64,000 nucleotides of DNA from Rhodopseudomonas palustris (GTDB lineage: Bacteria > Pseudomonadota > Alphaproteobacteria > Rhizobiales > Xanthobacteraceae): contig NZ_QYYD01000001.1 in the NCBI RefSeq assembly GCF_003591005.1, positions 1-64,000 of the forward strand. Direction: 5' to 3'. Of the stretch, positions 1 through 64,000 are shown one piece after another (the first letter of the stretch is position 1; the number at the start of each line of letters is the position of its first letter). Made by a program: the position numbers and the translations under genes. The notes under the pieces were generated by a model. That model saw only the letters and a list, made by a program, of their open reading frames with translations. It made no database searches and was not told the origin of the DNA.

Positions 1-134
1 AATACGCCCCCCCCCCCAACAACCGCCCCCTAAATAACCCCCCTCTTGGCTCCCCCTCTTAACAAACCATCACCCCCGGCGCACGGAGCTGGATTGCTTC
101 GCTGCGCTCGCAATGACGGCGGTCGAGGTTACCT
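1..134. other. Left-edge intergenic stretch, pyrimidine-rich
   Basis: No gene is visible here. The first 75 bases are unusually rich in C runs, unlike the rest of the window, and could be a sequence-quality artefact or a degenerate repeat edge. Bases 91-119 are half of a palindromic repeat found elsewhere in the window. Confidence 0.5.
91..119. repeat. Half copy of palindromic repeat family B
   Basis: The segment beginning GGATTGCTTCG and ending GCAATGACGG matches one arm of the paired repeats at 19340-19414, 56685-56802 and 61405-61485. Only one arm is present, just downstream of ppx. Confidence 0.7.
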
Positions 135-1640
135 TCAGCGCCGCACAATACTTCCCGTCCGCCCGACCATCCGCGCGAGCTGCTTGAAGCGGCTGCCGAC
201 GCGGTCGGCTACGAGGTCGACCAGGCGATGCTCGAACACCAGCATCAGCTTGCGCTCGCTGGTGCGGAATTGCGTGGCCGGCAGTACGCCGGGCCGGGCC
301 GCGCTGATCAGATGCGCGACGCGGAATGCTGCGCCGAGCAGCCGCGCGCGCTCGTCCATCGCCTGAGTCACCAATTCGCGCACCGCGGTCGGCGGTTCGT
401 TCTGTTCGCTGAAGCCGGCATAGCGATAGAACACCGACAGCGCCATGAAGGCGCGCTCCTGATGCGTGACGTCGCCGAAATTGCCGTTGGTGATCAGCGA
501 CAGCGTCTGCTCGCCGCGATGATCGGGATGCACGCGCCAGCCGATATCCGACATCAGGCAAGCGGCGTGGCGCAGCCGGCGTTCGCCGTCGGCTTCGCGC
601 ACCTTGGCGATACGGAACAGCCGGTCGGTCCAGTCGATCAGCTCTTCGGCATGGCGCGCCGAGCGCGACAGCAGCTTGTTGAGATCCTGCGCGGCGCAGA
701 TCAGCCCGTCCTTGGCGCGCTCGGCGGCGGGCAGCTGCTCGAACAGCAGACCCTCGCGCACCCCGTAGGTCGAGAACACGATCATCTTTGGCTTGGCCGC
801 CTCGATGACGTATTCGAGCACGAGCGCCGCATAGGCGAGCAGCGGCCGGCGCGCGTCGGCGACGAGCTCGATGTCGGCGAGCTGATTAGTTGCCACCAGC
901 GCGCGTAGCCGCCGGGCGAACCGCAGCGCTTCCGCCGCGGGGATCGCGTAGCCGTGCATCACCTTGAGCTGGTACCCGCTCTGCGCGATGTGGATCCGCG
1001 CCAGCGCGCGCCAGGTGCCGCCGACCGCGTAGAACGACCGCCCACGCGCCGCCTTCAGCGGCAGCGCCCCGGTCAGCGCGTCCTTCGCGATCTTCTCGGC
1101 CTTCTTCAACGATTTCTGCGATGCGTCCTGCAACGCCAGGCTGCCGAGCGGCAGCGTCACGCCCTTGCGAACTTGGTTGCCGCGGACGTCGATCAGTTCG
1201 AGCGAGCCGCCGCCGAGATCGCCGACGATGCCGTCCGGCTTGTGCACGCCGGAAATCACGCCGAGCGCAGACAGCTTGGCCTCGCGCGGACCCGACAGGA
1301 TCTCGATGGAGACGCCGCAGATTCGCTCCGCAGCCGCAATGAAATCCGGGCCATTGCTGGCGTCGCGGCAGGCCGCGGTCGCGATGGCGTAGACCCGGCC
1401 GACTTTCATCACACGGATTAGCGCACGAAACCTGCGCAGCGCCGTCAGCGCCTTGTCGACGGCGTCGGTCGCGAGCAGTCCGGTGCTCTGCACTTCACGA
1501 CCGAGGCCGCACAGCGCCTTTTCGTTGAAAACGGTGATCAGGCTGCGCGCCAACGCCTCGTAAACCACGAGGCGGACGGAATTCGAGCCGATGTCGATGA
1601 CGGCGACGCTGGCGTCGCGCTTCAGCGGTCGCTTACTCAA
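135..1640 (-). CDS. ppx: Exopolyphosphatase / Ppx-GppA phosphatase family
   Basis: Predicted to release phosphate from the ends of polyphosphate (or act on pppGpp) in the cytoplasm. The N-terminal actin-like ATPase fold shows the phosphate-1 motif IDIGSNSVRLVVYEA near residues 16-30 and a second glycine loop GDLGGGSLEL near residue 140. The C-terminal half resembles the HD-like region of Ppx. At 501 aa it is the usual length for this family. It lies 12 bp downstream of ppk on the same strand, so the polyphosphate synthase and hydrolase are co-transcribed, a common arrangement. Whether polyP or pppGpp is the main substrate cannot be decided from sequence. Confidence 0.93.
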   Translation of the reverse strand: MSKRPLKRDASVAVIDIGSNSVRLVVYEALARSLITVFNEKALCGLGREVQSTGLLATDAVDKALTALRRFRALIRVMKVGRVYAIATAACRDASNGPDFIAAAERICGVSIEILSGPREAKLSALGVISGVHKPDGIVGDLGGGSLELIDVRGNQVRKGVTLPLGSLALQDASQKSLKKAEKIAKDALTGALPLKAARGRSFYAVGGTWRALARIHIAQSGYQLKVMHGYAIPAAEALRFARRLRALVATNQLADIELVADARRPLLAYAALVLEYVIEAAKPKMIVFSTYGVREGLLFEQLPAAERAKDGLICAAQDLNKLLSRSARHAEELIDWTDRLFRIAKVREADGERRLRHAACLMSDIGWRVHPDHRGEQTLSLITNGNFGDVTHQERAFMALSVFYRYAGFSEQNEPPTAVRELVTQAMDERARLLGAAFRVAHLISAARPGVLPATQFRTSERKLMLVFEHRLVDLVADRVGSRFKQLARMVGRTGSIVRR

Positions 1641-1652
1641 CGTCGCGGATCC

Positions 1653-3854
1653 TCAAGAAGACGCGTTGCGCTCCGACCGGCGCGTGAGGCGCCGCGGCGA
1701 AGATTCCTTGAGCGACTTTCCACGGCCGGACAGACTCGGATTGGTCATGAAGTAATTGTGGACGTTGAACGGCTCCTCGCCCTTCGCGATCTTCATACGC
1801 GTCGACGATCCGTCCGGCAACAACCGCCAGCTCTGCTCGGTATCCTTCAGGTTCGCCACCATGATCTGCTCCAGCACCTGCTGGTGCACCGTCGGGTTCT
1901 GCAGCGGGCACAGGATTTCGACGCGGCGGTCGAGGTTGCGCGGCATCATGTCGGCGGACGAGATGTACACCGACGCTTTGGCGCTCGGCAGGCCGTGGCC
2001 GTTGCCGAAGCAATACACCCGGCCGTGCTCCAGGAAGCGGCCGATAATCGATTTGACGCGGATGTTTTCCGACAGCCCCGGGACGCCCGGGCGCAGGCAG
2101 CAGATGCCGCGGACGACCAGGTCGACCGACACGCCGGCGCGCGACGCTTCATACAGCGCGTCGATGATCTCCGGATCGACCAGCGCGTTCATCTTCAGCC
2201 AGATCGCCGCCGGCTTGCCCTGCCGCGCGAACGCCGTCTCGCCCTGGATGTGCTCGATCATCCGCTTGCGCAGCGTCAGCGGCGACACCGCCATCTTCTC
2301 GATGTCGCTCGGCTCGGCATAGCCTGTGATGTAGTTGAACACCCGCGCCGCATCGCGGCCGATGATCGGATCGGACGTGAAGTACGACAGGTCGGTGTAG
2401 ATACGCGCCGTGACCGGGTGATAATTGCCAGTGCCGGTGTGCACGTAGGTGGTCAGGCTGCCGCCCTCGCGGCGCACCACCAGCGACAGCTTGGCATGGG
2501 TCTTGAGCTGCAGGAAGCCGTACACCACCTGTACGCCGGCGCGTTCGAGGTCGCGCGCCCAGCGGATATTCGCCTCTTCGTCGAACCGTGCTTTCAGCTC
2601 GACCAGCGCGGTGACCGACTTGCCGGCCTCGGCGGCTTCGGCGAGCGCCCGCACGATCGGCGAGTTGTTGGAGGTGCGGTACAGCGTCTGCTTGATCGCC
2701 ACCACATCCGGATCGCGCGTAGCTTGTTGCAGGAACTGCACCACGACGTCGAACGACTCGTAAGGGTGATGGACGATCAGATCCTTCTGCCGGATCGCCG
2801 CAAAGATATCGCCGCCGTGCTCGCGCACCCGCTCCGGATGTCGCGGCACATAAGGCGGGAATTCGAGGTCGGGACGATCGACGCGGGTCAGCTGCGACAG
2901 CTCGTTCATCGCCAGCACGCCGTCGACCAGCAGCACCTCGTCGTCCGAGGTCGTCAGCGCGCGCTGCACGAAGGCACGCAGCTCTTCCGGCATGGTGGCG
3001 TCGACCTCCAGCCGGATCACCGAACCGCGGCGGCGTCGCTTCAGCGCGGTCTCGAACAGCCGCACGAGATCCTCGGCCTCCTCTTCGATTTCGAGTTCGC
3101 TGTCGCGGATGACCCGGAATGAGCCCTGCCCCTTCACCAGATAGCCCGGGAACAGCCGGCCGATGAACAGCGAGGTCGCCTGCTCCAGCGTGATCAGTCG
3201 CACCGACTGGTCCTTGCCGTTGGGCGGCAGACGGATGAAGCGGTCGATCTTGCCCGGCATGCGGATCAGAGCGTTCATCGCCTTGCCGTCGGTGACGCGC
3301 GCCAGCTGCAGGCCGATGGTGAAGCCGAGGCTCGGGATAAACGGAAACGGGTGTGCCGGATCGATCGCCAGCGGGGTCAGCAGCGGGAAAATGTTGTGGA
3401 GGAAATGGTCCTCGATCCAGGCGCGCTCGGACTTGCTGCAGTCGCGGCCGTCGAGCAGCACGATGCCGTTGTCGGCCAGCACGCCGCGCAGATCGCGCCA
3501 GATCGCCTGCTGATCGGCAGCGAGCCGAGAGACCGCGTCGTTGATCAGCACCAGCTGTTCGGCGGGCGTCAGCCCGTCGGGGCTCCGTTCGGTGATGCCT
3601 TCGCGGACCTGCGCCTTGATGCCGGCGACGCGGACCATGAAGAATTCGTCAAGGTTATTTGCAGAAATCGACAGAAATCGCACGCGTTCCAGCACCGGAT
3701 GATGGGTGTTGACCGACTCTTCGAGCACGCGGCGATTGAAATGCAGCCACGACAACTCGCGATTGATGAACCGCTCGGGCCCCGCCGCGACCACCGACGC
3801 TGGCTCGGCCTCACCCTTTTTCTCTTCAATCACAATGATTTGCTCGGAATCCAT
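1653..3854 (-). CDS. ppk: Polyphosphate kinase 1
   Basis: Reversibly transfers the terminal phosphate of ATP onto polyphosphate chains. The protein opens with the PPK1 N-terminal domain ([20 protein letters not shown] near residue 30) and ends with phospholipase-D-like domains containing HTGTGNYHP, which holds the autophosphorylated histidine. The ATG at 3854 gives 733 aa, close to the family norm. An upstream in-frame ATG at 3944 would add 30 residues that do not look like PPK. First gene of a ppk-ppx operon. Confidence 0.95.
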
Positions 3855-4010
3855 GAGAAGTCGGTCCAGCCTGTTTGGGAGAGTGACGTGCCGGTAGGCG
3901 ATGCGGCGAGACAATGCTGCATTCGCAAGACGTTTCCATGACAATGATGGACCAGGCCTTCAGCCCGTCAAGGCGCAGCGGCGGTCAGCTTGTCGCGGGC
4001 GGTGACGCTC

Positions 4011-4688
4011 TCAGGCGTCGCGCAGCAGGTCCGCAGCGAGCGCCCGCGTCACCGGACGGCCGAGCCGAAGCGCCTCGGTGTCCAGCAGCTCGACGGTACG
4101 GCGCGCCGCCGCGAAGGAGCGGTCGATCCGCTTGGCCAGATAGCCGACCAGATTGGCGTCGATGCTCATCTGGCGGTCTGCGCAGAACTTGACGATCAGC
4201 GCCCGGAACAGCGCGTCGTCCGGCGCCAGCAGGTTGACCACCGGCACGGCCCGCAGCCGCGAACGCAGGTCGCGCAATTCCGGCGGAAACGCCGAGGGCG
4301 CCAGCCGGGCGGTGATCAGCACCGAGGCCTCGTCCTCGCGCGCCAGGTTCATCAGGTGAAACAGCGCCCGCTCGTCGAAGCTGCCCGGGATCAGGTCTTC
4401 GACCACCAGCGCGCCGGTGGCGAGTTCGCCCGGCACGTTGGCCGGTGTCAGCGCCTGGGCCGAGGTCGACCGCGCCCCCGCCTGCTCGGCCCATATCGAT
4501 GCGAGGTGGCTCTTGCCGCTGCCTTCCGGGCCGACCAGCAGCATGATGCGGTTCGGCCAGTCGGGCCAGCTTTCGATCAGCTTGAGCGCCGCGGTATTGG
4601 CGGTGCCTTCCAGGAAATCCTCGCGCGACAGGCTTTCGGCGTGCGGCAGGTCCAAGGCCAATTGTCGAGGTTGTACGCGGACTGCCAC
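4011..4688 (-). CDS. hdaA: DnaA-related replication regulator Hda/HdaA
   Basis: A 225-residue AAA+ protein related to DnaA without its DNA-binding domain IV. It probably stimulates DnaA-ATP hydrolysis with the sliding clamp. The start PRQLALDL near residues 6-13 resembles the clamp-binding QL-x-L/F peptide of Hda proteins, and the Walker A is GPEGSGKSH. I chose the GTG at 4688: a GGAG sits about 7 nt upstream, and longer in-frame starts would run into pgsA. It lies downstream of pgsA on the same strand, an arrangement conserved in rhizobia. Confidence 0.88.
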   Translation of the reverse strand: MAVRVQPRQLALDLPHAESLSREDFLEGTANTAALKLIESWPDWPNRIMLLVGPEGSGKSHLASIWAEQAGARSTSAQALTPANVPGELATGALVVEDLIPGSFDERALFHLMNLAREDEASVLITARLAPSAFPPELRDLRSRLRAVPVVNLLAPDDALFRALIVKFCADRQMSIDANLVGYLAKRIDRSFAAARRTVELLDTEALRLGRPVTRALAADLLRDA

Positions 4689-4729
4689 GGGGTCGCTCCA
4701 TGCCGGCGCGCTGCGCAGCCGGCGACGTT

Positions 4730-5359
4730 TCAGCGACCAGGCTCGATCGTGCTCATGTGTCGCGTCCACTCGACGAGATAGAGGGAGACCGAAAGCAAGG
4801 TCAAGACTGTCACCAGCCCCATGAGAATAACGTCGTAGGGCGCAGGTTCGATGCTGAACCCAAGCGTGCCGAGCACCAAAGCCGCAAAACCGACCTGCGC
4901 CACGGTGTTCAGTTTCGAGACCATCAGCGGCTTCATCGGTACCGGCTTGCCGAACACCCACGATACGATGACGGCGCCGACGATCATGATGTCGCGAGAC
5001 ACCACCAGGATCACCAGCCAGCGGGGGATCGCGCCCCAGATCCCGAGCGAAACGTAGATCGATACCAGCAGCGCCTTGTCGGCCAGGGGATCGAGCAGCG
5101 CGCCGAGTTCGCTCGCCATGTTGAAGCGCTTGGCCAGGAAGCCGTCGACCGCGTCGCTGACACCCGCGATGACGAAGATAGCGAATGCGACCGCCATTTC
5201 GTTCGATGCAATGGCCCAGACAATAACTGGCACCAGCAGGATACGAATAAGCGTAATGATATTCGGAATGCTCACGCGACGGTCTCGGCTTGCGCCCCAG
5301 ATGCGGCCAAATTCACGAAGTTTCCACGGCAGCCGGGGCCGGTTGTCTACATAGACCAT
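4730..5359 (-). CDS. pgsA: CDP-diacylglycerol-glycerol-3-phosphate 3-phosphatidyltransferase
   Basis: Integral membrane enzyme that makes phosphatidylglycerol phosphate, the first committed step to phosphatidylglycerol and cardiolipin. The CDP-alcohol phosphatidyltransferase signature appears as DAVDGFLAKRF followed by GALLDPLADK, with the expected aspartates, among several hydrophobic segments. The ATG at 5359 has AAGGTGA about 6 nt upstream. A GTG at 5275 (before SIPNIITLIR) would match the usual family start better but has no clear ribosome site. Divergent from purM. Confidence 0.92.
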   Translation of the reverse strand: MVYVDNRPRLPWKLREFGRIWGASRDRRVSIPNIITLIRILLVPVIVWAIASNEMAVAFAIFVIAGVSDAVDGFLAKRFNMASELGALLDPLADKALLVSIYVSLGIWGAIPRWLVILVVSRDIMIVGAVIVSWVFGKPVPMKPLMVSKLNTVAQVGFAALVLGTLGFSIEPAPYDVILMGLVTVLTLLSVSLYLVEWTRHMSTIEPGR

Positions 5360-5538
5360 GCAGGGTCACCTTGCGAGCCATTGCGCGCCGGCGAAATCCG
5401 ACGTAACCACCCCAAACCATCGCCCGGGCGCGGACAAGCGGGACTTAGGTCTAGCGCGACCGGCGGAAACCATCGGCGGCGGCTTGATGCCGGGCGGCAC
5501 GCCAGCCCCGCGCAGCGCCCTTTCTGCAGGAGCCGGCC

Positions 5539-6612
5539 ATGACCGAGCGCAAGCACGGCCTCACCTATGCCGATTCCGGCGTCGACATCGACGCGGGAAA
5601 TCGTCTCGTCGACCTGATCAAGCCGATGGTTCGGGCCACGGCGCGCGCCGGCGCCGATTCCGAAATCGGCGGCTTCGGCGGGTTGTTTGACCTCAAGGCC
5701 GCCGGCTTCAAGGATCCGGTGCTGGTCGCGGCCACCGATGGTGTCGGCACCAAGGTCAAGGTTGCGATCGAGGCCAAGCTGCATGCCGGGATCGGGATCG
5801 ATCTGGTGGCGATGTCGGTCAATGATCTTGTCGTCCAGGGCGCCGAGCCGCTGTTCTTTCTCGACTACTTCGCCTGTGGCAAGCTCGATCCGGAAGCCAC
5901 CGCCGAGATCATCGCCGGCGTCGCCGAAGGCTGCCGCGAGTCCGGCTGCGCGCTGATCGGTGGCGAGACCGCCGAGATGCCGGGCCTCTACAAGGACGGC
6001 GACTACGATCTCGCCGGCTTTGCGGTCGGCGCCGCCGAGCGCGGCACGCTGCTGCCCTCGCCCGACATCGCCGAAGGCGACGCGGTGATCGGCCTCGCCT
6101 CCTCCGGCGTGCACTCCAACGGCTTTTCGCTGGTGCGCAAGATCGTCGAAAAGTCCGGCCTGCCCTATGACGCGCAGGCGCCGTTCTCGCCGGTCATGAC
6201 GCTGGGCGGTGCGCTGCTGGCGCCGACGCGGCTGTACGTGAAATCCTGCCTGCACGCGATCCGCGCCACCGGCGCGATCAAGGGCCTGGCACATATCACC
6301 GGCGGCGGCTTCACCGACAACATCCCGCGCGTACTGCCGAAGCACCTCGGCGTCGGCATCGATCTGCCGCGCCTACCCGTGTTGCCGGTGTTCAAATGGC
6401 TGGCCGAGCAAGGCGACATCGCCGAGCTCGAACTGCTGCGCACCTTCAACTGCGGCATCGGCATGATCGCGATCGTCAAGGCCGACGCCGTCGAGGCCGT
6501 CACCGAGGCGCTGACCAGCACCGGCGAGAGCGTGCATCTGCTCGGTCAGGTGATCGCCGCCAAGGGTGAGCATCGCGTCGTCTACGACGGTCACCTCGAT
6601 CTGTCCTGGTGA
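5539..6612 (+). CDS. purM: Phosphoribosylformylglycinamidine cyclo-ligase (AIR synthetase)
   Basis: Fifth step of purine biosynthesis: ATP-dependent closure of the imidazole ring to give aminoimidazole ribotide. The 357-aa protein begins [13 protein letters not shown], carries GGFGGLFDL and the conserved [11 protein letters not shown], and ends with a standard PurM C-terminal domain ([13 protein letters not shown]). AGGAG lies just before the ATG. It is followed 4 bp later by purN, giving the common purMN operon. Confidence 0.96.
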
Positions 6613-6616
6613 TTCC

Positions 6617-7267
6617 GTGAGCAAACGTCGCGTCGCTATCCTGATTTCCGGGCGTGGGTCCAACATGGCCGCGCTGATTGAAGCCGCCGCGGAGGACGGT
6701 TTCCCGGCCGAGATCGCCGTGGTGATTTCGAACACCGCAAGCGCCGGCGGTCTCGCGATCGCGCAGCGCAGCGGCATTGAGACGCTGGTGATCGAGAGCA
6801 AGCCTTTCGGCAAGGATCGCGCCGGCTTCGAAGCCGTGCTGCAGGCGGCTCTCGACGAGCGCGCCATCGAGCTGATCTGCCTCGGCGGCTTCATGCGGCT
6901 GTTCACCGCGGATTTCGTCAACAGCTGGTACGGACGGATGCTGAACATTCATCCATCGCTTCTGCCGTCCTTTCCAGGACTCGATCCGCACGGCCAGGCG
7001 TTGCGCGCCGGCGTCAAGATTTCCGGCGCGACGGTGCATTTCGTCATCGCCGAAACCGATGCCGGCCCGATCGTGATGCAAGGCGCCGTGCCGGTCCATG
7101 ATGACGACAGCGTGGACGCGCTCGCCGCGCGCGTGCTTGCGGTCGAGCACCGCATCTATCCGAAGGCGCTGGAGCTGGTCGCGTCCGGTCGCACGCGCTT
7201 CGAGGGCGACATCTGTAAATCGACCTCGAACGGCGCGACTGATCAGGCGCTCATCGTGCCGGCGTAA
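6617..7267 (+). CDS. purN: Phosphoribosylglycinamide formyltransferase
   Basis: Transfers a formyl group from 10-formyl-tetrahydrofolate to GAR in purine biosynthesis. The 216-aa product starts SKRRVAILISGRGSN, has the folate and catalytic motif NIHPSLLPSFPG, and a downstream GATVHFV with the catalytic histidine. The GTG start at 6617 lies 4 bp after the purM stop, consistent with translational coupling. An ATG at 6566 inside purM would add unrelated residues. Confidence 0.95.
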   Translation: MSKRRVAILISGRGSNMAALIEAAAEDGFPAEIAVVISNTASAGGLAIAQRSGIETLVIESKPFGKDRAGFEAVLQAALDERAIELICLGGFMRLFTADFVNSWYGRMLNIHPSLLPSFPGLDPHGQALRAGVKISGATVHFVIAETDAGPIVMQGAVPVHDDDSVDALAARVLAVEHRIYPKALELVASGRTRFEGDICKSTSNGATDQALIVPA

Positions 7268-7318
7268 CCGAGCGCTCGACGTGGACTATGCAAGTCCACG
7301 CGCACCGGACGCTATCTG

Positions 7319-7522
7319 TTAGGAGACCTTCAGGTTCTCTGCCGACGTCTTGCCGCGATTTTCGACGAGTTCGTATTCGATCGTCTGGTTTTCATTCAAC
7401 GTGCTGAGCCCGGCGCGCTCGACGGCCGAGATATGGACGAACACGTCCTTGTCGCCTGTGCTTGGCCTGATGAAGCCGTAACCCTTAGTCGGATTGAACC
7501 ATTTGACGGTGCCCTTCTGCAT
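7319..7522 (-). CDS. cspA: CspA-family cold-shock protein
   Basis: A 67-residue single-stranded nucleic-acid-binding OB-fold protein, probably an RNA chaperone. It has the RNP1 motif KGYGFIRP and RNP2 motif DVFVHISAVE. AGGAG lies about 7 nt before the ATG. The gene is preceded by a long AT-richer leader region with imperfect tandem repeats, the usual setting for post-transcriptional control of csp genes. Which csp paralogue it is cannot be said. Confidence 0.93.
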   Translation of the reverse strand: MQKGTVKWFNPTKGYGFIRPSTGDKDVFVHISAVERAGLSTLNENQTIEYELVENRGKTSAENLKVS

Positions 7523-7792
7523 CGCCTGTCTCCTGTCTGATCACAAAAAAAGACGCGGCGCGCGATGAGCGTGCCACGCCACAACGGCGATCCCGAGGCC
7601 AGCCTGACTATCAGGTCCCAGATTTTCAGATCTGAGATTGTCAGGTCGGAAATTCACGTCCGAGGTTTCGAAGTCGCGAAATATCAACGCCGCATGGCCC
7701 ATCCGATTGCATATGAATTGCAACACGATTTTTCGCGCTTAGCAAGTCTTGCGAGTGCCGCAGAAATAAGCGCCAGATAGTTGCGTCGTGTA

Positions 7793-7812
7793 GTTCAAGT
7801 GATCAGTTGAAC
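7793..7812. promoter_or_regulatory. 20-bp near-perfect dyad, possible operator
   Basis: Arms GTTCAA and TTGAAC flank an 8-bp centre; 18 of 20 positions are symmetric around GATC. It lies about 270 bp upstream of the Crp-like regulator. No known regulator is assigned. Confidence 0.4.
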
Positions 7813-7966
7813 GGCGATCGCGGGGGCCGCTTTGCAGGCGCGCGGCAATCTGCATCGAATCCCAGCTTTTATGATCGAAAAGGAGGCCTTTCGGCCGCGA
7901 TGGAGCTTCAGATTACGATTGCTGCGCCGCCGCATAGGTCGGGTTCCATTCGCATGCGACAATTTT

Positions 7967-7986
7967 GAACACACCCCGCGGTGTTC
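7967..7986. promoter_or_regulatory. Inverted repeat, possible operator of the Crp-like gene
   Basis: Arms GAACAC and GTGTTC are separated by 8 bp, about 95 bp before the GTG start of the Crp-like regulator. Spacing and symmetry suit a dimeric DNA-binding protein. Confidence 0.4.
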
Positions 7987-7995
7987 ATCCACCGT

Positions 7996-8010
7996 ACAGT
8001 TGACTACTGT
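7996..8010. promoter_or_regulatory. Inverted repeat, possible operator
   Basis: Perfect arms ACAGT and ACTGT flank TGACT, 72 bp before the start of the Crp-like regulator and 9 bp after the preceding dyad. Confidence 0.35.
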
Positions 8011-8081
8011 TCGCGCTGAATCGGCCGAGCCGGTTCCCTTCGCCCCCTCATTCACCCGCGCGCAAGGAGACCGTCCTGATC

Positions 8082-8867
8082 GTGTCCAGCGAAATCATCA
8101 ACGCCCCCACCCCGGTGAAGAACCGCGTTCTTGCGCAGCTTGCTCCGGATGACCTGCTCGCCCTGCAACCGATGTTGCGGCCGGTCGATTTCAGAGGACG
8201 CGCTGTGCTGCAGGAAGCCAACCGCCGCGTCGAATACGTCCACTTTATCGAGCAGGGCCTGGTGTCGCAGATCGCCGGCACCCGCACCGACTATGTCGAG
8301 ACCGCGATGGTCGGCGTGTTCGGTTACGTCGGCGTACCCGTCGTGCTCGGCAATCCGATCGCTTCACAGCGCGCGGTCGCCTCGATGCCGGGAACCGCGC
8401 TGCGCATCTCGACTGAAGATCTGACCGCCGTGCTCGCCGAGCGGCCGCAGATCCGCGAACACATGCTGCGTTATGTTCAGGCGCTGATCGCGCAGAATAC
8501 CCAGAGCGTGCTGTGCGCCGCGCGACACGAGATCAATCAGCGGCTTGCGCGCTGGCTGCTCCTCGCCAATGATCGCGTTCAGAGCGACGTCCTGTACATC
8601 ACCCACGAACTGCTCGCCGCCAGTCTCGGCGTCCGCCGTGCCAGCATCACCAATGCGCTGCTTCAGTTCGAGGCCGAAGGGCTGGTGCAGAAAACCCGCG
8701 GCGCTGTCCGGGTCACCGATCGAGTCGGCCTGGAAGGCCGCGCCTGCGATTGCTATGGCGTGGTGCGTGATGCCTATGCGTGGACGCAGGCGCCGCAGGA
8801 CGGCAACGGCCATGCGGGCTGCGACCATGGCCACAGCCATGGCGAGGTTATCGCCGGCACGGCTTAG
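8082..8867 (+). CDS. Crp/Fnr-family transcriptional regulator with His-rich tail
   Basis: A 261-aa protein with an N-terminal cyclic-nucleotide-binding-like beta-roll (about residues 20-140) and a C-terminal winged helix (ELLAASLGVRRASITNALLQ, about 185-205). No four-cysteine Fe-S arrangement is seen at the N terminus, so it is not a classical Fnr. After the helix-turn-helix comes the CDCYGVV stretch common in rhizobial members, then an unusual tail containing GCDHGHSHGE that could bind metal. The GTG start follows AAGGAG by about 12 nt. The ligand is unknown. Confidence 0.85.
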   Translation: MSSEIINAPTPVKNRVLAQLAPDDLLALQPMLRPVDFRGRAVLQEANRRVEYVHFIEQGLVSQIAGTRTDYVETAMVGVFGYVGVPVVLGNPIASQRAVASMPGTALRISTEDLTAVLAERPQIREHMLRYVQALIAQNTQSVLCAARHEINQRLARWLLLANDRVQSDVLYITHELLAASLGVRRASITNALLQFEAEGLVQKTRGAVRVTDRVGLEGRACDCYGVVRDAYAWTQAPQDGNGHAGCDHGHSHGEVIAGTA

Positions 8868-8898
8868 GCTCAGGTTCGACTGCTCAACAAAAGCGTTC

Positions 8899-8988
8899 CG
8901 TCATGGCCGGGCTTGTCCCGGCCATCCACGCCTTGACGGCGTTTGCGTCAGCAAGGCGTGGATGCCCGGCACAAGGCCGGGCATGACG
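8899..8988. repeat. Palindromic intergenic repeat, family A
   Basis: A long imperfect inverted repeat: CGTCATGGCCGGG at the left and GCCGGGCATGACGG at the right, with inner arms around ATCCACGCCTTG/CAAGGCGTGGAT. Further copies lie at 12478-12567, 28568-28664, 31022-31112 and 42338-42466. All copies are intergenic. Confidence 0.85.
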
Positions 8989-8995
8989 GCTCGAT

Positions 8996-9021
8996 AAAAA
9001 CGCCGGCGCTCGCCGGCGTTT
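8996..9021 (-). terminator. Rho-independent terminator of the terC-like gene
   Basis: Read on the minus strand, a GC-rich hairpin with arms ACGCCGG/CCGGCGT is followed by a run of T. It begins 6 bp after the stop of the TerC-family gene. Confidence 0.8.
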
Positions 9022-9026
9022 GGCGT

Positions 9027-9860
9027 TCAGGACGACGGCGTCGTCGCCGCGCTGTTGCCGAGCGACACGCGCCGCCAGATCGTGCCGGCGATCAGCACGA
9101 GGACACCCCCGCACAGCGCGAACAGATACTCGCCGACATGACCGGGCGTGCCGAAATCGGTCGCGAGCCCGATCGTGCGGAACAGCCGGTCGATCTGCGC
9201 GCCGGGACCGTCGAAGCTCAGCATCAGCGGATACACCGCCGGATCGGTCGCGATCACTTCGCCGGCGATCCAGCCGAGCAGCGCCGCGCCCAGCCATACC
9301 AACAGCGGCAGCTTCTCCAGCACCAGCATGATCAGCGCCGCGCCGGCGACGATCAGCGGCACGCTGATGGCGAGGCCGAGGATCAACAGCGGCACGCTGC
9401 CATTGGCGGCCGCCGCGACGGCGATGACGTTGTCGAGGCTCATGATGATATCGGCGACGACGACAATCTGCACCGCGTGCCAAAGATGCCTGCCGGATTT
9501 GACGCTGTCCTCGTCCTCGTTGTCCGGCACCAGCAGCTTGGCGGCGATCACCAGCAGCGCCAGGCCGCCGATCAGCTTGAGATACGGCCACTCCATCAGG
9601 GTGGCGACGATGCCGGTGAAGATGATGCGCAGGAAAACGGCGGCGCCGGCGCCGAGGATCATGCCCCAAAGCCGATGCTGGGCATTGAGGCCGCGGCAGG
9701 CGAGCGCGATCACCAGCGCGTTGTCGCCGGACAGCAGCACGTTGATCCAGATGATCTTGCCGACGGAAAGCCAGAACGCAGGCTGATGCAGGTCGCTTTT
9801 GAACTGGGCGATCAGACCCGACAGGGTCGCGGGATCAAAGATGCTCAGAACCCAGTCCAC
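9027..9860 (-). CDS. TerC-family integral membrane protein
   Basis: A 277-aa inner-membrane protein with seven or more hydrophobic segments. Two internally similar acidic membrane motifs, VLLSGDNALVIAL near residue 41 and DIIMSLDNVIAVA near residue 138, are characteristic of the TerC fold, thought to handle metal ions such as Mn2+ or to help load metal into exported proteins. No tellurite genes are nearby, so resistance should not be inferred. It lies about 70 bp beyond ndk on the same strand and has its own terminator. Confidence 0.85.
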   Translation of the reverse strand: MDWVLSIFDPATLSGLIAQFKSDLHQPAFWLSVGKIIWINVLLSGDNALVIALACRGLNAQHRLWGMILGAGAAVFLRIIFTGIVATLMEWPYLKLIGGLALLVIAAKLLVPDNEDEDSVKSGRHLWHAVQIVVVADIIMSLDNVIAVAAAANGSVPLLILGLAISVPLIVAGAALIMLVLEKLPLLVWLGAALLGWIAGEVIATDPAVYPLMLSFDGPGAQIDRLFRTIGLATDFGTPGHVGEYLFALCGGVLVLIAGTIWRRVSLGNSAATTPSS

Positions 9861-9931
9861 AGCCCCTCACCGCGTTGGAAAAATGGCCGCGGCCGCTCGT
9901 GAGCGGTCCGCGACCATGGTCGTCACAACGT

Positions 9932-10354
9932 TCAGCCGACGATTTCGTTGCCGGCGAAGAACTGCGCGATTTCGATCGCGGCGGTCTCAGGAGCGTCCGA
10001 ACCGTGCACCGAGTTTTCGCCGATCGACTTGGCGTGCAGCTTGCGGATGGTGCCGTCGGCGGCCTTCGACGGGTCGGTGGCGCCCATCACGTCGCGATAC
10101 TTGGCGATCGCGCCCTCGCCTTCGAGCACCTGCACCACGACCGGGCCGGAGGTCATGAAGTCGACCAGCTCGCCGAAGAACGGGCGTTCCTTGTGCACGG
10201 CGTAGAAGGTCTCGGCCTGGCCGCGGGTCATGTGGATCCGCTTCTGCGCCACGATGCGCAGACCGGCCTTTTCGATCAGGGCGTTGATCGCGCCGGTGAT
10301 GTTGCGCTCGGTCGCGTCGGGCTTGAGGATCGAGAAAGTCCGCTGAATCGCCAT
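9932..10354 (-). CDS. ndk: Nucleoside diphosphate kinase
   Basis: Balances (d)NTP pools by transferring phosphate between nucleoside di- and triphosphates through a phosphohistidine. The 140-aa product is exactly family length. It begins [18 protein letters not shown] and contains [12 protein letters not shown], in which His117 is the catalytic residue. The ATG at 10354 was chosen; upstream in-frame residues are not conserved in character. Confidence 0.97.
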
Positions 10355-10518
10355 GGATGGTCCTTGAAAGTGAGGGCTGGAGTGAGTTGCGCGGCTTATA
10401 TCGGCGCCGCCGCGCTCCGGCAAGCCGGCGGCCCGCCCCGCGCCGGCAAAACTCGCCAAACCTTACATTCGCTGCCTCGCCGGTTGCGTTTGCCGCCCGT
10501 CCCGGTCAAAACCCGCCC

Positions 10519-12396
10519 ATGCTCACCCTGTCCGACATATCGGTCCGGATCGCCGGACGGCTGCTGATCGACCAAAGCACCGTGCAGATCGCGCCCGGCG
10601 CGCGGGTCGGCTTCATCGGCCGCAACGGCGCCGGCAAGTCGACGCTGTTTCACGCCATCCGCGGCGAGCTCGCGACCGAGACCGGTCGCATCACCATGCC
10701 GCCGCGCTGGACCGTCGGCAGCCTCGCGCAGGAAGCGCCGAATGGCCCCGAGACGCTGATCGAGGTGGTGCTGAAAGCCGACCTCGAGCGCCACGCGCTT
10801 TTGGCGGAGGCCGAGACCGCGCACGATCCGCACCGCATTGCGGAGATTCAGACCCGGCTGGTCGACATCGACGCGCATTCGGCGCCGGCGCGCGCTGCTG
10901 CCATCCTCAGCGGCCTTGGCTTTTCGGCCGAGGACCAGCTGCGCTCCTGCTCGGAATTTTCCGGCGGCTGGCGGATGCGGGTGGCGCTGGCGGCGACGCT
11001 GTTCGCGGCGCCGGATCTGTTGTTGCTCGACGAGCCGACCAACTACCTCGATCTCGAAGGCACGCTGTGGCTCGAGGATCACCTCGCCAACTATCCGCGC
11101 ACGGTGATCGTCATCAGCCACGATCGAGATCTGCTCGACACCTCGGTCAACGAGATCCTGCATCTCGATCGCGGCCGGCTGGTACATTTCCGCGGCACCT
11201 ACTCGGCCTATGCGGAATTCCGCGCCAACAAGGAAGCGCTCGACGCCAAGAATGCCAAGCGCGAGGAAGCCCGCCGCAAACACCTGCAGGCGTTCGTCGA
11301 CCGCTTCAAGGCCAAGGCCTCGAAGGCGCGGCAGGCGCAGTCCCGCGTCAAGATGCTGGAGAAGATGAAGCCGGTGACGCGACTGGTCAGCGACGACGTG
11401 CCGGACATCGTGTTTACGCCGCCGGAGAAGACGCTGTCGCCGCCGATCCTCGCCGCCGACAACGTCACCGTCGGCTACGACCGCGCGCAGCCGGTGCTGC
11501 GCAACGTCACGCTGCGGGTCGACACCGAGGACCGCATCGCGCTGCTCGGCGCCAACGGCAACGGCAAGTCGACGCTGGTCAAGCTGCTGGCGGATCGGCT
11601 GAAGCCGTTCTCCGGCGCGGTGACCCGCGCCGACAAACTATCCGTCGCGTACTTCGCCCAGCACCAGCTCGACGAACTCAATCCCGACGGCTCGCCCTAC
11701 GATCACATCCGCCGGCTGATGCCGGACGCGCCGGAGAGCAAGGTCCGGACCCGGGCCGGCACCATGGGCTTTTCCGGCAAGGCCGCCGATACGCTGGTGA
11801 AGAGCCTGTCGGGCGGCGAGAAGGCGCGCTTACTTCTCGGGCTCGCAACCTTCTTCGGCCCGAACATGATCATTCTCGACGAGCCGACCAACCATCTCGA
11901 CATCGACAGCCGCGCCGCGCTGGCCGAAGCGATCAACGACTTCCCCGGCGCCGTGATCATGGTGTCGCATGATCGCTATCTGATCGACGCCTGCGCCGAT
12001 CAGCTCTGGGTCGTCGCCGATCACAAGGTCAAACCGTATGACGGCGACCTCGACGACTATCGCCGCGCCGTGTTGTCGTCGCGCGGCGGTCGCCCCGCGC
12101 GCGATCCCAAGGAGCGCAGCGACAGCGCCGCGTCCACTAAGCCGTCACAGCCGCGGCCGAAGAAAGCGGTGCCGCTGAAGCAGCAAATCGCAGACGCCGA
12201 ATCCGAGATCGAGCGCATCACCGCGATCATCGACAAGATCGACGCCGCCCTCGCGATCCCCGACCTGTTCACCCGCGACCCCAAACAAGCCGCACAGTTG
12301 TCAACGGCCCGCGCCAACGCCCAGGCGGCGCTGCACAAGGCGGAAGAGCAATGGCTAGAGGCGAGCGCGGCGATGGATGGGGCGCAGGGGGCGTAG
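10519..12396 (+). CDS. ABC-F family ATPase (Uup/EttA-like)
   Basis: A soluble 625-aa protein with two ABC domains in tandem and no membrane segments, typical of ABC-F translation factors that act on the ribosome. Walker A motifs are GRNGAGKST (residues 34-42) and GANGNGKST (about 345). Signature motifs are FSGGWRMR (about 150) and LSGGEKARL (about 430), with a basic linker between the domains rich in KAKASKARQAQSR. A lysine- and glutamate-rich coiled coil follows at the C terminus, as in Uup. The ATG at 10519 starts directly at the first ABC domain. Which subfamily it belongs to is uncertain. Confidence 0.9.
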   Translation: MLTLSDISVRIAGRLLIDQSTVQIAPGARVGFIGRNGAGKSTLFHAIRGELATETGRITMPPRWTVGSLAQEAPNGPETLIEVVLKADLERHALLAEAETAHDPHRIAEIQTRLVDIDAHSAPARAAAILSGLGFSAEDQLRSCSEFSGGWRMRVALAATLFAAPDLLLLDEPTNYLDLEGTLWLEDHLANYPRTVIVISHDRDLLDTSVNEILHLDRGRLVHFRGTYSAYAEFRANKEALDAKNAKREEARRKHLQAFVDRFKAKASKARQAQSRVKMLEKMKPVTRLVSDDVPDIVFTPPEKTLSPPILAADNVTVGYDRAQPVLRNVTLRVDTEDRIALLGANGNGKSTLVKLLADRLKPFSGAVTRADKLSVAYFAQHQLDELNPDGSPYDHIRRLMPDAPESKVRTRAGTMGFSGKAADTLVKSLSGGEKARLLLGLATFFGPNMIILDEPTNHLDIDSRAALAEAINDFPGAVIMVSHDRYLIDACADQLWVVADHKVKPYDGDLDDYRRAVLSSRGGRPARDPKERSDSAASTKPSQPRPKKAVPLKQQIADAESEIERITAIIDKIDAALAIPDLFTRDPKQAAQLSTARANAQAALHKAEEQWLEASAAMDGAQGA

Positions 12397-12477
12397 CAAG
12401 AGCTGGTCAGCGAACCGCCGGCGATCGAAAGCGTGGCCGGACACTCGGCCGATGATATCGGCGCAAACCTCACCCCG

Positions 12478-12567
12478 CGTCATGCCCGGCCTCGTGCCGG
12501 GCATCCACGCCTTACAGCGTTAGCGCGGCATAAGGCGTGGATGGCCGGGACAAGCCCGGTCATGACG
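12478..12567. repeat. Palindromic intergenic repeat, family A
   Basis: Starts CGTCATGCCCGGC and ends GCCCGGTCATGACG, with inner arms ATCCACGCCTTA/TAAGGCGTGGAT. It sits between the ABC-F gene and tRNA-Pro. Confidence 0.85.
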
Positions 12568-12709
12568 AGAGTACTGAGCAAGTAATTGCGTCGAGCAGCA
12601 GGCAGGAAGCCGGAGATAAAGTCGTCTCGCTGCGGTCGAATGCGGCGGTCCGAGATTTCCTCAGTGATGCTGCGTCGGCAGACATCCCAGACGGACATTC
12701 TGCGAATGG

Positions 12710-12784
12710 TCGGAGCGAAAGGATTTGAACCTTCGACCCCTAGTCTCCCAGACTAGTGCGCTAACCGGGCTGCGCCACGCTCCG
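12710..12784 (-). tRNA. tRNA-Pro (anticodon GGG)
   Basis: Read on the minus strand, the acceptor arms CGGAGCG/CGCTCCG, a GCGC D-stem, the anticodon stem CTAGT/ACTAG with loop CTGGGAG (anticodon GGG) and a T-arm GAAGG-TTCAAAT-CCTTT form a complete cloverleaf of 75 nt including the discriminator A. CCA is not encoded. It would read CCC and CCU proline codons. Confidence 0.95.
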
Positions 12785-12879
12785 ATGCCGTTTCGGCCCT
12801 GATGCTGTAGCGGCGAATGGCCGGCGGCGCAAGGCGGCTGGCGTCAATTCGCGGGTCGCAGACGGCCGAAACCGGACCC

Positions 12880-13674
12880 CTACCCGTCCTTCATCACCGC
12901 ATCGAGCGCCTCGCGGCACGCGATCAGGTCTTGCAGCACTGCCCGCAGCGGCGCCAGGTCGACCGGCGGCCGTGCCGGCTCGGCTCGCGACTGCGGCAGA
13001 TCGAGCGGCGGCAGTTTCAGGCGCGGCGGTGCCGGATGATCGTCGTCCTCGTCGTCGTGGGATTTGAAGCCGGGCCCGTCATTCGGCTCGTCCAAGACGG
13101 AGGCGTCGAACGCGGGCTCGTCGAGTTCTTCGTCAAACTCCGCAGCCCGCGCGGAGGCGCCAAACCTCGGCTCGTGCCGGTCCGCGGGGTGGGACTCCGG
13201 CCGCGTGGGCCGGCTCGGCGCAGGAGCCGCCGCGGCGCGCAGGTCCGGCTCGGCCATCGCGGCGTGCAGGTCGAGCCCCTCGTCCTCGCCCTCGTAATCA
13301 TCGTCGTCGAGATCGATGCCGTGGCCGAGCGCGGGCTCGTAATCCTCCTCCGCGACGCTGCGGCCGATCGCTTCCTCGACCGCGCCGAACGTCGCGCTGG
13401 CCTCGCTGTCGGCAAGGCGCTGCACCGACTTGATGCCGTGCTCCTTGAGGATGCGCTGGACGCCGCGGATGGTGTAGCCTTCGCCGTACAACAGACGGCG
13501 GATGCCCTTGAGCAGGTCGACGTCATCCGGCCGGTAGTAACGCCGGCCGCCCGACCGCTTCATCGGCTTGATTTGCGAGAACCGCGTCTCCCAAAATCGC
13601 AGCACGTGCTGCGGAATGTCGAGCTCGGCGGCGACTTCGCTAATCGTTCGGAATGCATCCGGCGCTTTGTCCAA
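12880..13674 (-). CDS. MerR-family transcriptional regulator
   Basis: A 264-aa protein with an N-terminal MerR winged helix ([19 protein letters not shown], residues 11-29, then [14 protein letters not shown]). The rest is a long acidic, proline-rich and probably disordered tail with no cysteines suited to metal sensing. Members of this size next to ihfA are widely conserved in rhizobia but their ligand is unknown. Last gene of the plsX-fabH-ihfA-merR series, 15 bp after ihfA. Confidence 0.88.
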
Positions 13675-13689
13675 ATGCAGTCTCCTAAA

Positions 13690-14067
13690 TCAGTTGCCGG
13701 CCGATCCGGACGCGGTTTCGGACTTGTCGTCCGCCGTCGCACTCGACGACATCGGCGCGCCCGCCGCGCCATTGGCGTTGATACGCTGCTTGAGAATCGC
13801 CGACGGCTTGAACACCATCACCCGCCGCGGTGAGATCGGCACTTCTGTCCCGGTCTTGGGATTGCGGCCGATGCGCTGGCCCTTCTGCCGGACCAGAAAC
13901 GAACCGAACGACGACAGCTTCACCGTCTCGCCCTTCTCCAGGCAGTCGGTGATCTCCTTCAACACCAGTTCGACAAATGCCGACGATTCCGTGCGCGACA
14001 GACCCACCTTCTGATAGACGGCCTCGCATAAATCGACACGTGTGACTGTTCTTCCGGTCCCGCTCAT
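13690..14067 (-). CDS. ihfA: Integration host factor subunit alpha
   Basis: A 125-aa nucleoid protein that bends DNA with IHF-beta. The conserved body ([18 protein letters not shown], then [19 protein letters not shown] with the minor-groove arm proline at RNPKTG) matches IHF-alpha. The C-terminal 25 residues beyond the DNA-binding core are rich in Ala and Ser and longer than in E. coli. A candidate promoter lies just upstream at 14109-14137. Confidence 0.94.
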
Positions 14068-14108
14068 CGCCCGCCCCGCCTCACGGCGAAATGAAAAAAC
14101 CCGTGCTG

Positions 14109-14137
14109 AAACTATGAGGTTAACAAGCGGCGGTCAA
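14109..14137 (-). promoter_or_regulatory. Candidate sigma-70-type promoter of ihfA
   Basis: On the minus strand TTGACC, a 17-bp spacer and TAGTTT precede the ihfA start by about 40 nt. The -35 is good and the -10 imperfect. It implies that ihfA-merR can be expressed separately from plsX-fabH. Confidence 0.45.
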
Positions 14138-14202
14138 CCTCCGGCAGCATTCAGAATAGCACGGAACGCAATGGAAATGCTGTTAAAACTTTACCCGCGC
14201 AA

Positions 14203-15180
14203 CTACCAGCGGAGCAGCGCGGCACCCCAGGTGAAGCCGCCGCCCATGGCCTCGAGCAGCACCAAATGGCCCTTCTGGATGCGTCCATCGGCGACTGCGG
14301 TGGCCAAAGCGAGCGGAATCGACGCCGCCGACGTGTTACCGTGGCGATCCACGGTCATCACCACCTTCTGCGGCGCAATATGAAGCTTTTGTGCCGAGGC
14401 ATCGATGATGCGCTTGTTGGCCTGATGCGGAACGAACCAATCGACATTGTCGGCGCTGGTGCCGCTGGCGTTGAACGCGTCGACGATCACGCCGGTGATC
14501 ATGCCGACCGCGTGCTTGAACACTTCGCGACCTTCCATCCGCAGATGCCCGGTGGTCTGCGTCGTCGAAGGCCCGCCGTCGACATAGAGCTTGTGCTTGT
14601 GTGCGCCGTCGGAGCGTAGATGCGTGGTGAGCACGCCGCGATCCGCCGACGTACCCCACCCGCTTTGCGCTTCGAGCACGATCGCGCCCGCGCCGTCGCC
14701 GAACAGCACGCAGGTGCCGCGGTCATTCCAGTCGAGGATGCGCGAGAACGTCTCGGCGCCGATCACCAGTGCGCGCTTAGCAGAGCCGGCGCGCAGGAAG
14801 TTATCAGCAGTCGCCACAGCAAACACGAAGCCGGAGCACACCGCCTGAATATCGAACGCGACGCCGTGATGAATGCCGAGCGCGGCCTGGACCTGGGTGG
14901 CGGTCGCCGGAAACGTGTGATCCGGCGTCGAGGTTGCAAGCACGATCAGATCGATCGATTGCGCGTCGATGCCTGCATTGGCGAGCGCGGCCTCGGCCGC
15001 CTTGGTGGCGAGGTGCGAGGTGTATTCGCCCTCGGCCGCGATGTGGCGCTCGCGGATGCCGGTGCGCTGCACGATCCACTCGTCGGAGGTGTCGACCTTC
15101 GCGGCCAATTCGGCGTTGGTGAGGACCTTCTTTGGAAGATAGGCCCCACAGCCCAGAACCACCGAACGAACCACAGTCAC
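14203..15180 (-). CDS. fabH: Beta-ketoacyl-ACP synthase III
   Basis: Starts fatty-acid synthesis by condensing acetyl-CoA with malonyl-ACP. The 325-aa protein has the complete catalytic triad: Cys115 in AVCSGF, His252 in PHQANKRI and Asn282 in HGNTSAAS. Its ATG overlaps the plsX stop by 4 bp, so the two are probably translationally coupled. Confidence 0.97.
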
Positions 15181-16238
15181 GAGACAGCCTCCTGCGCGGT
15201 CGGCGCCATGACCAGCGCGCCTGCGTCACGATTGAGCGTTTGATTGATCTTGGTCAGGAGATCGTAGCGGACCATGTCATAGCCAACATCGACCGCATAG
15301 GCAAAGCCGTCGGCGCTGGTTCCGCCATGGCTCTTGACCACGATTCCGTTAAGTCCGAGGAAGACGCCGCCGTTGGACTTGTTGGGGTCCATCTTGTCCC
15401 GCAAAGCCTTGAAAGCGTCGCGGGCGAACAGATAGCCGATCCTCGAGCGCCAGGTCCGGGACATCGCGGCGCGGAGATATTCGGAAAGCTGGCGCGCCGT
15501 TCCTTCGGCGGCCTTCAGGGCGATATTGCCGGAGAAGCCTTCGGACACGATCACGTCGGCAGCGCCCTTGCCGATGCCGTCGCCCTCGACGAAGCCGATG
15601 AACTCGAAGCGCTGCGAATTCATCGCGCGCAGCAGCTCGGCGGCTTCGCGGATTTCTTCGCCGCCCTTGATTTCCTCGACGCCGATATTGAGCAGGCCGA
15701 CGGTCGGGCGTTCAAGATCGAACAGCACGCTGGCCATCGCGGCGCCCATGACGGCAAGGGCCTTGAGATGGTGCGCATCGCCGCCGATCGTGGCCCCGAG
15801 ATCGAGCACCACCGAATCGCCGCGCATCGTCGGCCAGGTCGCGGCGATCGCCGGGCGGTCAATGCCCGGCAGGGTGCGCAGGCAGAATCGCGCCATCGCC
15901 ATCAGCGCGCCGGTGTTGCCGGCCGAGACGGCGACGTCAGCATCGCCCTTTTTCACCGCCTCGATCGCCTGCCACATCGACGATTTGTAGCGACCGCGCC
16001 GCAACGCCACGCTCGGCTTGTCGTGCATCGCCACCGCGACGTCGGTATGGATCACCTTCGCGGCGTTCTTCAGTGCAGGCTGGGCCGCCAGCTCCTTGTT
16101 GATCGCGGCACTGTCGCCGAACAGCAGGAATTCGGCATCGGGATGCCGACCAAGAGCGATTGCGGCGCCGGGGACGACGACCGAGGGACCGAAGTCGCCA
16201 CCCATGGCGTCCAGTGCGATTCGAACCTTCTGAGGCAT
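15177..16238 (-). CDS. plsX: Phosphate acyltransferase PlsX
   Basis: Converts acyl-ACP to acyl-phosphate, feeding PlsY for phospholipid synthesis. The 353-aa protein begins [13 protein letters not shown], the hallmark N terminus of PlsX, and continues with [13 protein letters not shown] and [13 protein letters not shown]-type motifs. It heads the plsX-fabH pair. The 225 bp upstream up to the DUF177 gene hold no other gene. Confidence 0.96.
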
Positions 16239-16464
16239 ACAGTCCGGAGACCCGTTCGCTCGCGGTCAGAAGCGCTCGACCGCAACTTGATAATGCCCGA
16301 AGGCACTTGAGCGTGCAGCGCCACACGCCGATCGGGCCGGACAATAGCCGTTCTCGGCTCCGATACAACATCTTGACCGGGCAGATTTAAGTCGCATTCC
16401 GGGACAGAAAGATACGGCGCAGCGGCGAATCCTCGCCTTCTGACCAGCTGATGGCGGTACGGTC

Positions 16465-17028
16465 CTAATCGCCCTTCGGCTTACGCTTCGATCCCGGCTC
16501 GGCCGATGCCTTGAGCGCGCCGAGCGCAGCAAACGGATGTTCGTCGGGATCGTCGGCCTCGACGATCGGCTCGAACACCGCGTCAGGCTTGCGTGGATAG
16601 GGATTGATGCCGAGAAACAACGCATCGGCTGCGACCCGGCCAAGATCGATCACGCCACGGTCGATCGCCTCAGGCGGATCGCCGGGGTCCGGCTCGCCGT
16701 CGTCGTCGACGGTCTCGGACAGTTCGCGAATCTGCTCCGGCGGCACGAACATCAGGTCGATGGCCTCATCGATCGTGCTCTGCATCGGCTCGAGCGTCAC
16801 CACGCACGTCTGGCCGATACTGGCCCGCACCCGGCCGGTGACATGAATGCGATTGCCGCTCAGCGGCGTCACATCGAACGACGCCTTCGCCGACGAAATG
16901 TCGTTCAATTCGCCGAGCACCGCCAGCGCCGCGCGCTCGGCCTCGTTCGCCTCGATCTCGCGATGCAGCCCGGTGTCCGGAATCTGCATCACCACCACTG
17001 GCACGCGCCAGGGATTATCGCCGCTCAT
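16465..17028 (-). CDS. DUF177 (YceD-like) protein
   Basis: A 187-aa cytoplasmic protein of the YceD/DUF177 family, which in many bacteria sits next to rpmF-plsX-fabH and has been linked to 23S rRNA or ribosome assembly. Here rpmF is absent from the neighbourhood but plsX follows. The centre (GRVRASIGQTCVVTLEPMQ) resembles the family motif around a conserved cysteine. Acidic C-terminal half with a basic end. The function is inferred from family only. Confidence 0.8.
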   Translation of the reverse strand: MSGDNPWRVPVVVMQIPDTGLHREIEANEAERAALAVLGELNDISSAKASFDVTPLSGNRIHVTGRVRASIGQTCVVTLEPMQSTIDEAIDLMFVPPEQIRELSETVDDDGEPDPGDPPEAIDRGVIDLGRVAADALFLGINPYPRKPDAVFEPIVEADDPDEHPFAALGALKASAEPGSKRKPKGD

Positions 17029-17043
17029 CGTTGATCCTTCGGC

Positions 17044-17583
17044 TCAATCTGCCGGCAGCGCGGGAAACCGCAATTCGCCGGCCCGCAATTTCGGCGGCTC
17101 GACGGCGTCGAGCGTTTCGATCGCCTGGCGCACATAGGACGTCAGCCGTCGCGCATTTTCAATATCGGCGCCGTTGAGAACGTTCCGGTTGAGCGCGATC
17201 GCCAGCGCCTCGTCGCCTTCGGTCATCGCCAGATCGTACGCTGCCGAGCGGCCGTAGAACGCTTCGCCGAACGCCTGCATCCGCTTGGGCACCGACAGAT
17301 CACCGACGCCGAGCTCGCGCAGATTGGCGTCGAGATCGCTGCAAAAGTAATCGAACAGCGCCTGGGCGAAGGGCGAGGCGTCCTGGACCGCCCGGATTCG
17401 CCGCAGCACCAGCCACAGATGCACGACGATCATCTCGAACCGGCCGTTTACTGTGTCGGCTACGCCATACTGCTGGTAAAACGCCGGCGCGCGCGCCTGC
17501 GCCACGATCATGCCATAGATCGCCTCGATGGTGCCGCGCGACGGCGTCCGGGGCGGACGGAAGTGGTTGAACGGCCAGATCAT
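17044..17583 (-). CDS. Ubiquinol-cytochrome c chaperone family protein
   Basis: A 179-aa protein related to the CBP3/UQCC1 assembly factor of the cytochrome bc1 complex. It contains FYQQYGVADTVNGRFEMIVVH, cut here as FYQQYGVADTV then GRFEMIVVHLWLVLRR, the best conserved part of the family, and FDYFCSDLDANLRELGVGDL. The ATG at 17583 is preferred because the preceding residues are non-conserved and overlap bamE's promoter. It lies 15 bp before the DUF177 gene on the same strand. Confidence 0.87.
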   Translation of the reverse strand: MIWPFNHFRPPRTPSRGTIEAIYGMIVAQARAPAFYQQYGVADTVNGRFEMIVVHLWLVLRRIRAVQDASPFAQALFDYFCSDLDANLRELGVGDLSVPKRMQAFGEAFYGRSAAYDLAMTEGDEALAIALNRNVLNGADIENARRLTSYVRQAIETLDAVEPPKLRAGELRFPALPAD

Positions 17584-17681
17584 TGCGGGTTCCTGACGCG
17601 GGCCCTTCGGGATTGCAATCCGAATGCCTGCCCGGTACGTCAACGCCTTGCGAGATGCAAGGGGATGGAGCCTGCTTTCGG

Positions 17682-18158
17682 ATGAGACATTCGATCGAAC
17701 GAAGCCGTCGCGGCGGCCTGCGCGCGGCGGTCCGCCGTGGCATCGGCCCGGCGCTGGCGCTGGGACTGCTGGGCGCCGGCCTGTCGGCCTGTACATCCGA
17801 GCAATTCCAGAAGGGCTACATCCTGCCCACTGGGGCGCTCGAACAAATTCCGATCGGCGCCAGCCAGGATCAGGTGCTGATCGTGATGGGGACCCCCTCG
17901 ACGGTCGCGACGCTGAACGGTGAAGTGTTCTACTACATCTCGCAACGCGCCGAACGCCCGGTCGCGTTCATGCCGCAGAAGGTGGTCGATCAGCGCGTCA
18001 TCGCGATCTATTTCGACCAGAACCGCCAGGTTCGCCGCATCGCCAATTACGGCCTGCAGGACGGCAAGATCTTCGACTTCGTCAGCCGCACCACGCCGAC
18101 CTCCGGCCAGGAGATGAGCTATCTGGCGCCGCTGTTCAGGCTGATCAGCTTCCGCTGA
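17682..18158 (+). CDS. bamE: Outer-membrane assembly lipoprotein BamE (SmpA/OmlA)
   Basis: A 158-aa lipoprotein of the BAM complex that inserts beta-barrel proteins in the outer membrane. The N terminus has a basic start, a hydrophobic stretch and the lipobox LSAC near residues 27-30. The mature part shows the SmpA/OmlA fold with GYILPTGALEQIPIGASQDQ-like sequence, then VLIVMGTPST. The ATG at 17682 gives a normal signal peptide. Divergent from the bc1 chaperone gene. Confidence 0.9.
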   Translation: MRHSIERSRRGGLRAAVRRGIGPALALGLLGAGLSACTSEQFQKGYILPTGALEQIPIGASQDQVLIVMGTPSTVATLNGEVFYYISQRAERPVAFMPQKVVDQRVIAIYFDQNRQVRRIANYGLQDGKIFDFVSRTTPTSGQEMSYLAPLFRLISFR

Positions 18159-18195
18159 CGCCGGCTCGTCCGCGCCGCGCCTACAGCACGACGCC

Positions 18196-18221
18196 CAAGC
18201 GCCGCGACACAGCGGCGCTTG
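18196..18221. terminator. Perfect hairpin after bamE
   Basis: Ten-bp arms CAAGCGCCGC and GCGGCGCTTG enclose a 6-nt loop. It lies 37 bp after bamE and before the next gene. No T-run follows, so it may be a Rho-assisted or attenuating hairpin rather than a full intrinsic terminator. Confidence 0.5.
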
Positions 18222-18280
18222 CCGACCTGTGTTGCCGCATCTACGCTTCCTGAAAACAGAAAACGCAGGGAGCCAACGCC

Positions 18281-19276
18281 GTGACCCACCTTTCCCGCCG
18301 CCGCCTGGTCGGCGGAGCAGCAGCTTTGTCCGCAGCCGCCATCCTCCCCCGCAGCGCACTGGGCGACTGGCGGCCGACCGAGACCATCCGCATCATCGTG
18401 CCAGCTGCGGCGGGCGGCTCCACCGACGTGATGGGCCGGTTGCTCGGCCAGCAACTGCAGGCCGCGTGGGGACAATCGATCGTCGTCGAGAATCGCTCCG
18501 GCGGCGGCGGCACGATCGGCACCGCGGAGGCAGCGCGGCAGAAGGGCGACGGTCATACCATCCTGGTCGGCAACCCGGGCCCGAACGCGATCGCCTACAG
18601 CATCTTCAAGAACCTCAGCTACAAGCCCGATCAGCTGCAGCCGGTCTCCAACATGATCCGGATCCCGAACATCGTCTGCGCCCATCCGACGACCGGGCTG
18701 AAGTCGATTCCCGAGCTGATCGCGTATCTCAAGGCGAATCCGGACAAGCTGACCTGGGGCTCGTCCGGCGTCGGCCAGAGCCCGCATCTCACCGGCGCCT
18801 GGTTCTTGCAGCTCACCGGGCTGAAAATGACCCATGTGCCATTCCGCGGCGCCGGGCCGGCCTTGCAGGCCGCGCTCGGCGGCGACATCCAGATCCTGTT
18901 CGACAATCTCTATCCCAGCCTACCCCAGGTGCAGGACGGCAAGCTCACCGGGCTCGCCGTCACCACCACCGACCGCAGCGATCAGGCGCCGCAGCTGCCG
19001 ACGGTGCGCGAGAGCGCGCCGGAGCTCGACAAGTTCGATGTGTCGTCCTGGTTCGGCGTGTTCCTGCCGAAAGGCGCATCGCCCGAAATCGTCACCGCGC
19101 TGAACCAACAGATCAAGCTGGTGCTCGAACGCGACGACGTCAAAAAGAACATCGCCGCCATGGGCGCCCGCCCCGACTACGGCACCCCGCAGCAATTCCA
19201 GCAATTCGTCGAAGCCGAAACTGCGAAGTTCAAAGGTATCATCGATCGCGAAGGATTGCAGATGGAGGTGAAGTAG
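18281..19276 (+). CDS. Bug/TctC-family periplasmic solute-binding protein
   Basis: A 331-aa extracytoplasmic binding protein of the tripartite tricarboxylate transporter (TTT) family. A twin-arginine-like signal LSRRRLVGGAAALSAAA covers about residues 4-22. The mature part has IIVPAAAGGSTDVMGR and the ENRSGGGGTIGTA motif characteristic of Bug proteins. No TctA/TctB genes are near, so it is an orphan and its ligand unknown. The GTG start follows a GGGAG by about 8 nt. Confidence 0.9.
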   Translation: MTHLSRRRLVGGAAALSAAAILPRSALGDWRPTETIRIIVPAAAGGSTDVMGRLLGQQLQAAWGQSIVVENRSGGGGTIGTAEAARQKGDGHTILVGNPGPNAIAYSIFKNLSYKPDQLQPVSNMIRIPNIVCAHPTTGLKSIPELIAYLKANPDKLTWGSSGVGQSPHLTGAWFLQLTGLKMTHVPFRGAGPALQAALGGDIQILFDNLYPSLPQVQDGKLTGLAVTTTDRSDQAPQLPTVRESAPELDKFDVSSWFGVFLPKGASPEIVTALNQQIKLVLERDDVKKNIAAMGARPDYGTPQQFQQFVEAETAKFKGIIDREGLQMEVK

Positions 19277-19339
19277 CGGAGTGAGTCGGACTAGCTCGAT
19301 GCTCGGCATTGCCGGCAACGGGGCAAGCTCCACGTAGCC

Positions 19340-19414
19340 GTCATTGCGAGCGAAGCTAAGCAATCCAGCTCAGTGCACGGAGCCGTTGGATTGCTTCGCT
19401 TCGCTCGCAATGAC
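19340..19414. repeat. Palindromic intergenic repeat, family B
   Basis: GTCATTGCGAGCGAAG at the left and CTTCGCTCGCAATGAC at the right form long arms, with inner arms AGCAATCCA/TGGATTGCT. Other copies lie at 56685-56802 and 61405-61485 and half a copy at 91-119. Confidence 0.85.
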
Positions 19415-19455
19415 GGGGGACAACTCGCGAACTTGAGCGTGCAACAGCCTCCGCT

Positions 19456-20325
19456 TCACGCCAGCCCCTTGCCCCGCGCCCATTCCGCAATCAGCTCGTT
19501 GACCCGGTCCGGCGCATCCTGCTGCACCCAATGCGACACGCCGGGCAGCGTGCGCAGGGTGAAGTCGGCGACGTGCTTCTCGTTGCCCTTCGTCAGCGCA
19601 ATGTCGAGCGCGAGGTCGTCCTCGCCCCAGATCATCAGCGTCGGCACCGTCAGCTGCGTAAGTGCACCGGCACTGCTTCCGAGCGCGCGGGCATTGGCTC
19701 GGTAGTAATTGATCATCGCGGTTGCCGCGCCGGGCTGGATGGCGTTGCGGCGATACAGCTCGATCTGTTCGTCCGGGATTTTGCTGCTGTGCTGGCGAAA
19801 CATCCGCGCCAGCGGCTTGCCGAGTTCGCGCGTCATCAGCCATTCCGGAAGCCACGGCAGCTGGAAGAACGCCACGTACCAGGACTTGCGCTTCTGCCTC
19901 CAGCCGTCGGCGAGCACCCGCGCGAACACGTCAGGATGCGGCGCGTTGAGGATGATCAGCGCGTCCAGCGCGACCTTGCCGCGCAGCGCCGTCTGCCACG
20001 CAATCACGCCGCCCCAATCGTGCCCGATCAGGATCTTGCGTCGGCCACCCAGCACAGCAAACAGCGCTGCAACATCATCGGTGAGATGATCGATGTGATA
20101 CACGGCTTTGCCGGTCGGACGGCTGGTGCCGCCATATCCACGCAAGTCCGGCGCCACCGCATGCCAGCCGAGTTCAGCGAGAAACGGCAATTGCCGCACC
20201 CACGACTGCCGGGCTTCCGGAAATCCGTGGAGCAGCAGCGCGGTGGTATCGCCCTCGCCGGCTTCGTCGATCGCGAAGCTGAGACCGTTGGCGGCCAGTG
20301 AGCTGGTGCGGATGGCGGCGGGCAT
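19456..20325 (-). CDS. Alpha/beta hydrolase, epoxide-hydrolase-like
   Basis: A 289-aa alpha/beta-hydrolase fold enzyme. The oxyanion motif HGFPEARQSW (about residue 33), the nucleophile-elbow GHDWGG with Asp as nucleophile (about 99) and the C-terminal catalytic His in GVSHWVQQD (about 265) match epoxide hydrolases and haloacetate dehalogenases rather than Ser esterases. No neighbouring pathway genes narrow the substrate. Confidence 0.85.
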   Translation of the reverse strand: MPAAIRTSSLAANGLSFAIDEAGEGDTTALLLHGFPEARQSWVRQLPFLAELGWHAVAPDLRGYGGTSRPTGKAVYHIDHLTDDVAALFAVLGGRRKILIGHDWGGVIAWQTALRGKVALDALIILNAPHPDVFARVLADGWRQKRKSWYVAFFQLPWLPEWLMTRELGKPLARMFRQHSSKIPDEQIELYRRNAIQPGAATAMINYYRANARALGSSAGALTQLTVPTLMIWGEDDLALDIALTKGNEKHVADFTLRTLPGVSHWVQQDAPDRVNELIAEWARGKGLA

Positions 20326-20328
20326 CGC

Positions 20329-20484
20329 TCAGCCCGACTTGTTCATCTTCTTGATCTTGGCGTCGGTGGTCTCGATCGAACTCGCCAATTCCAGGATCGC
20401 TTTCGACAACAGCTCGATCGCCTCCTTCTGGTCCTGCGACTTCGACGCCCGCAACGCGTAGTTCTTGGCGGATGACAGCGACAT
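20329..20484 (-). CDS. Small conserved-type hypothetical protein
   Basis: A 51-aa charged, probably helical protein (KEAIELLSKAILELASSIE) with a lysine-rich end. An AAAGGAG sits about 6 nt before the ATG at 20484; an adjacent ATG at 20487 is too close. It ends 3 bp before the hydrolase gene starts downstream, so the two could be an operon. I do not recognise a function. Confidence 0.55.
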   Translation of the reverse strand: MSLSSAKNYALRASKSQDQKEAIELLSKAILELASSIETTDAKIKKMNKSG

Positions 20485-20509
20485 CATGGCTCCTTTGCAA
20501 ATCGTCATT

Positions 20510-20604
20510 GTAGGATGGGTTGAGCGCAGCGAAACCCATCGCATCCCGGCACTTTATCTCATTGGTCCGCTGTGATGGGTTTCGCTGCGCTCAACCCATC
20601 CTAC
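20510..20604. repeat. Paired REP element, family C (REPIN-like)
   Basis: Two inverted copies of a 31-bp unit (GTAGGATGGGTTGAGCGCAG... and its complement ending CATCCTAC) are separated by about 33 bp. The unit lies beside the RAYT transposase gene and shares its flanking repeat type. Confidence 0.9.
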
Positions 20605-20661
20605 AAGGCTTGAACAGAAGCCCACGGCTCGTCAGATTTAGCTTCTGTTGCCGGCCCAACC

Positions 20662-20692
20662 GTAGGATGGGTTGAGCGTAGCGAAACCCATC
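20662..20692. repeat. Single REP, family C, downstream flank of the RAYT gene
   Basis: A 31-bp unit starting GTAGGATGGGTTGAGCGTAG and ending ACCCATC. It carries the variant GCGTAGCG, shared only with the other RAYT-flanking copy at 21244-21274 and lying in inverted orientation to it. Confidence 0.9.
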
Positions 20693-20698
20693 ATCGGC

Positions 20699-21232
20699 TC
20701 AAGGTTCTCCAAAACCCTGCGCCATCTCGCGAACATCTCCGCCCCAATCGGCCGGATAGACCCCGTCGCGGACCATGGCTGCAAAAGACGAATACGGCCA
20801 ATCGCGCGCGCGTCCGACATAGCCGTGCTTCACCGGATTGAAATGGATGTAGTCGGCATGCGCCGCGAAATCCTGCTCATCCCGCAGCGTATGCTCCCAA
20901 AATCGGCGCTGCCAGATGCCGCGCTCGGCCCGGCTTGCCCGGCTCGCGGAGATCGGCTCGACCGCAGGCTGAGCCCGCGAGAACGCCGCCTTGATCAAGC
21001 GCCAGCGCAGCGAGAAGTCCTTGTCGCCGTCGGGCAGCGTCCAGATCGTGTGAATGTGGTCGGGCAGCACGACAATTGCATCGATCGTAAAGGGATGCCG
21101 ATCGCGCGCATAGCGAAACGCCCCGCGCAGTTGGTCGATGTGGGCGGTCAACAACGCCGACCGGCGATCAGCGAGCGCGACCGTGAAGAAAAAGCTGCCA
21201 CCGGGCACGAAGTTGCGACGGTAGTTCGTCAT
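20699..21232 (-). CDS. REP-associated tyrosine transposase (RAYT, TnpA-REP)
   Basis: A 177-aa HUH-type single-strand transposase of the Y1/IS200-like class, domesticated with REP repeats. It begins MTNYRRNFVPGGSFFFTVAL, has the metal-binding HUH motif DHIHTIWTLPDGD (about residues 70-83) and the catalytic-tyrosine helix AAHADYIHFNPVKHGYV (about 137-153). The ATG at 21232 was chosen because upstream in-frame codons are the REP itself (WVERSETH). A REP lies within 12 bp on each side, in inverted orientation. Confidence 0.93.
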   Translation of the reverse strand: MTNYRRNFVPGGSFFFTVALADRRSALLTAHIDQLRGAFRYARDRHPFTIDAIVVLPDHIHTIWTLPDGDKDFSLRWRLIKAAFSRAQPAVEPISASRASRAERGIWQRRFWEHTLRDEQDFAAHADYIHFNPVKHGYVGRARDWPYSSFAAMVRDGVYPADWGGDVREMAQGFGEP

Positions 21233-21243
21233 GACGGCCGCAA

Positions 21244-21274
21244 GATGGGTTTCGCTACGCTCAACCCATCCTAC
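21244..21274. repeat. Single REP, family C, upstream flank of the RAYT gene
   Basis: Starts GATGGGTTTCGCTACGC and ends CATCCTAC; exact inverse of the copy at 20662-20692, including the T-variant in the centre. Confidence 0.9.
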
Positions 21275-21314
21275 GACAATGCTAAGTATGCTGGAAATGT
21301 GGAAATACGGAAAC

Positions 21315-21338
21315 GCCCCGCAGCTTGCACCGCGGGGC
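21315..21338 (-). terminator. Terminator-like hairpin after the DUF2171 gene
   Basis: Arms GCCCCGC/GCGGGGC enclose a 10-nt loop 22 bp after the stop; on the minus strand it is followed by GTTTCCG, a weak T tract. Confidence 0.55.
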
Positions 21339-21359
21339 TGCAATCCTCGGCGCCGACGC

Positions 21360-21602
21360 TTATTTCTCTTCCTCCATCGACACCGCCACACTGGCATTCG
21401 CCGACAGCCGCACCTTGTCGCCCTCGACTTCGGCCACCAGGCCGCCGTCGATGAAGTGGTGGTGGCCCTTGTGGCTACCCTCGCCGCTGTCCTTCTTGGT
21501 CAGCTTGATGCGATTGCCCTCGACCTTGTCGACGGTGCCGACATGCACGCCATCGGCGCCGATGACTTCCATATGCTCTTTGATTCCGCTTAAGCCGCTC
21601 AT
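21360..21602 (-). CDS. DUF2171 domain protein
   Basis: An 80-aa protein with the PRC-barrel-like DUF2171 pattern: an N-terminal GIKEHMEVIGADGVHVGTVD strand pair, then RIKLTKKDSGEG and a histidine cluster GSHKGHHHFID. Such small proteins are common in rhizobia and often stress-related, but no biochemical role is established. It lies between two REP groups as a single-gene unit. Confidence 0.8.
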   Translation of the reverse strand: MSGLSGIKEHMEVIGADGVHVGTVDKVEGNRIKLTKKDSGEGSHKGHHHFIDGGLVAEVEGDKVRLSANASVAVSMEEEK

Positions 21603-21672
21603 CTGGATGATCCTCTCGAAGGTTGCCCCCCGCTAACGCGCCGGGTTCCGAGAGGTTCAAACTCCCCAGGCC

Positions 21673-21777
21673 GTAGGATGGGTTGAGCGCAGCGAAACCC
21701 ATCGCGCCGAGCGAACATCCTGCCATTGACTGCATCGGCGCGCGGTGATGGGTTTCGCTGCGCTCAACCCATCCTAC
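21673..21777. repeat. Paired REP element, family C (REPIN-like)
   Basis: Two inverted 31-bp units with the GCGCAGCG centre, separated by about 43 bp. Together with 20510-20604 and the two single copies this makes six REP units in 1.3 kb around the RAYT gene. Confidence 0.9.
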
Positions 21778-21788
21778 GAGGGCCATAC

Positions 21789-21818
21789 AAAAACCCCGCA
21801 GCTCGCGCCGCGGGGTTT
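21789..21818 (-). terminator. Rho-independent terminator of hppA
   Basis: On the minus strand arms AAACCCCGC/GCGGGGTTT are followed by T residues, 25 bp after the hppA stop. Confidence 0.8.
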
Positions 21819-21843
21819 CGTCAGATCCAACCCTTCCTGCCGC

Positions 21844-23964
<2,121 letters not shown>

Positions 23965-24191
23965 TCCTGATGCCTCAGTCCCGAGTTTCACCCCCGTGCC
24001 TGCGACGCGGGAGCGACGCGGGCGCGCAACAAGATGGCGTGCCCTCTTCCCGGGGCAGCCTCAAATCGGTGCGAACCTTGCCGCAATCACGGTTGCTCTG
24101 CAATCGCTGCGAACGGATGACAGCCGGCTTTTCCGGCCGCTCCGGACTAATTCCAGATCCCTCGAGGCTGACTATTACCTGTCGCTAAGCG

Positions 24192-25160
24192 TCAGAAATG
24201 ACTGAACGACAGCGCTGTCAGCGAAACCTCACAACGGTTCGCATCCACCCATCGCGGCGCAACATGACCTTCTGCTGCAGTGCCGATCACCGCGCAGTCG
24301 ACGCCGGCGCGTTGCGCCGCAGCGAGAAACTGATCGACACGGTTTGCTGCAACGCCGCAAAGTAACTCGTAGTCGTCGCCGCCACTGAGAACGCGTTGCA
24401 GTGCAGCAGCGCCGCTGTTGATCATGCTACGCGCCGCCGGTGACAGTGGCACGGCGGTGGCATCCAGCGTCGCGGTGACGCCGGAGGCGCGGCACATCTT
24501 GGCGAGATCGCCAGCGAGGCCGTCGGAGATGTCCATCGCGGCGCGGGCATGCTGGCGCACCACCTCGGCCAGCGCCGAGCGCGGCTGCGGCTCGCGGTAG
24601 CGGCCGACGAGGAAAGCGCGATCGGCCTCGCTGGCCGCGCTCGCCCGGCCCTGCAACAGATCGAGCCCGAGCGCGGCGTCGCCGATCGTGCCGCTGACGA
24701 CGATAGCGTCGCCCGGCTGCAGCGCATCGCGCCGGACCATCGCGCCTTGCGGCACGCGGCCGAACGCGGTGACCGAGATCATCATCGGCCCCGGCGTCGA
24801 CACCGTGTCGCCGCCGAGCAGCGGGCAACCGTAAGCCACGGCGTCGGCGCCGAGCGCCTCGGCAAACGGCGCGAGGAACGACTCGTCGGCACTCCGCAGC
24901 GCCAGTGTCAGCAAGAAGCCAGCCGGCACCGCGCCCTTGGCGGCGAGATCGGACAGATTGACCCGCAGCGCCTTGCGAGCAATCGCTGCCGGCGGATCGC
25001 CGGGAAGATAATGGACGCCCTCGACGATCGCGTCGGTGGTCAACACCAGGTCGCTCACCGACGCAGCCAGCACCGCGGCATCGTCCACCAGCCCGCGCGC
25101 CCCCGGATCGGTCGCCAGCGGCTTAAAGTAACGGGCGATCAGATCGTCTTCACCGGACAT
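24192..25160 (-). CDS. thiL: Thiamine-monophosphate kinase
   Basis: Phosphorylates TMP to the cofactor TPP. The 322-aa protein begins with GEDDLIARYFKPLA, then DDAAVL, a Mg-ATP aspartate motif. AMDISDGLAGDL near residue 205 is the typical PurM-superfamily ThiL loop. The second ATG at 25160 is preferred. In many alphaproteobacteria thiL directly follows nusB; here a LysR/metallo-hydrolase pair separates them. Confidence 0.94.
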   Translation of the reverse strand: MSGEDDLIARYFKPLATDPGARGLVDDAAVLAASVSDLVLTTDAIVEGVHYLPGDPPAAIARKALRVNLSDLAAKGAVPAGFLLTLALRSADESFLAPFAEALGADAVAYGCPLLGGDTVSTPGPMMISVTAFGRVPQGAMVRRDALQPGDAIVVSGTIGDAALGLDLLQGRASAASEADRAFLVGRYREPQPRSALAEVVRQHARAAMDISDGLAGDLAKMCRASGVTATLDATAVPLSPAARSMINSGAAALQRVLSGGDDYELLCGVAANRVDQFLAAAQRAGVDCAVIGTAAEGHVAPRWVDANRCEVSLTALSFSHF

Positions 25161-25261
25161 GTTGACCACGAGCTTGCGACCGGCTTCTGCGCCGATCTGG
25201 ATATGTTTGGTTCGTCCGAAGGAGCAGTATCACAGCGGACGCGAGCTGGCGTCGGGCCGCC

Positions 25262-26200
25262 TTACGCCGGCGCCTCCTCCAGACGCACCGCGCGCAGCAC
25301 CAGTCGCCGCAGCCAGGCGTGATCGGGCTCGGCATGGACCCGCTCGTGCCAGACCATGCGATAGCCGAAATTCGGCAGTTGCAGCGGCGGCTCGACGACG
25401 CAGAGCCGACTGTCGTCGGAAAAGTTCTCGGCTGCGCGGCGCGGAATCGTCAGCACCAGATCCGAACTCGCCGCCAGCAATGCGGCCGTTGCAAAGTACG
25501 GGATCCGCATCGCGACGTGTCGCGAGCGGCCGAGCACAGCCAGCGCATTGTCGACCGTGCCGGGTCCGCCGCCGACAATCGAGACCAGGATATGCGAGGC
25601 CGCGACGTAGTCGTCCAGACTGATGCGGCCCTGCTCGGCGTCAGCGATCGCCGGGTGCCCGGCCCGCAGCAGGCAGGCAAAGGTCTCGCGAAACAGATCC
25701 CGCGCGTGCAGATGCGGCGGCACCGGGTTGTCGCTGTACAGCGCCAGATCGACATCGGTCTCGCCGAGAGTCTTGAACGTCTGGCCGTCGACCGGGACGA
25801 TCTCGACGCTGGCCCTCGGCGCCTCCACGCCCAACAGGCCGGCCAACCGCGGCAGGATCACTGTCGCGCCGTAGTCGGTCGTGGCGATCCGAAACACGCG
25901 CTCGCTGCGCAGCGGATCGAACGCAGGCCTTTCAGCCAGCACGTCGGCGATGCCGGCCAGCGCCTTCTGCACCGGCTCGAGCAGCTGGCTGCCGCGAACG
26001 GTCGGTCGCATGACGGTGCCGGCTTTGACCAGCAGCGCGTCCCCGAACACCTCGCGCAGCTTAGCCAAAGCGCGGCTGACGGCCGGCTGGCTCATCCCGG
26101 TCTGCTGCGCGGTCTTGGTCACGCTGCGCGTCTCCAGCAACGTCCTCAGCACCACCAGCAAATTGAGGTCGATGCGGTGCAGGTTTTCGTCTGCCGCCAA
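25262..26200 (-). CDS. LysR-family transcriptional regulator
   Basis: A 312-aa regulator with an N-terminal winged helix (LNLLVVLRTLLETRSVTKTA, then GMSQPAVSRALAKLRE, residues about 12-55) and a periplasmic-binding-like effector domain. It is divergent from the metallo-hydrolase at 26346, a classic arrangement for a LysR regulator and its target. The effector cannot be guessed. Confidence 0.9.
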   Translation of the reverse strand: MAADENLHRIDLNLLVVLRTLLETRSVTKTAQQTGMSQPAVSRALAKLREVFGDALLVKAGTVMRPTVRGSQLLEPVQKALAGIADVLAERPAFDPLRSERVFRIATTDYGATVILPRLAGLLGVEAPRASVEIVPVDGQTFKTLGETDVDLALYSDNPVPPHLHARDLFRETFACLLRAGHPAIADAEQGRISLDDYVAASHILVSIVGGGPGTVDNALAVLGRSRHVAMRIPYFATAALLAASSDLVLTIPRRAAENFSDDSRLCVVEPPLQLPNFGYRMVWHERVHAEPDHAWLRRLVLRAVRLEEAPA

Positions 26201-26345
26201 ATTCTGCTCCTGCGGCTCACGTTATCCGCTACATGAAAAACGAGTATTCGCTACCCCGGCTTTCTGCAATACGCACGCGCGCCTAGATCGAGCGGGGTCC
26301 GACGCGATCGGCGTCGGGCGTGATGCCCAGCAGGAAAGGACCGCA

Positions 26346-27317
26346 ATGGTCAGTTTCGTGATCAGCCGACGACGCCTGATGCTTGCGGCGGCGGTCGCTC
26401 CGACCGCCAATATCAGCGGCGCCACCTGCGCCAAGGCGCCGCCCGTGGTCCGCAACAGCGGCGCCTATCGCTTCCACGTCGGCGACATCCAGGCCACTGT
26501 GCTGAGCGACGGCCTCATCAGCGGCCCGCCCAGCGTCTATGCCAGCGACGCGCCCGAGGCCGAGCTGCACGAGGTGCTGCGGCGCGCGTTTCTGCCGACC
26601 GACGCGTTGACGCTCAACCTCAACACGCTGCTGATCGAAACCGGCGGCCGCCGCATCCTGCTGGAGGCCGGCGCCGGGCAGACCATGGGGCCGAACGGCG
26701 GCCGGCTGTTCGCCAATCTGCAGACGATCGGACTACGCCCCGAAGATATCGACGCCGTGGTGATTTCGCACACACATCCCGATCACATTGGCAATCTCCG
26801 CAACGCCGACGGCGGCAAGGCGTTTCCGCGTGCGACCGTCTACATGCCGGAAGCCGACTGGGCCTTCTTCATCCGCGGCGAGCCGGATCTGTCGTATCTG
26901 CCGGTCAGCGCCGATTTTCGGCAACGCTTCGCCGCGGCGATCAAGCGCAGCGTCGAACCGGTTGCTGCCGATGTGGAGCTGTACCGGGCCGGAGCTGAGA
27001 TCGTGCCGGGACTCGCGACCCTGCCGGCCCTCGGTCATACGCCCGGCATGGCGGCGTTCCTGGTGCATTCCGGCTCAGACCAGCTGCTGCTCACCGCCGA
27101 TCTTGCTTATCACCCGGTCGTCAACGTCGATCGACCGTGGCGCCCGGGCCCCGATCGCGACAAGGACACCGCGCTGCAGTCGCGCCGGCGGATCTTCGAC
27201 CGCGCCGTGGCCGACAAGCTTCTTGTGCTGGGGTTTCACTATCCGTTTCCCGGCCTCGGGCGGATGCTCAAAACCGAAGCCGGCTACGCCTGGGTGCCGG
27301 CGAACCGGCAGTTTTGA
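26346..27317 (+). CDS. Tat-exported MBL-fold metallo-hydrolase
   Basis: A 323-aa metallo-beta-lactamase-fold hydrolase. A twin-arginine signal SRRRLMLAAAVAP spans residues 8-20. The metal site SHTHPDHIGN places His142, His144, Asp146 and His147, with later ligands in LGHTPG and LTADL. These resemble periplasmic quorum-quenching or Methyl-parathion-hydrolase-like enzymes, but the substrate is uncertain. Probably controlled by the divergent LysR gene. Confidence 0.87.
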   Translation: MVSFVISRRRLMLAAAVAPTANISGATCAKAPPVVRNSGAYRFHVGDIQATVLSDGLISGPPSVYASDAPEAELHEVLRRAFLPTDALTLNLNTLLIETGGRRILLEAGAGQTMGPNGGRLFANLQTIGLRPEDIDAVVISHTHPDHIGNLRNADGGKAFPRATVYMPEADWAFFIRGEPDLSYLPVSADFRQRFAAAIKRSVEPVAADVELYRAGAEIVPGLATLPALGHTPGMAAFLVHSGSDQLLLTADLAYHPVVNVDRPWRPGPDRDKDTALQSRRRIFDRAVADKLLVLGFHYPFPGLGRMLKTEAGYAWVPANRQF

Positions 27318-27359
27318 TGCGCTGGCCTCCGTATGTTGAGGCAACCCATCCGCGAGGCA

Positions 27360-27515
27360 CAGCGGGCTCCCTCGCCCCGCTCTTGCGGGGAGAGGGTTGG
27401 GATGAGGGGCGACGCGGGCACTGAGTCTCGGCCGCGCGGAGAAGCCCCCTCACCCGACCCCGGCTTCGCTTCGCTCCGCCGGGTCGACCTCTCCCCGCGC
27501 GCGGGGAGAGGTTAG
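27360..27515. repeat. Palindromic intergenic repeat, family E
   Basis: Left part GCTCTTGCGGGGAGAGGG...GATGAGGGGC and right part CCCCTCACCCG...CTCTCCCCGC with a local hairpin around CGCGCGCGGGGAGAGG form an imperfect 155-bp palindrome. A shorter relative lies at 32690-32730. Confidence 0.75.
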
Positions 27516-27533
27516 GTCGGAGCGTGGCGCTGA

Positions 27534-28055
27534 TTACTTCGTAAACTCGTCGCCGCGAAACTGCCGGGCGATCTGGTCGAGCACGGCGTTGACCATGCCG
27601 GTCTCGTCCTTCTCGACGAAAGCATGGGCGACGTCGACATATTCGGAGACGACGACGCGCGCCGGGATGTCCTTGCGGTGCTCGAGCTCGTAGGCGCCGG
27701 CGCGCATGATCGCGCGCAGGATCGCGGTGATCCGCGCCAGCGGCCAGCCTTTGGCCAAGGCTTCGTCGATCAAAGGATCGAGCGTCTTCTGGTCGCGCAC
27801 CACGCCGGACACGACGTCGCGAAAGAACGCCGCCTCGGCCGGCAGATACTGCTCGCCTTCGACCTCGTTGCCGATCCAGTGGCTTTCGAATTCGGCGAAG
27901 GTGTCGTTGATGCCGGCGCCGCCGACGTCCATCTGGTACAGCGCCTGCACGGCCGCGAGCCGCGCCGCGCCGCGGCGATTGGCCTTGCGCTCTCCGGGCT
28001 TCTTGTCGCCCGGTTTGGGCTGCGACTTGAACGGTTTGCGGGGTTGCTCGGCCAT
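27534..28055 (-). CDS. nusB: Transcription antitermination factor NusB
   Basis: With NusE/S10 it binds boxA of rRNA leaders and prevents premature termination. The 173-aa protein has an N-terminal RRGAARLAAVQALYQMDVGG helix (quoted from residue 27) and the C-terminal motif EYVDVAHAFVEKDETGMVNA. The lysine-rich N terminus is longer than in E. coli. It starts 2 bp after the ribH stop, so it is coupled to the rib operon. Confidence 0.95.
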   Translation of the reverse strand: MAEQPRKPFKSQPKPGDKKPGERKANRRGAARLAAVQALYQMDVGGAGINDTFAEFESHWIGNEVEGEQYLPAEAAFFRDVVSGVVRDQKTLDPLIDEALAKGWPLARITAILRAIMRAGAYELEHRKDIPARVVVSEYVDVAHAFVEKDETGMVNAVLDQIARQFRGDEFTK

Positions 28056-28057
28056 GA

Positions 28058-28549
28058 TCAGGCCTTCGCCAGCCGGCGCTTGATGCGCAGCATCGCCAGA
28101 GCGGCGCGCGCGGCGTCGCCGCCCTTGTTGAGGTCGCCGGGCTTGGCCCGCGCCCAGGCTTGCTCGTCGTTATTGACGGTGATGATGCCGTTGCCGAGCG
28201 GGAATTTGCGCGCGACGCTGAGGTCCATCAGCGCCCGGGCCGATTCCATCGAGACGATCTCGAAATGGATGGTCTCACCGCGCACCACGCAGCCGAGCGC
28301 AATCGCCGCGTCGTAAGGCTTGCCGGCGGCCTCCGCCGCCTCGATCGCGATCGCGACCGCTGCGGGAATCTCCAGCGCGCCCGGCACGGTCAGCACATCG
28401 TGGGTCGCGCCGGCGGCCTTCAGCTCGGCGACCGCGCCCTCGAGCAGGGCGTCCTGGATGTCGTCATAGAACCGCGCCTCGACGATCAGGACGCGCGCGC
28501 CCGCAATGTCGGTCTGGTCTTTCAAGGGAGCGCGCCGCGCGTCTGCCAT
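28058..28549 (-). CDS. ribH: 6,7-dimethyl-8-ribityllumazine synthase
   Basis: Penultimate riboflavin step: condenses ArP with dihydroxybutanone phosphate. The 163-aa protein has [25 protein letters not shown] and the phosphate-binding [10 protein letters not shown]. Typical icosahedral-type lumazine synthase length. A family-A repeat separates it from ribE. Confidence 0.96.
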
Positions 28550-28567
28550 TCTTCAATCCTGATCTGT

Positions 28568-28664
28568 CGTCATGGCCGGGCTTGACCCGGCCATCCATCG
28601 TCTTCGGGAACGATGGACGCTCTTGTTAAGAGGATGGATGCGCGGGTCAAGCCCGCGCAAGACG
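28568..28664. repeat. Palindromic intergenic repeat, family A (divergent)
   Basis: Starts CGTCATGGCCGGG and ends CCCGCGCAAGACG; inner arms ATCCATCGTC/... are weaker than in other copies. It interrupts the otherwise tight ribE-ribH spacing. Confidence 0.8.
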
Positions 28665-28683
28665 CCCTCTTCCGTGTCGGCCG

Positions 28684-29292
28684 TTATTTCGTCTCGCTCA
28701 GCCGCGCGGCATAGCGGGCCATCAGGTCGACTTCGAGATTGACCGGGCTGCCGACCTGCCAGCCGCCCAGAATGGTGGCGGACAGTGTGTGCGGGATGAT
28801 CAGCACCGAGAACCGGTTGTCCTCCACAGTGTTGACCGTCAGCGAGGCGCCGTCGAGCGTCACCGAGCCTTTTGGCGCGATGAAGCGCGCCAATTCGCGC
28901 GAGGTTTCGAGCGTGAAACGCGCCATGTCGGGCAGCTCCTCGCGCGCCACGATGGTGGCGACGCCGTCGACATGGCCGGTGACGATATGGCCACCGAGTT
29001 CGTCGCCGATCTTCAGCGCACGCTCGAGGTTGAGCCGGGTGCCCGCGGTCCAGCCATTCGCCGTGGTCTTCGCCAGCGTCTCGGCGCCGGCGTCGACCTC
29101 ATACCATGTTCTGCCGCTGTCGACGCCAGAGCCGACCACGGTCATACAGATGCCGTTGCTGGCGATCGAGGCCCCATCGATGATGGTCGACTGATCGTAG
29201 GCGCAGCGAATGCGCAGCCGGTGCAGCTGCCCCTGCGCAACCGGCTTGACGGTTTCGATCTCGCCGATGTCGGTGACGATGCCGGTGAACAT
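28684..29292 (-). CDS. ribE: Riboflavin synthase alpha chain
   Basis: Dismutates two lumazines to riboflavin. The 202-aa protein starts MFTGIVTDIGEIE, the typical N terminus, and has two tandem lumazine-binding domains (about 1-95 and 96-190), each with a SLTV/GICMTV-type motif and a GHVDG. It starts 9 bp after ribD. No FMN riboswitch is visible in the operon. Confidence 0.96.
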   Translation of the reverse strand: MFTGIVTDIGEIETVKPVAQGQLHRLRIRCAYDQSTIIDGASIASNGICMTVVGSGVDSGRTWYEVDAGAETLAKTTANGWTAGTRLNLERALKIGDELGGHIVTGHVDGVATIVAREELPDMARFTLETSRELARFIAPKGSVTLDGASLTVNTVEDNRFSVLIIPHTLSATILGGWQVGSPVNLEVDLMARYAARLSETK

Positions 29293-29301
29293 GAAGGCCT
29301 C

Positions 29302-30495
29302 TCAGATGCGGTCGTAGATGGTGAGCATGTCGTCGCCGACGCGCTCGTTGCTGCGTTCGCGCCACTCCGGTGCGGCGGTGATCGCGGCCAGCGGCAAATC
29401 GTCCAGCGCGGCGATGCCGCCCTCGCTGATCGGCGCCGGGCCGCGCAGCAGCCAGATCTCGTCGGCGAGCCGGCCGGCGACGATGGCCCGCGCGGTACGT
29501 GCGCCGCCTTCGACCAGCAGCCGGGTGACGCCCTTCTCGGACAGTTTGCGCAACACCGCCGGCAGATCCAGCCCCGGCGCATCGGCGCAATCGGCGACAT
29601 GGATCACTTCGGCGCCGGCGGCGCCGAGCCGCATCGCGCTCGCGGCTTCGGCGATCTCGGACGCCATCAGCCACAGCGGCGTCTGCCGCGCCGACTGCAC
29701 CAGCTTGGAATCCGACGGGATCCGCAGGCTGCGGTCGAGCACGACGCGGATCGGCGACTGCGCCGCCATGCCGGGCAGCCGGCAGGTCAATTCCGGATCG
29801 TCGGCCAGCACGGTGTTGATGCCGACCAGGATCGCGTCCGACTGCGCGCGCAGTAGGTGCACCCGCGCCCGCGCCGCTTCGCCGGTGATCGCGACCGGCT
29901 TGCGTCCCGCGGCGGCGATCTGGTCGTCGGCCGACACGGCCAGCTTGAGCACGACATGCGGCCGCTGTTCGCGGACCCGTAAGAGATGCCCGGCATGGTC
30001 GCGCGCGGCTTCGTCGGCGCACAGCCCGACCTCGACCGCAATGCCGGCGTCGCGCAGCCGGGCATGCCCCTGCCCGCCGACCAGCGGATTGGGATCCTCG
30101 ATCGCCGACACCACGCGCGTTACACCGGCGGCGATCACCGCATCGGCGCAGGGCGGCGAGCGGCCGTGATGCGCGCACGGCTCCAGCGTGACGTACAGCG
30201 TCGCGCCGCGTGCCGCCTCGCCGGCCCGGCGCAGCGCCTCGACCTCGGCATGCGGCCGGCCGCCATCCTGGGTCCAACCGCGGCCGATGATGACGCTGTC
30301 TTTGACCAGCACCGCGCCGACCGCCGGGTTGGTGCCGGTTCGCCCGAGCCCGCGGCGGCCCAACGTCAGCGCCAGCTGCATGTAGCGAAGATCAGCGGCA
30401 GCGGCCGCCGGCGCCAGCGTCTTAACGCCCTCCTTGGCAGCCTTTTCGGCGGCCAGCTTGGCGCCGTATTGCTCTTCCAGGATGCGGAAGATCAT
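29302..30495 (-). CDS. ribD: Bifunctional pyrimidine deaminase/reductase RibD
   Basis: Deaminates then reduces the second intermediate of riboflavin synthesis. The N-terminal zinc deaminase has HAEVEAL and [11 protein letters not shown]; the C-terminal reductase has VLDRSLRIP and [11 protein letters not shown]. At 397 aa it is full length, with about 35 extra residues at the N terminus. The ATG overlaps the nrdR stop by 4 bp. Confidence 0.95.
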
Positions 30496-30974
30496 TTGCG
30501 GACCAGCGCCGGCCGGATCTCGTCCTCATTGGTGAGTTCGCCGAGCACCGCCTCGAAATCCTTGGCCTCGCGAAAATTGCGATACACCGAGGCGAACCGC
30601 ACATAGGCGACGTCGTCGAGCTTGCGGAGGTGATCCATCACGATCTCGCCGATCGTCTCCGACGAGATGTCCGCCTCGCCGCCGCTCTCCAGTTCGCGGA
30701 CGATCGCCGACACCATCTGCTCGACGCGGTCCGGCTCGACCGGCCGCTTGCGCAGGCTGATCTGCACCGAGCGCACCAGCTTGTCGCGGTCGAACGGCAC
30801 GCGGCGGCCGTTGCGCTTGATCACCGTGAGTTCGCGCAGCTGCACACGCTCGAAGGTAGTGAAGCGGAAATTGCATGCCACGCACACCCGCCGCCGCCGG
30901 ATCACCGAGGAATCCTCGGTCGGCCGGCTATCCTTCACCTGGGTATCGAGGCTGTTGCAGTTCGGGCAGCGCAT
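30492..30974 (-). CDS. nrdR: Transcriptional repressor NrdR
   Basis: Represses ribonucleotide reductase genes in response to ATP/dATP. The 160-aa protein has a zinc ribbon [17 protein letters not shown]...[10 protein letters not shown] (four Cys) and an ATP-cone ([19 protein letters not shown]). It lies between glyA and ribD, the standard alphaproteobacterial order. Confidence 0.96.
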
Positions 30975-31021
30975 CGCGACGCGTCCTCAGAGCGGTCCGA
31001 GGGGATCGGTCCCTCACCTTT

Positions 31022-31112
31022 CGTCATGGCCGGGCTCGTCCCGGCCATCCACGCCTTTGACCGCCTCCACGCTTTGAAGGCGTGGATGCCCGGGACAAGC
31101 CCGGGCATGACG
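31022..31112. repeat. Palindromic intergenic repeat, family A
   Basis: Starts CGTCATGGCCGGG and ends CCCGGGCATGACGG with inner arms ATCCACGCCTTT/GAAGGCGTGGAT; between nrdR and glyA. Confidence 0.85.
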
Positions 31113-31124
31113 GGTGATTAGTCG

Positions 31125-32426
31125 TTACTGATAGATCGGGAAGCGGTCGGTCAATTCCTTCACCCGCTGCTTCACCGAGGCCTCCACCAGCGGCGCCGAG
31201 CCTTCAGGCGATTGCGCAATCGCATTCAGCACTTCGGCGATCAAGTTACCAACCTGCTGGAACTCGGCGACACCGAATCCGCGGGTCGTCGCCGCCGGAG
31301 TGCCGAGGCGCAGGCCCGAGGTGACGAAGGGCTTCTCCGGGTCGAACGGGATACCGTTCTTGTTGCAGGTGATGGCGGCGCGAACCAGCGCCTTCTCGGA
31401 GACGTTGCCCTTCAGCCCCTTCGGCCGCAAATCGACCAGCATGAGATGGTTGTCGGTGCCGCCCGAGACCAGATCGAAGCCGGCCGCGCGCAGCGTTTCC
31501 GCAAGCGCCTTGGCGTTTTCGACAACGTTCTTCGTGTAGACTTTGAAGTCCGGTTGCAGCGCTTCCTTGAACGCCACGGCCTTGGCGGCGATGACGTGCA
31601 TCAGCGGGCCGCCCTGCAGACCGGGGAAGATCGCCGAGTTGAATTTCTTCGCCAACGCCTCGTCGTTGGTCAGGATCAGGCCGCCGCGCGGACCGCGCAG
31701 TGATTTGTGAGTCGTGGTGGTGACGACATGGGCGTGCGGCACCGGCGAGGCATGGACGCCGCCCGCCACGAGACCGGCGAAGTGCGCCATGTCGACCATG
31801 AAATACGCCCCGATGCTGTCGGCGATCTCGCGGAAGCGCTTGAAGTCCCAGGCGCGCGGATAGGCCGAGCCGCCGGCGATGATCAGCTTCGGCTTGGTCT
31901 CTTCGGCCAGCTTGGCGACCGCATCCATGTCGATCAGCTGGTCTTCACGGCGGACCGTGTAGTGCACCGGCTTGAACCACTTGCCGCTCATGTTGACCGG
32001 CGCACCATGGGTCAGATGCCCGCCGGCAGCGAGGTCGAGGCCCATGAAGGTATCGCCCGGCTGCAGCAGCGCCAGGAACACGGCCTGGTTCATCTGGCTG
32101 CCGGAGTTCGGCTGGACGTTGGCAAAGCCGGCACCGAACAGCTTCTTGGCGCGCTCGATCGCCAGATTCTCGGCGACGTCGACGAATTCGCAGCCGCCGT
32201 AATAGCGATGGCCCGGATAGCCCTCGGCGTATTTGTTGGTCATCACCGAGCCCTGCGCTTCCAGCACCGCGCGGCTGACGATGTTCTCGGAGGCGATCAG
32301 CTCGACCTCGTGACGCTGGCGGCCGAGTTCGCCCCGGATCGCGGCGGCGATCTCGGGATCGGCCTGCTCGAGCGTGGCGGAGAAGAAGCTGTCGGGCGCG
32401 GAGGCGGTGTTCGCTGATGTGCTCAT
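31125..32426 (-). CDS. glyA: Serine hydroxymethyltransferase
   Basis: PLP enzyme converting serine and tetrahydrofolate to glycine and methylene-THF. The 433-aa protein has VNVQPNSG-like [11 protein letters not shown], the PLP-lysine motif [15 protein letters not shown], and [13 protein letters not shown]. The ATG at 32426 has GGAGAC 8 nt upstream; another ATG 5 codons earlier is less likely. Head of the glyA-nrdR-rib gene series. Confidence 0.97.
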
Positions 32427-32852
32427 GGGCAATGTCTCCACCGCCGCAGCCGGTTCAGCCGGTGCGAGCGGTTACAGGATAGCGGTTCGGAAGCGGCGGC
32501 TGCCGCATAGCACATCCAGACCGCCCGGCCAAGGACGCCGCCACCATTTGCGGCCACGCGCCCTGGTCAGACCCAGATATGGTGGATGGGAGGCGTTTGC
32601 AGGAGGGATGCGCGGTCGACTTGATCAGCCCATCGTGAACCGATCGCCCTGCATCCGACGCGGCCAGCCAATGCCTCTCCCCAACGCCCCCCTCCCCCTT
32701 GCGGGGAGGGGTCGGGGGTGGGGGTCCCCAGGCACAGCGCGAGCTGAGCCAACCGTAACCCGCTGAGCGAAGCGCCTATCGCATCTCGCGCTGTATCACC
32801 TGCTCTTTGCGGCCATCCAAACGCTTGCCGCGCCAATCACGGGAACCTATGT
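32427..32852. other. Intergenic region between glyA and vapB1
   Basis: No gene seen. It contains the glyA upstream region and, at 32690-32730, a C/G-rich palindrome. A glycine riboswitch was looked for and not found. Confidence 0.5.
32690..32730. repeat. Palindromic repeat, family E (short)
   Basis: CCCCTCCCCCTT followed by GCGGGGAGGGG forms a strong hairpin resembling the arms of 27360-27515. It could act as a bidirectional terminator-like structure. Confidence 0.6.
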
Positions 32853-32869
32853 ATATCCCACACGGATAT
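32853..32869. promoter_or_regulatory. Candidate VapBC autoregulatory operator
   Basis: Perfect inverted repeat ATATCC-CACAC-GGATAT, 15 bp before the vapB1 start codon. Toxin-antitoxin operons of this type are usually repressed by their own complex binding such a dyad. Confidence 0.6.
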
Positions 32870-32883
32870 GCATCGGAGCAAGC

Positions 32884-33117
32884 ATGGCCAGTTCGACCGT
32901 ATTCACCAGCAATCGCAGCCAGGCCGTCCGTCTCCCGAAGGGCGTCGCCTTCCCGGACGGTGTGCACAAGGTCGACATCCTCAAGATCGGCCGCAGCCGC
33001 GTCATCGTTCCGCAAGGCCAACGCTGGGACGACTTCTTCCTGAGCGACAGCCGAGCCAGCGAAGACTTTCTGAACGAGCGGCTGCAGCCACCCGCCGATG
33101 ATCGTGAGCTGCTGTAA
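32884..33117 (+). CDS. vapB: VapB antitoxin, AbrB/SpoVT-like
   Basis: A 77-aa antitoxin. The N-terminal swapped-hairpin DNA-binding domain (SNRSQAVRLPKGVAFPDGV, residues 9-27, and IGRSRVIVPQG) is of the AbrB/MazE-like VapB type; the C-terminal part (DDFFLSDSRASEDFL) should wrap the toxin. GGAG lies 6 nt upstream of the ATG. The stop overlaps the vapC start by one base (TAATG), giving tight coupling. Confidence 0.9.
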   Translation: MASSTVFTSNRSQAVRLPKGVAFPDGVHKVDILKIGRSRVIVPQGQRWDDFFLSDSRASEDFLNERLQPPADDRELL

Positions 33118-33515
33118 TGCTCACCTATATGCTCGACACGAATATCTGCATCTACGTCATCAAGACACATCCCCCGGCCCTGCGCGAAAAATTCAACGCA
33201 TTGGCCGAGCAGCTTTGCATCTCCAGCATCAGCCTCGGTGAACTGATCTACGGCGCCGAAAAATCAGCGCGACGCGTCGAAAATCTCGACAGAGTCACCA
33301 GCTTCGTCGCACGTCTGGAAGTCCTCCCGTTCGCCGACAAGGCCGCCGCGCACTACGGCCAACTCCGCGCCGAACTCGAACGCGCCGGTACGCCTTGCGG
33401 CGCCTACGACATGCAGATCGGCGGCCACGCGCGGAGCGAGGGGTTGATTGTCGTCACCAACAACATGCGCGAGTTCGCACGGATGCCAGGGGTGAGGACG
33501 GAGAATTGGGTGTGA
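33117..33515 (+). CDS. vapC: VapC PIN-domain ribonuclease toxin
   Basis: A 132-aa PIN-domain RNase that probably cleaves a tRNA or rRNA when free of VapB. Acidic active-site residues are Asp7 (MLDTNICIY), Glu42 (LGELIYGAE) and Asp98 (AYDMQIGGHA), followed by TNNMREF. All are present, so the toxin looks intact. Typical MTxxxLDTNI start supports the ATG at 33117. Confidence 0.92.
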   Translation: MLTYMLDTNICIYVIKTHPPALREKFNALAEQLCISSISLGELIYGAEKSARRVENLDRVTSFVARLEVLPFADKAAAHYGQLRAELERAGTPCGAYDMQIGGHARSEGLIVVTNNMREFARMPGVRTENWV

Positions 33516-33520
33516 ACTTC

Positions 33521-33550
33521 GTAGCCCGCAGGAGCGAAGCGACATGCGGG
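33521..33550. repeat. Half REP-like element, family D
   Basis: GTAGCCCGCAGGAGCGAAGC...ATGCGGG, a single arm of the family seen as pairs at 34415-34495 and 44064-44139. Confidence 0.75.
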
Positions 33551-33700
33551 ATCGACAGGTAGGTTGACGCTTCCTCCATCTCGCCGACATCCTGCGATTG
33601 TTTGCATATGAGACCGCTCCGGGCTCTTCCGCTCTGAAAATGTCTTGCACGTATCAAGGCTTGGCAGAATATACCTGATCAAGAACCAAGGAACCCCGTC

Positions 33701-33955
33701 ATGGCTCTTAGTATCAAGGATCCGGAGACCGAGCGTCTGGCACGCCATCTCGCTGAGGCCACCGGTGAGACCATCACGCAGGCAACCAAACGCGCTCTGG
33801 AAGAGCGGCTGCGCCGCGTCGGCGGAGCGTCCCGTCGAGCCGGATTGCTGGAGGACATGGCGAGCATCCGTCAGCGCTGGAGCGCCATGCCGATCCGCGA
33901 CGACCGCACGCCGGAGGAAATTCTCGGCTACGACGATCAAGGATTGCCGCGCTGA
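33701..33955 (+). CDS. vapB: VapB antitoxin, Rv0623-type
   Basis: An 84-aa antitoxin unrelated to the first. It begins ALSIKDPETERLARHLAEATGET, cut here as ALSIKDPETERLARHLAE then TITQATKRALEERL, the signature of the Rv0623/PSK-type VapB with a ribbon-helix-helix-like start. The C-terminal half (RQRWSAMPIRDDRTPEEILGYDD) is the toxin-binding tail, ending in the common GYDxxGLPR. The stop overlaps the next start (TGATG). Confidence 0.92.
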   Translation: MALSIKDPETERLARHLAEATGETITQATKRALEERLRRVGGASRRAGLLEDMASIRQRWSAMPIRDDRTPEEILGYDDQGLPR

Positions 33956-34335
33956 TGGTGATCGACACCTCCGCCATCGTAGCGATCGCGCTCGACGAGC
34001 CCGAGGCGGCCGCCTTCGAAGCGCGTATTGTCGATGATCCGGTCCGGCTCATCTCCGCCGCCACGGTGCTTGAAACGACCATCGTGTTGGAAACCCGACT
34101 CGGCGACGCGGCCGGTCGCGAATTCGATCTTTGGCTGCTCAAAATCGGCGCCGACATCGTCCCGGTCGACGCCGAACAGACGGAGGCGGCGCGCCGCGCC
34201 TGGCGCCGCTACGGCAAGGGCCGCCACCCGGCCGCACTCAACTACGGCGATTGTTTCGCCTACGCCCTGGCAGCGACCCGCGGCGAGCCGCTGCTGTACA
34301 AGGGCGCGGATTTTTCGAAGACCGAGATCGGTTAG
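33955..34335 (+). CDS. vapC: VapC PIN-domain ribonuclease toxin
   Basis: A 126-aa PIN-domain toxin matching the preceding antitoxin. It begins MVIDTSAIVAI with Asp4, and has Glu40 (ATVLETTIVLE), Asp99 (LNYGDCFAYALA) and Asp119 (KGADFSKTEI). This is the standard VapC arrangement of the VapBC family with GYD-tailed antitoxins. It appears intact. Confidence 0.93.
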   Translation: MVIDTSAIVAIALDEPEAAAFEARIVDDPVRLISAATVLETTIVLETRLGDAAGREFDLWLLKIGADIVPVDAEQTEAARRAWRRYGKGRHPAALNYGDCFAYALAATRGEPLLYKGADFSKTEIG

Positions 34336-34414
34336 TTCGCGTCGGCCGAATGCGCGCCACGACGCGCAACCATTGTCGCCAGATGGCGAACCGCTCCGGA
34401 CTGCCTTCCAATTG

Positions 34415-34495
34415 GTAGCCCGCATGAGCGTAGCGACATGCGGGAATGATCGGGTGGTCCATCTCCCCGCATATCGCTGCGCTCATGCGGGCTAC
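34415..34495. repeat. Paired REP-like element, family D, truncating a HEPN gene
   Basis: Inverted arms GTAGCCCGCATGAGCG (left) and GCTCATGCGGGCTAC (right). On the minus strand its first three bases beyond AAG (TAG of GTAGCCCG) provide the stop of the HEPN remnant. Confidence 0.85.
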
Positions 34496-34563
34496 TTGCT
34501 TTCCAAACGATCGCCCCAAGCGATGATGTCGTTCAGCCAATCGAGGACAGAGCGCCGGGTCAC
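34492..34563 (-). pseudogene. HEPN (DUF86) toxin remnant, truncated by a REP element
   Basis: A GTG overlapping the nucleotidyltransferase stop (GTGA) opens a 23-codon frame reading VTRRSVLDWLNDIIAWGDRL, which resembles the first helix of DUF86/HEPN proteins (M-T-R-R-S-V-x-x-x-L-x-D-I). It then hits a TAG supplied by the family-D repeat at 34415-34495. The rest of the roughly 110-residue HEPN domain with its RxxxxH active site is missing and not found on the other side of the repeat. Confidence 0.6.
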
Positions 34564-34877
34564 CGCAGCGGCACGAGGTCGGCTTCGATCCGGGCGGCCA
34601 CATCGGGCGCCAGCAGGCCGGCGGTGACGATCTCGACACGGCAGCCGAGTACTCGTTCGAGCGCCTGTTCGGCGCGGGCGAAATCGTACAGCGAAGTCCC
34701 CGGGGCCGCGTCGACCAGGAGGTCGAGATCGCTGCCCGGGGCATCTTCGCCGCGCGCGACGGAGCCGAACAGCCGGGGCCGGGTCATGCCGAACGTGGCC
34801 AAGATCGCGTCCAGTCGATCATGATGCGCAGCGAGCGCATCGGATGGTTTTACGACAGCGGGCGGGTCGGACAGCAT
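34560..34877 (-). CDS. MNT-type nucleotidyltransferase (HEPN/MNT antitoxin-like)
   Basis: A 105-aa minimal nucleotidyltransferase. The catalytic motif FGSVARGE (Gly38-Ser39) followed by GSDLDLLVD (Asp50, Asp52) is complete. Such MntA-like proteins AMPylate and silence a HEPN toxin encoded immediately downstream. Here the downstream HEPN frame overlaps by 4 bp but is truncated, so this is probably an orphan antitoxin. Confidence 0.85.
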   Translation of the reverse strand: MLSDPPAVVKPSDALAAHHDRLDAILATFGMTRPRLFGSVARGEDAPGSDLDLLVDAAPGTSLYDFARAEQALERVLGCRVEIVTAGLLAPDVAARIEADLVPLR

Positions 34878-34912
34878 AACTGATGATATCAGAGCGCCGC
34901 CCTGCCGTCATC

Positions 34913-35539
34913 TCACCCCATCCGATACGCCCCGCCCTTCTCCACGCTGCGCCGGAACGCCGGCCGCGCGTGCATTCGCCCGATCCAGGCCGCCAGCGCC
35001 GGGTACGGCGCGAGCTTGCCGAACGATCCCGCGACCTCGGCGACGAAGCTCATCATGATGTCGGCGCCGGTCAGGCTATCGCCGACGAAGTACTCGCGGC
35101 CTTGCAGCGCGCGCTCAATGTAACCGAGATGATTGGCAATCTCGCTGTCGATGCGTGGCTGCAGCCGGGCGGCGGCGTCTTTGAGGCGGCTGGTGTAGAG
35201 CTGCAGCATCAGCGGCAACATCGCCGAGCCCTCGGCGTAGTGCAGCCATTCCTGATAGGCCTCGAAGTCGCGCGTACCCTCGGCGGGGCGCAGCGTGCTG
35301 CCGGTCGCGTAGCGGCGCAGGATGTAGTCGACGATCGCACCGGACTCGGCCAGCGTCAGGTCGCCGTCGGTGATCACCGGTGACTTGCCGAGCGGGTGCA
35401 CGGTTTCGAGTTCGGGCGGCGCCAGCCGCGTGGTGGCGTCACGCTGATAGCGCTTCAGCTCGTAGGGCGTGCCGATCTCTTCCAGCAGCCACAGGATGCG
35501 CTGCGAGCGCGAGTCGTTGAGGTGGTGAAGCGTCAGCAT
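34913..35539 (-). CDS. Glutathione S-transferase family protein
   Basis: A 208-aa two-domain protein: thioredoxin-like N-terminal domain (LHHLNDSRSQRILWLLEE, glutathione-binding LGKSPVITDGD and the cis-Pro, then AESGAIVDYIL) and an all-helical C-terminal domain. The N-terminal Ser in NDSRSQR may activate glutathione. The substrate is unknown. AGGAG precedes the ATG. Confidence 0.9.
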   Translation of the reverse strand: MLTLHHLNDSRSQRILWLLEEIGTPYELKRYQRDATTRLAPPELETVHPLGKSPVITDGDLTLAESGAIVDYILRRYATGSTLRPAEGTRDFEAYQEWLHYAEGSAMLPLMLQLYTSRLKDAAARLQPRIDSEIANHLGYIERALQGREYFVGDSLTGADIMMSFVAEVAGSFGKLAPYPALAAWIGRMHARPAFRRSVEKGGAYRMG

Positions 35540-35617
35540 GGCGGTCTCCTGCGAGCTTACGCGGCGCGCTGCGGCGCGGGCCGGTGGGAATGGGGCGTTG
35601 TCGATCTTGCGCGCGGT

Positions 35618-35647
35618 CCCGGATTTCGCTGCGCTGCATCCGGGCTA
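35618..35647. repeat. Half REP-like element, family D
   Basis: CCCGGATTTCGCTGCGCTGC...CCGGGCTAC, a single arm related to the pair at 44064-44139. Confidence 0.7.
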
Positions 35648-35665
35648 CGGGTACGCCGGGACGCG

Positions 35666-35872
35666 TTACAGCGTCTCCTGCTTGGCGCCGCATTCCTTGC
35701 AATTGTAGCCGACGCGGCTGACGCCCTTCGGCGCCTTGACCTTGTTGGGCGCGCCGCATTTGCCGCAGGTCGCCATGATGACGGTGTCGCCCTGCTTCAC
35801 CGTGACCGTCTTGTTGGCCATCGCCTCGCGCATCAGCCGTTCGGCCTCCTCGCGCATCGCCTTCTTGTCCAT
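35666..35872 (-). CDS. Small zinc-ribbon-like hypothetical protein
   Basis: A 68-aa protein. The first half is a charged helix (KKAMREEAERLMREAMANKT); the second has CGKCGAPNKV and YNCKECGAK, two CxxC pairs that should bind one zinc ion. The ATG at 35872 starts MDKKAMRE. I do not recognise a specific family; a nucleic-acid or protein-interaction role is possible. Confidence 0.7.
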   Translation of the reverse strand: MDKKAMREEAERLMREAMANKTVTVKQGDTVIMATCGKCGAPNKVKAPKGVSRVGYNCKECGAKQETL

Positions 35873-35963
35873 ACCCTGCCCTTGCTGCTGCGGTGTCGAG
35901 GCGCCTTGTAACCTAGCGGCGCGGCGGCGCCGCATGAAATTCGCCGTGGCGTGTGAAATCCCG

Positions 35964-35992
35964 TTGACAGCCGGCCATATTAGGATTATATA
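35964..35992 (+). promoter_or_regulatory. Strong sigma-70-type promoter
   Basis: TTGACA, a 17-bp spacer, and TATATA: a near-consensus housekeeping promoter reading rightward. Transcription would begin near 36000. No open reading frame with a ribosome site follows; the downstream DNA is GC-rich and highly self-complementary. Confidence 0.75.
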
Positions 35993-35999
35993 CCCATTG

Positions 36000-36475
36000 T
36001 CCTGTCCGTGAGGGGCGCTTCTCGAGGGCGCTTGGAAGCGGGACAGATCGTCGGCCGGGAGACCGGCCGGTGACGGTCGGCGGAGTCGCGCGATGCGGCG
36101 ACGCCCGGCCGGATGCGGCGTCCTGCGCGGTGTGTCTCGCACGCACATCGTCCGGGAAGTCGAGGGCCACCGTCCGCCGCTACTACGAGCGGCCGCCGCT
36201 TTAAGAGGCTGGACGGGTCGAGAGGAGGCCGGGGAAAGCCCGCAAGCTCGCTCGGTCCCGGAAGCACGGTCCTTCGGCTCAAAACTCGCCGCGGTGGGCG
36301 CGCCGGAAGGCGTCGCGCGAGGGATCGCAGCCCTCGCGACAAGCTCCACCACTCTGCGCCGACCGGCGCGCCCCCGCCCCTCGCTGTGAAGCGACAGGAG
36401 CAAACCTCGGGCTCAGCAGAGCCGCGAGAACGAAGCGGCGTGGCTATTCGAACGACAGGGCTGTTTGACACGTGA
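36000..36475 (+). ncRNA. Candidate structured non-coding RNA, unknown family
   Basis: About 480 nt with no convincing gene, directly behind the promoter at 35964-35992. It folds into many strong helices. CTGTCC at 36002 pairs with GGACAG at 36041. A 7-bp CGGCCGG helix closed by a GAGA (GNRA) loop lies at 36052-36069. A TCGCT/AGCGA helix with a GTGA (GNRA) loop lies at 36381-36394, and a CTCGGGCTC/GAGCC...CGAG hairpin at about 36407-36428. I could not match it to RNase P RNA, tmRNA, SRP RNA or 6S RNA. The 3' end is uncertain. Confidence 0.45.
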
Positions 36476-36520
36476 ATCAAAATTTGGCGGTGAAGCAGAG
36501 CGGCCGCCCCACTCTCCGAC

Positions 36521-36634
36521 GTCATCGCCCAACTTGATCGGGCGACCAGTATTCCAGGGCTTTCGCCGGTCGGCCGTGCAAACACCGCGAGCACTTTGCA
36601 ATACTGGGTCATCCGCTTTTCGTGGAGGATGACG
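36521..36634. repeat. Palindromic intergenic repeat, family F
   Basis: Outer arms GTCATC/GATGAC and inner arms CCAGTATT (36546-36553)/AATACTGG (36600-36607) make an imperfect 114-bp palindrome. Only one copy is seen in this window; the type resembles degenerate intergenic repeats of rhizobial genomes. Confidence 0.6.
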
Positions 36635-36714
36635 ACAGTGCTTGGGGCAACTTGCATCCCCAACTTCGCTTTCGCGGAGGACGACGGCAAACATTGGGGG
36701 GCCGATCCCAGCCC

Positions 36715-37272
36715 TCACTTCAGCTTCAGCAATTCCTCCCGCGCCTGCTCGAGTTGCGGCAATTGCTGTTTGGCGAAGCGGCGTACGTCGTCATTGTCCG
36801 GATGCAGCAGATAGCGCCGCAACAGGCCGATCGCGCCGTCGATGTCTTCCTTCTGATTGTCGAGATAGTCGCGGATGAATGCGGCGCCGACTTCGCCCTG
36901 CAGACCGGCGAGTTCGTTGCGACGGATCAGGCTGGGATCGGGCGCGAAATTGATGTTGAGCAGGCCGAACATGTTGAGACGGCCGATCTCGATCTCGCGC
37001 TGTCGGGCCTGCTCGGCCTGAGTCGCCGCGAACTGTCGGATTCGCTCGTCGCCGCGTGTCTCCGCGAGACCGTACGAGCGCAACTGCACCATGTTGAATT
37101 CGTGCAGCAGCCGCAGCACATCGTGCTCGTTGGGGGGCCAGCCGAACAGCCGCTTGAAACCGATATCCTCGAGCAGCGAGCGCTTACGCGGCGTCTCGGA
37201 GCCGGCGATCGCACCGGCAAATACGACGATCGCCGGGAGGATTGCAACCAGCCCGGCGATCAATCGGATCAT
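36715..37272 (-). CDS. DUF4142-like exported hypothetical protein
   Basis: A 185-aa protein with an N-terminal hydrophobic segment (MIRLIAGLVAILPAIVVFAGAIAGS quoted in part: LVAILPAIVVFAGAIAG, residues 8-24) acting as a signal peptide or anchor. The rest is helical. Its C-terminal half (FIRDYLDNQ ... DDVRRFAKQQLPQLEQAREE) resembles the ferritin-like DUF4142 pattern in which a D-x-x-x-x-x-FA-x-x-x-LP motif precedes the last helix. Last of three small genes in tight series. Confidence 0.6.
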   Translation of the reverse strand: MIRLIAGLVAILPAIVVFAGAIAGSETPRKRSLLEDIGFKRLFGWPPNEHDVLRLLHEFNMVQLRSYGLAETRGDERIRQFAATQAEQARQREIEIGRLNMFGLLNINFAPDPSLIRRNELAGLQGEVGAAFIRDYLDNQKEDIDGAIGLLRRYLLHPDNDDVRRFAKQQLPQLEQAREELLKLK

Positions 37273-37284
37273 GGTAAAACTGCC

Positions 37285-37500
37285 TCAGAGGCCGGTGTAA
37301 CCCGCCTTGACCGGATCGTTGCTGCCGTCGAGCTCGCGCAGGTATACCAGCCCGCAGACCGTAAGGCGATTATCGTCGGTTTCACCGGCTTCGAACAGCG
37401 TGCGGATGTAGTTTTCCACTTTGACCTTCATCTGATCCGCCGCATCCTGGCTGGTCAGCAGTCCATAGGTCTGGATCACGCGGTCGATGGCTCGTTGCAT
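37285..37500 (-). CDS. Hypothetical protein in three-gene unknown operon
   Basis: A 71-aa protein with no signal peptide, containing AIDRVIQTYGLLTSQDAADQ and a single cysteine. AGAGG lies about 8 nt before the ATG. Gaps of 12 and 15 bp to its neighbours on the same strand suggest one transcript. I do not recognise a family. Confidence 0.55.
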   Translation of the reverse strand: MQRAIDRVIQTYGLLTSQDAADQMKVKVENYIRTLFEAGETDDNRLTVCGLVYLRELDGSNDPVKAGYTGL

Positions 37501-37515
37501 GCGGTGCCTCTCTGC

Positions 37516-37716
37516 TCAGGCCGCGATCTTCGCGGCCTCGAAAACGGAAATCGCCTTGTTGGCGAGCTTGAGCGGGTTGTGCTCTCCCCGGTGAAACATC
37601 TGGACGATCAGCTGCAGCAGCGCGTCGTGCGTCGCCGAGGTGTCGGCGATCACACCGCTGCGGCGCAAATAATTGGCCGCGATATCATACGCTCGGCCGA
37701 TTACATCGACGTTCAT
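37516..37716 (-). CDS. Hypothetical protein, first of three-gene unknown operon
   Basis: A 66-aa protein beginning MNVDVIGRAYDIAANYLRRS, mostly helical and without membrane segments; LKLANKAISVFEAAKI near the end. GGGGA lies about 7 nt before the ATG at 37716; in-frame upstream codons to 37785 look non-coding. No family recognised. Confidence 0.5.
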   Translation of the reverse strand: MNVDVIGRAYDIAANYLRRSGVIADTSATHDALLQLIVQMFHRGEHNPLKLANKAISVFEAAKIAA

Positions 37717-37817
37717 TGTATCCCCGCCGGGTGGTTGGTTCAGCTTTCCGATAAACATAAGTTGCAGCGCATCGAAAAGTTCCACCCGCTGCGGCGCGAA
37801 AAGATCCCTCCTTTGAC

Positions 37818-37847
37818 AAAAAAATCGGCTCCCGTTGCCGGGAGCCG
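37818..37847 (-). terminator. Rho-independent terminator after ldtR
   Basis: On the minus strand arms CGGCTCCCG/CGGGAGCCG are followed by seven T residues, about 100 bp after the ldtR stop. It isolates ldtR from the three-gene operon. Confidence 0.85.
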
Positions 37848-37946
37848 TTGCAGATCAGCCTGGAGATGGACGAGAGCGCGCCTGCCTGCCTTCTTCGGAC
37901 AGTCCGGCTTGTCGCCGGTCGGGCGTCGGCGCGCCCCGGACGAGGG

Positions 37947-38465
37947 TCAAAGCCGATACAGGATCTGGTCGGTCCAGAACCGCTCGAGACGGTGAAGCGA
38001 CTTGTTCAGCGTGGCGAACTCCTCGCTGGAGATGCCGCCGACCTGCTCAACCGTCTTGACGTGCTTCTGATACAGCGCCTCGACGATGTGGCGAACTTCC
38101 TGGCCCTGCGCGGTGAGGCGGATCCGCACCGAGCGGCGATCGACGCGCGAGCGCTGATGATCGAGGAAGCCGAGTTCGACCAGCTTCTTCAGATTGTAGG
38201 ATACGTTCGAGCCGAGATAGTAACCGCGCGTGCGCAGTTCGCCCGCGGTCAGCTCCTTGTCGCCGATGTTGTAGAGCAGCAGCGCCTGCACCGAGTTGAT
38301 ATCAGCACGGCCGCGGCGATCGAACTCGTCCTTGATGACGTCGAGCAGCCGGCGGTGCAGCCGCTCCACGAGAGTCAGGGCCTCGAGATAGAGCGGCTGG
38401 ACCGGCGCTTGACCTGCGGTTGCGGGCGCGGCGGTTTCGGCTGCCGTGGCGACGGCTTTGATCAT
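37947..38465 (-). CDS. ldtR: MarR-family transcriptional regulator LdtR
   Basis: A 172-aa winged-helix regulator. After a disordered Ala-rich start, the body (LVERLHRRLLDVIKDEFDRR, DINSVQALLLYNIGD, TAGELRTRGYYLGSNVSYNL, then DHQRSRVDRRSVRIRLT) closely follows the rhizobial LdtR group, known from Liberibacter and Sinorhizobium to control an L,D-transpeptidase and stress genes. The recognition helix is GSNVSYNLKKLVE. No ldtP-like gene is in view. Confidence 0.85.
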   Translation of the reverse strand: MIKAVATAAETAAPATAGQAPVQPLYLEALTLVERLHRRLLDVIKDEFDRRGRADINSVQALLLYNIGDKELTAGELRTRGYYLGSNVSYNLKKLVELGFLDHQRSRVDRRSVRIRLTAQGQEVRHIVEALYQKHVKTVEQVGGISSEEFATLNKSLHRLERFWTDQILYRL

Positions 38466-38793
38466 GACACTTCCCCTGTCGTCTTTTCGACTGACTTATT
38501 CGACGAAACTTGTGTCTCGTCTGATAGGTCCAACTTAAGGGGCCGCTTTGAACATCCGCTTAAATAAGACGATAAAGAGATCATGAATTTAAGAGAGTGA
38601 ATCGCGGATTAAGCCCGCAGATCGGGCACTTCTCGCAACGTTTCATTGACGGATCAGGCCCGTTTCCGGCTCGGTTTGCGAGGTCTGTCGCATAAGGAAA
38701 CAGCTCCGTTACAATTCGAAAGATTCCCGTAACGGAGCTGACCGAACCCTTTAAGGTCACCAGAACCTTACCCGAGACAATTTTCGTAAAATC
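38466..38793. other. Intergenic region upstream of ldtR
   Basis: No gene in 328 bp. It is AT-richer than its surroundings near 38560-38610 and contains a perfect 12-bp inverted repeat (listed). Probably holds the ldtR promoter and the end of the acyl-CoA synthetase transcript. Confidence 0.6.
38701..38740. repeat. Perfect 12-bp inverted repeat
   Basis: CAGCTCCGTTAC and GTAACGGAGCTG separated by 16 bp. It lies 54 bp after the acyl-CoA synthetase stop. On the minus strand only TTTCCTT follows, so it is either a weak terminator or a binding site. Confidence 0.75.
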
Positions 38794-40359
38794 CTACGCG
38801 ACGCCGCGGGTGCGACCTTCCCAGAACGGTGCGCGCAGCACCTTGCGATCGATCTTGCCCAGACCCGTCACCGGAATGGCGTCGACGAAGTCAATCGACT
38901 TCGGCGACCACGGCGCCCCGCGCTTGTCCTTGACATGCGCCTGCAGCTCGGCTGCGTCGTTGTTGGCGCCGGGCTTGAGCACGACGAACGCTTTCACCGC
39001 CTCGCCCCATTTGTCGTCGGGCACGCCGATCACCGCGGCGGAGGCGACCGCGTGATGCGCCATCAGCGCATCCTCGACTTCGCGCGGATAGATGTTGAAG
39101 CCGCCGGAGATGATCATGTCCTTGGTGCGGTCGACGATATACAAGTAACCATCGGCGTCCTTCACGGCGACGTCGCCGGTGTGCAGCCAGCCGCCGCGAA
39201 ACGCTTCCTCGGTCGCCTCGGGCCGCTTCCAGTAGCCGTCCATCACCAGCGTGCCGCGCACGCAGATTTCGCCGGGCTCGCCGATACCGACCTCGCGCAA
39301 TTCAGAGTCGAGCAGCTTGACGTCAAGCAGCGGGCTCGGCCGGCCGCACGAGCCGAGCCGGCCGGGCTTGCTGTCGTCGTGATCGATCTGTCGCATCGTG
39401 GTGATGCATTGCGGCGCTTCGGTCTGACCGTAGAGCTGCACGAAGATGTTGCCGAAGAGCTTGATGCCTTCGCGCAGCCGGTCCGGCGACATCGGCGCGG
39501 CGCCGTACACGATCATGTCGAGCGACGACAGGTCGTAGCGCGCCCTCACCGCTTCGGCATCGATCAGCGCGTAGATCAGCGTCGGCACCAGGAAGGCCGC
39601 GGTGATCTTCTCCTCGGCGACCGTCCGGCAATAGGACTCGATCTCGAAGCCCTGCACCAGCCGCGTGAAGCCGCCGCGCATCATCACCGGATACACGGTG
39701 ACGCCGGCGGCGTGGCTGATCGGGGTGGCGGCGAGATAGCGGATCTCCGCCGGCCAGTCCCAGTCCGCATACAGAATGACCGCCATCGTGGTCAGCGCGC
39801 GATGCGGGATCATCACGCCCTTGGAGCGGCCCGTGGTGCCGCCGGTGTAAGCGAGCCAGGCAATGTCGGAGGTGACGCTCTCGTCGACCAGCGGCGCCGG
39901 CTCGACGCCGGCGAAGCCATCCAGCAGATCGCGCGCGCCTTCGATCGGACCAAACGACAGCAGGTGCTTCAAGCCCGGCACGCGAGCCTTGATCGCGAGA
40001 CCGCGCGCGGCAAACTTGCCGCTCTCGACGATCAGCGCGTCGATCTCGGCGTCGTCGATGATGAAGGCGTGATCATCCTCGGCGGCCATCGGATGCAGCG
40101 GCGTGTAGCGCAGGCCCATCACGGTCGCGGCCGAGATCGCGGCCCACGACTCGGCGCGGTTGGACGACAGGATCGACAGCGCGCTGCCCTTGGTCAGGCC
40201 GACGCTGCGAAACAGCGCGATGAAGCGGCCGACCGCCAGGCCGAATTCGCGATAGCTCCAGCGCGTGTTGTCGTCGGCGATCGCCGGCCGGTCGCCATAG
40301 CGCGCGATGGCATTGACGATCAGGCTGCCACCGGTCCCGCCGGAATGAAGCTGGTCCAT
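38794..40359 (-). CDS. Acyl-CoA synthetase (AMP-forming, class I adenylate-forming)
   Basis: A 521-aa ATP-dependent acyl-CoA ligase. Phosphate loop YTGGTTGRSKGVM (about residue 172), YGQTEAP (about 315), the hinge LHTGDVAVKDADGYLYIVDR (about 393-412) and C-terminal catalytic Lys in GLGKIDRKVL are all present. The acid substrate is unknown; R. palustris has many aromatic and fatty-acid ligases. The ATG at 40359 has GGGAGGGG 4 nt upstream. Confidence 0.92.
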   Translation of the reverse strand: MDQLHSGGTGGSLIVNAIARYGDRPAIADDNTRWSYREFGLAVGRFIALFRSVGLTKGSALSILSSNRAESWAAISAATVMGLRYTPLHPMAAEDDHAFIIDDAEIDALIVESGKFAARGLAIKARVPGLKHLLSFGPIEGARDLLDGFAGVEPAPLVDESVTSDIAWLAYTGGTTGRSKGVMIPHRALTTMAVILYADWDWPAEIRYLAATPISHAAGVTVYPVMMRGGFTRLVQGFEIESYCRTVAEEKITAAFLVPTLIYALIDAEAVRARYDLSSLDMIVYGAAPMSPDRLREGIKLFGNIFVQLYGQTEAPQCITTMRQIDHDDSKPGRLGSCGRPSPLLDVKLLDSELREVGIGEPGEICVRGTLVMDGYWKRPEATEEAFRGGWLHTGDVAVKDADGYLYIVDRTKDMIISGGFNIYPREVEDALMAHHAVASAAVIGVPDDKWGEAVKAFVVLKPGANNDAAELQAHVKDKRGAPWSPKSIDFVDAIPVTGLGKIDRKVLRAPFWEGRTRGVA

Positions 40360-40435
40360 AGTCCCCTCCCTGGATTGTTCTTGCTTGGTTGTGTGGGCCG
40401 CGCGGCCGTTCGGCCCGTCGCGGCAGTCGCAGCGA

Positions 40436-40921
40436 CTATGGCGGCCGTTCGCGCGCCGCCATCCAGGCCAGCCCAAGATAGGCGGCGAGCAGCAATGCCT
40501 CGATCGAGACGATCAGAAGGCTGCCACCATAGATGGCCGGAAACATCAGCTCGATCACCGCCATCGAAACGACAGTCGTAAGCCAGACCACGGCGCCCCA
40601 CGGCGTCGCCAGCCACAGCCCGATCGCGGCGACCAATTCGATCACGGCGAAATACACCGTGGCGGTCTGCCAGGCCATCGACTGCACTTCGAACACGTCG
40701 TCCTCGCCGCCGACGAAGCCGGTGATCTGCGCCCAGTGATAAAGGCCCTTGCAGATCGAGATCACCGCCATCACGCGCAGGAACAGCACGAGGCGCTGGG
40801 TCCAGTCGTTTTCGTGCCGCTCATCGCGCTCCGGCGCGATCGCGGCGACGCCGATCGACGGGTCTCGCGGGATCGTGTCGCGCGGAATCGGTTCGCGCGT
40901 GGTCGGCTGGATCTCGGTCAT
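40436..40921 (-). CDS. DUF6163-like integral membrane protein
   Basis: A 161-aa protein with a polar N terminus (about 45 residues) and four hydrophobic helices. Tryptophan-rich loops (GLYHWAQITGF, MAWQTATVYFAVIELVAAIG) are typical of a conserved rhizobial membrane family of unknown function. Divergent from hemB across a 154-bp promoter region. Confidence 0.65.
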   Translation of the reverse strand: MTEIQPTTREPIPRDTIPRDPSIGVAAIAPERDERHENDWTQRLVLFLRVMAVISICKGLYHWAQITGFVGGEDDVFEVQSMAWQTATVYFAVIELVAAIGLWLATPWGAVVWLTTVVSMAVIELMFPAIYGGSLLIVSIEALLLAAYLGLAWMAARERPP

Positions 40922-40987
40922 GGGACGAGTCTTGGCCCGGAAGAACGGCAAAATCAATCCGTTGTGATGGCAACCGCTCCGCCTCGA

Positions 40988-41001
40988 TTGCGCCAAGTCA
41001 A
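40988..41001. promoter_or_regulatory. Candidate FixK/Fnr-type box upstream of hemB
   Basis: TTGC-GCCAAG-TCAA fits the FixK2 consensus TTG(A/C)-N6-(T/G)CAA. It lies 75 bp before the hemB start, a plausible activating distance. Haem genes of related bacteria are FixK/AadR targets. Confidence 0.45.
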
Positions 41002-41039
41002 CGGCGCAGTGACGCAGCAGTGTCAAAATGCTACTTTGA

Positions 41040-42128
<1,089 letters not shown>

Positions 42129-42620
42129 GAGGCGGATCGGCTCAGTTCTAGGCTCGGCGGAGGGACATCAGCACGCAGCTTGCGCCGGGCGCCACTGATG
42201 CCGTCACCTCCGCCTTCAACCCGCGCGCTTCATCGACATGTTTGAAGCGCCAAGACCGTTGCCACATTGCACTGAGTACTCATCCCGAAAGTCTGGCCGG
42301 AAACGCGCCCTTTAAGGTCAGGCACTTTCCTAACCACCGTCATGCCCGGCCTTGTGCCGGGCATCCACGCCTTGCGGAAGGAAACGCAGCAAAGGCGTGG
42401 ATGGCCGGGCCTTCGCCGCGCCGAAGGGGCTTCGGCCCCGCAGGCGGGACAAGCCCGGCCATGACGACTGAGTGCGAGGGCGCGGATCCCTGCTTGAAAT
42501 GACCGCGGCGCTCTCGAGTCGTCCTATTTGCCGCTTTGTAATGTCGCGGTCATCTTGCGGTCGGCCGAGGCCGTCGCCATGTCGTGCCACGTCGCCAATT
42601 GGCAAGCTGGGAGCGCGAAG
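42129..42620. other. Intergenic region between hemB and the RDD gene
   Basis: No gene in 492 bp apart from a family-A repeat at 42338-42466. An in-frame upstream extension of the RDD gene to 42528 exists but lacks a ribosome site. Confidence 0.5.
42338..42466. repeat. Palindromic repeat, family A, with a nested hairpin insertion
   Basis: Starts CGTCATGCCCGGC and ends AGCCCGGCCATGACG. Unlike other copies it carries about 38 extra bases near 42409-42447, including CCGAAGGGGCTTCGGCCCC, which itself forms a hairpin. Confidence 0.8.
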
Positions 42621-43196
42621 ATGGCTGACTACGGTGCAAACGGACAGAGCGGGTCCAGCGCGGGATGGCGAAGCGCCGGCCCCGGCGATGGCGGTTCGCG
42701 TGGCGGCTATGAGCAGCCTGCGGCCTTCGACGGCTGGCGCGCTCCTGAGCTGTTCGAGGGCGTGCTGACCAAGCGCGTGTTCGCGTTCATGATCGATTTC
42801 GTCGTACTGGCAGTGCCGGTGATTCTCGCCTGCGTGTTCATCGCGGTGTTCGGCGTGGTGACGCTCGGTCTCGGTTGGACACTGTTCTGGATCGTATCGC
42901 CGGCGTCGGTAATCTGGGCACTGGTGTATTACGGGGCCTCGCTCGGCGGACCACATTCGGCCACGCTCGGCATGCGGGCGATGGGGATCGAGCTGGTCAC
43001 CTGGAGCGGTGAACCGGGCTATTTCGTGCTCGGCGCCGTGCACGCCTTCCTGTTCTGGCTGTCGGTGTCGATGCTGACGCCGCTGGTGCTGCTGGTCGGC
43101 CTGTTCAACGGCCGTCGCCGGCTGCTGCACGACATTGTGCTCGGAACCGTGATTATCAACAGCACCGCGCTGGCCGCGCAGCCTGCCCGCCCGTAA
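42621..43196 (+). CDS. RDD-family membrane protein
   Basis: A 191-aa inner-membrane protein. After a Gly/Ser-rich N terminus of about 40 residues, LTKRVFAFMIDFVVLA (about 51-66) carries the R..D..D-type signature of RDD proteins, with four or so membrane helices and a GLFNGRRRLLHDIVLGT end. Some RDD proteins act as Na+/H+ antiporters; no role can be assigned here. GGGAG precedes the ATG at 42621. Confidence 0.85.
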   Translation: MADYGANGQSGSSAGWRSAGPGDGGSRGGYEQPAAFDGWRAPELFEGVLTKRVFAFMIDFVVLAVPVILACVFIAVFGVVTLGLGWTLFWIVSPASVIWALVYYGASLGGPHSATLGMRAMGIELVTWSGEPGYFVLGAVHAFLFWLSVSMLTPLVLLVGLFNGRRRLLHDIVLGTVIINSTALAAQPARP

Positions 43197-43270
43197 CCGG
43201 CTGCCAAAGCGATTGACCGCAGCCGGCGGGGGCGCGATGCTGGACCGCGTTGGAGATTGAACGGACCGAC

Positions 43271-44044
43271 GTGACTCAGCACTCGCGCGACACCCCGCAG
43301 TTCTATCTGACGGCCCCCTCGCCGTGCCCGTATCTGCCGGGCCGGCACGAGCGCAAGGTGTTCACCCATCTGGTCGGCAACAAAGCCGGCGAGCTCAACG
43401 ACCTGCTCACCCATGGCGGCTTCCGCCGCAGCCAGTCGATCGCCTACCGCCCGGCCTGCGACCAGTGCCGGGCCTGCGTGTCGGTCCGGGTGATCGCCAA
43501 CGAATTCCGCGCCTCGCGCAACCAGCGCAAAATCCTCGCCCGCAACGCCGATATCATCGGCGAGCAGCGCAACGCGGTGCCGACGTCGGAGCAATACTCG
43601 GTGTTCCGGGCCTATCTCGACCAGCGCCATCGCCACGGCGGCATGGCCGACATGACCGTGCTGGACTACGCCATGATGGTCGAGGACAGCCACGTCCAGA
43701 CCCGCATCATCGAATATCGCAAGCGCACCATCGACACCGGCATCACCGGCCGCGGCGGCGACCTGGTCGCGGCGGCGCTGACCGATGTGCTGGGTGACGG
43801 GCTATCGATGGTGTATTCGTTCTACGAGCCCGGCGAACACAGCCGCTCGCTCGGCACCTTCATGATCCTCGATCACATCGCCCGCGCCCGACGGCTCGGG
43901 CTGCCCTACGTCTATCTCGGCTACTGGATCGAAGGCTCGAAGAAGATGGACTATAAGGGCCGCTACCTGCCGCAGCAGCGATTGGCGCCGAGCGGCTGGC
44001 TGCGCGTCGACGCCAACGGCGAGCAGCCGGAGCCGCAGGACTGA
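43271..44044 (+). CDS. bpt: Aspartate/glutamate leucyltransferase (N-end rule)
   Basis: Adds Leu from leucyl-tRNA to N-terminal Asp or Glu, marking proteins for ClpAP degradation. The 257-aa protein shows [35 protein letters not shown] and RACVSVRV, the conserved cysteine-bearing N-terminal domain, and a GNAT-like C-terminal domain ([15 protein letters not shown]). The GTG at 43271 is preferred to a TTG at 43250. Confidence 0.93.
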
Positions 44045-44063
44045 TAGCAAGCACTGCGCCGTG

Positions 44064-44139
44064 GTAGCCCGGATGAGCGAAGCGACATCCGGGGCGGCGA
44101 AGTTTGAAACCCGGATATCGCTTCGCTCATCCGGGCTAC
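44064..44139. repeat. Paired REP-like element, family D
   Basis: GTAGCCCGGATGAGCGAAGC and its inverse ending CATCCGGGCTAC enclose about 16 bp. It sits between the convergent bpt and mntH genes, 4 bp from the mntH stop. Confidence 0.85.
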
Positions 44140-44143
44140 ATCC

Positions 44144-45517
44144 TCACCCCGTCGCGAAGTCGAACACCAGCTTCATGTTCAGCGCGATGATGATCACCGC
44201 AATCACCGCAGCCGCCGCCGTCAGCCAGCGCGGCGCGACGAACACGCCCATCTTGGCGCGGCTGGCGGTGAACATCACCAGCGGCACCACCGCGAACGGC
44301 AACTGCAAACTCAGCACCACCTGACTGAGGATCAGCAGTTGCCCGGTCGCCTTCTCGCCCGCCCACATCGTGACGCCGACCGCTGGCACGATCGCGATCA
44401 TGCGAGTGATCATCCGGCGCAGCCACGGCTTCATCTTGAACTGGATGAAGCCCTCCATCACGATCTGGCCGGCGAGCGTCGCGGTGATGGTCGAGTTGAG
44501 GCCGCAGCACAGGAGCGCGATGCCGAACAGCGTCGGCGCCAGCGTCGAGCCGAGTAGCGGGGCCAGGAAGGCGTGGGCCTGGTCGAGCTCGGCGACGTCG
44601 GTCTTGCCGGCGTGGTGGAAGGTGGCGGCTGCGAGGATCAGGATCGAGGCGTTGATGGTCAGCGCCAGGCAGAGTGCCAACGTCGAGTCGACGGTGGCGA
44701 GCTTGATCGCCTCGCGCTTGGACGCGACGTCATCCGCATAGCCGCGGGTCTGCACCAGGCCGGAATGCAGATACAGATTATGCGGCATCACGGTGGCGCC
44801 CAGGATGCCGAGCGCCAGATACAGCATCTCGCTGTTCTTGAAGATCTCGGTGGTCGGTGCGAAGCCGCGGATCACCGCGCCCCATTCCGGATCCGCCATC
44901 GCGATCTGGATCGCGAAGCATGCGGCGATGACCCCGAGCAGCGCCACCACGAACGCCTCGATCCAGCGGAAGCCGAACGCCTGCAGCGCCAGCACCAGAA
45001 AGACGTCCGCAGCCGTGATCAGCACGCCGAGTTCGAGCGGAATGCCGAACAGCAGATTGAGGCCGATCGCCGTGCCGATCACCTCGGCCAAGTCAGTGGC
45101 GGTGATGGCGATCTCAGCCGAGAGCCACAGCGGCCACGACACCCAGCGCGGATAGGCGTCGCGGCAGGCCTGCGCCAGATCGCGCCCGGCGCCGACGCCG
45201 AGCCGCGTGCACAGCGACTGCAGCACGATCGCCATAATGTTGGAAATCAGCGCGATGCTGAGCAGCGTGTAGCCAAACTTCGATCCGCCAGCGAGCGAGG
45301 TCGCCCAATTGCCGGGATCCATGTAGCCCACGGCGACCAGATAGCCGGGACCGAGAAACGCGACCAGCTTGCGCCAGAACGAGCCGCTTGCCCGTGCCGG
45401 CACCGACCCGAACATCCCGACCAGCGACGGCTCGCCGCGCGCCGAGCGCCAACCGGGAGCACCGGGCTCGGTTGAAAGTGGCAAAGCCGAAGAAGACTGA
45501 GGTGTTTGCGCGTCCAT
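44144..45517 (-). CDS. mntH: Nramp-family Mn2+/Fe2+ transporter MntH
   Basis: Proton-coupled divalent metal importer of the inner membrane. The 457-aa protein has about 11 helices. Metal-binding motif DPGNWATS lies in helix 1 (about residue 66) and [10 protein letters not shown] in helix 6 (about 243). A dyad at 45547-45563 lies just upstream and could bind a Fur/Mur-type regulator. Confidence 0.94.
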
Positions 45518-45546
45518 CTGGTCAGAGTGGATGATTTCGATCCTTC

Positions 45547-45563
45547 TTGCAAGTGACTTGCAA
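45547..45563. promoter_or_regulatory. Candidate Mur/Fur-type operator of mntH
   Basis: TTGCAA-GTGAC-TTGCAA, a 17-bp perfect dyad, 30 bp before the mntH start. TGCAA half-sites are typical of alphaproteobacterial Mur/Fur boxes. Confidence 0.5.
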
Positions 45564-45753
45564 CAGCAAGAACCCGCTACCTTCCATTGGATCCCTGATT
45601 CGTGCTGCTACGGAGGTATTCCGACCGACATCGTGCAAATTCAATGAGCATGCTGGCTTGGTAGGCACGAGCAATGCCCTATGCGCCGACGATCCAGCAC
45701 ACTGCGCCGATTCTGACTTTTCCTCGGACGTGATTTCGCGCACAACGCCGTGC

Positions 45754-45948
45754 ATGCAAGACCGGTTCAACCAGCCCCGATCGCTCGGCGGCCTGTTGCG
45801 GTGGGCGACGACGCCCCCGCAGGCTTATGTCGTGTATCTGTTGTGCGTCGTGCTGGTCGGCGGGCTGTCGTTCTACGTCGGCACGTTGCGGCCGAAACAG
45901 CATCCGAACCTCGCGCCGCCGCCGGCGAGCGCGCCAAATAGCAAATAG
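45754..45948 (+). CDS. Small single-span membrane protein
   Basis: A 64-aa protein with one hydrophobic helix (AYVVYLLCVVLVGGLSFYVG, residues 24-43) and a proline-rich tail. It lies between divergent mntH and convergent parC. The ribosome site is poor, so existence is less certain. No family recognised. Confidence 0.45.
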   Translation: MQDRFNQPRSLGGLLRWATTPPQAYVVYLLCVVLVGGLSFYVGTLRPKQHPNLAPPPASAPNSK

Positions 45949-45972
45949 CCCCACGCCGATCGCGGGGCGCAA

Positions 45973-48234
45973 TCAGGCGATGCCGCGGCCGAACTTGTTT
46001 GACTTCGGGAAACCCTTCGGCGGCAGGCGGCCGGCGTCGGCGCGATTGCCGCGCCATTCAGCCAATTCCTTCAGCGTGGCGCTGAACTCGCGGCCCGCGG
46101 AGTCGCGCCAGCTCAGACCTTCCTTGGCCACGAAGGTGACGATGTCGGATAGCCCGCCGTCCTTGTACTTCTGCAATCGAACGCCGCGGCCGCGCGCCAT
46201 CTCCGGCACTTGGTCGAGCGGGAAGATCAGCAGTTTGCGGTTGTCGCCGATCACCGCGACCTGATCGGCGCCCTCGCCCACCACGGTCAACGCCCGCGCC
46301 TCGTTCGGCATGTCGACATTGAGGATCTGCTTACCCTTGCGGGTCGAGCCGACGACCTCGTCCTCGTTCACGACAAAGCCCTGGCCGTCATGGCTGGCGA
46401 TCAGGAATTTGCGGCCGCCCTTGTGCACGAACACGGTCACGATCGCCGCGTCCTGCTCCATGTCGATGAACATCCGGATCGGCTCGCCATGGCCGCGGCC
46501 ACCGGGCAGCTTGGCGACGTCGAGCGCGTAGAACCGGCCGTTGGTGGCGAGCAGCAGCAGCTTCGAGGTGGTCTCGGCGAAGAACGACTGGCCGAGCTTG
46601 TCGTCCTGCTTGAAGTTCAGCCCCGACAGATCCTCGACGTGGCCCTTCAGCGTGCGCACCCAACCCTTGTCGGAGATTACCACGGTGACCGGCTCGCGCT
46701 CGACGAAGGCCTCCTCGATCGCCGCCAGATCGTGCTCCGGCGCGTCGGCAAACATCGTGCGGCGCTTGCCGAGCGGCGTCTTCGGCCCGAACATCTCGCG
46801 GACCTTGCGGACCTGCTCGCCGACCTTCGCCCACTGCTCGGTCTCGGATTTGAGAACCGCGTTGATCCCTTTCAGCTCGGCGCGAAGCTCCTTGTCTTCC
46901 TTCTTGATCTCGAACTCTTCGAGCTTGCGCAAGCTGCGCAGCCGCATGTTGAGGATGGCTTCGGCCTGAATCTCGGTGAGATTGAAGGCCTTCATCAGCA
47001 CCGGCTTGGGCTCGTCCTCGGTGCGGATGATCCTGATCACCTCGTCGATGTTGAGGTAAGCGATCAGATAACCGCCGAGTACTTCGAGGCGGTGCTCGAT
47101 CTGCGTCTTGCGATAGTTCGAGCGGCGCAGCAGCACGTCGCGCAGATGGTCGAGCCATTCGCGCAGACATTCGGCGAGGCCGAGCACCTTGGGAATGCGG
47201 CCGCCGACCAGCACGTTGAGGTTCAGCGGAATCCGGCTCTCCAGCTCGGTCAGCCGGAACAGCGACTCCATCATCAGCGCCGGATCGACCGCGCGCGACT
47301 TCGGCTCGATGACGATGCGGACGTCCTCGGCCGACTCGTCGCGGATGTCGCCGACCAGCGGCAGCTTCTTCTCGTTCAGGAGCTCGGCGATCTTCTCGAT
47401 CAGCCGCGACTTCTGCACCAGCCACGGGATCTGCGTGACCACCACGACCCAAGTGCCGCGCGCGCCCTCTTCCTGCTCCCACTTGGCGCGGGTCCGGAAC
47501 GCGCCGCGACCGGTGGTGTAGGCTTCGGCGATGCTTTCCTTGGAATCGATGATGATGCCGCCGGTCGGGAAGTCCGGCCCCTTGACGAAACGCAGCAGCG
47601 CCTTCGACTTGGCGTCCGGCTTTTCGATCAAATGCAGCGCGGCGTCGCACAGCTCAGCGGCATTGTGCGGCGGGATCGCGGTGGCCATGCCCACGGCGAT
47701 GCCCTGCGCGCCGTTGGCGAGCAGGTTCGGGAAGCCGCCGGGCAGCACCACCGGCTCCTTGGCCTGACCGTCATAGTTCGGCCGGAACGCGACGCCGTCT
47801 TCGTCGATGCCTTCGAGCAAGAGGCGCGCGACATCGGTCATGCGCGCTTCGGTGTAGCGATAGGCGGCGGGGTTATCGCCGTCGATATTGCCGAAATTGC
47901 CTTGGCCGTCGACCAGAGGATAACGCGACGAGAAATCCTGCGCGAGCCGCACCAGCGCGTCGTAGATCGACTGGTCGCCGTGCGGATGGAACGAGCCCAT
48001 CACGTCGCCGACGATCTTGGCGGACTTCTTGAACGGCGTGCCGGGGTCGAGCCGCAACAGCCGCATGCCGTAGAGGATGCGCCGATGCACCGGCTTCAGC
48101 CCGTCGCGGGCATCCGGCAAGGCGCGATGCATGATGGTCGAGAGCGCATAAGCGAGGTAGCGCTCTTCCAGCGCCTCGCGCAGCTGCACCTCGTGGATCT
48201 CGGCCGGCTCCGGCGGAATCAGTCTTTTTCCCAT
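45973..48234 (-). CDS. parC: DNA topoisomerase IV subunit A
   Basis: Decatenates chromosomes with ParE. The 753-aa protein has the catalytic Tyr127 in [10 protein letters not shown], the breakage-reunion domain and a short C-terminal beta-pinwheel region typical of ParC rather than GyrA (no GyrA box). The quinolone region reads [10 protein letters not shown]: Gln88 stands where E. coli ParC has Ser80. The 8-bp gap to the GTG-started HxlR gene upstream is on the same strand. Confidence 0.95.
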
Positions 48235-48243
48235 GGCGAGGCA

Positions 48244-48741
48244 TTAACTCCCGGCCGGGACCGGAGCAAGCGCAACCCGGTCGGGCTGCGCCTCCGGCGC
48301 CGCGTGGTCGTCCGCGGCGCCATCGAACCGGGCGCGCGCGTGCTGGATGTCGGGGAAATGCTGCTCGGCCCAGCCGACCAGCGCCGTCAGCGGCCCGAGC
48401 ACGGACTCGCCCATCAGCGACAAGCGGTATTCGACGCTCGGCGGCTTGGTCGGAAACACTTGGCGCAGCACCAGCCCGTCGCGCTCCAGGTCGCGCAACG
48501 TCTGCGTCAGCATCCGCTTCGAAATATCTGGAACATCCCGCAGCAGCGCGTTGAATCGCATCGGCTTTTTAGCCAGCGCTATAAGTAGAAGCGTGCTCCA
48601 TTTGCTGCCCAGATGGTCGAGCATATTGCGCACCGGGCAATGCGCGGCGTCGAAACCGAGCGCACGCCAGGCGGCGTAGCGATCGACCAGCGTCGCGCGA
48701 TGCGTCGCGGTGGCCGGGTTCTCTGCAGGTAACCTTGGCAC
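48244..48741 (-). CDS. HxlR-family transcriptional regulator
   Basis: A 165-aa winged-helix regulator. [19 protein letters not shown] (about residues 35-53) with its conserved Cys and [20 protein letters not shown] are hallmarks of HxlR proteins, many of which sense quinones, aldehydes or oxidants. The GTG at 48741 has AAGGAGG about 10 nt upstream. Divergent from the NmrA-like oxidoreductase it probably controls. Confidence 0.9.
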
Positions 48742-48771
48742 GGAAAACTGCCTCCTTACGCCGCTGTTGGA

Positions 48772-48790
48772 AGGTCTCCATTATAGACCT
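48772..48790. promoter_or_regulatory. Candidate HxlR operator in divergent promoter
   Basis: AGGTCT-CCATTAT-AGACCT, a perfect dyad with 6-bp arms. It overlaps TTATAG, a plausible -10 of the oxidoreductase gene, and lies midway between the two starts. Confidence 0.6.
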
Positions 48791-48821
48791 ACTCCCGTTC
48801 GTAAACCACCAGGAGATCCTG

Positions 48822-49697
48822 ATGTCTGCCTCCCGCTTCCTTGTCACCGGCGCCAGCGGTCAGCTTGGCCGCCTCGTGATCGATGGCCTGCTCAAGACCG
48901 TTCCCGGCTCCCAGATCGGCGTCCTCGTCCGCAGCGACAAAGCCGCGGCCGAATTCGCCGCGCGCGGCCTGCACGTCCACCAGGGCGACTACAGCCGTCC
49001 CGAAACGCTGACCGCCGCGTTCGCCGGCGTCGACCGGGCGCTGCTGATCTCGTCCAGCGAGGTCGGCCAGCGCACCGTGCAGCACCGCAACGCCATCGAG
49101 GCCGCGAAGCAGGCAGGCGTGAAGCTGCTCGCCTACACCAGCCTGCTGCATGCCAACACGTCCCCGCTCGGCCTCGCCGAGGAACACCGCCAGACCGAAG
49201 CCGCGCTGACAGCTTCCGGCGTGCCGCACGTCCTGCTTCGCAACGGCTGGTACACCGAGAACTACGCCGCCTCGATCCCGGCGGCGCTGGCGCATGGCGC
49301 CCTGCTCGGCAGCGCCGGCGACGGCCGGATCGCCTCGGCGGCGCGCGCCGACTACGCCGAAGCCGCCATCAAAGTGTTGACCGTTGACGCTGCGCAGGTC
49401 GGACGAGTTTATGAGCTGGCCGGCGATGCGCCCTACACGCTCGCCGAATTCGCCGCCGAGCTGAGCCGGCAGAGCGGCAAGCCGGTGGTCTATCGGAATC
49501 TGCCGGAAGCGGACTACAAGGCGGCCCTGATCGGCGCCGGCCTGCCCGAGCCGTTCGCGGCGCTGCTGGCCGATTCCGATGCCGGCGCCGCAAAGGGCGC
49601 GCTGAACGACAGTAGCGGCGACCTCGCCCGGCTGATCGGCCGGCCAACCACGCCGCTCGCGGCAACCATCGCGGCTGCCTTGGCTGCGTCGCGCTAG
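48822..49697 (+). CDS. NmrA-like NAD(P)-dependent oxidoreductase (QorB-like)
   Basis: A 291-aa atypical short-chain dehydrogenase. The Rossmann motif VTGASGQLGRLV (residues 8-19) is intact. NmrA/HSCARG-type quinone reductases such as QorB share LLISSSEVGQRTVQHRNAI and the YTSLLHA pattern where Tyr-x-x-x-Lys would be. AGGAG lies 6 nt before the ATG at 48822. Pairing with HxlR matches the ytfG-ytfH arrangement in enterobacteria. Confidence 0.88.
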   Translation: MSASRFLVTGASGQLGRLVIDGLLKTVPGSQIGVLVRSDKAAAEFAARGLHVHQGDYSRPETLTAAFAGVDRALLISSSEVGQRTVQHRNAIEAAKQAGVKLLAYTSLLHANTSPLGLAEEHRQTEAALTASGVPHVLLRNGWYTENYAASIPAALAHGALLGSAGDGRIASAARADYAEAAIKVLTVDAAQVGRVYELAGDAPYTLAEFAAELSRQSGKPVVYRNLPEADYKAALIGAGLPEPFAALLADSDAGAAKGALNDSSGDLARLIGRPTTPLAATIAAALAASR

Positions 49698-50287
49698 CGC
49701 TGACCGATCAGACCGCGCACCAGTTCGGACAGGGCAGCTCGCATCTCCTTCTTAAAGCTCCGGCGCGGAGCGGCGAGCTGCTCCAGCACCATCCCGACCG
49801 TCGCCGAGACGAAGATGTCGGCGTGCAGCCGCGGCGCGCGTGAGCCCGCCGCGGTCAGCGCCAGCTCGGCACTGCGGCGCCAGGTCTGGTGCCATTCGGC
49901 GACGATCGGCCGGTAGCGATCATCCCGCGCCGCCGCGAGGAAAGCTTCATAGCAGGCGACGTGGATCTCCGGCTCAGTATCGAGTTCTTTTGCGTACCAA
50001 CCGACCAGCGCATCGATCCACGCCCCGACGTCGAGCGCCTCGCTCTGCAGCCTGAGCGCCAGCGCCCGCAGCCGCTTGACCTCACGGATCAGCGCGAAAT
50101 TCAGTGCGGCCTCGACCAGGAGATCGCGGCTGCGATAGCGGTGCGTGATCGCCCCGAGCGACATCCCAATCTCGGCCGCGACCGCGCGATGGGTGACGGC
50201 TTTCAGTCCGCTACGGCCGATCAGGCGCAGTGTCGCCTCCATCATGTCGCGTTCGCGCTCGCTCATGTCCAGCTCGCTCATATCCAT
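49694..50287 (-). CDS. TetR-family transcriptional regulator
   Basis: A 197-aa regulator with an N-terminal helix-turn-helix (GLKAVTHRAVAAEIGMSLGA, about 27-46, then ITHRYRSRDLLVEAAL) and a helical ligand domain. Divergent from a GST gene at 50430 with two dyads between, so local control is likely. It ends tail to tail with the oxidoreductase gene, sharing a CTAG. Confidence 0.9.
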   Translation of the reverse strand: MDMSELDMSERERDMMEATLRLIGRSGLKAVTHRAVAAEIGMSLGAITHRYRSRDLLVEAALNFALIREVKRLRALALRLQSEALDVGAWIDALVGWYAKELDTEPEIHVACYEAFLAAARDDRYRPIVAEWHQTWRRSAELALTAAGSRAPRLHADIFVSATVGMVLEQLAAPRRSFKKEMRAALSELVRGLIGQR

Positions 50288-50324
50288 CGCTTGACAGCAG
50301 CCCCGATCTCATCAATCTTCTTAC

Positions 50325-50338
50325 AGAACATTTGTTCT
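50325..50338. promoter_or_regulatory. Candidate TetR operator
   Basis: AGAACA-TT-TGTTCT, a perfect 14-bp dyad. It follows a TTGACA at 50291 by a promoter length, so it would cover the start of GST transcription. Confidence 0.6.
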
Positions 50339-50353
50339 TTTTATCATGACAAC

Positions 50354-50372
50354 GGTTCTAGACCCCAGAACC
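50354..50372. promoter_or_regulatory. Second candidate TetR operator
   Basis: GGTTCT-AGACCCC-AGAACC shares the GTTCT/AGAAC half-sites with the dyad at 50325-50338, with wider spacing. Confidence 0.4.
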
Positions 50373-50429
50373 GCGGCGCCGATGATATCGCCGAGCGCTG
50401 ACGAAACCGCCCACCATGGAGGCAATTCT

Positions 50430-51074
50430 ATGCCGACCTATCGCCTGCATTATTTCCCTGAATCCGGCAACAGCTACAAGCTGGCGCTGATGCTGACGCT
50501 GTGCGGACAGACGTTTGAGCCGGTGTGGACTGATTTCGGCAGCGGCGTCACAAGGACGCCGGAATGGCGCGCCCGCGTCAACGCGATGGGCGAGATCCCG
50601 GTGCTCGAACAGGATGGCGTGCGGCTGACGCAGACCGCGCCGATCCTGCTGCAGCTCGCCGAGCGCTACGGCCGGTTCGGCGGCGTCACCGCGGAGGAGA
50701 AGTTCGAAGTGCTGCGCTGGCTGTTTTGGGACAACCACAAGCTCAGCAGCTACGCCGCGACCTATCGGTTCGCGCGCACCTACATGCCGTCGGCGAACCA
50801 GGACGTGCAAGCCTATTTCCGCCGGAGGATCGACGATGCGCTCGGCATCCTCGGCACCCATCTGCGCGACCACGCGTTTGCGATCGGCGACGCCCCGACC
50901 ATCGCGGACTTTTCGATGATGGCGTATCTGTCGTTTCCCAACGCCGAGACTGGTTTCGATCTTCCAAGCCGACACCCGGAAGTGCAGGCCTGGCTCGACC
51001 GCATCGCGGCGTTGCCGGGTTGGCGCTCGCCGTACGATCTGCTGCCGGGACAACGGCTGCCGCGATTCGCCTGA
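50430..51074 (+). CDS. Glutathione S-transferase family protein
   Basis: A 214-aa GST with an N-terminal thioredoxin-like domain (PTYRLHYFPESGNSYKLALM, then GEIPVLEQDG with the cis-Pro and LTQTAPILLQLAE) and a helical C-terminal domain. Ser in ESGNSYK may activate glutathione. Likely controlled by the divergent TetR gene. It is only distantly similar to the GST at 34913. Confidence 0.9.
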   Translation: MPTYRLHYFPESGNSYKLALMLTLCGQTFEPVWTDFGSGVTRTPEWRARVNAMGEIPVLEQDGVRLTQTAPILLQLAERYGRFGGVTAEEKFEVLRWLFWDNHKLSSYAATYRFARTYMPSANQDVQAYFRRRIDDALGILGTHLRDHAFAIGDAPTIADFSMMAYLSFPNAETGFDLPSRHPEVQAWLDRIAALPGWRSPYDLLPGQRLPRFA

Positions 51075-51088
51075 GCGGCGCCACGCAA

Positions 51089-51835
51089 TCACGGGATGGC
51101 GACCCGCGCCATCGCCCGCGTTACTGCATTGATGAAGCCGTCGCGGGCGTCGGAATGCCCCTGCCCGCGCGGCTCCAGCACGTTGCGCAGCAGGAAGCGT
51201 CCGGTCAGGTCGAAGCCATCGCGCAGGTCCTGTTGCGACCAGCCGGACGGGCTGTCCTCGTCGCGCAGGAAGGCCGGGAGCCGCAGCAGCTTGTCGCGCC
51301 ACGGCTCGCCGGCGCTGCGCGACACCGCGCCGCCCGACTTCGGCGAGACGTAGATCAGATCGGTCGTCACGCCGGTCGCCGCACAGGTCGACAGATCGAG
51401 GCCGAAGCCGAGTTCGGCGAGCATCGCCAACTCAAACCGGATCAGATACGCCGCCGCGCCGCCGGCGTCGTCGAAATCGTCGAGCGTATGCTCGAGCATC
51501 GCGTAGATCTCTTGATGCGGATCGCGCTCCGGCAGCAGCCGCGCCAGCGAGGCCAAATGGGTGACGCCATACACCGCATGCGACGACGCCAGCATTGTCG
51601 CCGCGCGCAGCCGCGTGCCTTCGAGCTGATAATAGCCGAGATGCTCGTCGAGCCGCGCCCGCCACACCGCCAGCACGCTGTTGCCGGGCTGCAGCAGCGG
51701 CCGCATCCGCGATGACGCGCCGCCGCGCACCATGCCGAGATGCCGGCCGTGCTCGCGCGTCAATAGCTCGACGATCGCGGCGGACTCGCCGTGCCGCCGT
51801 ACCCCGAGAATGATGCCCTCGTCGCTCCATTCCAT
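51089..51835 (-). CDS. recO: DNA repair protein RecO
   Basis: Loads RecA on SSB-coated DNA with RecF/RecR. The 248-aa protein starts [18 protein letters not shown], typical of rhizobial RecO, with an N-terminal OB fold and a helical C-terminal domain. Zinc cysteines are mostly absent, with a single Cys at STCAATG. The ATG at 51835 was chosen over longer extensions. Confidence 0.93.
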
Positions 51836-51891
51836 TGGAGCAACGCTACAGGATTTCGTCGGTCGGCGCAGCGGCTGAGCCCACCTTAGTT

Positions 51892-52161
51892 TCAGCGATG
51901 ACGATAGGACCGACGGCGGGCCTGTGATACCGGTTCGGGGGCCGCGAGTGGCGCAACGGCGCCGGTAAAAGCTCGGGGTGAGGACACGGCGCCTCCGGCC
52001 TCTTCCAGTCCCATCCGGCCTGCCGGCGTTAGCGCGCCGCCGTTCAGCACGTCCCGGTTGGGATACATGGACTGGAAGGCCGCGGGCTCCTGCGCCGACG
52101 CAGATGTGGCCGTGATGATCGCTAGCACCGCCGTCGCGACGACCGTCTTCCCTGCCGTCAT
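51892..52161 (-). CDS. Small secreted hypothetical protein
   Basis: An 89-aa protein with a signal peptide ([19 protein letters not shown], cleavage after SAQ about residue 24). The mature part has [20 protein letters not shown] and ends in a basic RRRSYRHR. Similar short exported proteins occur in Bradyrhizobium, function unknown. It sits between era and recO. Confidence 0.65.
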
Positions 52162-52347
52162 GGCTGTCTCCGTTGAATCGGACGCGCGGTGCCGGAGAAT
52201 ACCGGGCTTTGCACGCCGAAACCTCAGCAGGAAACATGTAGGAGCGATCTGATCCTGCAGTCGGACGCTACGGCTCACATATTCGCGACCAAGCGCCGGG
52301 GCGCAGATCTGATCGCAGCCGAAGGCTGCGGCCCGAACTGGACAATC

Positions 52348-52743
52348 CTACCCGGTGAACCAGCCGCGCGCGTCGCCGGTGTAGGACAGATAGATCCCGG
52401 CGCCGGTCAGCGCGCAGGAGACGATATCGATCCAGATGCCGGGCTCGATGCCATTGGCCCCGATGATCTGCATCAGAGAAACTACCGAAAACGCCAGCGA
52501 GGCCGTCAACACCGCGCGCGCCCATTTCTTACGGCCATGTGCGGCGAGCCAGACCAGATAGGTCAGCAGGATGATCAGTCCGGCCGCGATGGTGTTGGCG
52601 GCGGCGATCACGCTCGCTGACATATCCGCGTCCATGGTGCGGTCCTGAAACGCAACCGAGATGCAATCGAGCGTCACCGACGCCAACAGCAATACTTCGA
52701 ACCAATACACGTTGCGCGGAACGCTGATTGTGGCGTCGGTCAT
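52348..52743 (-). CDS. Small integral membrane protein, coupled to era
   Basis: A 131-aa protein with four hydrophobic segments (YWFEVLLLASVTLDCISVAF first). Its ATG overlaps the era stop by 4 bp, so it is probably translated with era. I do not recognise the family. The 186 bp after it before the next gene hold nothing notable. Confidence 0.7.
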   Translation of the reverse strand: MTDATISVPRNVYWFEVLLLASVTLDCISVAFQDRTMDADMSASVIAAANTIAAGLIILLTYLVWLAAHGRKKWARAVLTASLAFSVVSLMQIIGANGIEPGIWIDIVSCALTGAGIYLSYTGDARGWFTG

Positions 52744-53663
52744 TCCTTGGGGAACTCCAAGCCCATTTCGCGGTAGCGCTCCGGGTCGTTTTCCCAACCT
52801 TCCCGAACTTTCACGAACAGGAACAGGTGGACCTTCTGCTCGAGGATTTCGCTGATTTCCCGGCGCGCGTCCGCGCCAATCGCCCTGATGGTCGCGCCGC
52901 CGGCGCCAAGCACGATCTTCCGCTGGCTCTCGCGCTCGACGAAGATGGTCTGCTCGATCTTCACCGAGCCGTCCTTGCGCTCGGTCCAAGTGTCGGTCTC
53001 GACCGTGGACTGATACGGCAGTTCCTGATGCAGCTTGCGGAAGATCTTCTCGCGAGTGATTTCCGCCGCGAGATGCCGCAGCGGCGCGTCCGACATCTGG
53101 TCTTCGGGATAATGGAACGGCCCTGGCGGCACCTTTTCTGCCAGCACGCGGCGCAAGTCGTCGACACCGTCGCCGGACAGCGCCGAGATCATGAACGTGC
53201 GTTCGAAGGCGAGCTTCTCATTGGCGCGCTGCGCCAGGCCGAGCAGCTTTTCGCGCGGCACCAGGTCGATCTTGTTGAGCACCAGAAGCTTGGGGCGTGC
53301 GACGTTCTGCAGATTGTCGAAGATCGCCTCGGCCTGTTCGTCGATCCCGGCACGGGCGTCGAGCAGCACGCAGACCAGATCGGCATCGTGGGCGCCACTC
53401 CAGGCGGTCTTCACCATGGCGCGGTCGAGCCGGCGCTTGGGCGCGAAGATGCCGGGTGTATCGACCAGGATGATCTGCGAGCGGCCCTCCACCACGATGC
53501 CGCGGATCAACGCGCGCGTTGTCTGCACCTTGCGCGACACGATGGTGACCTTGGAGCCGACCAGCGCATTGACGAGCGTCGACTTGCCGACATTGGGCGC
53601 GCCGATCAGCGCAACGAAGCCGCAGCGGCTATTCACATCGAGGGGTTCGACCGGCTCAGACAT
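52740..53663 (-). CDS. era: GTPase Era
   Basis: Ribosome-assembly GTPase binding the 3' end of 16S rRNA. The 307-aa protein has G1 GAPNVGKST, G3 DTPG, G4 NKID and a C-terminal KH domain (AGGATIRAIGADARREISE). The ATG at 53663 overlaps the rnc stop; a GTG at 53678 is an alternative. Confidence 0.96.
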   Translation of the reverse strand: MSEPVEPLDVNSRCGFVALIGAPNVGKSTLVNALVGSKVTIVSRKVQTTRALIRGIVVEGRSQIILVDTPGIFAPKRRLDRAMVKTAWSGAHDADLVCVLLDARAGIDEQAEAIFDNLQNVARPKLLVLNKIDLVPREKLLGLAQRANEKLAFERTFMISALSGDGVDDLRRVLAEKVPPGPFHYPEDQMSDAPLRHLAAEITREKIFRKLHQELPYQSTVETDTWTERKDGSVKIEQTIFVERESQRKIVLGAGGATIRAIGADARREISEILEQKVHLFLFVKVREGWENDPERYREMGLEFPKE

Positions 53664-54474
53664 CGTTGTTGCCGCCACTAACGCCTTCGCGCGCGAGCAT
53701 CACCGAGGCGGCGACCTTCTCGGCCGCGCGCTTGCTGCCGCCAACACCCTCGGCGTCCTCGAGGCCCGGCAGGCTGACGGCGACGCGGAATTGCGGATCG
53801 TGATGCGGCCCGGTGCGCTCGACCTCGCGATACACCGGCGTTGGCAGGCCCTTGCCCTGCGCCCATTCTTGCAGCACGGTCTTCGGATCGCGTAGCGAGC
53901 GGGCCGGCTTCTTCATCCGCTCGGTCCAATTGCGCTGCACGAAATCTGCGGCCGCCGGGTAGCCGCCGTCGAGATAGACCGCGCCGATGACGGCCTCGCA
54001 AATGTCTCCGAGCACGGATTTGCGCAGCCGCGCTCCGGCGCCCGCGCCGACGGTGCCGAGCTTGATGCCTTCGTCGAGATCGAGGCTGCGCGCGACGTCG
54101 GCGCAGGTTTCCTTGCGCACCAGATCGGCCAGCCTCTTCGACAGTTCGCCCTCATCCGCATTCGGGAAGGCGCGATAAAGCATGTCGGACACCACGAGCC
54201 CAAGCACGTGATCGCCGAGAAATTCGAGCCGCTGATAGCTGTCCGCACGATTGCGCGCCGACTTCAGCGCGGAGACGTGCGTGAGCGCCGTGTTGAGTAG
54301 CGACGGGTCCGCAAAGCTATGACCGATCCGCTGTTCGATCGCGACCGCCGTTGCCTTCGACTTCGCCCTGCTGCGACGCTTGCGGCCGGCCGGCTGATCG
54401 CTCGCCGGCTGAGCCGGCACAGGCGGCTCGGCTGCGGGCGCCGGGCGGTCGATGCTGGTCACGTCCTCTGTCAT
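53656..54474 (-). CDS. rnc: Ribonuclease III
   Basis: Cleaves double-stranded RNA in rRNA and mRNA processing. The 272-aa protein has a Pro/Ala- and Lys/Arg-rich extra N terminus of about 45 residues, the signature RLEFLGDHVLGLVVSD and a C-terminal dsRNA-binding domain. The ATG overlaps the lepB stop by 4 bp. The N-terminal extension is longer than in E. coli. Confidence 0.95.
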   Translation of the reverse strand: MTEDVTSIDRPAPAAEPPVPAQPASDQPAGRKRRSRAKSKATAVAIEQRIGHSFADPSLLNTALTHVSALKSARNRADSYQRLEFLGDHVLGLVVSDMLYRAFPNADEGELSKRLADLVRKETCADVARSLDLDEGIKLGTVGAGAGARLRKSVLGDICEAVIGAVYLDGGYPAAADFVQRNWTERMKKPARSLRDPKTVLQEWAQGKGLPTPVYREVERTGPHHDPQFRVAVSLPGLEDAEGVGGSKRAAEKVAASVMLAREGVSGGNNDV

Positions 54475-55229
54475 CGCACGATCGAGAAAATACGGCTCCA
54501 GCGCACTGCCGTCGGCCAGCGCCAGATTTGCCAGGCGTGCTCGCCTTCGGCGATCGAGAAAAAGATCATCTGGGCGCGGCCGATGATGTTTTCGAACGGC
54601 ACATAACCGACCGCGGACAGCACGCGGCTGTCGGTCGAGTTGTCGCGGTTGTCGCCCATCATGAAGAAATTGCCCGGCGGCACGGTATAGACGTTGGTGT
54701 TGTCGTAAAAGCCATTGTCGACGCAATCGAGCGTATCGTAGCTGACGCCGTTCGGCAGCGTCTCCTTCCAGCGCTTGACCCGAGCGGTCGCCTCAGACCC
54801 GCACGGATCTTCACCCACGAAGTCGGGCAAGCGTTCGCGCTGCACCGGCTTGTCGTTGATGTACAACAGCCCTTCCCGCATCTGGATGCGGTCGCCCGGC
54901 AGCCCAATCACGCGCTTGATGTAGTCGGTGGAGTCGTCCTTCGGCAGCCGAAACACCACGACGTCGCCGCGGTTCGGCTCCGAGCCGAAGATCCGGCCGG
55001 AGAAGATCGGCGGCGACAGCGGAATCGAATAGTGGCTGTAGCCATAAGAGTATTTCGACACGAACAGATAGTCGCCGACCAACAGCGTCGCCTTCATCGA
55101 TCCGGACGGGATGTTGAATGGCTGGAACAGAAAGGTGCGGATCACCAGAGCGATGATGAGGGCATGGATGACGACGCGGATCGTTTCGCCAATGCCGCTC
55201 TCAGATTTCGTACCGGATGTCACGCTCAT
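54471..55229 (-). CDS. lepB: Signal peptidase I
   Basis: Removes signal peptides at the periplasmic face of the inner membrane. The 252-aa protein has one N-terminal membrane helix, catalytic Ser44 in PSGSMKATL and Lys105 in DYIKRVIGLPGD, and the box E motif GDNRDNSTDSR. The ATG at 55229 was chosen over one 11 codons upstream. Confidence 0.95.
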   Translation of the reverse strand: MSVTSGTKSESGIGETIRVVIHALIIALVIRTFLFQPFNIPSGSMKATLLVGDYLFVSKYSYGYSHYSIPLSPPIFSGRIFGSEPNRGDVVVFRLPKDDSTDYIKRVIGLPGDRIQMREGLLYINDKPVQRERLPDFVGEDPCGSEATARVKRWKETLPNGVSYDTLDCVDNGFYDNTNVYTVPPGNFFMMGDNRDNSTDSRVLSAVGYVPFENIIGRAQMIFFSIAEGEHAWQIWRWPTAVRWSRIFSIVR

Positions 55230-55482
55230 CGCTTTCCCGATTTTCCGTCGCGGTCGCCGCACGGTGGACGATTGTTCTCAGGCGAAGCGGGCCGCGCCGC
55301 GATGAGAAGTGGCTGGGCGGCATCGGCCGGAATCCGGACGCTTAAACCGGAGACTCGACCCGCCGGGGGTTCCGCGCGGTTGTAGACCGTTGTCGCGGGG
55401 CGTGCAATCAACAGTCCCGTCAAAACTCGCTAATCCTATGACAGATCAGCGGCTTTTGGTTTGGCGCCAGGCCGCATGGCGG

Positions 55483-55902
55483 TCAGCCGGGCGGCGCCGG
55501 GTTGGCAGAGATCACCACGAAGGCCTGGGCCAGCGGCCATTCATCGGTGATCGATAGATCGATCTGGGCAACCATGCCGGCCGGCGTCAGTGCATCAAGC
55601 CGGGCCTTTGCACCGCCGGTCAGCAGCATGGTCGGACGTCCACCGCGCTGATTGACAACGCCCATGTCACGCCACCAGACCCCGAGCCGAATGCCTGTTC
55701 CAAGCGCCTTGGAACAGGCCTCCTTGGCGGCGAAGCGTTTGGCGTAGGTCGCCGCTACCATATTAGCGTTGTTGGCGCGGCGGTCGGCTTTGGCGCGCTC
55801 GACGTCGGTGAAAATCCGATCGAGGAAGCGTTCGCCGTGCCGATCGAGGACCTTGGCGATCCGGGTGATGTCGATCAGGTCCGAACCGATGCCGATGATC
55901 AT
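55483..55902 (-). CDS. acpS: Holo-ACP synthase
   Basis: Transfers phosphopantetheine from CoA to apo-ACP. The 139-aa protein has GIGSDLIDI (Asp8 region, Mg2+) and [14 protein letters not shown]. Its ATG overlaps the pdxJ stop by 4 bp. The 253 bp between it and lepB hold no gene. Confidence 0.95.
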
Positions 55903-56663
55903 GCGGCGGCGACCTTGGCGCGGCCGCGGTCCATCGCGGCCCGCATCGCCCTCACCGTCTCGCCAAGGCCGACGAACAGCGCCTCGCCGATCATGTAGAA
56001 GCCGATGTTGAGTTCGACGATCTGCGGCAGCGCCGCGATGGTCTCGGCGGTGGCGTAATCGAGGCCGTGACCGGCATGGACTTCCAGCCCAGCCGAGCGC
56101 GCCAGCGCCGCGCCGGCGACGATCCGGCGCCATTCCTCGGCGGCCCTGGCCGGCTCGTCGTCGGCGATGGCGTCGCACCAGGCGCCCGTGTGCAACTCGA
56201 TCGCCGGTGCCTTCAGCTGCGCGGCCATTTCGATCTGCGCCGGGTCGGCGGCGATGAACAGCGACACCCGGATGCCGGCGTCGTTGAACCGCGCGATCGA
56301 TGGCGCCAGCGAGTCGCGCTGTCCAACGACATCGAGACCACCTTCGGTGGTCAGTTCCTCGCGCCGCTCAGGCACCAGGCACACCGCGTGCGGCTGCACG
56401 CCGAGCGCGATCCGCACCATGTCGGGCGTCGCCGCCATCTCGAAATTCAGCGGCTTGGAGATCTCCGCCTTCAGCCGCTCCATGTCGTTGTCGCGGATAT
56501 GGCGGCGATCCTCCCGCAGATGGGCCGTGATGCCGTCGGCGCCGGCTTCGATCGCGGTCAAGGCCGCGCGCAGGGGATCAGGGTGGCGCCCGCCGCGGGC
56601 ATTCCGCACCGTAGCGACGTGATCGATATTCACTCCGAGGCGCAGCGGAGAAATGTTCGGCAT
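55899..56663 (-). CDS. pdxJ: Pyridoxine 5'-phosphate synthase
   Basis: Last step of DXP-dependent vitamin B6 synthesis. The 254-aa TIM-barrel protein starts [19 protein letters not shown] and has [13 protein letters not shown] and [10 protein letters not shown]. The ATG at 56663 excludes codons derived from the neighbouring repeat. The pdxJ-acpS-lepB-rnc-era order is typical. Confidence 0.96.
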
Positions 56664-56684
56664 CGTTGAACCTGCAGTTGAATT

Positions 56685-56802
56685 CGTCATTGCGAGAAGC
56701 GGAGCGACGAAGCAATCCACGCCGCGCGTGCGGACCCTGGATTGCTTCGCGGAGCCTGTGCCCGGACGGCGCGAAGCGTCGATCCGGGTGCTCGCAATGA
56801 CG
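56685..56802. repeat. Palindromic intergenic repeat, family B (long)
   Basis: CGTCATTGCGAG at the left and CTCGCAATGACG at the right, inner arms AGCAATCCA/TGGATTGCT; about 40 bp longer than the copy at 19340. It lies between rsh and pdxJ and may separate their transcripts. Confidence 0.85.
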
Positions 56803-56828
56803 CAGATACTAGCTGATTCACGCGCGCG

Positions 56829-59120
56829 TCATCCGTTGACGCGCTCGACGTGGGCCACGACCGCCTTCGCGCGAAGCTGGGCGATGATGGCGCTGAGATG
56901 TTTGAGGTCGTAGACCTCCAGATCGATGGTGAGCTCGGTGAAATCCGGCGAGCGCCGGCTCATGTTGATGTTGTCGATGTTGCCGTCGTGCTCGGCGATC
57001 ACGCTGGCGATCTGCGCCAGGCTGCCTGGCTCGTTGACGTTCTGCACGAACAGCCGCGCCGGGAAGCGCTGCGGCGTCGACTCGTCGATATCCCATTTGA
57101 CGTCGAGCCAGCGCTCCGGCTCTTCCTCGAACTCCTTCAGGGCCGGCGAGTGGATCGGATAGATGGTGATGCCCTCGCCCGGCGTGACAATGCCGACGAT
57201 GCGATCGCCCGGCACGGCGCCGCCGTTCGGCGCGAACTTCACCGGCAGGCCGGAATGGATGCCGCCGATCGGCACGGCTGGTCCGACCTTGCCGGCCTCC
57301 GGCGCCGGCTTGGTGCCCGGCTTCTCCGGCTTCTTTCCCCCGAACCGCGCGGTGCGCTCTTCCTTGTAGTCCGGATACATCGCGCGGGCGACGTCGGACG
57401 CCTTCATCTCGCCGCGCCCGACCGAGGCCATCACGTCTTCGATCGAGGCGCGCGCCAGCCGCGGCAGCGCGCCTTTCAGCTTGTCGTCGGCGTATTCGAT
57501 CTTGGCGCGCGCGAACAGACGCTCAACGATACGGCGGCCGAGGCCGGCATACTGATCGCGCATCGCAGCACGGGTCGCACGGCGGATCGCGGCGCGCGCC
57601 TTGCCGGTGCGTGCCAGCGATTCCCATGCGGCCGGCGGCGCCGATTGCACGCTCGACGTCAGCACTTCGACCTCGTCGCCGTTCTGCAGCTCCGACGACA
57701 GCGGCGCGAACTTGCCGTTGATCTTGCAGCCGACCGCGCTGTTGCCGACGTCGGTGTGCACCGCATAGGCGAAGTCGATGACGTTGGCGGCGCGCGGCAG
57801 CGCGATCAGCTTGCCCTTCGGCGTGAAGCAGAACACCTGATCATGGAACAGCTCGAGCTTGGTGTGCTCGAGGAATTCCTCGGGGTTTTGTGCCTCCGAC
57901 AGCATCTCGATAGTGTGCCGCAGCCACGCGAAGGCATTCGACTCGCGGTTGAGCAGCTCGGTCGGCGAGCCTGCGCCGTCCTTATAGAAGGCGTGCGCGG
58001 CAATGCCGTATTCGGCAATCTGGTTCATGTCTTGGGTGCGGAACTGCAGCTCGACGCGCTGCTGGCCGGGGCCGATTACCGTCGTGTGCAGCGAGCGGTA
58101 GTCGTTCTGCTTCGGCGTCGAGATGTAGTCCTTGAACCGGCCCGGCACCATCGGCCAGGTGGTGTGCACCACGCCGAGCGCGCGATAGCAGGACGGCACG
58201 TCGTCGAGCACGACACGGAAGCCGTAAATGTCCGACAATTGCTCGAAGCCGACCGACTTGCGCTCCATCTTGGTCCAGATCGAGAACGGCCGCTTGCGCC
58301 GTCCGGTGACCTCGGCCTTGAGGCCATTCTTGGCGAGGTTGGCGGATAGCTGGGTTTCGATTTCGCCGATCAGATTGCGATTGCGTTCGGCCAGCGCGTC
58401 GAGCCGCTGCATCACCACCGCGAAGGCCTCGGGATCGAGCGTCCGGAACGATAGGTCCTCGAGCTCCTCGCGCATCTCCTGCATGCCCATGCGGCCTGCG
58501 AGCGGCGCGTAGATATCGAGCGTTTCCTCGGCGATACGCTGGCGCGACGCCGGCGGCACGAAATCCAGCGTGCGCATGTTGTGCAGCCGGTCGGCCAGCT
58601 TGATCAGCAGCACGCGGACGTCGTCGGCGATCGCCAGCAGCAGCTTGCGGAGGTTCTCCGCCTGCTTGGCTTCGCGGGATACCAGTTCAAGCCGCTTCAG
58701 CTTGGTCAGGCCTTCGACCAGCGCGCCGATCTCGTGACCGAACAGCTTGTCGATCTCGGTGCGGGTCGCCTCGGTGTCCTCGATCGTGTCGTGCAGCAGC
58801 GCTGCGACGATCGTCGCATCGTCGAGCTTGAGGTTGGTAAGGATCGCCGCGACCTCGAGCGGATGCGAGAAATACGGATCGCCTGACGCCCGGGTCTGCT
58901 CGCCATGCGCCTTCATGGCGTAGACATAGGCCCGGTTGAGCATGTCTTCGTCGGTATCCGGGTTGTACGACCGGACCCGCTCGACCAAGTCATATTGCCG
59001 CATCATCCGGGCGCGCGGCGCCCGTGGCCTCGCGGGAGCCGGCGGCGGGTCGGTCACAACTGGCGCCGCCGAGTCGGCCATCGCTTCCATCTGCCTCGAA
59101 ATGCGGCGTCCTGACGCCAT
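56829..59120 (-). CDS. rsh: Bifunctional (p)ppGpp synthetase/hydrolase (RelA/SpoT, Rsh)
   Basis: Makes and degrades the stringent-response alarmone. The protein (763 aa from the ATG at 59120) has an N-terminal HD hydrolase domain (FSHPLEV, ALLHDTIEDTEA, KLADRLHNMRTLD), a synthetase domain (YGFRVVLDD, KDYISTPKQNDYRSLHTTV), a TGS domain and a C-terminal ACT domain. Both catalytic centres look intact, so it is probably the single long Rsh of this organism. rpoZ lies immediately upstream. Confidence 0.95.
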   Translation of the reverse strand: MASGRRISRQMEAMADSAAPVVTDPPPAPARPRAPRARMMRQYDLVERVRSYNPDTDEDMLNRAYVYAMKAHGEQTRASGDPYFSHPLEVAAILTNLKLDDATIVAALLHDTIEDTEATRTEIDKLFGHEIGALVEGLTKLKRLELVSREAKQAENLRKLLLAIADDVRVLLIKLADRLHNMRTLDFVPPASRQRIAEETLDIYAPLAGRMGMQEMREELEDLSFRTLDPEAFAVVMQRLDALAERNRNLIGEIETQLSANLAKNGLKAEVTGRRKRPFSIWTKMERKSVGFEQLSDIYGFRVVLDDVPSCYRALGVVHTTWPMVPGRFKDYISTPKQNDYRSLHTTVIGPGQQRVELQFRTQDMNQIAEYGIAAHAFYKDGAGSPTELLNRESNAFAWLRHTIEMLSEAQNPEEFLEHTKLELFHDQVFCFTPKGKLIALPRAANVIDFAYAVHTDVGNSAVGCKINGKFAPLSSELQNGDEVEVLTSSVQSAPPAAWESLARTGKARAAIRRATRAAMRDQYAGLGRRIVERLFARAKIEYADDKLKGALPRLARASIEDVMASVGRGEMKASDVARAMYPDYKEERTARFGGKKPEKPGTKPAPEAGKVGPAVPIGGIHSGLPVKFAPNGGAVPGDRIVGIVTPGEGITIYPIHSPALKEFEEEPERWLDVKWDIDESTPQRFPARLFVQNVNEPGSLAQIASVIAEHDGNIDNINMSRRSPDFTELTIDLEVYDLKHLSAIIAQLRAKAVVAHVERVNG

Positions 59121-59290
59121 AGTTACAACCTCAACCGCGGCGCCCTGCGCCGCATGTCTCCTGTTGGGCTCAGATCGTACGGAAATCCGATGGAGCAACA
59201 GTAAAGCGTTTTGACCTCATGGGAAGATCAACGATCCGAAAACCTGCCATACTGGCAGAGGTTTGATCTGCGGCAAGGCGCGCTGTGCCG

Positions 59291-59323
59291 AAAAAGCGAA
59301 CGGCCCGGAGCGATCCGGGCCGT
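59291..59323 (-). terminator. Rho-independent terminator of rpoZ
   Basis: On the minus strand arms ACGGCCCGG/CCGGGCCGT are followed by TTCGCTTTTTC, 36 bp after the rpoZ stop. Confidence 0.75.
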
Positions 59324-59358
59324 GTGCAGATTTGAGCAGTTGGACGCGGCGTCGTGCC

Positions 59359-59751
59359 TCACTCGTCCTCTTCGGGCTGCTCTTCCGGTGGAGCCAGGCC
59401 CTCGAGCCCTTTGAGTAGCTCTTCCTCGGTCATGCGCTCAAGAGCGACCTCGGTATCGTCGGCATCGACGCTGGCGCCTGCAGAACCAATCAGCGGAACG
59501 GTGTCCTGCTCCGGCTCGTCCACCTCGACGAACTTCTGCAGCGAGTGCACCAGCTCTTCCTTGAGGTCTTCCGGCGAGATCGTCTGCTCGGCGATTTCTC
59601 GAAGCGAAACAACGGGATTCTTGTCGTTGTCACGGTCGATTGTGAGCTGCGAGCCGGACGAGATCATTCGCGCGCGGTGCGCTGCCAGCAGCACCAGGTC
59701 GAACCGGTTGTCGACCTTATCAATGCAATCTTCCACGGTGACGCGCGCCAT
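59359..59751 (-). CDS. rpoZ: RNA polymerase omega subunit
   Basis: Assembly subunit of RNA polymerase and part of a ppGpp site. The 130-aa protein starts [20 protein letters not shown] and has AAHRARMI and [14 protein letters not shown]; the C-terminal half is an acidic tail common in alphaproteobacteria. It precedes rsh, as rpoZ-spoT in E. coli, but a terminator separates them. Confidence 0.96.
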
Positions 59752-60091
59752 CGCCAGTCGCTCCGTTCAAAAGGACCAAAATGCGAGTTGTGTCGCGTAG
59801 GTATAGGTCGATGAAGGGATGCGCAAGAACCAATTTGTCATTTGGCCGTGACCCCACCCTCTGATAATGCAACTTTTATCCGGCGATGGGCGCACCATTC
59901 ACTGGGACGAACACGGGTCCGACAAGAAAAGGCTTCTTTTCAGAAAGAAAAGTATAGAATACCGGCTGAAGCTTCGTGCGGTTGAAGATTGTGCCGGCAC
60001 TCGATGCCGACGGTTATTCGTGAAAATTTGCCTTTAACGCGCGGTTTTAGCTGCGCCACCAAGCCCTAACGACAGAACACGAGAGATCTGG
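59752..60091. other. Divergent intergenic region between rpoZ and the NYN gene
   Basis: No gene in 340 bp. Near 59936-59952 is a perfect dyad CTTTTC-AGAAA-GAAAAG followed by TATAGAAT, which could be an operator and -10 for a rightward promoter about 130 bp upstream of the NYN gene. Confidence 0.5.
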
Positions 60092-60724
60092 ATGTCCACT
60101 TCTGCGAGCAACAAAATCGCGCTGTTTATCGATGGCGCCAACCTTTATGCGACGGCAAAGACGCTCGGCTTCGATATTGATTACAAACGCTTGCTCAAGG
60201 AATTTCAGGGCCGCGGCACGCTGATCCGCGCGTTTTACTACACGGCCATCATCGAAGATCAGGAATACTCGTCGATTCGTCCGCTGATCGACTGGCTCGA
60301 CTACAACGGCTACACCGTGGTTACCAAGGCGACGAAAGAATTCATCGACGCCAGTGGTCGCCGCAAAGTCAAAGGCAACATGGACATCGAGCTCGCGGTC
60401 GACGCCATGGAGCTGGCCGAACACATCGACCAGATGGTGCTGTTCTCCGGGGATGGCGACTTCCGCTCCCTGGTCGAAGCCGTGCAGCGCCGCGGCGTCC
60501 GCGTCACGGTGATCTCGACGATCTCCAGCCAGCCGCCGATGATCGCCGACGAACTGCGGCGCCAGGCTGACATCTTCACTGACCTGGTCGAGCTGCAGTC
60601 GAAGATCGGCCGCGACCCGGCCGATCGCCCGCCGCCGCGCGAACCGCGCCACCACACGCCGCAGTTCCTGCAGCGCTCGGCCGCCATCGCCCCTCGGGGC
60701 GGAGACGACGATTTCGAAGACTAA
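60092..60724 (+). CDS. NYN-domain (LabA/DUF88) putative nuclease
   Basis: A 210-aa protein with the PIN-like NYN fold. Acidic residues expected at the metal site lie in LFIDGANLY (about residue 11), GNMDIELAVDAM (about 92-103) and LFSGDGDF (about 117-124), so it may be an active RNase. The C-terminal 35 residues are Pro/Arg-rich and disordered. It is conserved in rhizobia, often near rpoZ. RNA substrate unknown. Confidence 0.88.
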   Translation: MSTSASNKIALFIDGANLYATAKTLGFDIDYKRLLKEFQGRGTLIRAFYYTAIIEDQEYSSIRPLIDWLDYNGYTVVTKATKEFIDASGRRKVKGNMDIELAVDAMELAEHIDQMVLFSGDGDFRSLVEAVQRRGVRVTVISTISSQPPMIADELRRQADIFTDLVELQSKIGRDPADRPPPREPRHHTPQFLQRSAAIAPRGGDDDFED

Positions 60725-60728
60725 CGCT

Positions 60729-61403
60729 GTGCCGGCGCGCGGCCCCAGGGCCGGCGTTCTTCGCCCGATCACCGAGCCCGATCGCGACTGCCCGATGTGC
60801 CCGAGGCTCGTGGAATTTCGCCACGAGCATCGGGCGCGCGAGCCCGGCTGGCATAACGCCCCGGTCCCCAGCTTCGGCGCGGCCGACGCCCGCTTGCTGA
60901 TCGTCGGCCTCGCGCCTGGCCTGCAGGGCGCCAATCGCACCGGCCGACCGTTTACCGGCGACTACGCCGGCGACCTGCTCTACGCCACGCTGATCGAATA
61001 TGGCTTCGCCCAGGGGCATTATCAGGCGCGTCCCGACGACGGGCTGCGGCTGGTCGGCAGCCGAATCGTCAACGCGGTGCGCTGTGTCCCGCCGCAGAAC
61101 AAGCCGCTGCCGATCGAGATCAACACCTGCCGGCGGTTTCTTTCCAGTGCGATCGAGACGATGCCGAAGCTGCGCGCCGTCGTGCTGCTCGGACGCATCG
61201 CGCACGACTCGACTCTGAAGGCGGTCGGCCTGCGCGCCGGCCAGGCGCCGTTCGGCCACGGCGCGGTGCACGAGGCCGGCCGCTTCCGCCTGTACGACAG
61301 CTACCACTGCTCTCGCTACAACACGAATACCGGCGTGCTGACGCCGAAGATGTTTCGAGACGTGTTTGCGAAGGTGCGGGCGGATTTAGATGCTGGCAAC
61401 TAA
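60729..61403 (+). CDS. Uracil-DNA glycosylase, family 5-like
   Basis: Removes uracil or deaminated bases from DNA. The 224-aa protein has two CxxC pairs' first half CPMCPRL (4Fe-4S ligands, with later cysteines in VRCVPPQ and NTCRRF), motif A GLAPGLQGANRTGRPFTGD and motif B SYHCSRYNTNTG, where family 5 usually has SYHPS. The GTG start lies 4 bp after the NYN stop, so they are co-translated. Confidence 0.87.
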   Translation: MPARGPRAGVLRPITEPDRDCPMCPRLVEFRHEHRAREPGWHNAPVPSFGAADARLLIVGLAPGLQGANRTGRPFTGDYAGDLLYATLIEYGFAQGHYQARPDDGLRLVGSRIVNAVRCVPPQNKPLPIEINTCRRFLSSAIETMPKLRAVVLLGRIAHDSTLKAVGLRAGQAPFGHGAVHEAGRFRLYDSYHCSRYNTNTGVLTPKMFRDVFAKVRADLDAGN

Positions 61404-61404
61404 C

Positions 61405-61485
61405 TCGTCATTGCGAGCGAAGCGAAGCAATCCAGCTCCGCGCACTGCGCAGGATTGCTTCGTCGCTGCGCTCCTCGCAATGACG
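61405..61485. repeat. Palindromic intergenic repeat, family B
   Basis: CGTCATTGCGAGCGAAGCG and its inverse ending CTCGCAATGACG, between convergent genes. Confidence 0.85.
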
Positions 61486-61508
61486 CGGCTGCATTTGCGC
61501 GGGATCAA

Positions 61509-62087
61509 CTAACGCGGATTGGCCTTCAGCCATGCCAACACATCTCCGGCGTTCCGGTCCGGCGGGAACACCGGATAGAACACGTGGCTGATGCGGCCGT
61601 CGTCGATGATCAGCGCGATACGCTTGAGCAGCGTCATGTCGGCGACCTGCATGGTCGGCAGGTTGAGTGCAGCCGCGAGTTCGAGCTTGGCGTCTGACAG
61701 CACCGGAAACGGCAGATGCAGCCGGGCGGCCATCTCGGCCTGATAATCGGTAGTCTGAGTCGAGAGGCCGAACACCTGGTCGGCGCCGGCCGCCTTGAGC
61801 TCGGCGAACAGGTCGCGGAACGAACAGGTCTGCGGGGTGCAACCGCGCGCGCCTGGGATCATGTCCCAGTCGTCGACGGGCGCGATCTTGCCGGGCTCGC
61901 CGGTGCGCGGATAGCCGAACACGACGGTGCGTCCGGTCAGGGCACCCAGCGTCGCCACGCCGCCATAGGTCGCCGGCAGCGCCACCGGTGGAATGGTCGT
62001 GCCAACGAGATGGGCCGCGCCGCCGTCATCGATCGGCGCCGGGATCGTACTCCAGTCCACCTCATTCAAGCTGTCCTGATTGGCCAT
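61509..62087 (-). CDS. Peroxiredoxin (AhpC/TSA, PrxQ-like)
   Basis: A 192-aa thiol peroxidase. GCTPQTCSFRD places the peroxidatic Cys83 and probable resolving Cys88, as in BCP/PrxQ. The rest is thioredoxin-like (VVFGYPRTG). Electron donor unknown. It follows smpB on the same strand after 29 bp. Confidence 0.88.
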   Translation of the reverse strand: MANQDSLNEVDWSTIPAPIDDGGAAHLVGTTIPPVALPATYGGVATLGALTGRTVVFGYPRTGEPGKIAPVDDWDMIPGARGCTPQTCSFRDLFAELKAAGADQVFGLSTQTTDYQAEMAARLHLPFPVLSDAKLELAAALNLPTMQVADMTLLKRIALIIDDGRISHVFYPVFPPDRNAGDVLAWLKANPR

Positions 62088-62116
62088 CCATCCTCCCCAT
62101 CCGTCGATGCCTGCAC

Positions 62117-62590
62117 TCAGCCGCGGGCGCGGAGCAACCGGCCCTTCTCGCGGCTCCAGTCTCGCTTCTTCTCGGTCTCGCGCTTGTCGTGCAGCTGCTT
62201 GCCCTTGGCCAGCGCCAGCAGCAGCTTGGCGCGGCCCTTTTCGTTGAAATACAGCTTCAGCGGAATCAGCGTCATGCCCTGGCGCTCGACGGCACCCATC
62301 AGCTTGTTGATCTGCTTGCGGTGCAGCAGCAGTTTGCGCGGCCGCTTCGGTTCGTGGTTGAAGCGGTTTGCCTGCAGATATTCGGGGATGGTCGCGTTGA
62401 TCAGCCAGATCTCGCCGCCGCGCGAATCCGCGTAGGACTCCGCGATGGTCGACTTGCCGCTGCGCACCGACTTCACCTCGGTGCCGGTCAGCGAGATGCC
62501 GGCCTCAATGGTGTCCTCGATCGCATAGTTGAACCGCGCCTTGCGGTTCTCGGCCACGACCTTGATCGGGCGCTCGTTCTTGTCGGCCAT
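62117..62590 (-). CDS. smpB: SsrA (tmRNA)-binding protein SmpB
   Basis: Delivers tmRNA to stalled ribosomes. The 157-aa protein has [33 protein letters not shown] and a C-terminal basic tail ([19 protein letters not shown]). The tmRNA gene itself is not in this window; in Bradyrhizobium the sra (tmRNA) gene lies near dapA. Confidence 0.97.
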
Positions 62591-62626
62591 AGCGGCTGAA
62601 ACCTCGTTGGCGGCCGTTCGGCCGGC

Positions 62627-63055
62627 CTAAACCTGTGGGCGCGAGCCCTTCAGGAGATCGCGGATTTCGGTCAGCAGTTCCTCCTGCCGGGTCGGAGTGG
62701 GCGGTGGCGGCTTGGTTTCTTCCGCCTGCTGCTTGAGCTTGTTGAGCGACCGAATCACCGCGAACAGCACCGCCGCAACGATCAGGAAATTCAGCGTCAC
62801 GGTCAGGAAATTGCCCCAGGCGAGCACCGCCCCCTGTTTCTTCGCCTCGGCCAACGTGTTGGCGGTAACGGCCTTAGAGAGCGGCGTGAAGTAGTTCGAG
62901 AAGTCCAGCCCGCCGGTGATTGCGCCGATGATCGGCATGATCACGTCGCCAACCAGCGAGGTGACGATGGCACCGAACGCCGCACCGATGATGACGCCGA
63001 CCGCGAGGTCGACGACGTTGCCCTTCATGGCGAAGTCGCGAAACTGCTTGAGCAA
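62627..63055 (-). CDS. mscL: Large-conductance mechanosensitive channel MscL
   Basis: Emergency osmotic release channel of the inner membrane. The product has two helices ([20 protein letters not shown] and the second around [11 protein letters not shown]) and a cytoplasmic helix. The start is uncertain: the TTG at 63055 (142 aa, beginning [10 protein letters not shown], with AAGGGA 6 nt upstream) matches the family; an ATG at 63109 would add 18 residues but has no ribosome site. Confidence 0.93.
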
Positions 63056-63113
63056 CTTCGATCCCTTCTGTTCCAGACCTCGGACCGACTCTCCAGTGTC
63101 CATGCGCAACCCG

Positions 63114-64000
63114 TCAGTTCAGCAGGCCGGCGTGCATCATCGCAGAGCGGATGACCTGGCCGGTCGGCTCGGTGACTGGCATCAGCGGCAGCCGCACCTT
63201 TTGCTCGATCCGACCGAGCAATGTCAGACCATGCTTGGCCCCCGCCACGCCCGGCTCCTTGAACACTGCGTCGTGCAGCGGCACCAGCCGGTCCTGGATC
63301 TTCAGTGCCCCGGCATAATCGCCTGCGAACACCGCGCCCATCAAATCCGAACACAGCTTAGGCGCCACGTTCGACACCACGGAAATGCAGCCGTGGCCGC
63401 CGGCGGCCATATAGGCCAACGCCGTCATGTCCTCGCCGGACAGTTGCAGAAAGTCGGCGCCCATCGCGTGGCGCTGTTGCGATACCCGGCCGAGATTGGC
63501 GGTGGCGTCCTTGACGCCCGCGATATTCTTCAGCTCGTACAGCCGGGTCATGGTCTCGACCGACATGTCGACCACAGAGCGCGGCGGGATGTTGTAGATG
63601 ATGATCGGAATGCCGATCGCGTCGTTCACCGCCTTGAAGTGGTGATACATGCCCTCCTGGGTGGGCTTGTTGTAATACGGCGTCACCACCAGCACGGCGT
63701 CGGCGCCGGCCTTTTCGGCGTGCTTGGCGAGTTCGACGGCTTCACGCGTCGAGTTCGAGCCGGCGCCGGCGATCACCGGTACCCGGCCCTTGGCTTCCTC
63801 GACGCACCATTCCACGACCTTGTGGTGCTCGTCATGGCTCAGCGTCGGGCTTTCGCCGGTCGTGCCGACCGGCACAAGGCCGTGGCTGCCCTCGTCGATT
63901 TGCCAGTTCACCAGGCTGCGAAACGCCTGCTCGTCGAGCGAGCCGTCTTTTTTGAACGGCGTGACCATGGCGGTAAACGATCCCCGAAAATTCGCCTTGG
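63114..64000 (-). CDS. dapA: 4-hydroxy-tetrahydrodipicolinate synthase (partial)
   Basis: Condenses pyruvate with aspartate semialdehyde in lysine and diaminopimelate synthesis. Motifs are [14 protein letters not shown], the catalytic Tyr in [11 protein letters not shown] and the Schiff-base Lys in [12 protein letters not shown]. The reading frame continues past the internal ATG at 63968 to the window edge as [13 protein letters not shown], matching the usual DapA N terminus, so the true start lies beyond base 64000. Confidence 0.96.

Follow-up and report, generated by a model that had tools for sequence, protein, structure and literature searches.

Among described bacterial RNAs, ROOL, GOLLD, and OLE are large and have complex folds supported by covariation; according to PMC12286853, phages and prophages carry ROOL and GOLLD, frequently close to tRNA islands, and the function of GOLLD is described there as unknown. 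The RNA discussed here, predicted from a 64,000-nt stretch of Rhodopseudomonas palustris DNA (the window), resembles these in size and in its covarying, complex fold. However, unlike ROOL and GOLLD, its family has no match in a pattern scan of viral contigs or in the phage collection, has a tRNA in only 1 of 60 loci (a subset of 80), and is present in many copies per genome; it also has no Rfam match at threshold.

Closer in taxonomy, the sRNAs BjsR1 to BjsR10 and the repeats Br-REP1 and Br-REP2 have been described in Bradyrhizobium, of the same bacterial family, and BjsR5, -6, -7, and -10 are multicopy like the window family, with two to four copies; however, the blot marker RNAs of that study are 60 to 160 nt, and no promoter-bearing RNA family of ∼450 nt is seen in the available part of it (PMC5082802). 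A table in PMC6337395 lists BjrC1505 among names of Rfam style, which suggests that it is an Rfam family. An Rfam 15 search of the element, however, gives no such match. Madhugiri 2012 is said to have predicted the BjrC sRNAs by comparing Bradyrhizobium and Rhodopseudomonas, and the window RNA may be a BjrC sRNA without Rfam registration. Ribosomal RNA genes, which are multicopy with similar bodies and locus-specific promoters, resemble the window family in that one respect. A description of the window RNA was not found in the mostly open-access literature searched (including the available text of PMC4842269, PMC3091675, PMC6337395, and PMC12286853), and the RNA gene family is apparently undescribed.

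The window locus

The promoter of the window copy has an exact −35 TTGACA (35964 to 35969, + strand) and a −10 TATATA (35987 to 35992, + strand), the latter lying within the imperfect palindrome AGGATTATATACC, of which GGACTATAGTCC and AGGAATATATTCCT are relatives by eye. The near-consensus TTGACA-N17-TATATA had been placed at 35964 to 35992 by an earlier note on this DNA, is present there, and has no other match in the 64-kb window when up to two mismatches are tolerated (0.17 expected). The predicted RNA extends on the + strand from 35999 to about 36470, as defined by BLAST homology edges and the alignment of copies; its first conserved base opens GTCCTGTCC, and its last conserved block ends in GGCTGTTTGACA. 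The ∼480-nt structured noncoding locus of the earlier note is kept as to structure, with its edges redrawn to a conserved unit of ∼35999 to ∼36470, but it is not a single locus: it belongs to a dispersed gene family with copies in its own genome and genus.

Several other features lie in this part of the window. At 36500 to 36566 is another dispersed repeat, short and REP-like (CGTCATCGCCC...GACCAGTATTCCAGGG), which has nine further short matches in the same genome, and a REP-like palindrome around CGCTGCGCTGCATCCGGGCTACGG is at 35603 to 35660, with many genus matches among the matches listed. Two PIN-domain toxin/antitoxin-like pairs and a nucleotidyltransferase-domain protein are encoded at 32884 to 34335 and 34560 to 34877; one pair combines a MazE-like protein (below Pfam's cut-off) with a PIN protein, and the other an Rv0623-like protein with a PIN protein.

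Distribution of the gene family

By these comparisons, positions 35999 to ∼36470 are one member of a dispersed family of promoter-bearing, predicted RNA genes. In a DNA search, six more near-full-length copies are found in the same genome along with several fragments, and there a covariance model of the conserved core (R1) gives at least 11 core matches. DNA matches are present in 15 of the 16 genus genomes, with only a 27-base one in genome G003, and range from 0 to 28 per genome, fragments included. A set of 56 near-full-length copies from 14 genus genomes (the window plus 55 of 60 stretches covering both ends, five partial ones having been dropped) start with GTCCTGTCC or close variants, corresponding to window position 35999, finish near GGCTGTTTGA, and fall into two length classes of 448 to 460 and 473 to 493 nt.

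The R1 searches used strict filters and scored no more than 20, 13, and 10 candidates per genome in the family, order, and class sets, respectively, so that the following counts are minimum values and a missing match means little. Within the GTDB family, the core is found in at least 102 of 198 genomes and at least 31 of 47 sampled genera, with 1 to at least 20 matches per family genome, although not in G001 and G003 of the same genus. At least 7 of 297 order genomes match, two from the same family and five from other families (at least eight matches in G432, at least two in G357, and at least one each in G310, G352, and G516), and in the sequences from other families a 5′ hairpin and a core like those of the window family are visible by eye, least clearly in G516; among 385 class genomes, only the window's own matches. 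An earlier blastn search, restricted to two candidates per genome, had given at least 67 of 296 genomes and at least 17 of 47 genera, an undercount superseded by the covariance model. The suggestion that the RNA is specific to Rhodopseudomonas/Bradyrhizobium thus does not hold, the core being present in at least 31 of 47 family genera and five genomes of other families. An RNA pattern gives no exact match in viral contigs, and there is no match in plasmid or phage collections; a phage, plasmid, or viral origin was set aside on the basis of these three collections.

RNA fold and covariation

When folded as a single sequence, the + strand of 35999 to 36475 scores better than 100 of 100 shuffles (z = −2.3), whereas the − strand does not (z = 0.1; 51 of 100). 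A folding z-score alone is weak, and comparison of the copies settles the structure. RNAalifold applied to alignment A2 (43 copies) gives 109 pairs in 21 helices, with 97.8% of cells paired versus 37 to 48% for slid partners and 90.9% for shuffles, 35 of the 109 pairs changed on both sides (24.1 in shuffles), and a covariation score of 0.233 versus 0.110 (shuffles) and 0.025 to 0.050 (slid); none of 500 shuffles reaches any observed value, and derivation of the fold from the same alignment favors it over its slid versions. A2 contains 43 of 80 copies, hand-picked as Rhodopseudomonas-type and of regular length, which favors a clean alignment, and it omits other genera as well as the Rhodopseudomonas-type L077, L102, L106, L110, L114, L120, L123, L193, L223, and L226.

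The core was also aligned separately (A1, 73 of the 80 copies; the script skipped six because of their length or identity, and L229 was taken out manually). This alignment has 24 pairs, of which 11 are changed on both sides. With a custom tree-based null, 80 copies yield nine pairs at E < 0.05; five are within the fold, all in the core at 36111 to 36217 and canonical in 80 of 80 copies, and the other four are noncanonical class markers. That set comprises 110 copies (17 without a recognizable 3′ motif being left out) minus 12 aberrant ones removed by hand, with the remaining 98 reduced to 80 by merging rows at least 93% alike. Compensatory changes in the helices of homologues, proposed beforehand as a check, are thus found in both analyses, at 35 of 109 pairs in A2 and five pairs under the tree-based null.

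All elements of the fold are on the + strand. The 5′ hairpin domain (35999 to 36048) pairs CUGUCC...GGGACAG around an inner GGGCGC/GGCGCU-type stem, and its helices 2 and 3 are paired in 99.4% and 98.1% of cells, respectively (43 copies); by eye, similar 5′ hairpins also occur in genomes from other families of the order and in a second RNA class described below. Next is a hairpin (36050 to 36070, helices 4 and 5) with a GAGA loop at 36059 to 36062, whose helices are 84.9% and 98.3% paired with one pair in each changed on both sides (43 copies). The conserved core (36111 to 36217), the basis of R1, contains a hairpin at 36133 to 36145 with UCGCA (36137 to 36141) in its loop, a hairpin at about 36177 to 36192 with ACUA in its loop, and a third hairpin at about 36196 to 36208. 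Further 3′, a long helix GGTGGGCGCGCCGG / CGGCGCGCCCCC encloses a covarying arm (helices 17 to 19, 36293 to 36375 from the alignment), followed by helix 20, a hairpin at 36376 to 36399 with a GTGA loop at 36386 to 36389, and helix 21, the terminal hairpin CTCGGGCTC-AGCA-GAGCCGCGAG (36406 to 36428), which lies within the profile region found by nhmmer in Bradyrhizobium-type repeats.

Both GNRA loops pointed out in the earlier note are where it placed them and cap hairpins of the family. By position-limited regular expressions, the first (GAGA position) is found in 64 of 109 copies, 44 of them with GNRA, the second (GTGA position) in 63 of 109 (28 with four-base GNRA and 30 with GNRA plus one base), and UCGCA is seen in 70 of 109. 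UCGCA is invariant and ACUA nearly so in A1, and some more distant copies differ in UCGCA.

Strand, coding potential, and comparison with Rfam

G-U pairs outnumber A-C pairs by 365 to 30, pointing to the + strand. Among 625 insertions and deletions relative to the window, counted per copy, 577 are not multiples of three, and a protein-coding sequence was rejected on the strength of these frame-breaking changes. Depending on which frame is read, 6 to 14 of 109 copies are open over their whole length, and such frames may be due to chance in G+C-rich DNA.

The proposed search of the element against Rfam (release 15) returns no family at threshold. The earlier view that the element lies outside the standard large RNAs agrees with this lack of a match at the gathering threshold. 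At E values up to 10, only a subthreshold Gut-1 match is obtained, upstream of the element at 35905 to 35964, and no rRNA family is among the matches of the window element. Twelve related loci yield only six subthreshold matches, including microRNA models beside copies, and one of the six, PyrR210 in L272, lies over a core on the opposite strand. What remains of the earlier proposal of an uncharacterized structured RNA is its central part, with covarying helices, a conserved promoter, and no Rfam family at threshold, whereas its genus specificity is lost and it had missed the multicopy nature of the RNA.

Some specific origins were also considered. A group II intron or retron-like origin finds no support, with no RVT_1 domain found in the same genome in a search in which controls matched in 3 of 14. 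HEARO, the IscB omega RNA, is not among the Rfam matches at E values up to 10, the HEARO model being presumably part of the Rfam library, and a search of the same genome for IscB-type RRXRR found none, with the positive control silent too.

Promoters of the copies

A sigma-70 match scoring at least 10 of 12 is positioned just upstream of 54 of the 56 genus copies, compared with 0 of 336 control stretches further upstream scoring above 8 of 12. TTGACA is exact at −35 in 51 of the 56, with at least five of six bases in 55, and the −10 sequence is TATAGT in 38, TATAAT in 14, and TATATA in the window copy only; the best spacer is 16 in 55 copies and 17 in the window. The window promoter is thus a divergent member of the family promoters (spacer 17, TATATA). 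The −10 element is inside a palindrome in many genus copies (GGACTATAGTCC and variants, by eye).

In a further set, promoters were typed at 80 loci out of 88 stretches found in Afipia, Rhodopseudomonas, Tardiphaga, and metagenome-assembled genomes of the order. The script assigned 41 upstream regions to type A (TTGACA-type), 31 to type B, and left eight unclassified, which by eye are five B-like, two A-like, and one masked. Type B promoters have ATCCCCGC ... TTATGTT, often with GGGGATNNNNATCCCC, and in Afipia-like genomes the arrangement ATCCCCGC ... AACCTCTCTTATGTT occurs with GGGGATNNNNATCCCC as an operator-like palindrome (L309 to L330; L270, L277, L281, L284, and L287). In G432, which belongs to another family, each of the five copies inspected has a type B region before it by eye, and a stricter type B pattern has no match there. 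The type B motif occurs at 22 places in two of four genomes searched (the Afipia-like G079 and G040), and every one of these 22 is followed by a member RNA, which is of the window type at 18 places and of a second class at four.

A second RNA class

These four type B loci in G079 and G040 encode an RNA matched by a Bradyrhizobium-type profile, with best E values per locus from 6e-15 to 4e-35, and all four RNAs end in a very similar GGCTGTTTGAAA block. The window-family profile finds three of the four only weakly, in its 3′ part (E from 0.0003 to 0.019). In the Bradyrhizobium-like genus g25, this distant second class is the only one found; the search pattern, which we take to be a Bradyrhizobium repeat, occurs in six of eight g25 genomes, and in a small search 8 of 16 g25 loci match the 3′ part of the window-family profile (E from 0.0055 to 1.2e-6); they have a 5′ hairpin similar to that of the window family by eye. 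With the type B promoter, 5′ hairpin, and 3′ end occurring in both, the two RNA classes share these three features. RNAs of the second class are longer and Bradyrhizobium-type (L293 to L307, L310, L312, L319, and L327), and several g25 loci of this class have another upstream motif, AAAATATTCCACTTTACCGAAATTCGG.

Evolution of the copies and their neighborhoods

Bodies and promoters of the copies have different patterns of relatedness. Compared with five paralogues in its own genome, the window has a body 83 to 94% identical and a 60-nt promoter 45 to 58% identical, whereas compared with four orthologues these values are 72 to 81% and 63 to 79%; five of six near-full-length paralogues entered this comparison, the sixth, L077 (G000:C2), which is 66% identical to the window by BLAST, being left out together with partial copies. 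Among the 56 copies, the nearest body is in the same genome for 45% (11% in shuffles, 32% at most) and the nearest promoter for 29% (10% in shuffles, 27% at most), and mean body identity is 0.81 within genomes and 0.725 between them. RNA bodies thus show partial homogenization within genomes, and promoters largely stay with their locus; the within-genome likeness of bodies would most simply be caused by gene conversion. Pairs of copies with one flank in common and the other not are seen by eye, which suggests recombination between copies.

The window locus is one of five among 136 loci, itself counted, with shared ORFs on both sides (the GST/zinc-ribbon side and downstream), and one of these, L057, is from another genus. 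A DUF721-like gene is common to 8 of 136 loci, representing seven distinct places (L059 and L201 are the same), and three of these loci also have an SMC-like gene; these two genes and the zinc-ribbon gene were named by eye. Among the 16 genus genomes, the RNA is kept at the window locus in five (G000, G002, G012, G008, and G013) and is present as remnants in three (G014, G010, and G009; L133, L134, and L148, respectively) that still show TTGACA or something close to it, with the RNA lost or decayed. These three represent losses, not empty targets. In the other eight, the stretch compared contains the zinc-ribbon gene but neither GST nor the RNA. With the RNA at this locus in 5 of 16 genomes and no core found in G001 and G003, the copies are dispensable.

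Possible roles of the RNA

On balance, sequence comparison points to the locus probably being a gene of a multicopy family of large structured noncoding RNAs (about 400 to 500 nt) with a stable, trans-acting product, likely a protein scaffold or decoy or an RNA-only particle. RNA polymerase would start at about 35999, and differently regulated promoters would yield nearly the same product, a stable RNA made in quantity and acting in trans; several copies with several promoter types and similar products argue for such a trans-acting RNA needed in quantity. The RNA would most likely scaffold or decoy a protein, or form an RNA-only particle, through its conserved loops, and gene conversion between copies would keep the product similar, as in rRNA genes. 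A function as scaffold or decoy is proposed with moderate confidence.

The main rival, which we consider rather unlikely, is a selfish promoter-carrying repeat, akin to a bacterial SINE or MITE, whose RNA structure serves its own spread only. Such a repeat would fit with the dispersal of the family and its variable numbers (the 0 to 28 matches per genus genome, fragments included), the defined edges and diverse flanks of copies in the genus set, the copy pairs that share one flank as if recombined (by eye), and the window locus being without the RNA in 11 of 16 genus genomes in the stretches compared. Conserved structure is expected of a selfish element too and counts against the scaffold or decoy reading, and the partial nature of the homogenization (L077) and the presence of the RNA at the window locus in only 5 of 16 genomes lower that reading further and raise the selfish repeat. 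But no ORF cluster is beside more than 8 of 136 loci among the 12 largest clusters listed (an ABC-ATPase-like ORF, named by eye, is near eight, in mixed positions), no RVT_1 reverse transcriptase is found in the genome (with the 3-of-14 control result noted above), and the viral contig scan and the plasmid and phage collections give no match. Moreover, three element-free versions of the window locus are decayed remnants rather than empty targets, and some neighborhoods are common to different genera; target-site duplications were looked for by eye only.

It is quite improbable that the copies form a family of long base-pairing regulatory sRNAs induced by different promoters, for which the multicopy Qrr and LhrC sRNAs are analogues. 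Copies under different promoter types and conserved single-stranded loops are consistent with this, but the usual base-pairing sRNAs are shorter and less folded than the window-type RNA. Hfq-dependent ones have a 3′ U-run after a terminator hairpin, and no + strand terminator-like site or T-run is present near the 3′ end of the window RNA, nor are terminators seen by eye at the 3′ ends of other copies.

A cis-acting leader or attenuator of neighboring genes is very improbable. Among 44 copies with a gene call, the downstream gene shares the strand of the RNA in 16, as a leader would have it, but lies on the other strand in 28, so that the RNA is not generally an mRNA leader; the gene caller is crude and wrong on the window's own downstream gene; the DUF4142 gene downstream of the window copy (36715 to 37272) is convergent to the RNA, and neighbors differ between copies. 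That the structure is a functionless product of chance in G+C-rich DNA, for which the single-sequence z of only −2.3 might speak, is extremely improbable in view of the covariation, the promoter conservation, and the distribution.

Significance

Large structured RNA classes are few, and those that have been characterized (ribozymes, 6S, tmRNA, and OLE) matter. The window RNA family has a clear fold, a defined start, and a conserved promoter, is present in many sequenced relatives, among them the laboratory genus Rhodopseudomonas, and is unusual in having multicopy, partly homogenized genes. If the RNA is inert, the family would still be of a rare kind, a bacterial repeat that carries a promoter and conserves the fold of a large RNA. 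A broader reading is a tentative possibility: these RNAs may form a new class among large bacterial RNAs, encoded by a chromosomal multigene family that evolves in concert as rRNA genes do and comprising two sister classes with the promoter, 5′ hairpin, and 3′ end in common. In Rhodopseudomonas, Afipia, and other Hyphomicrobiales, they would build an abundant particle made of RNA or of RNA and protein.
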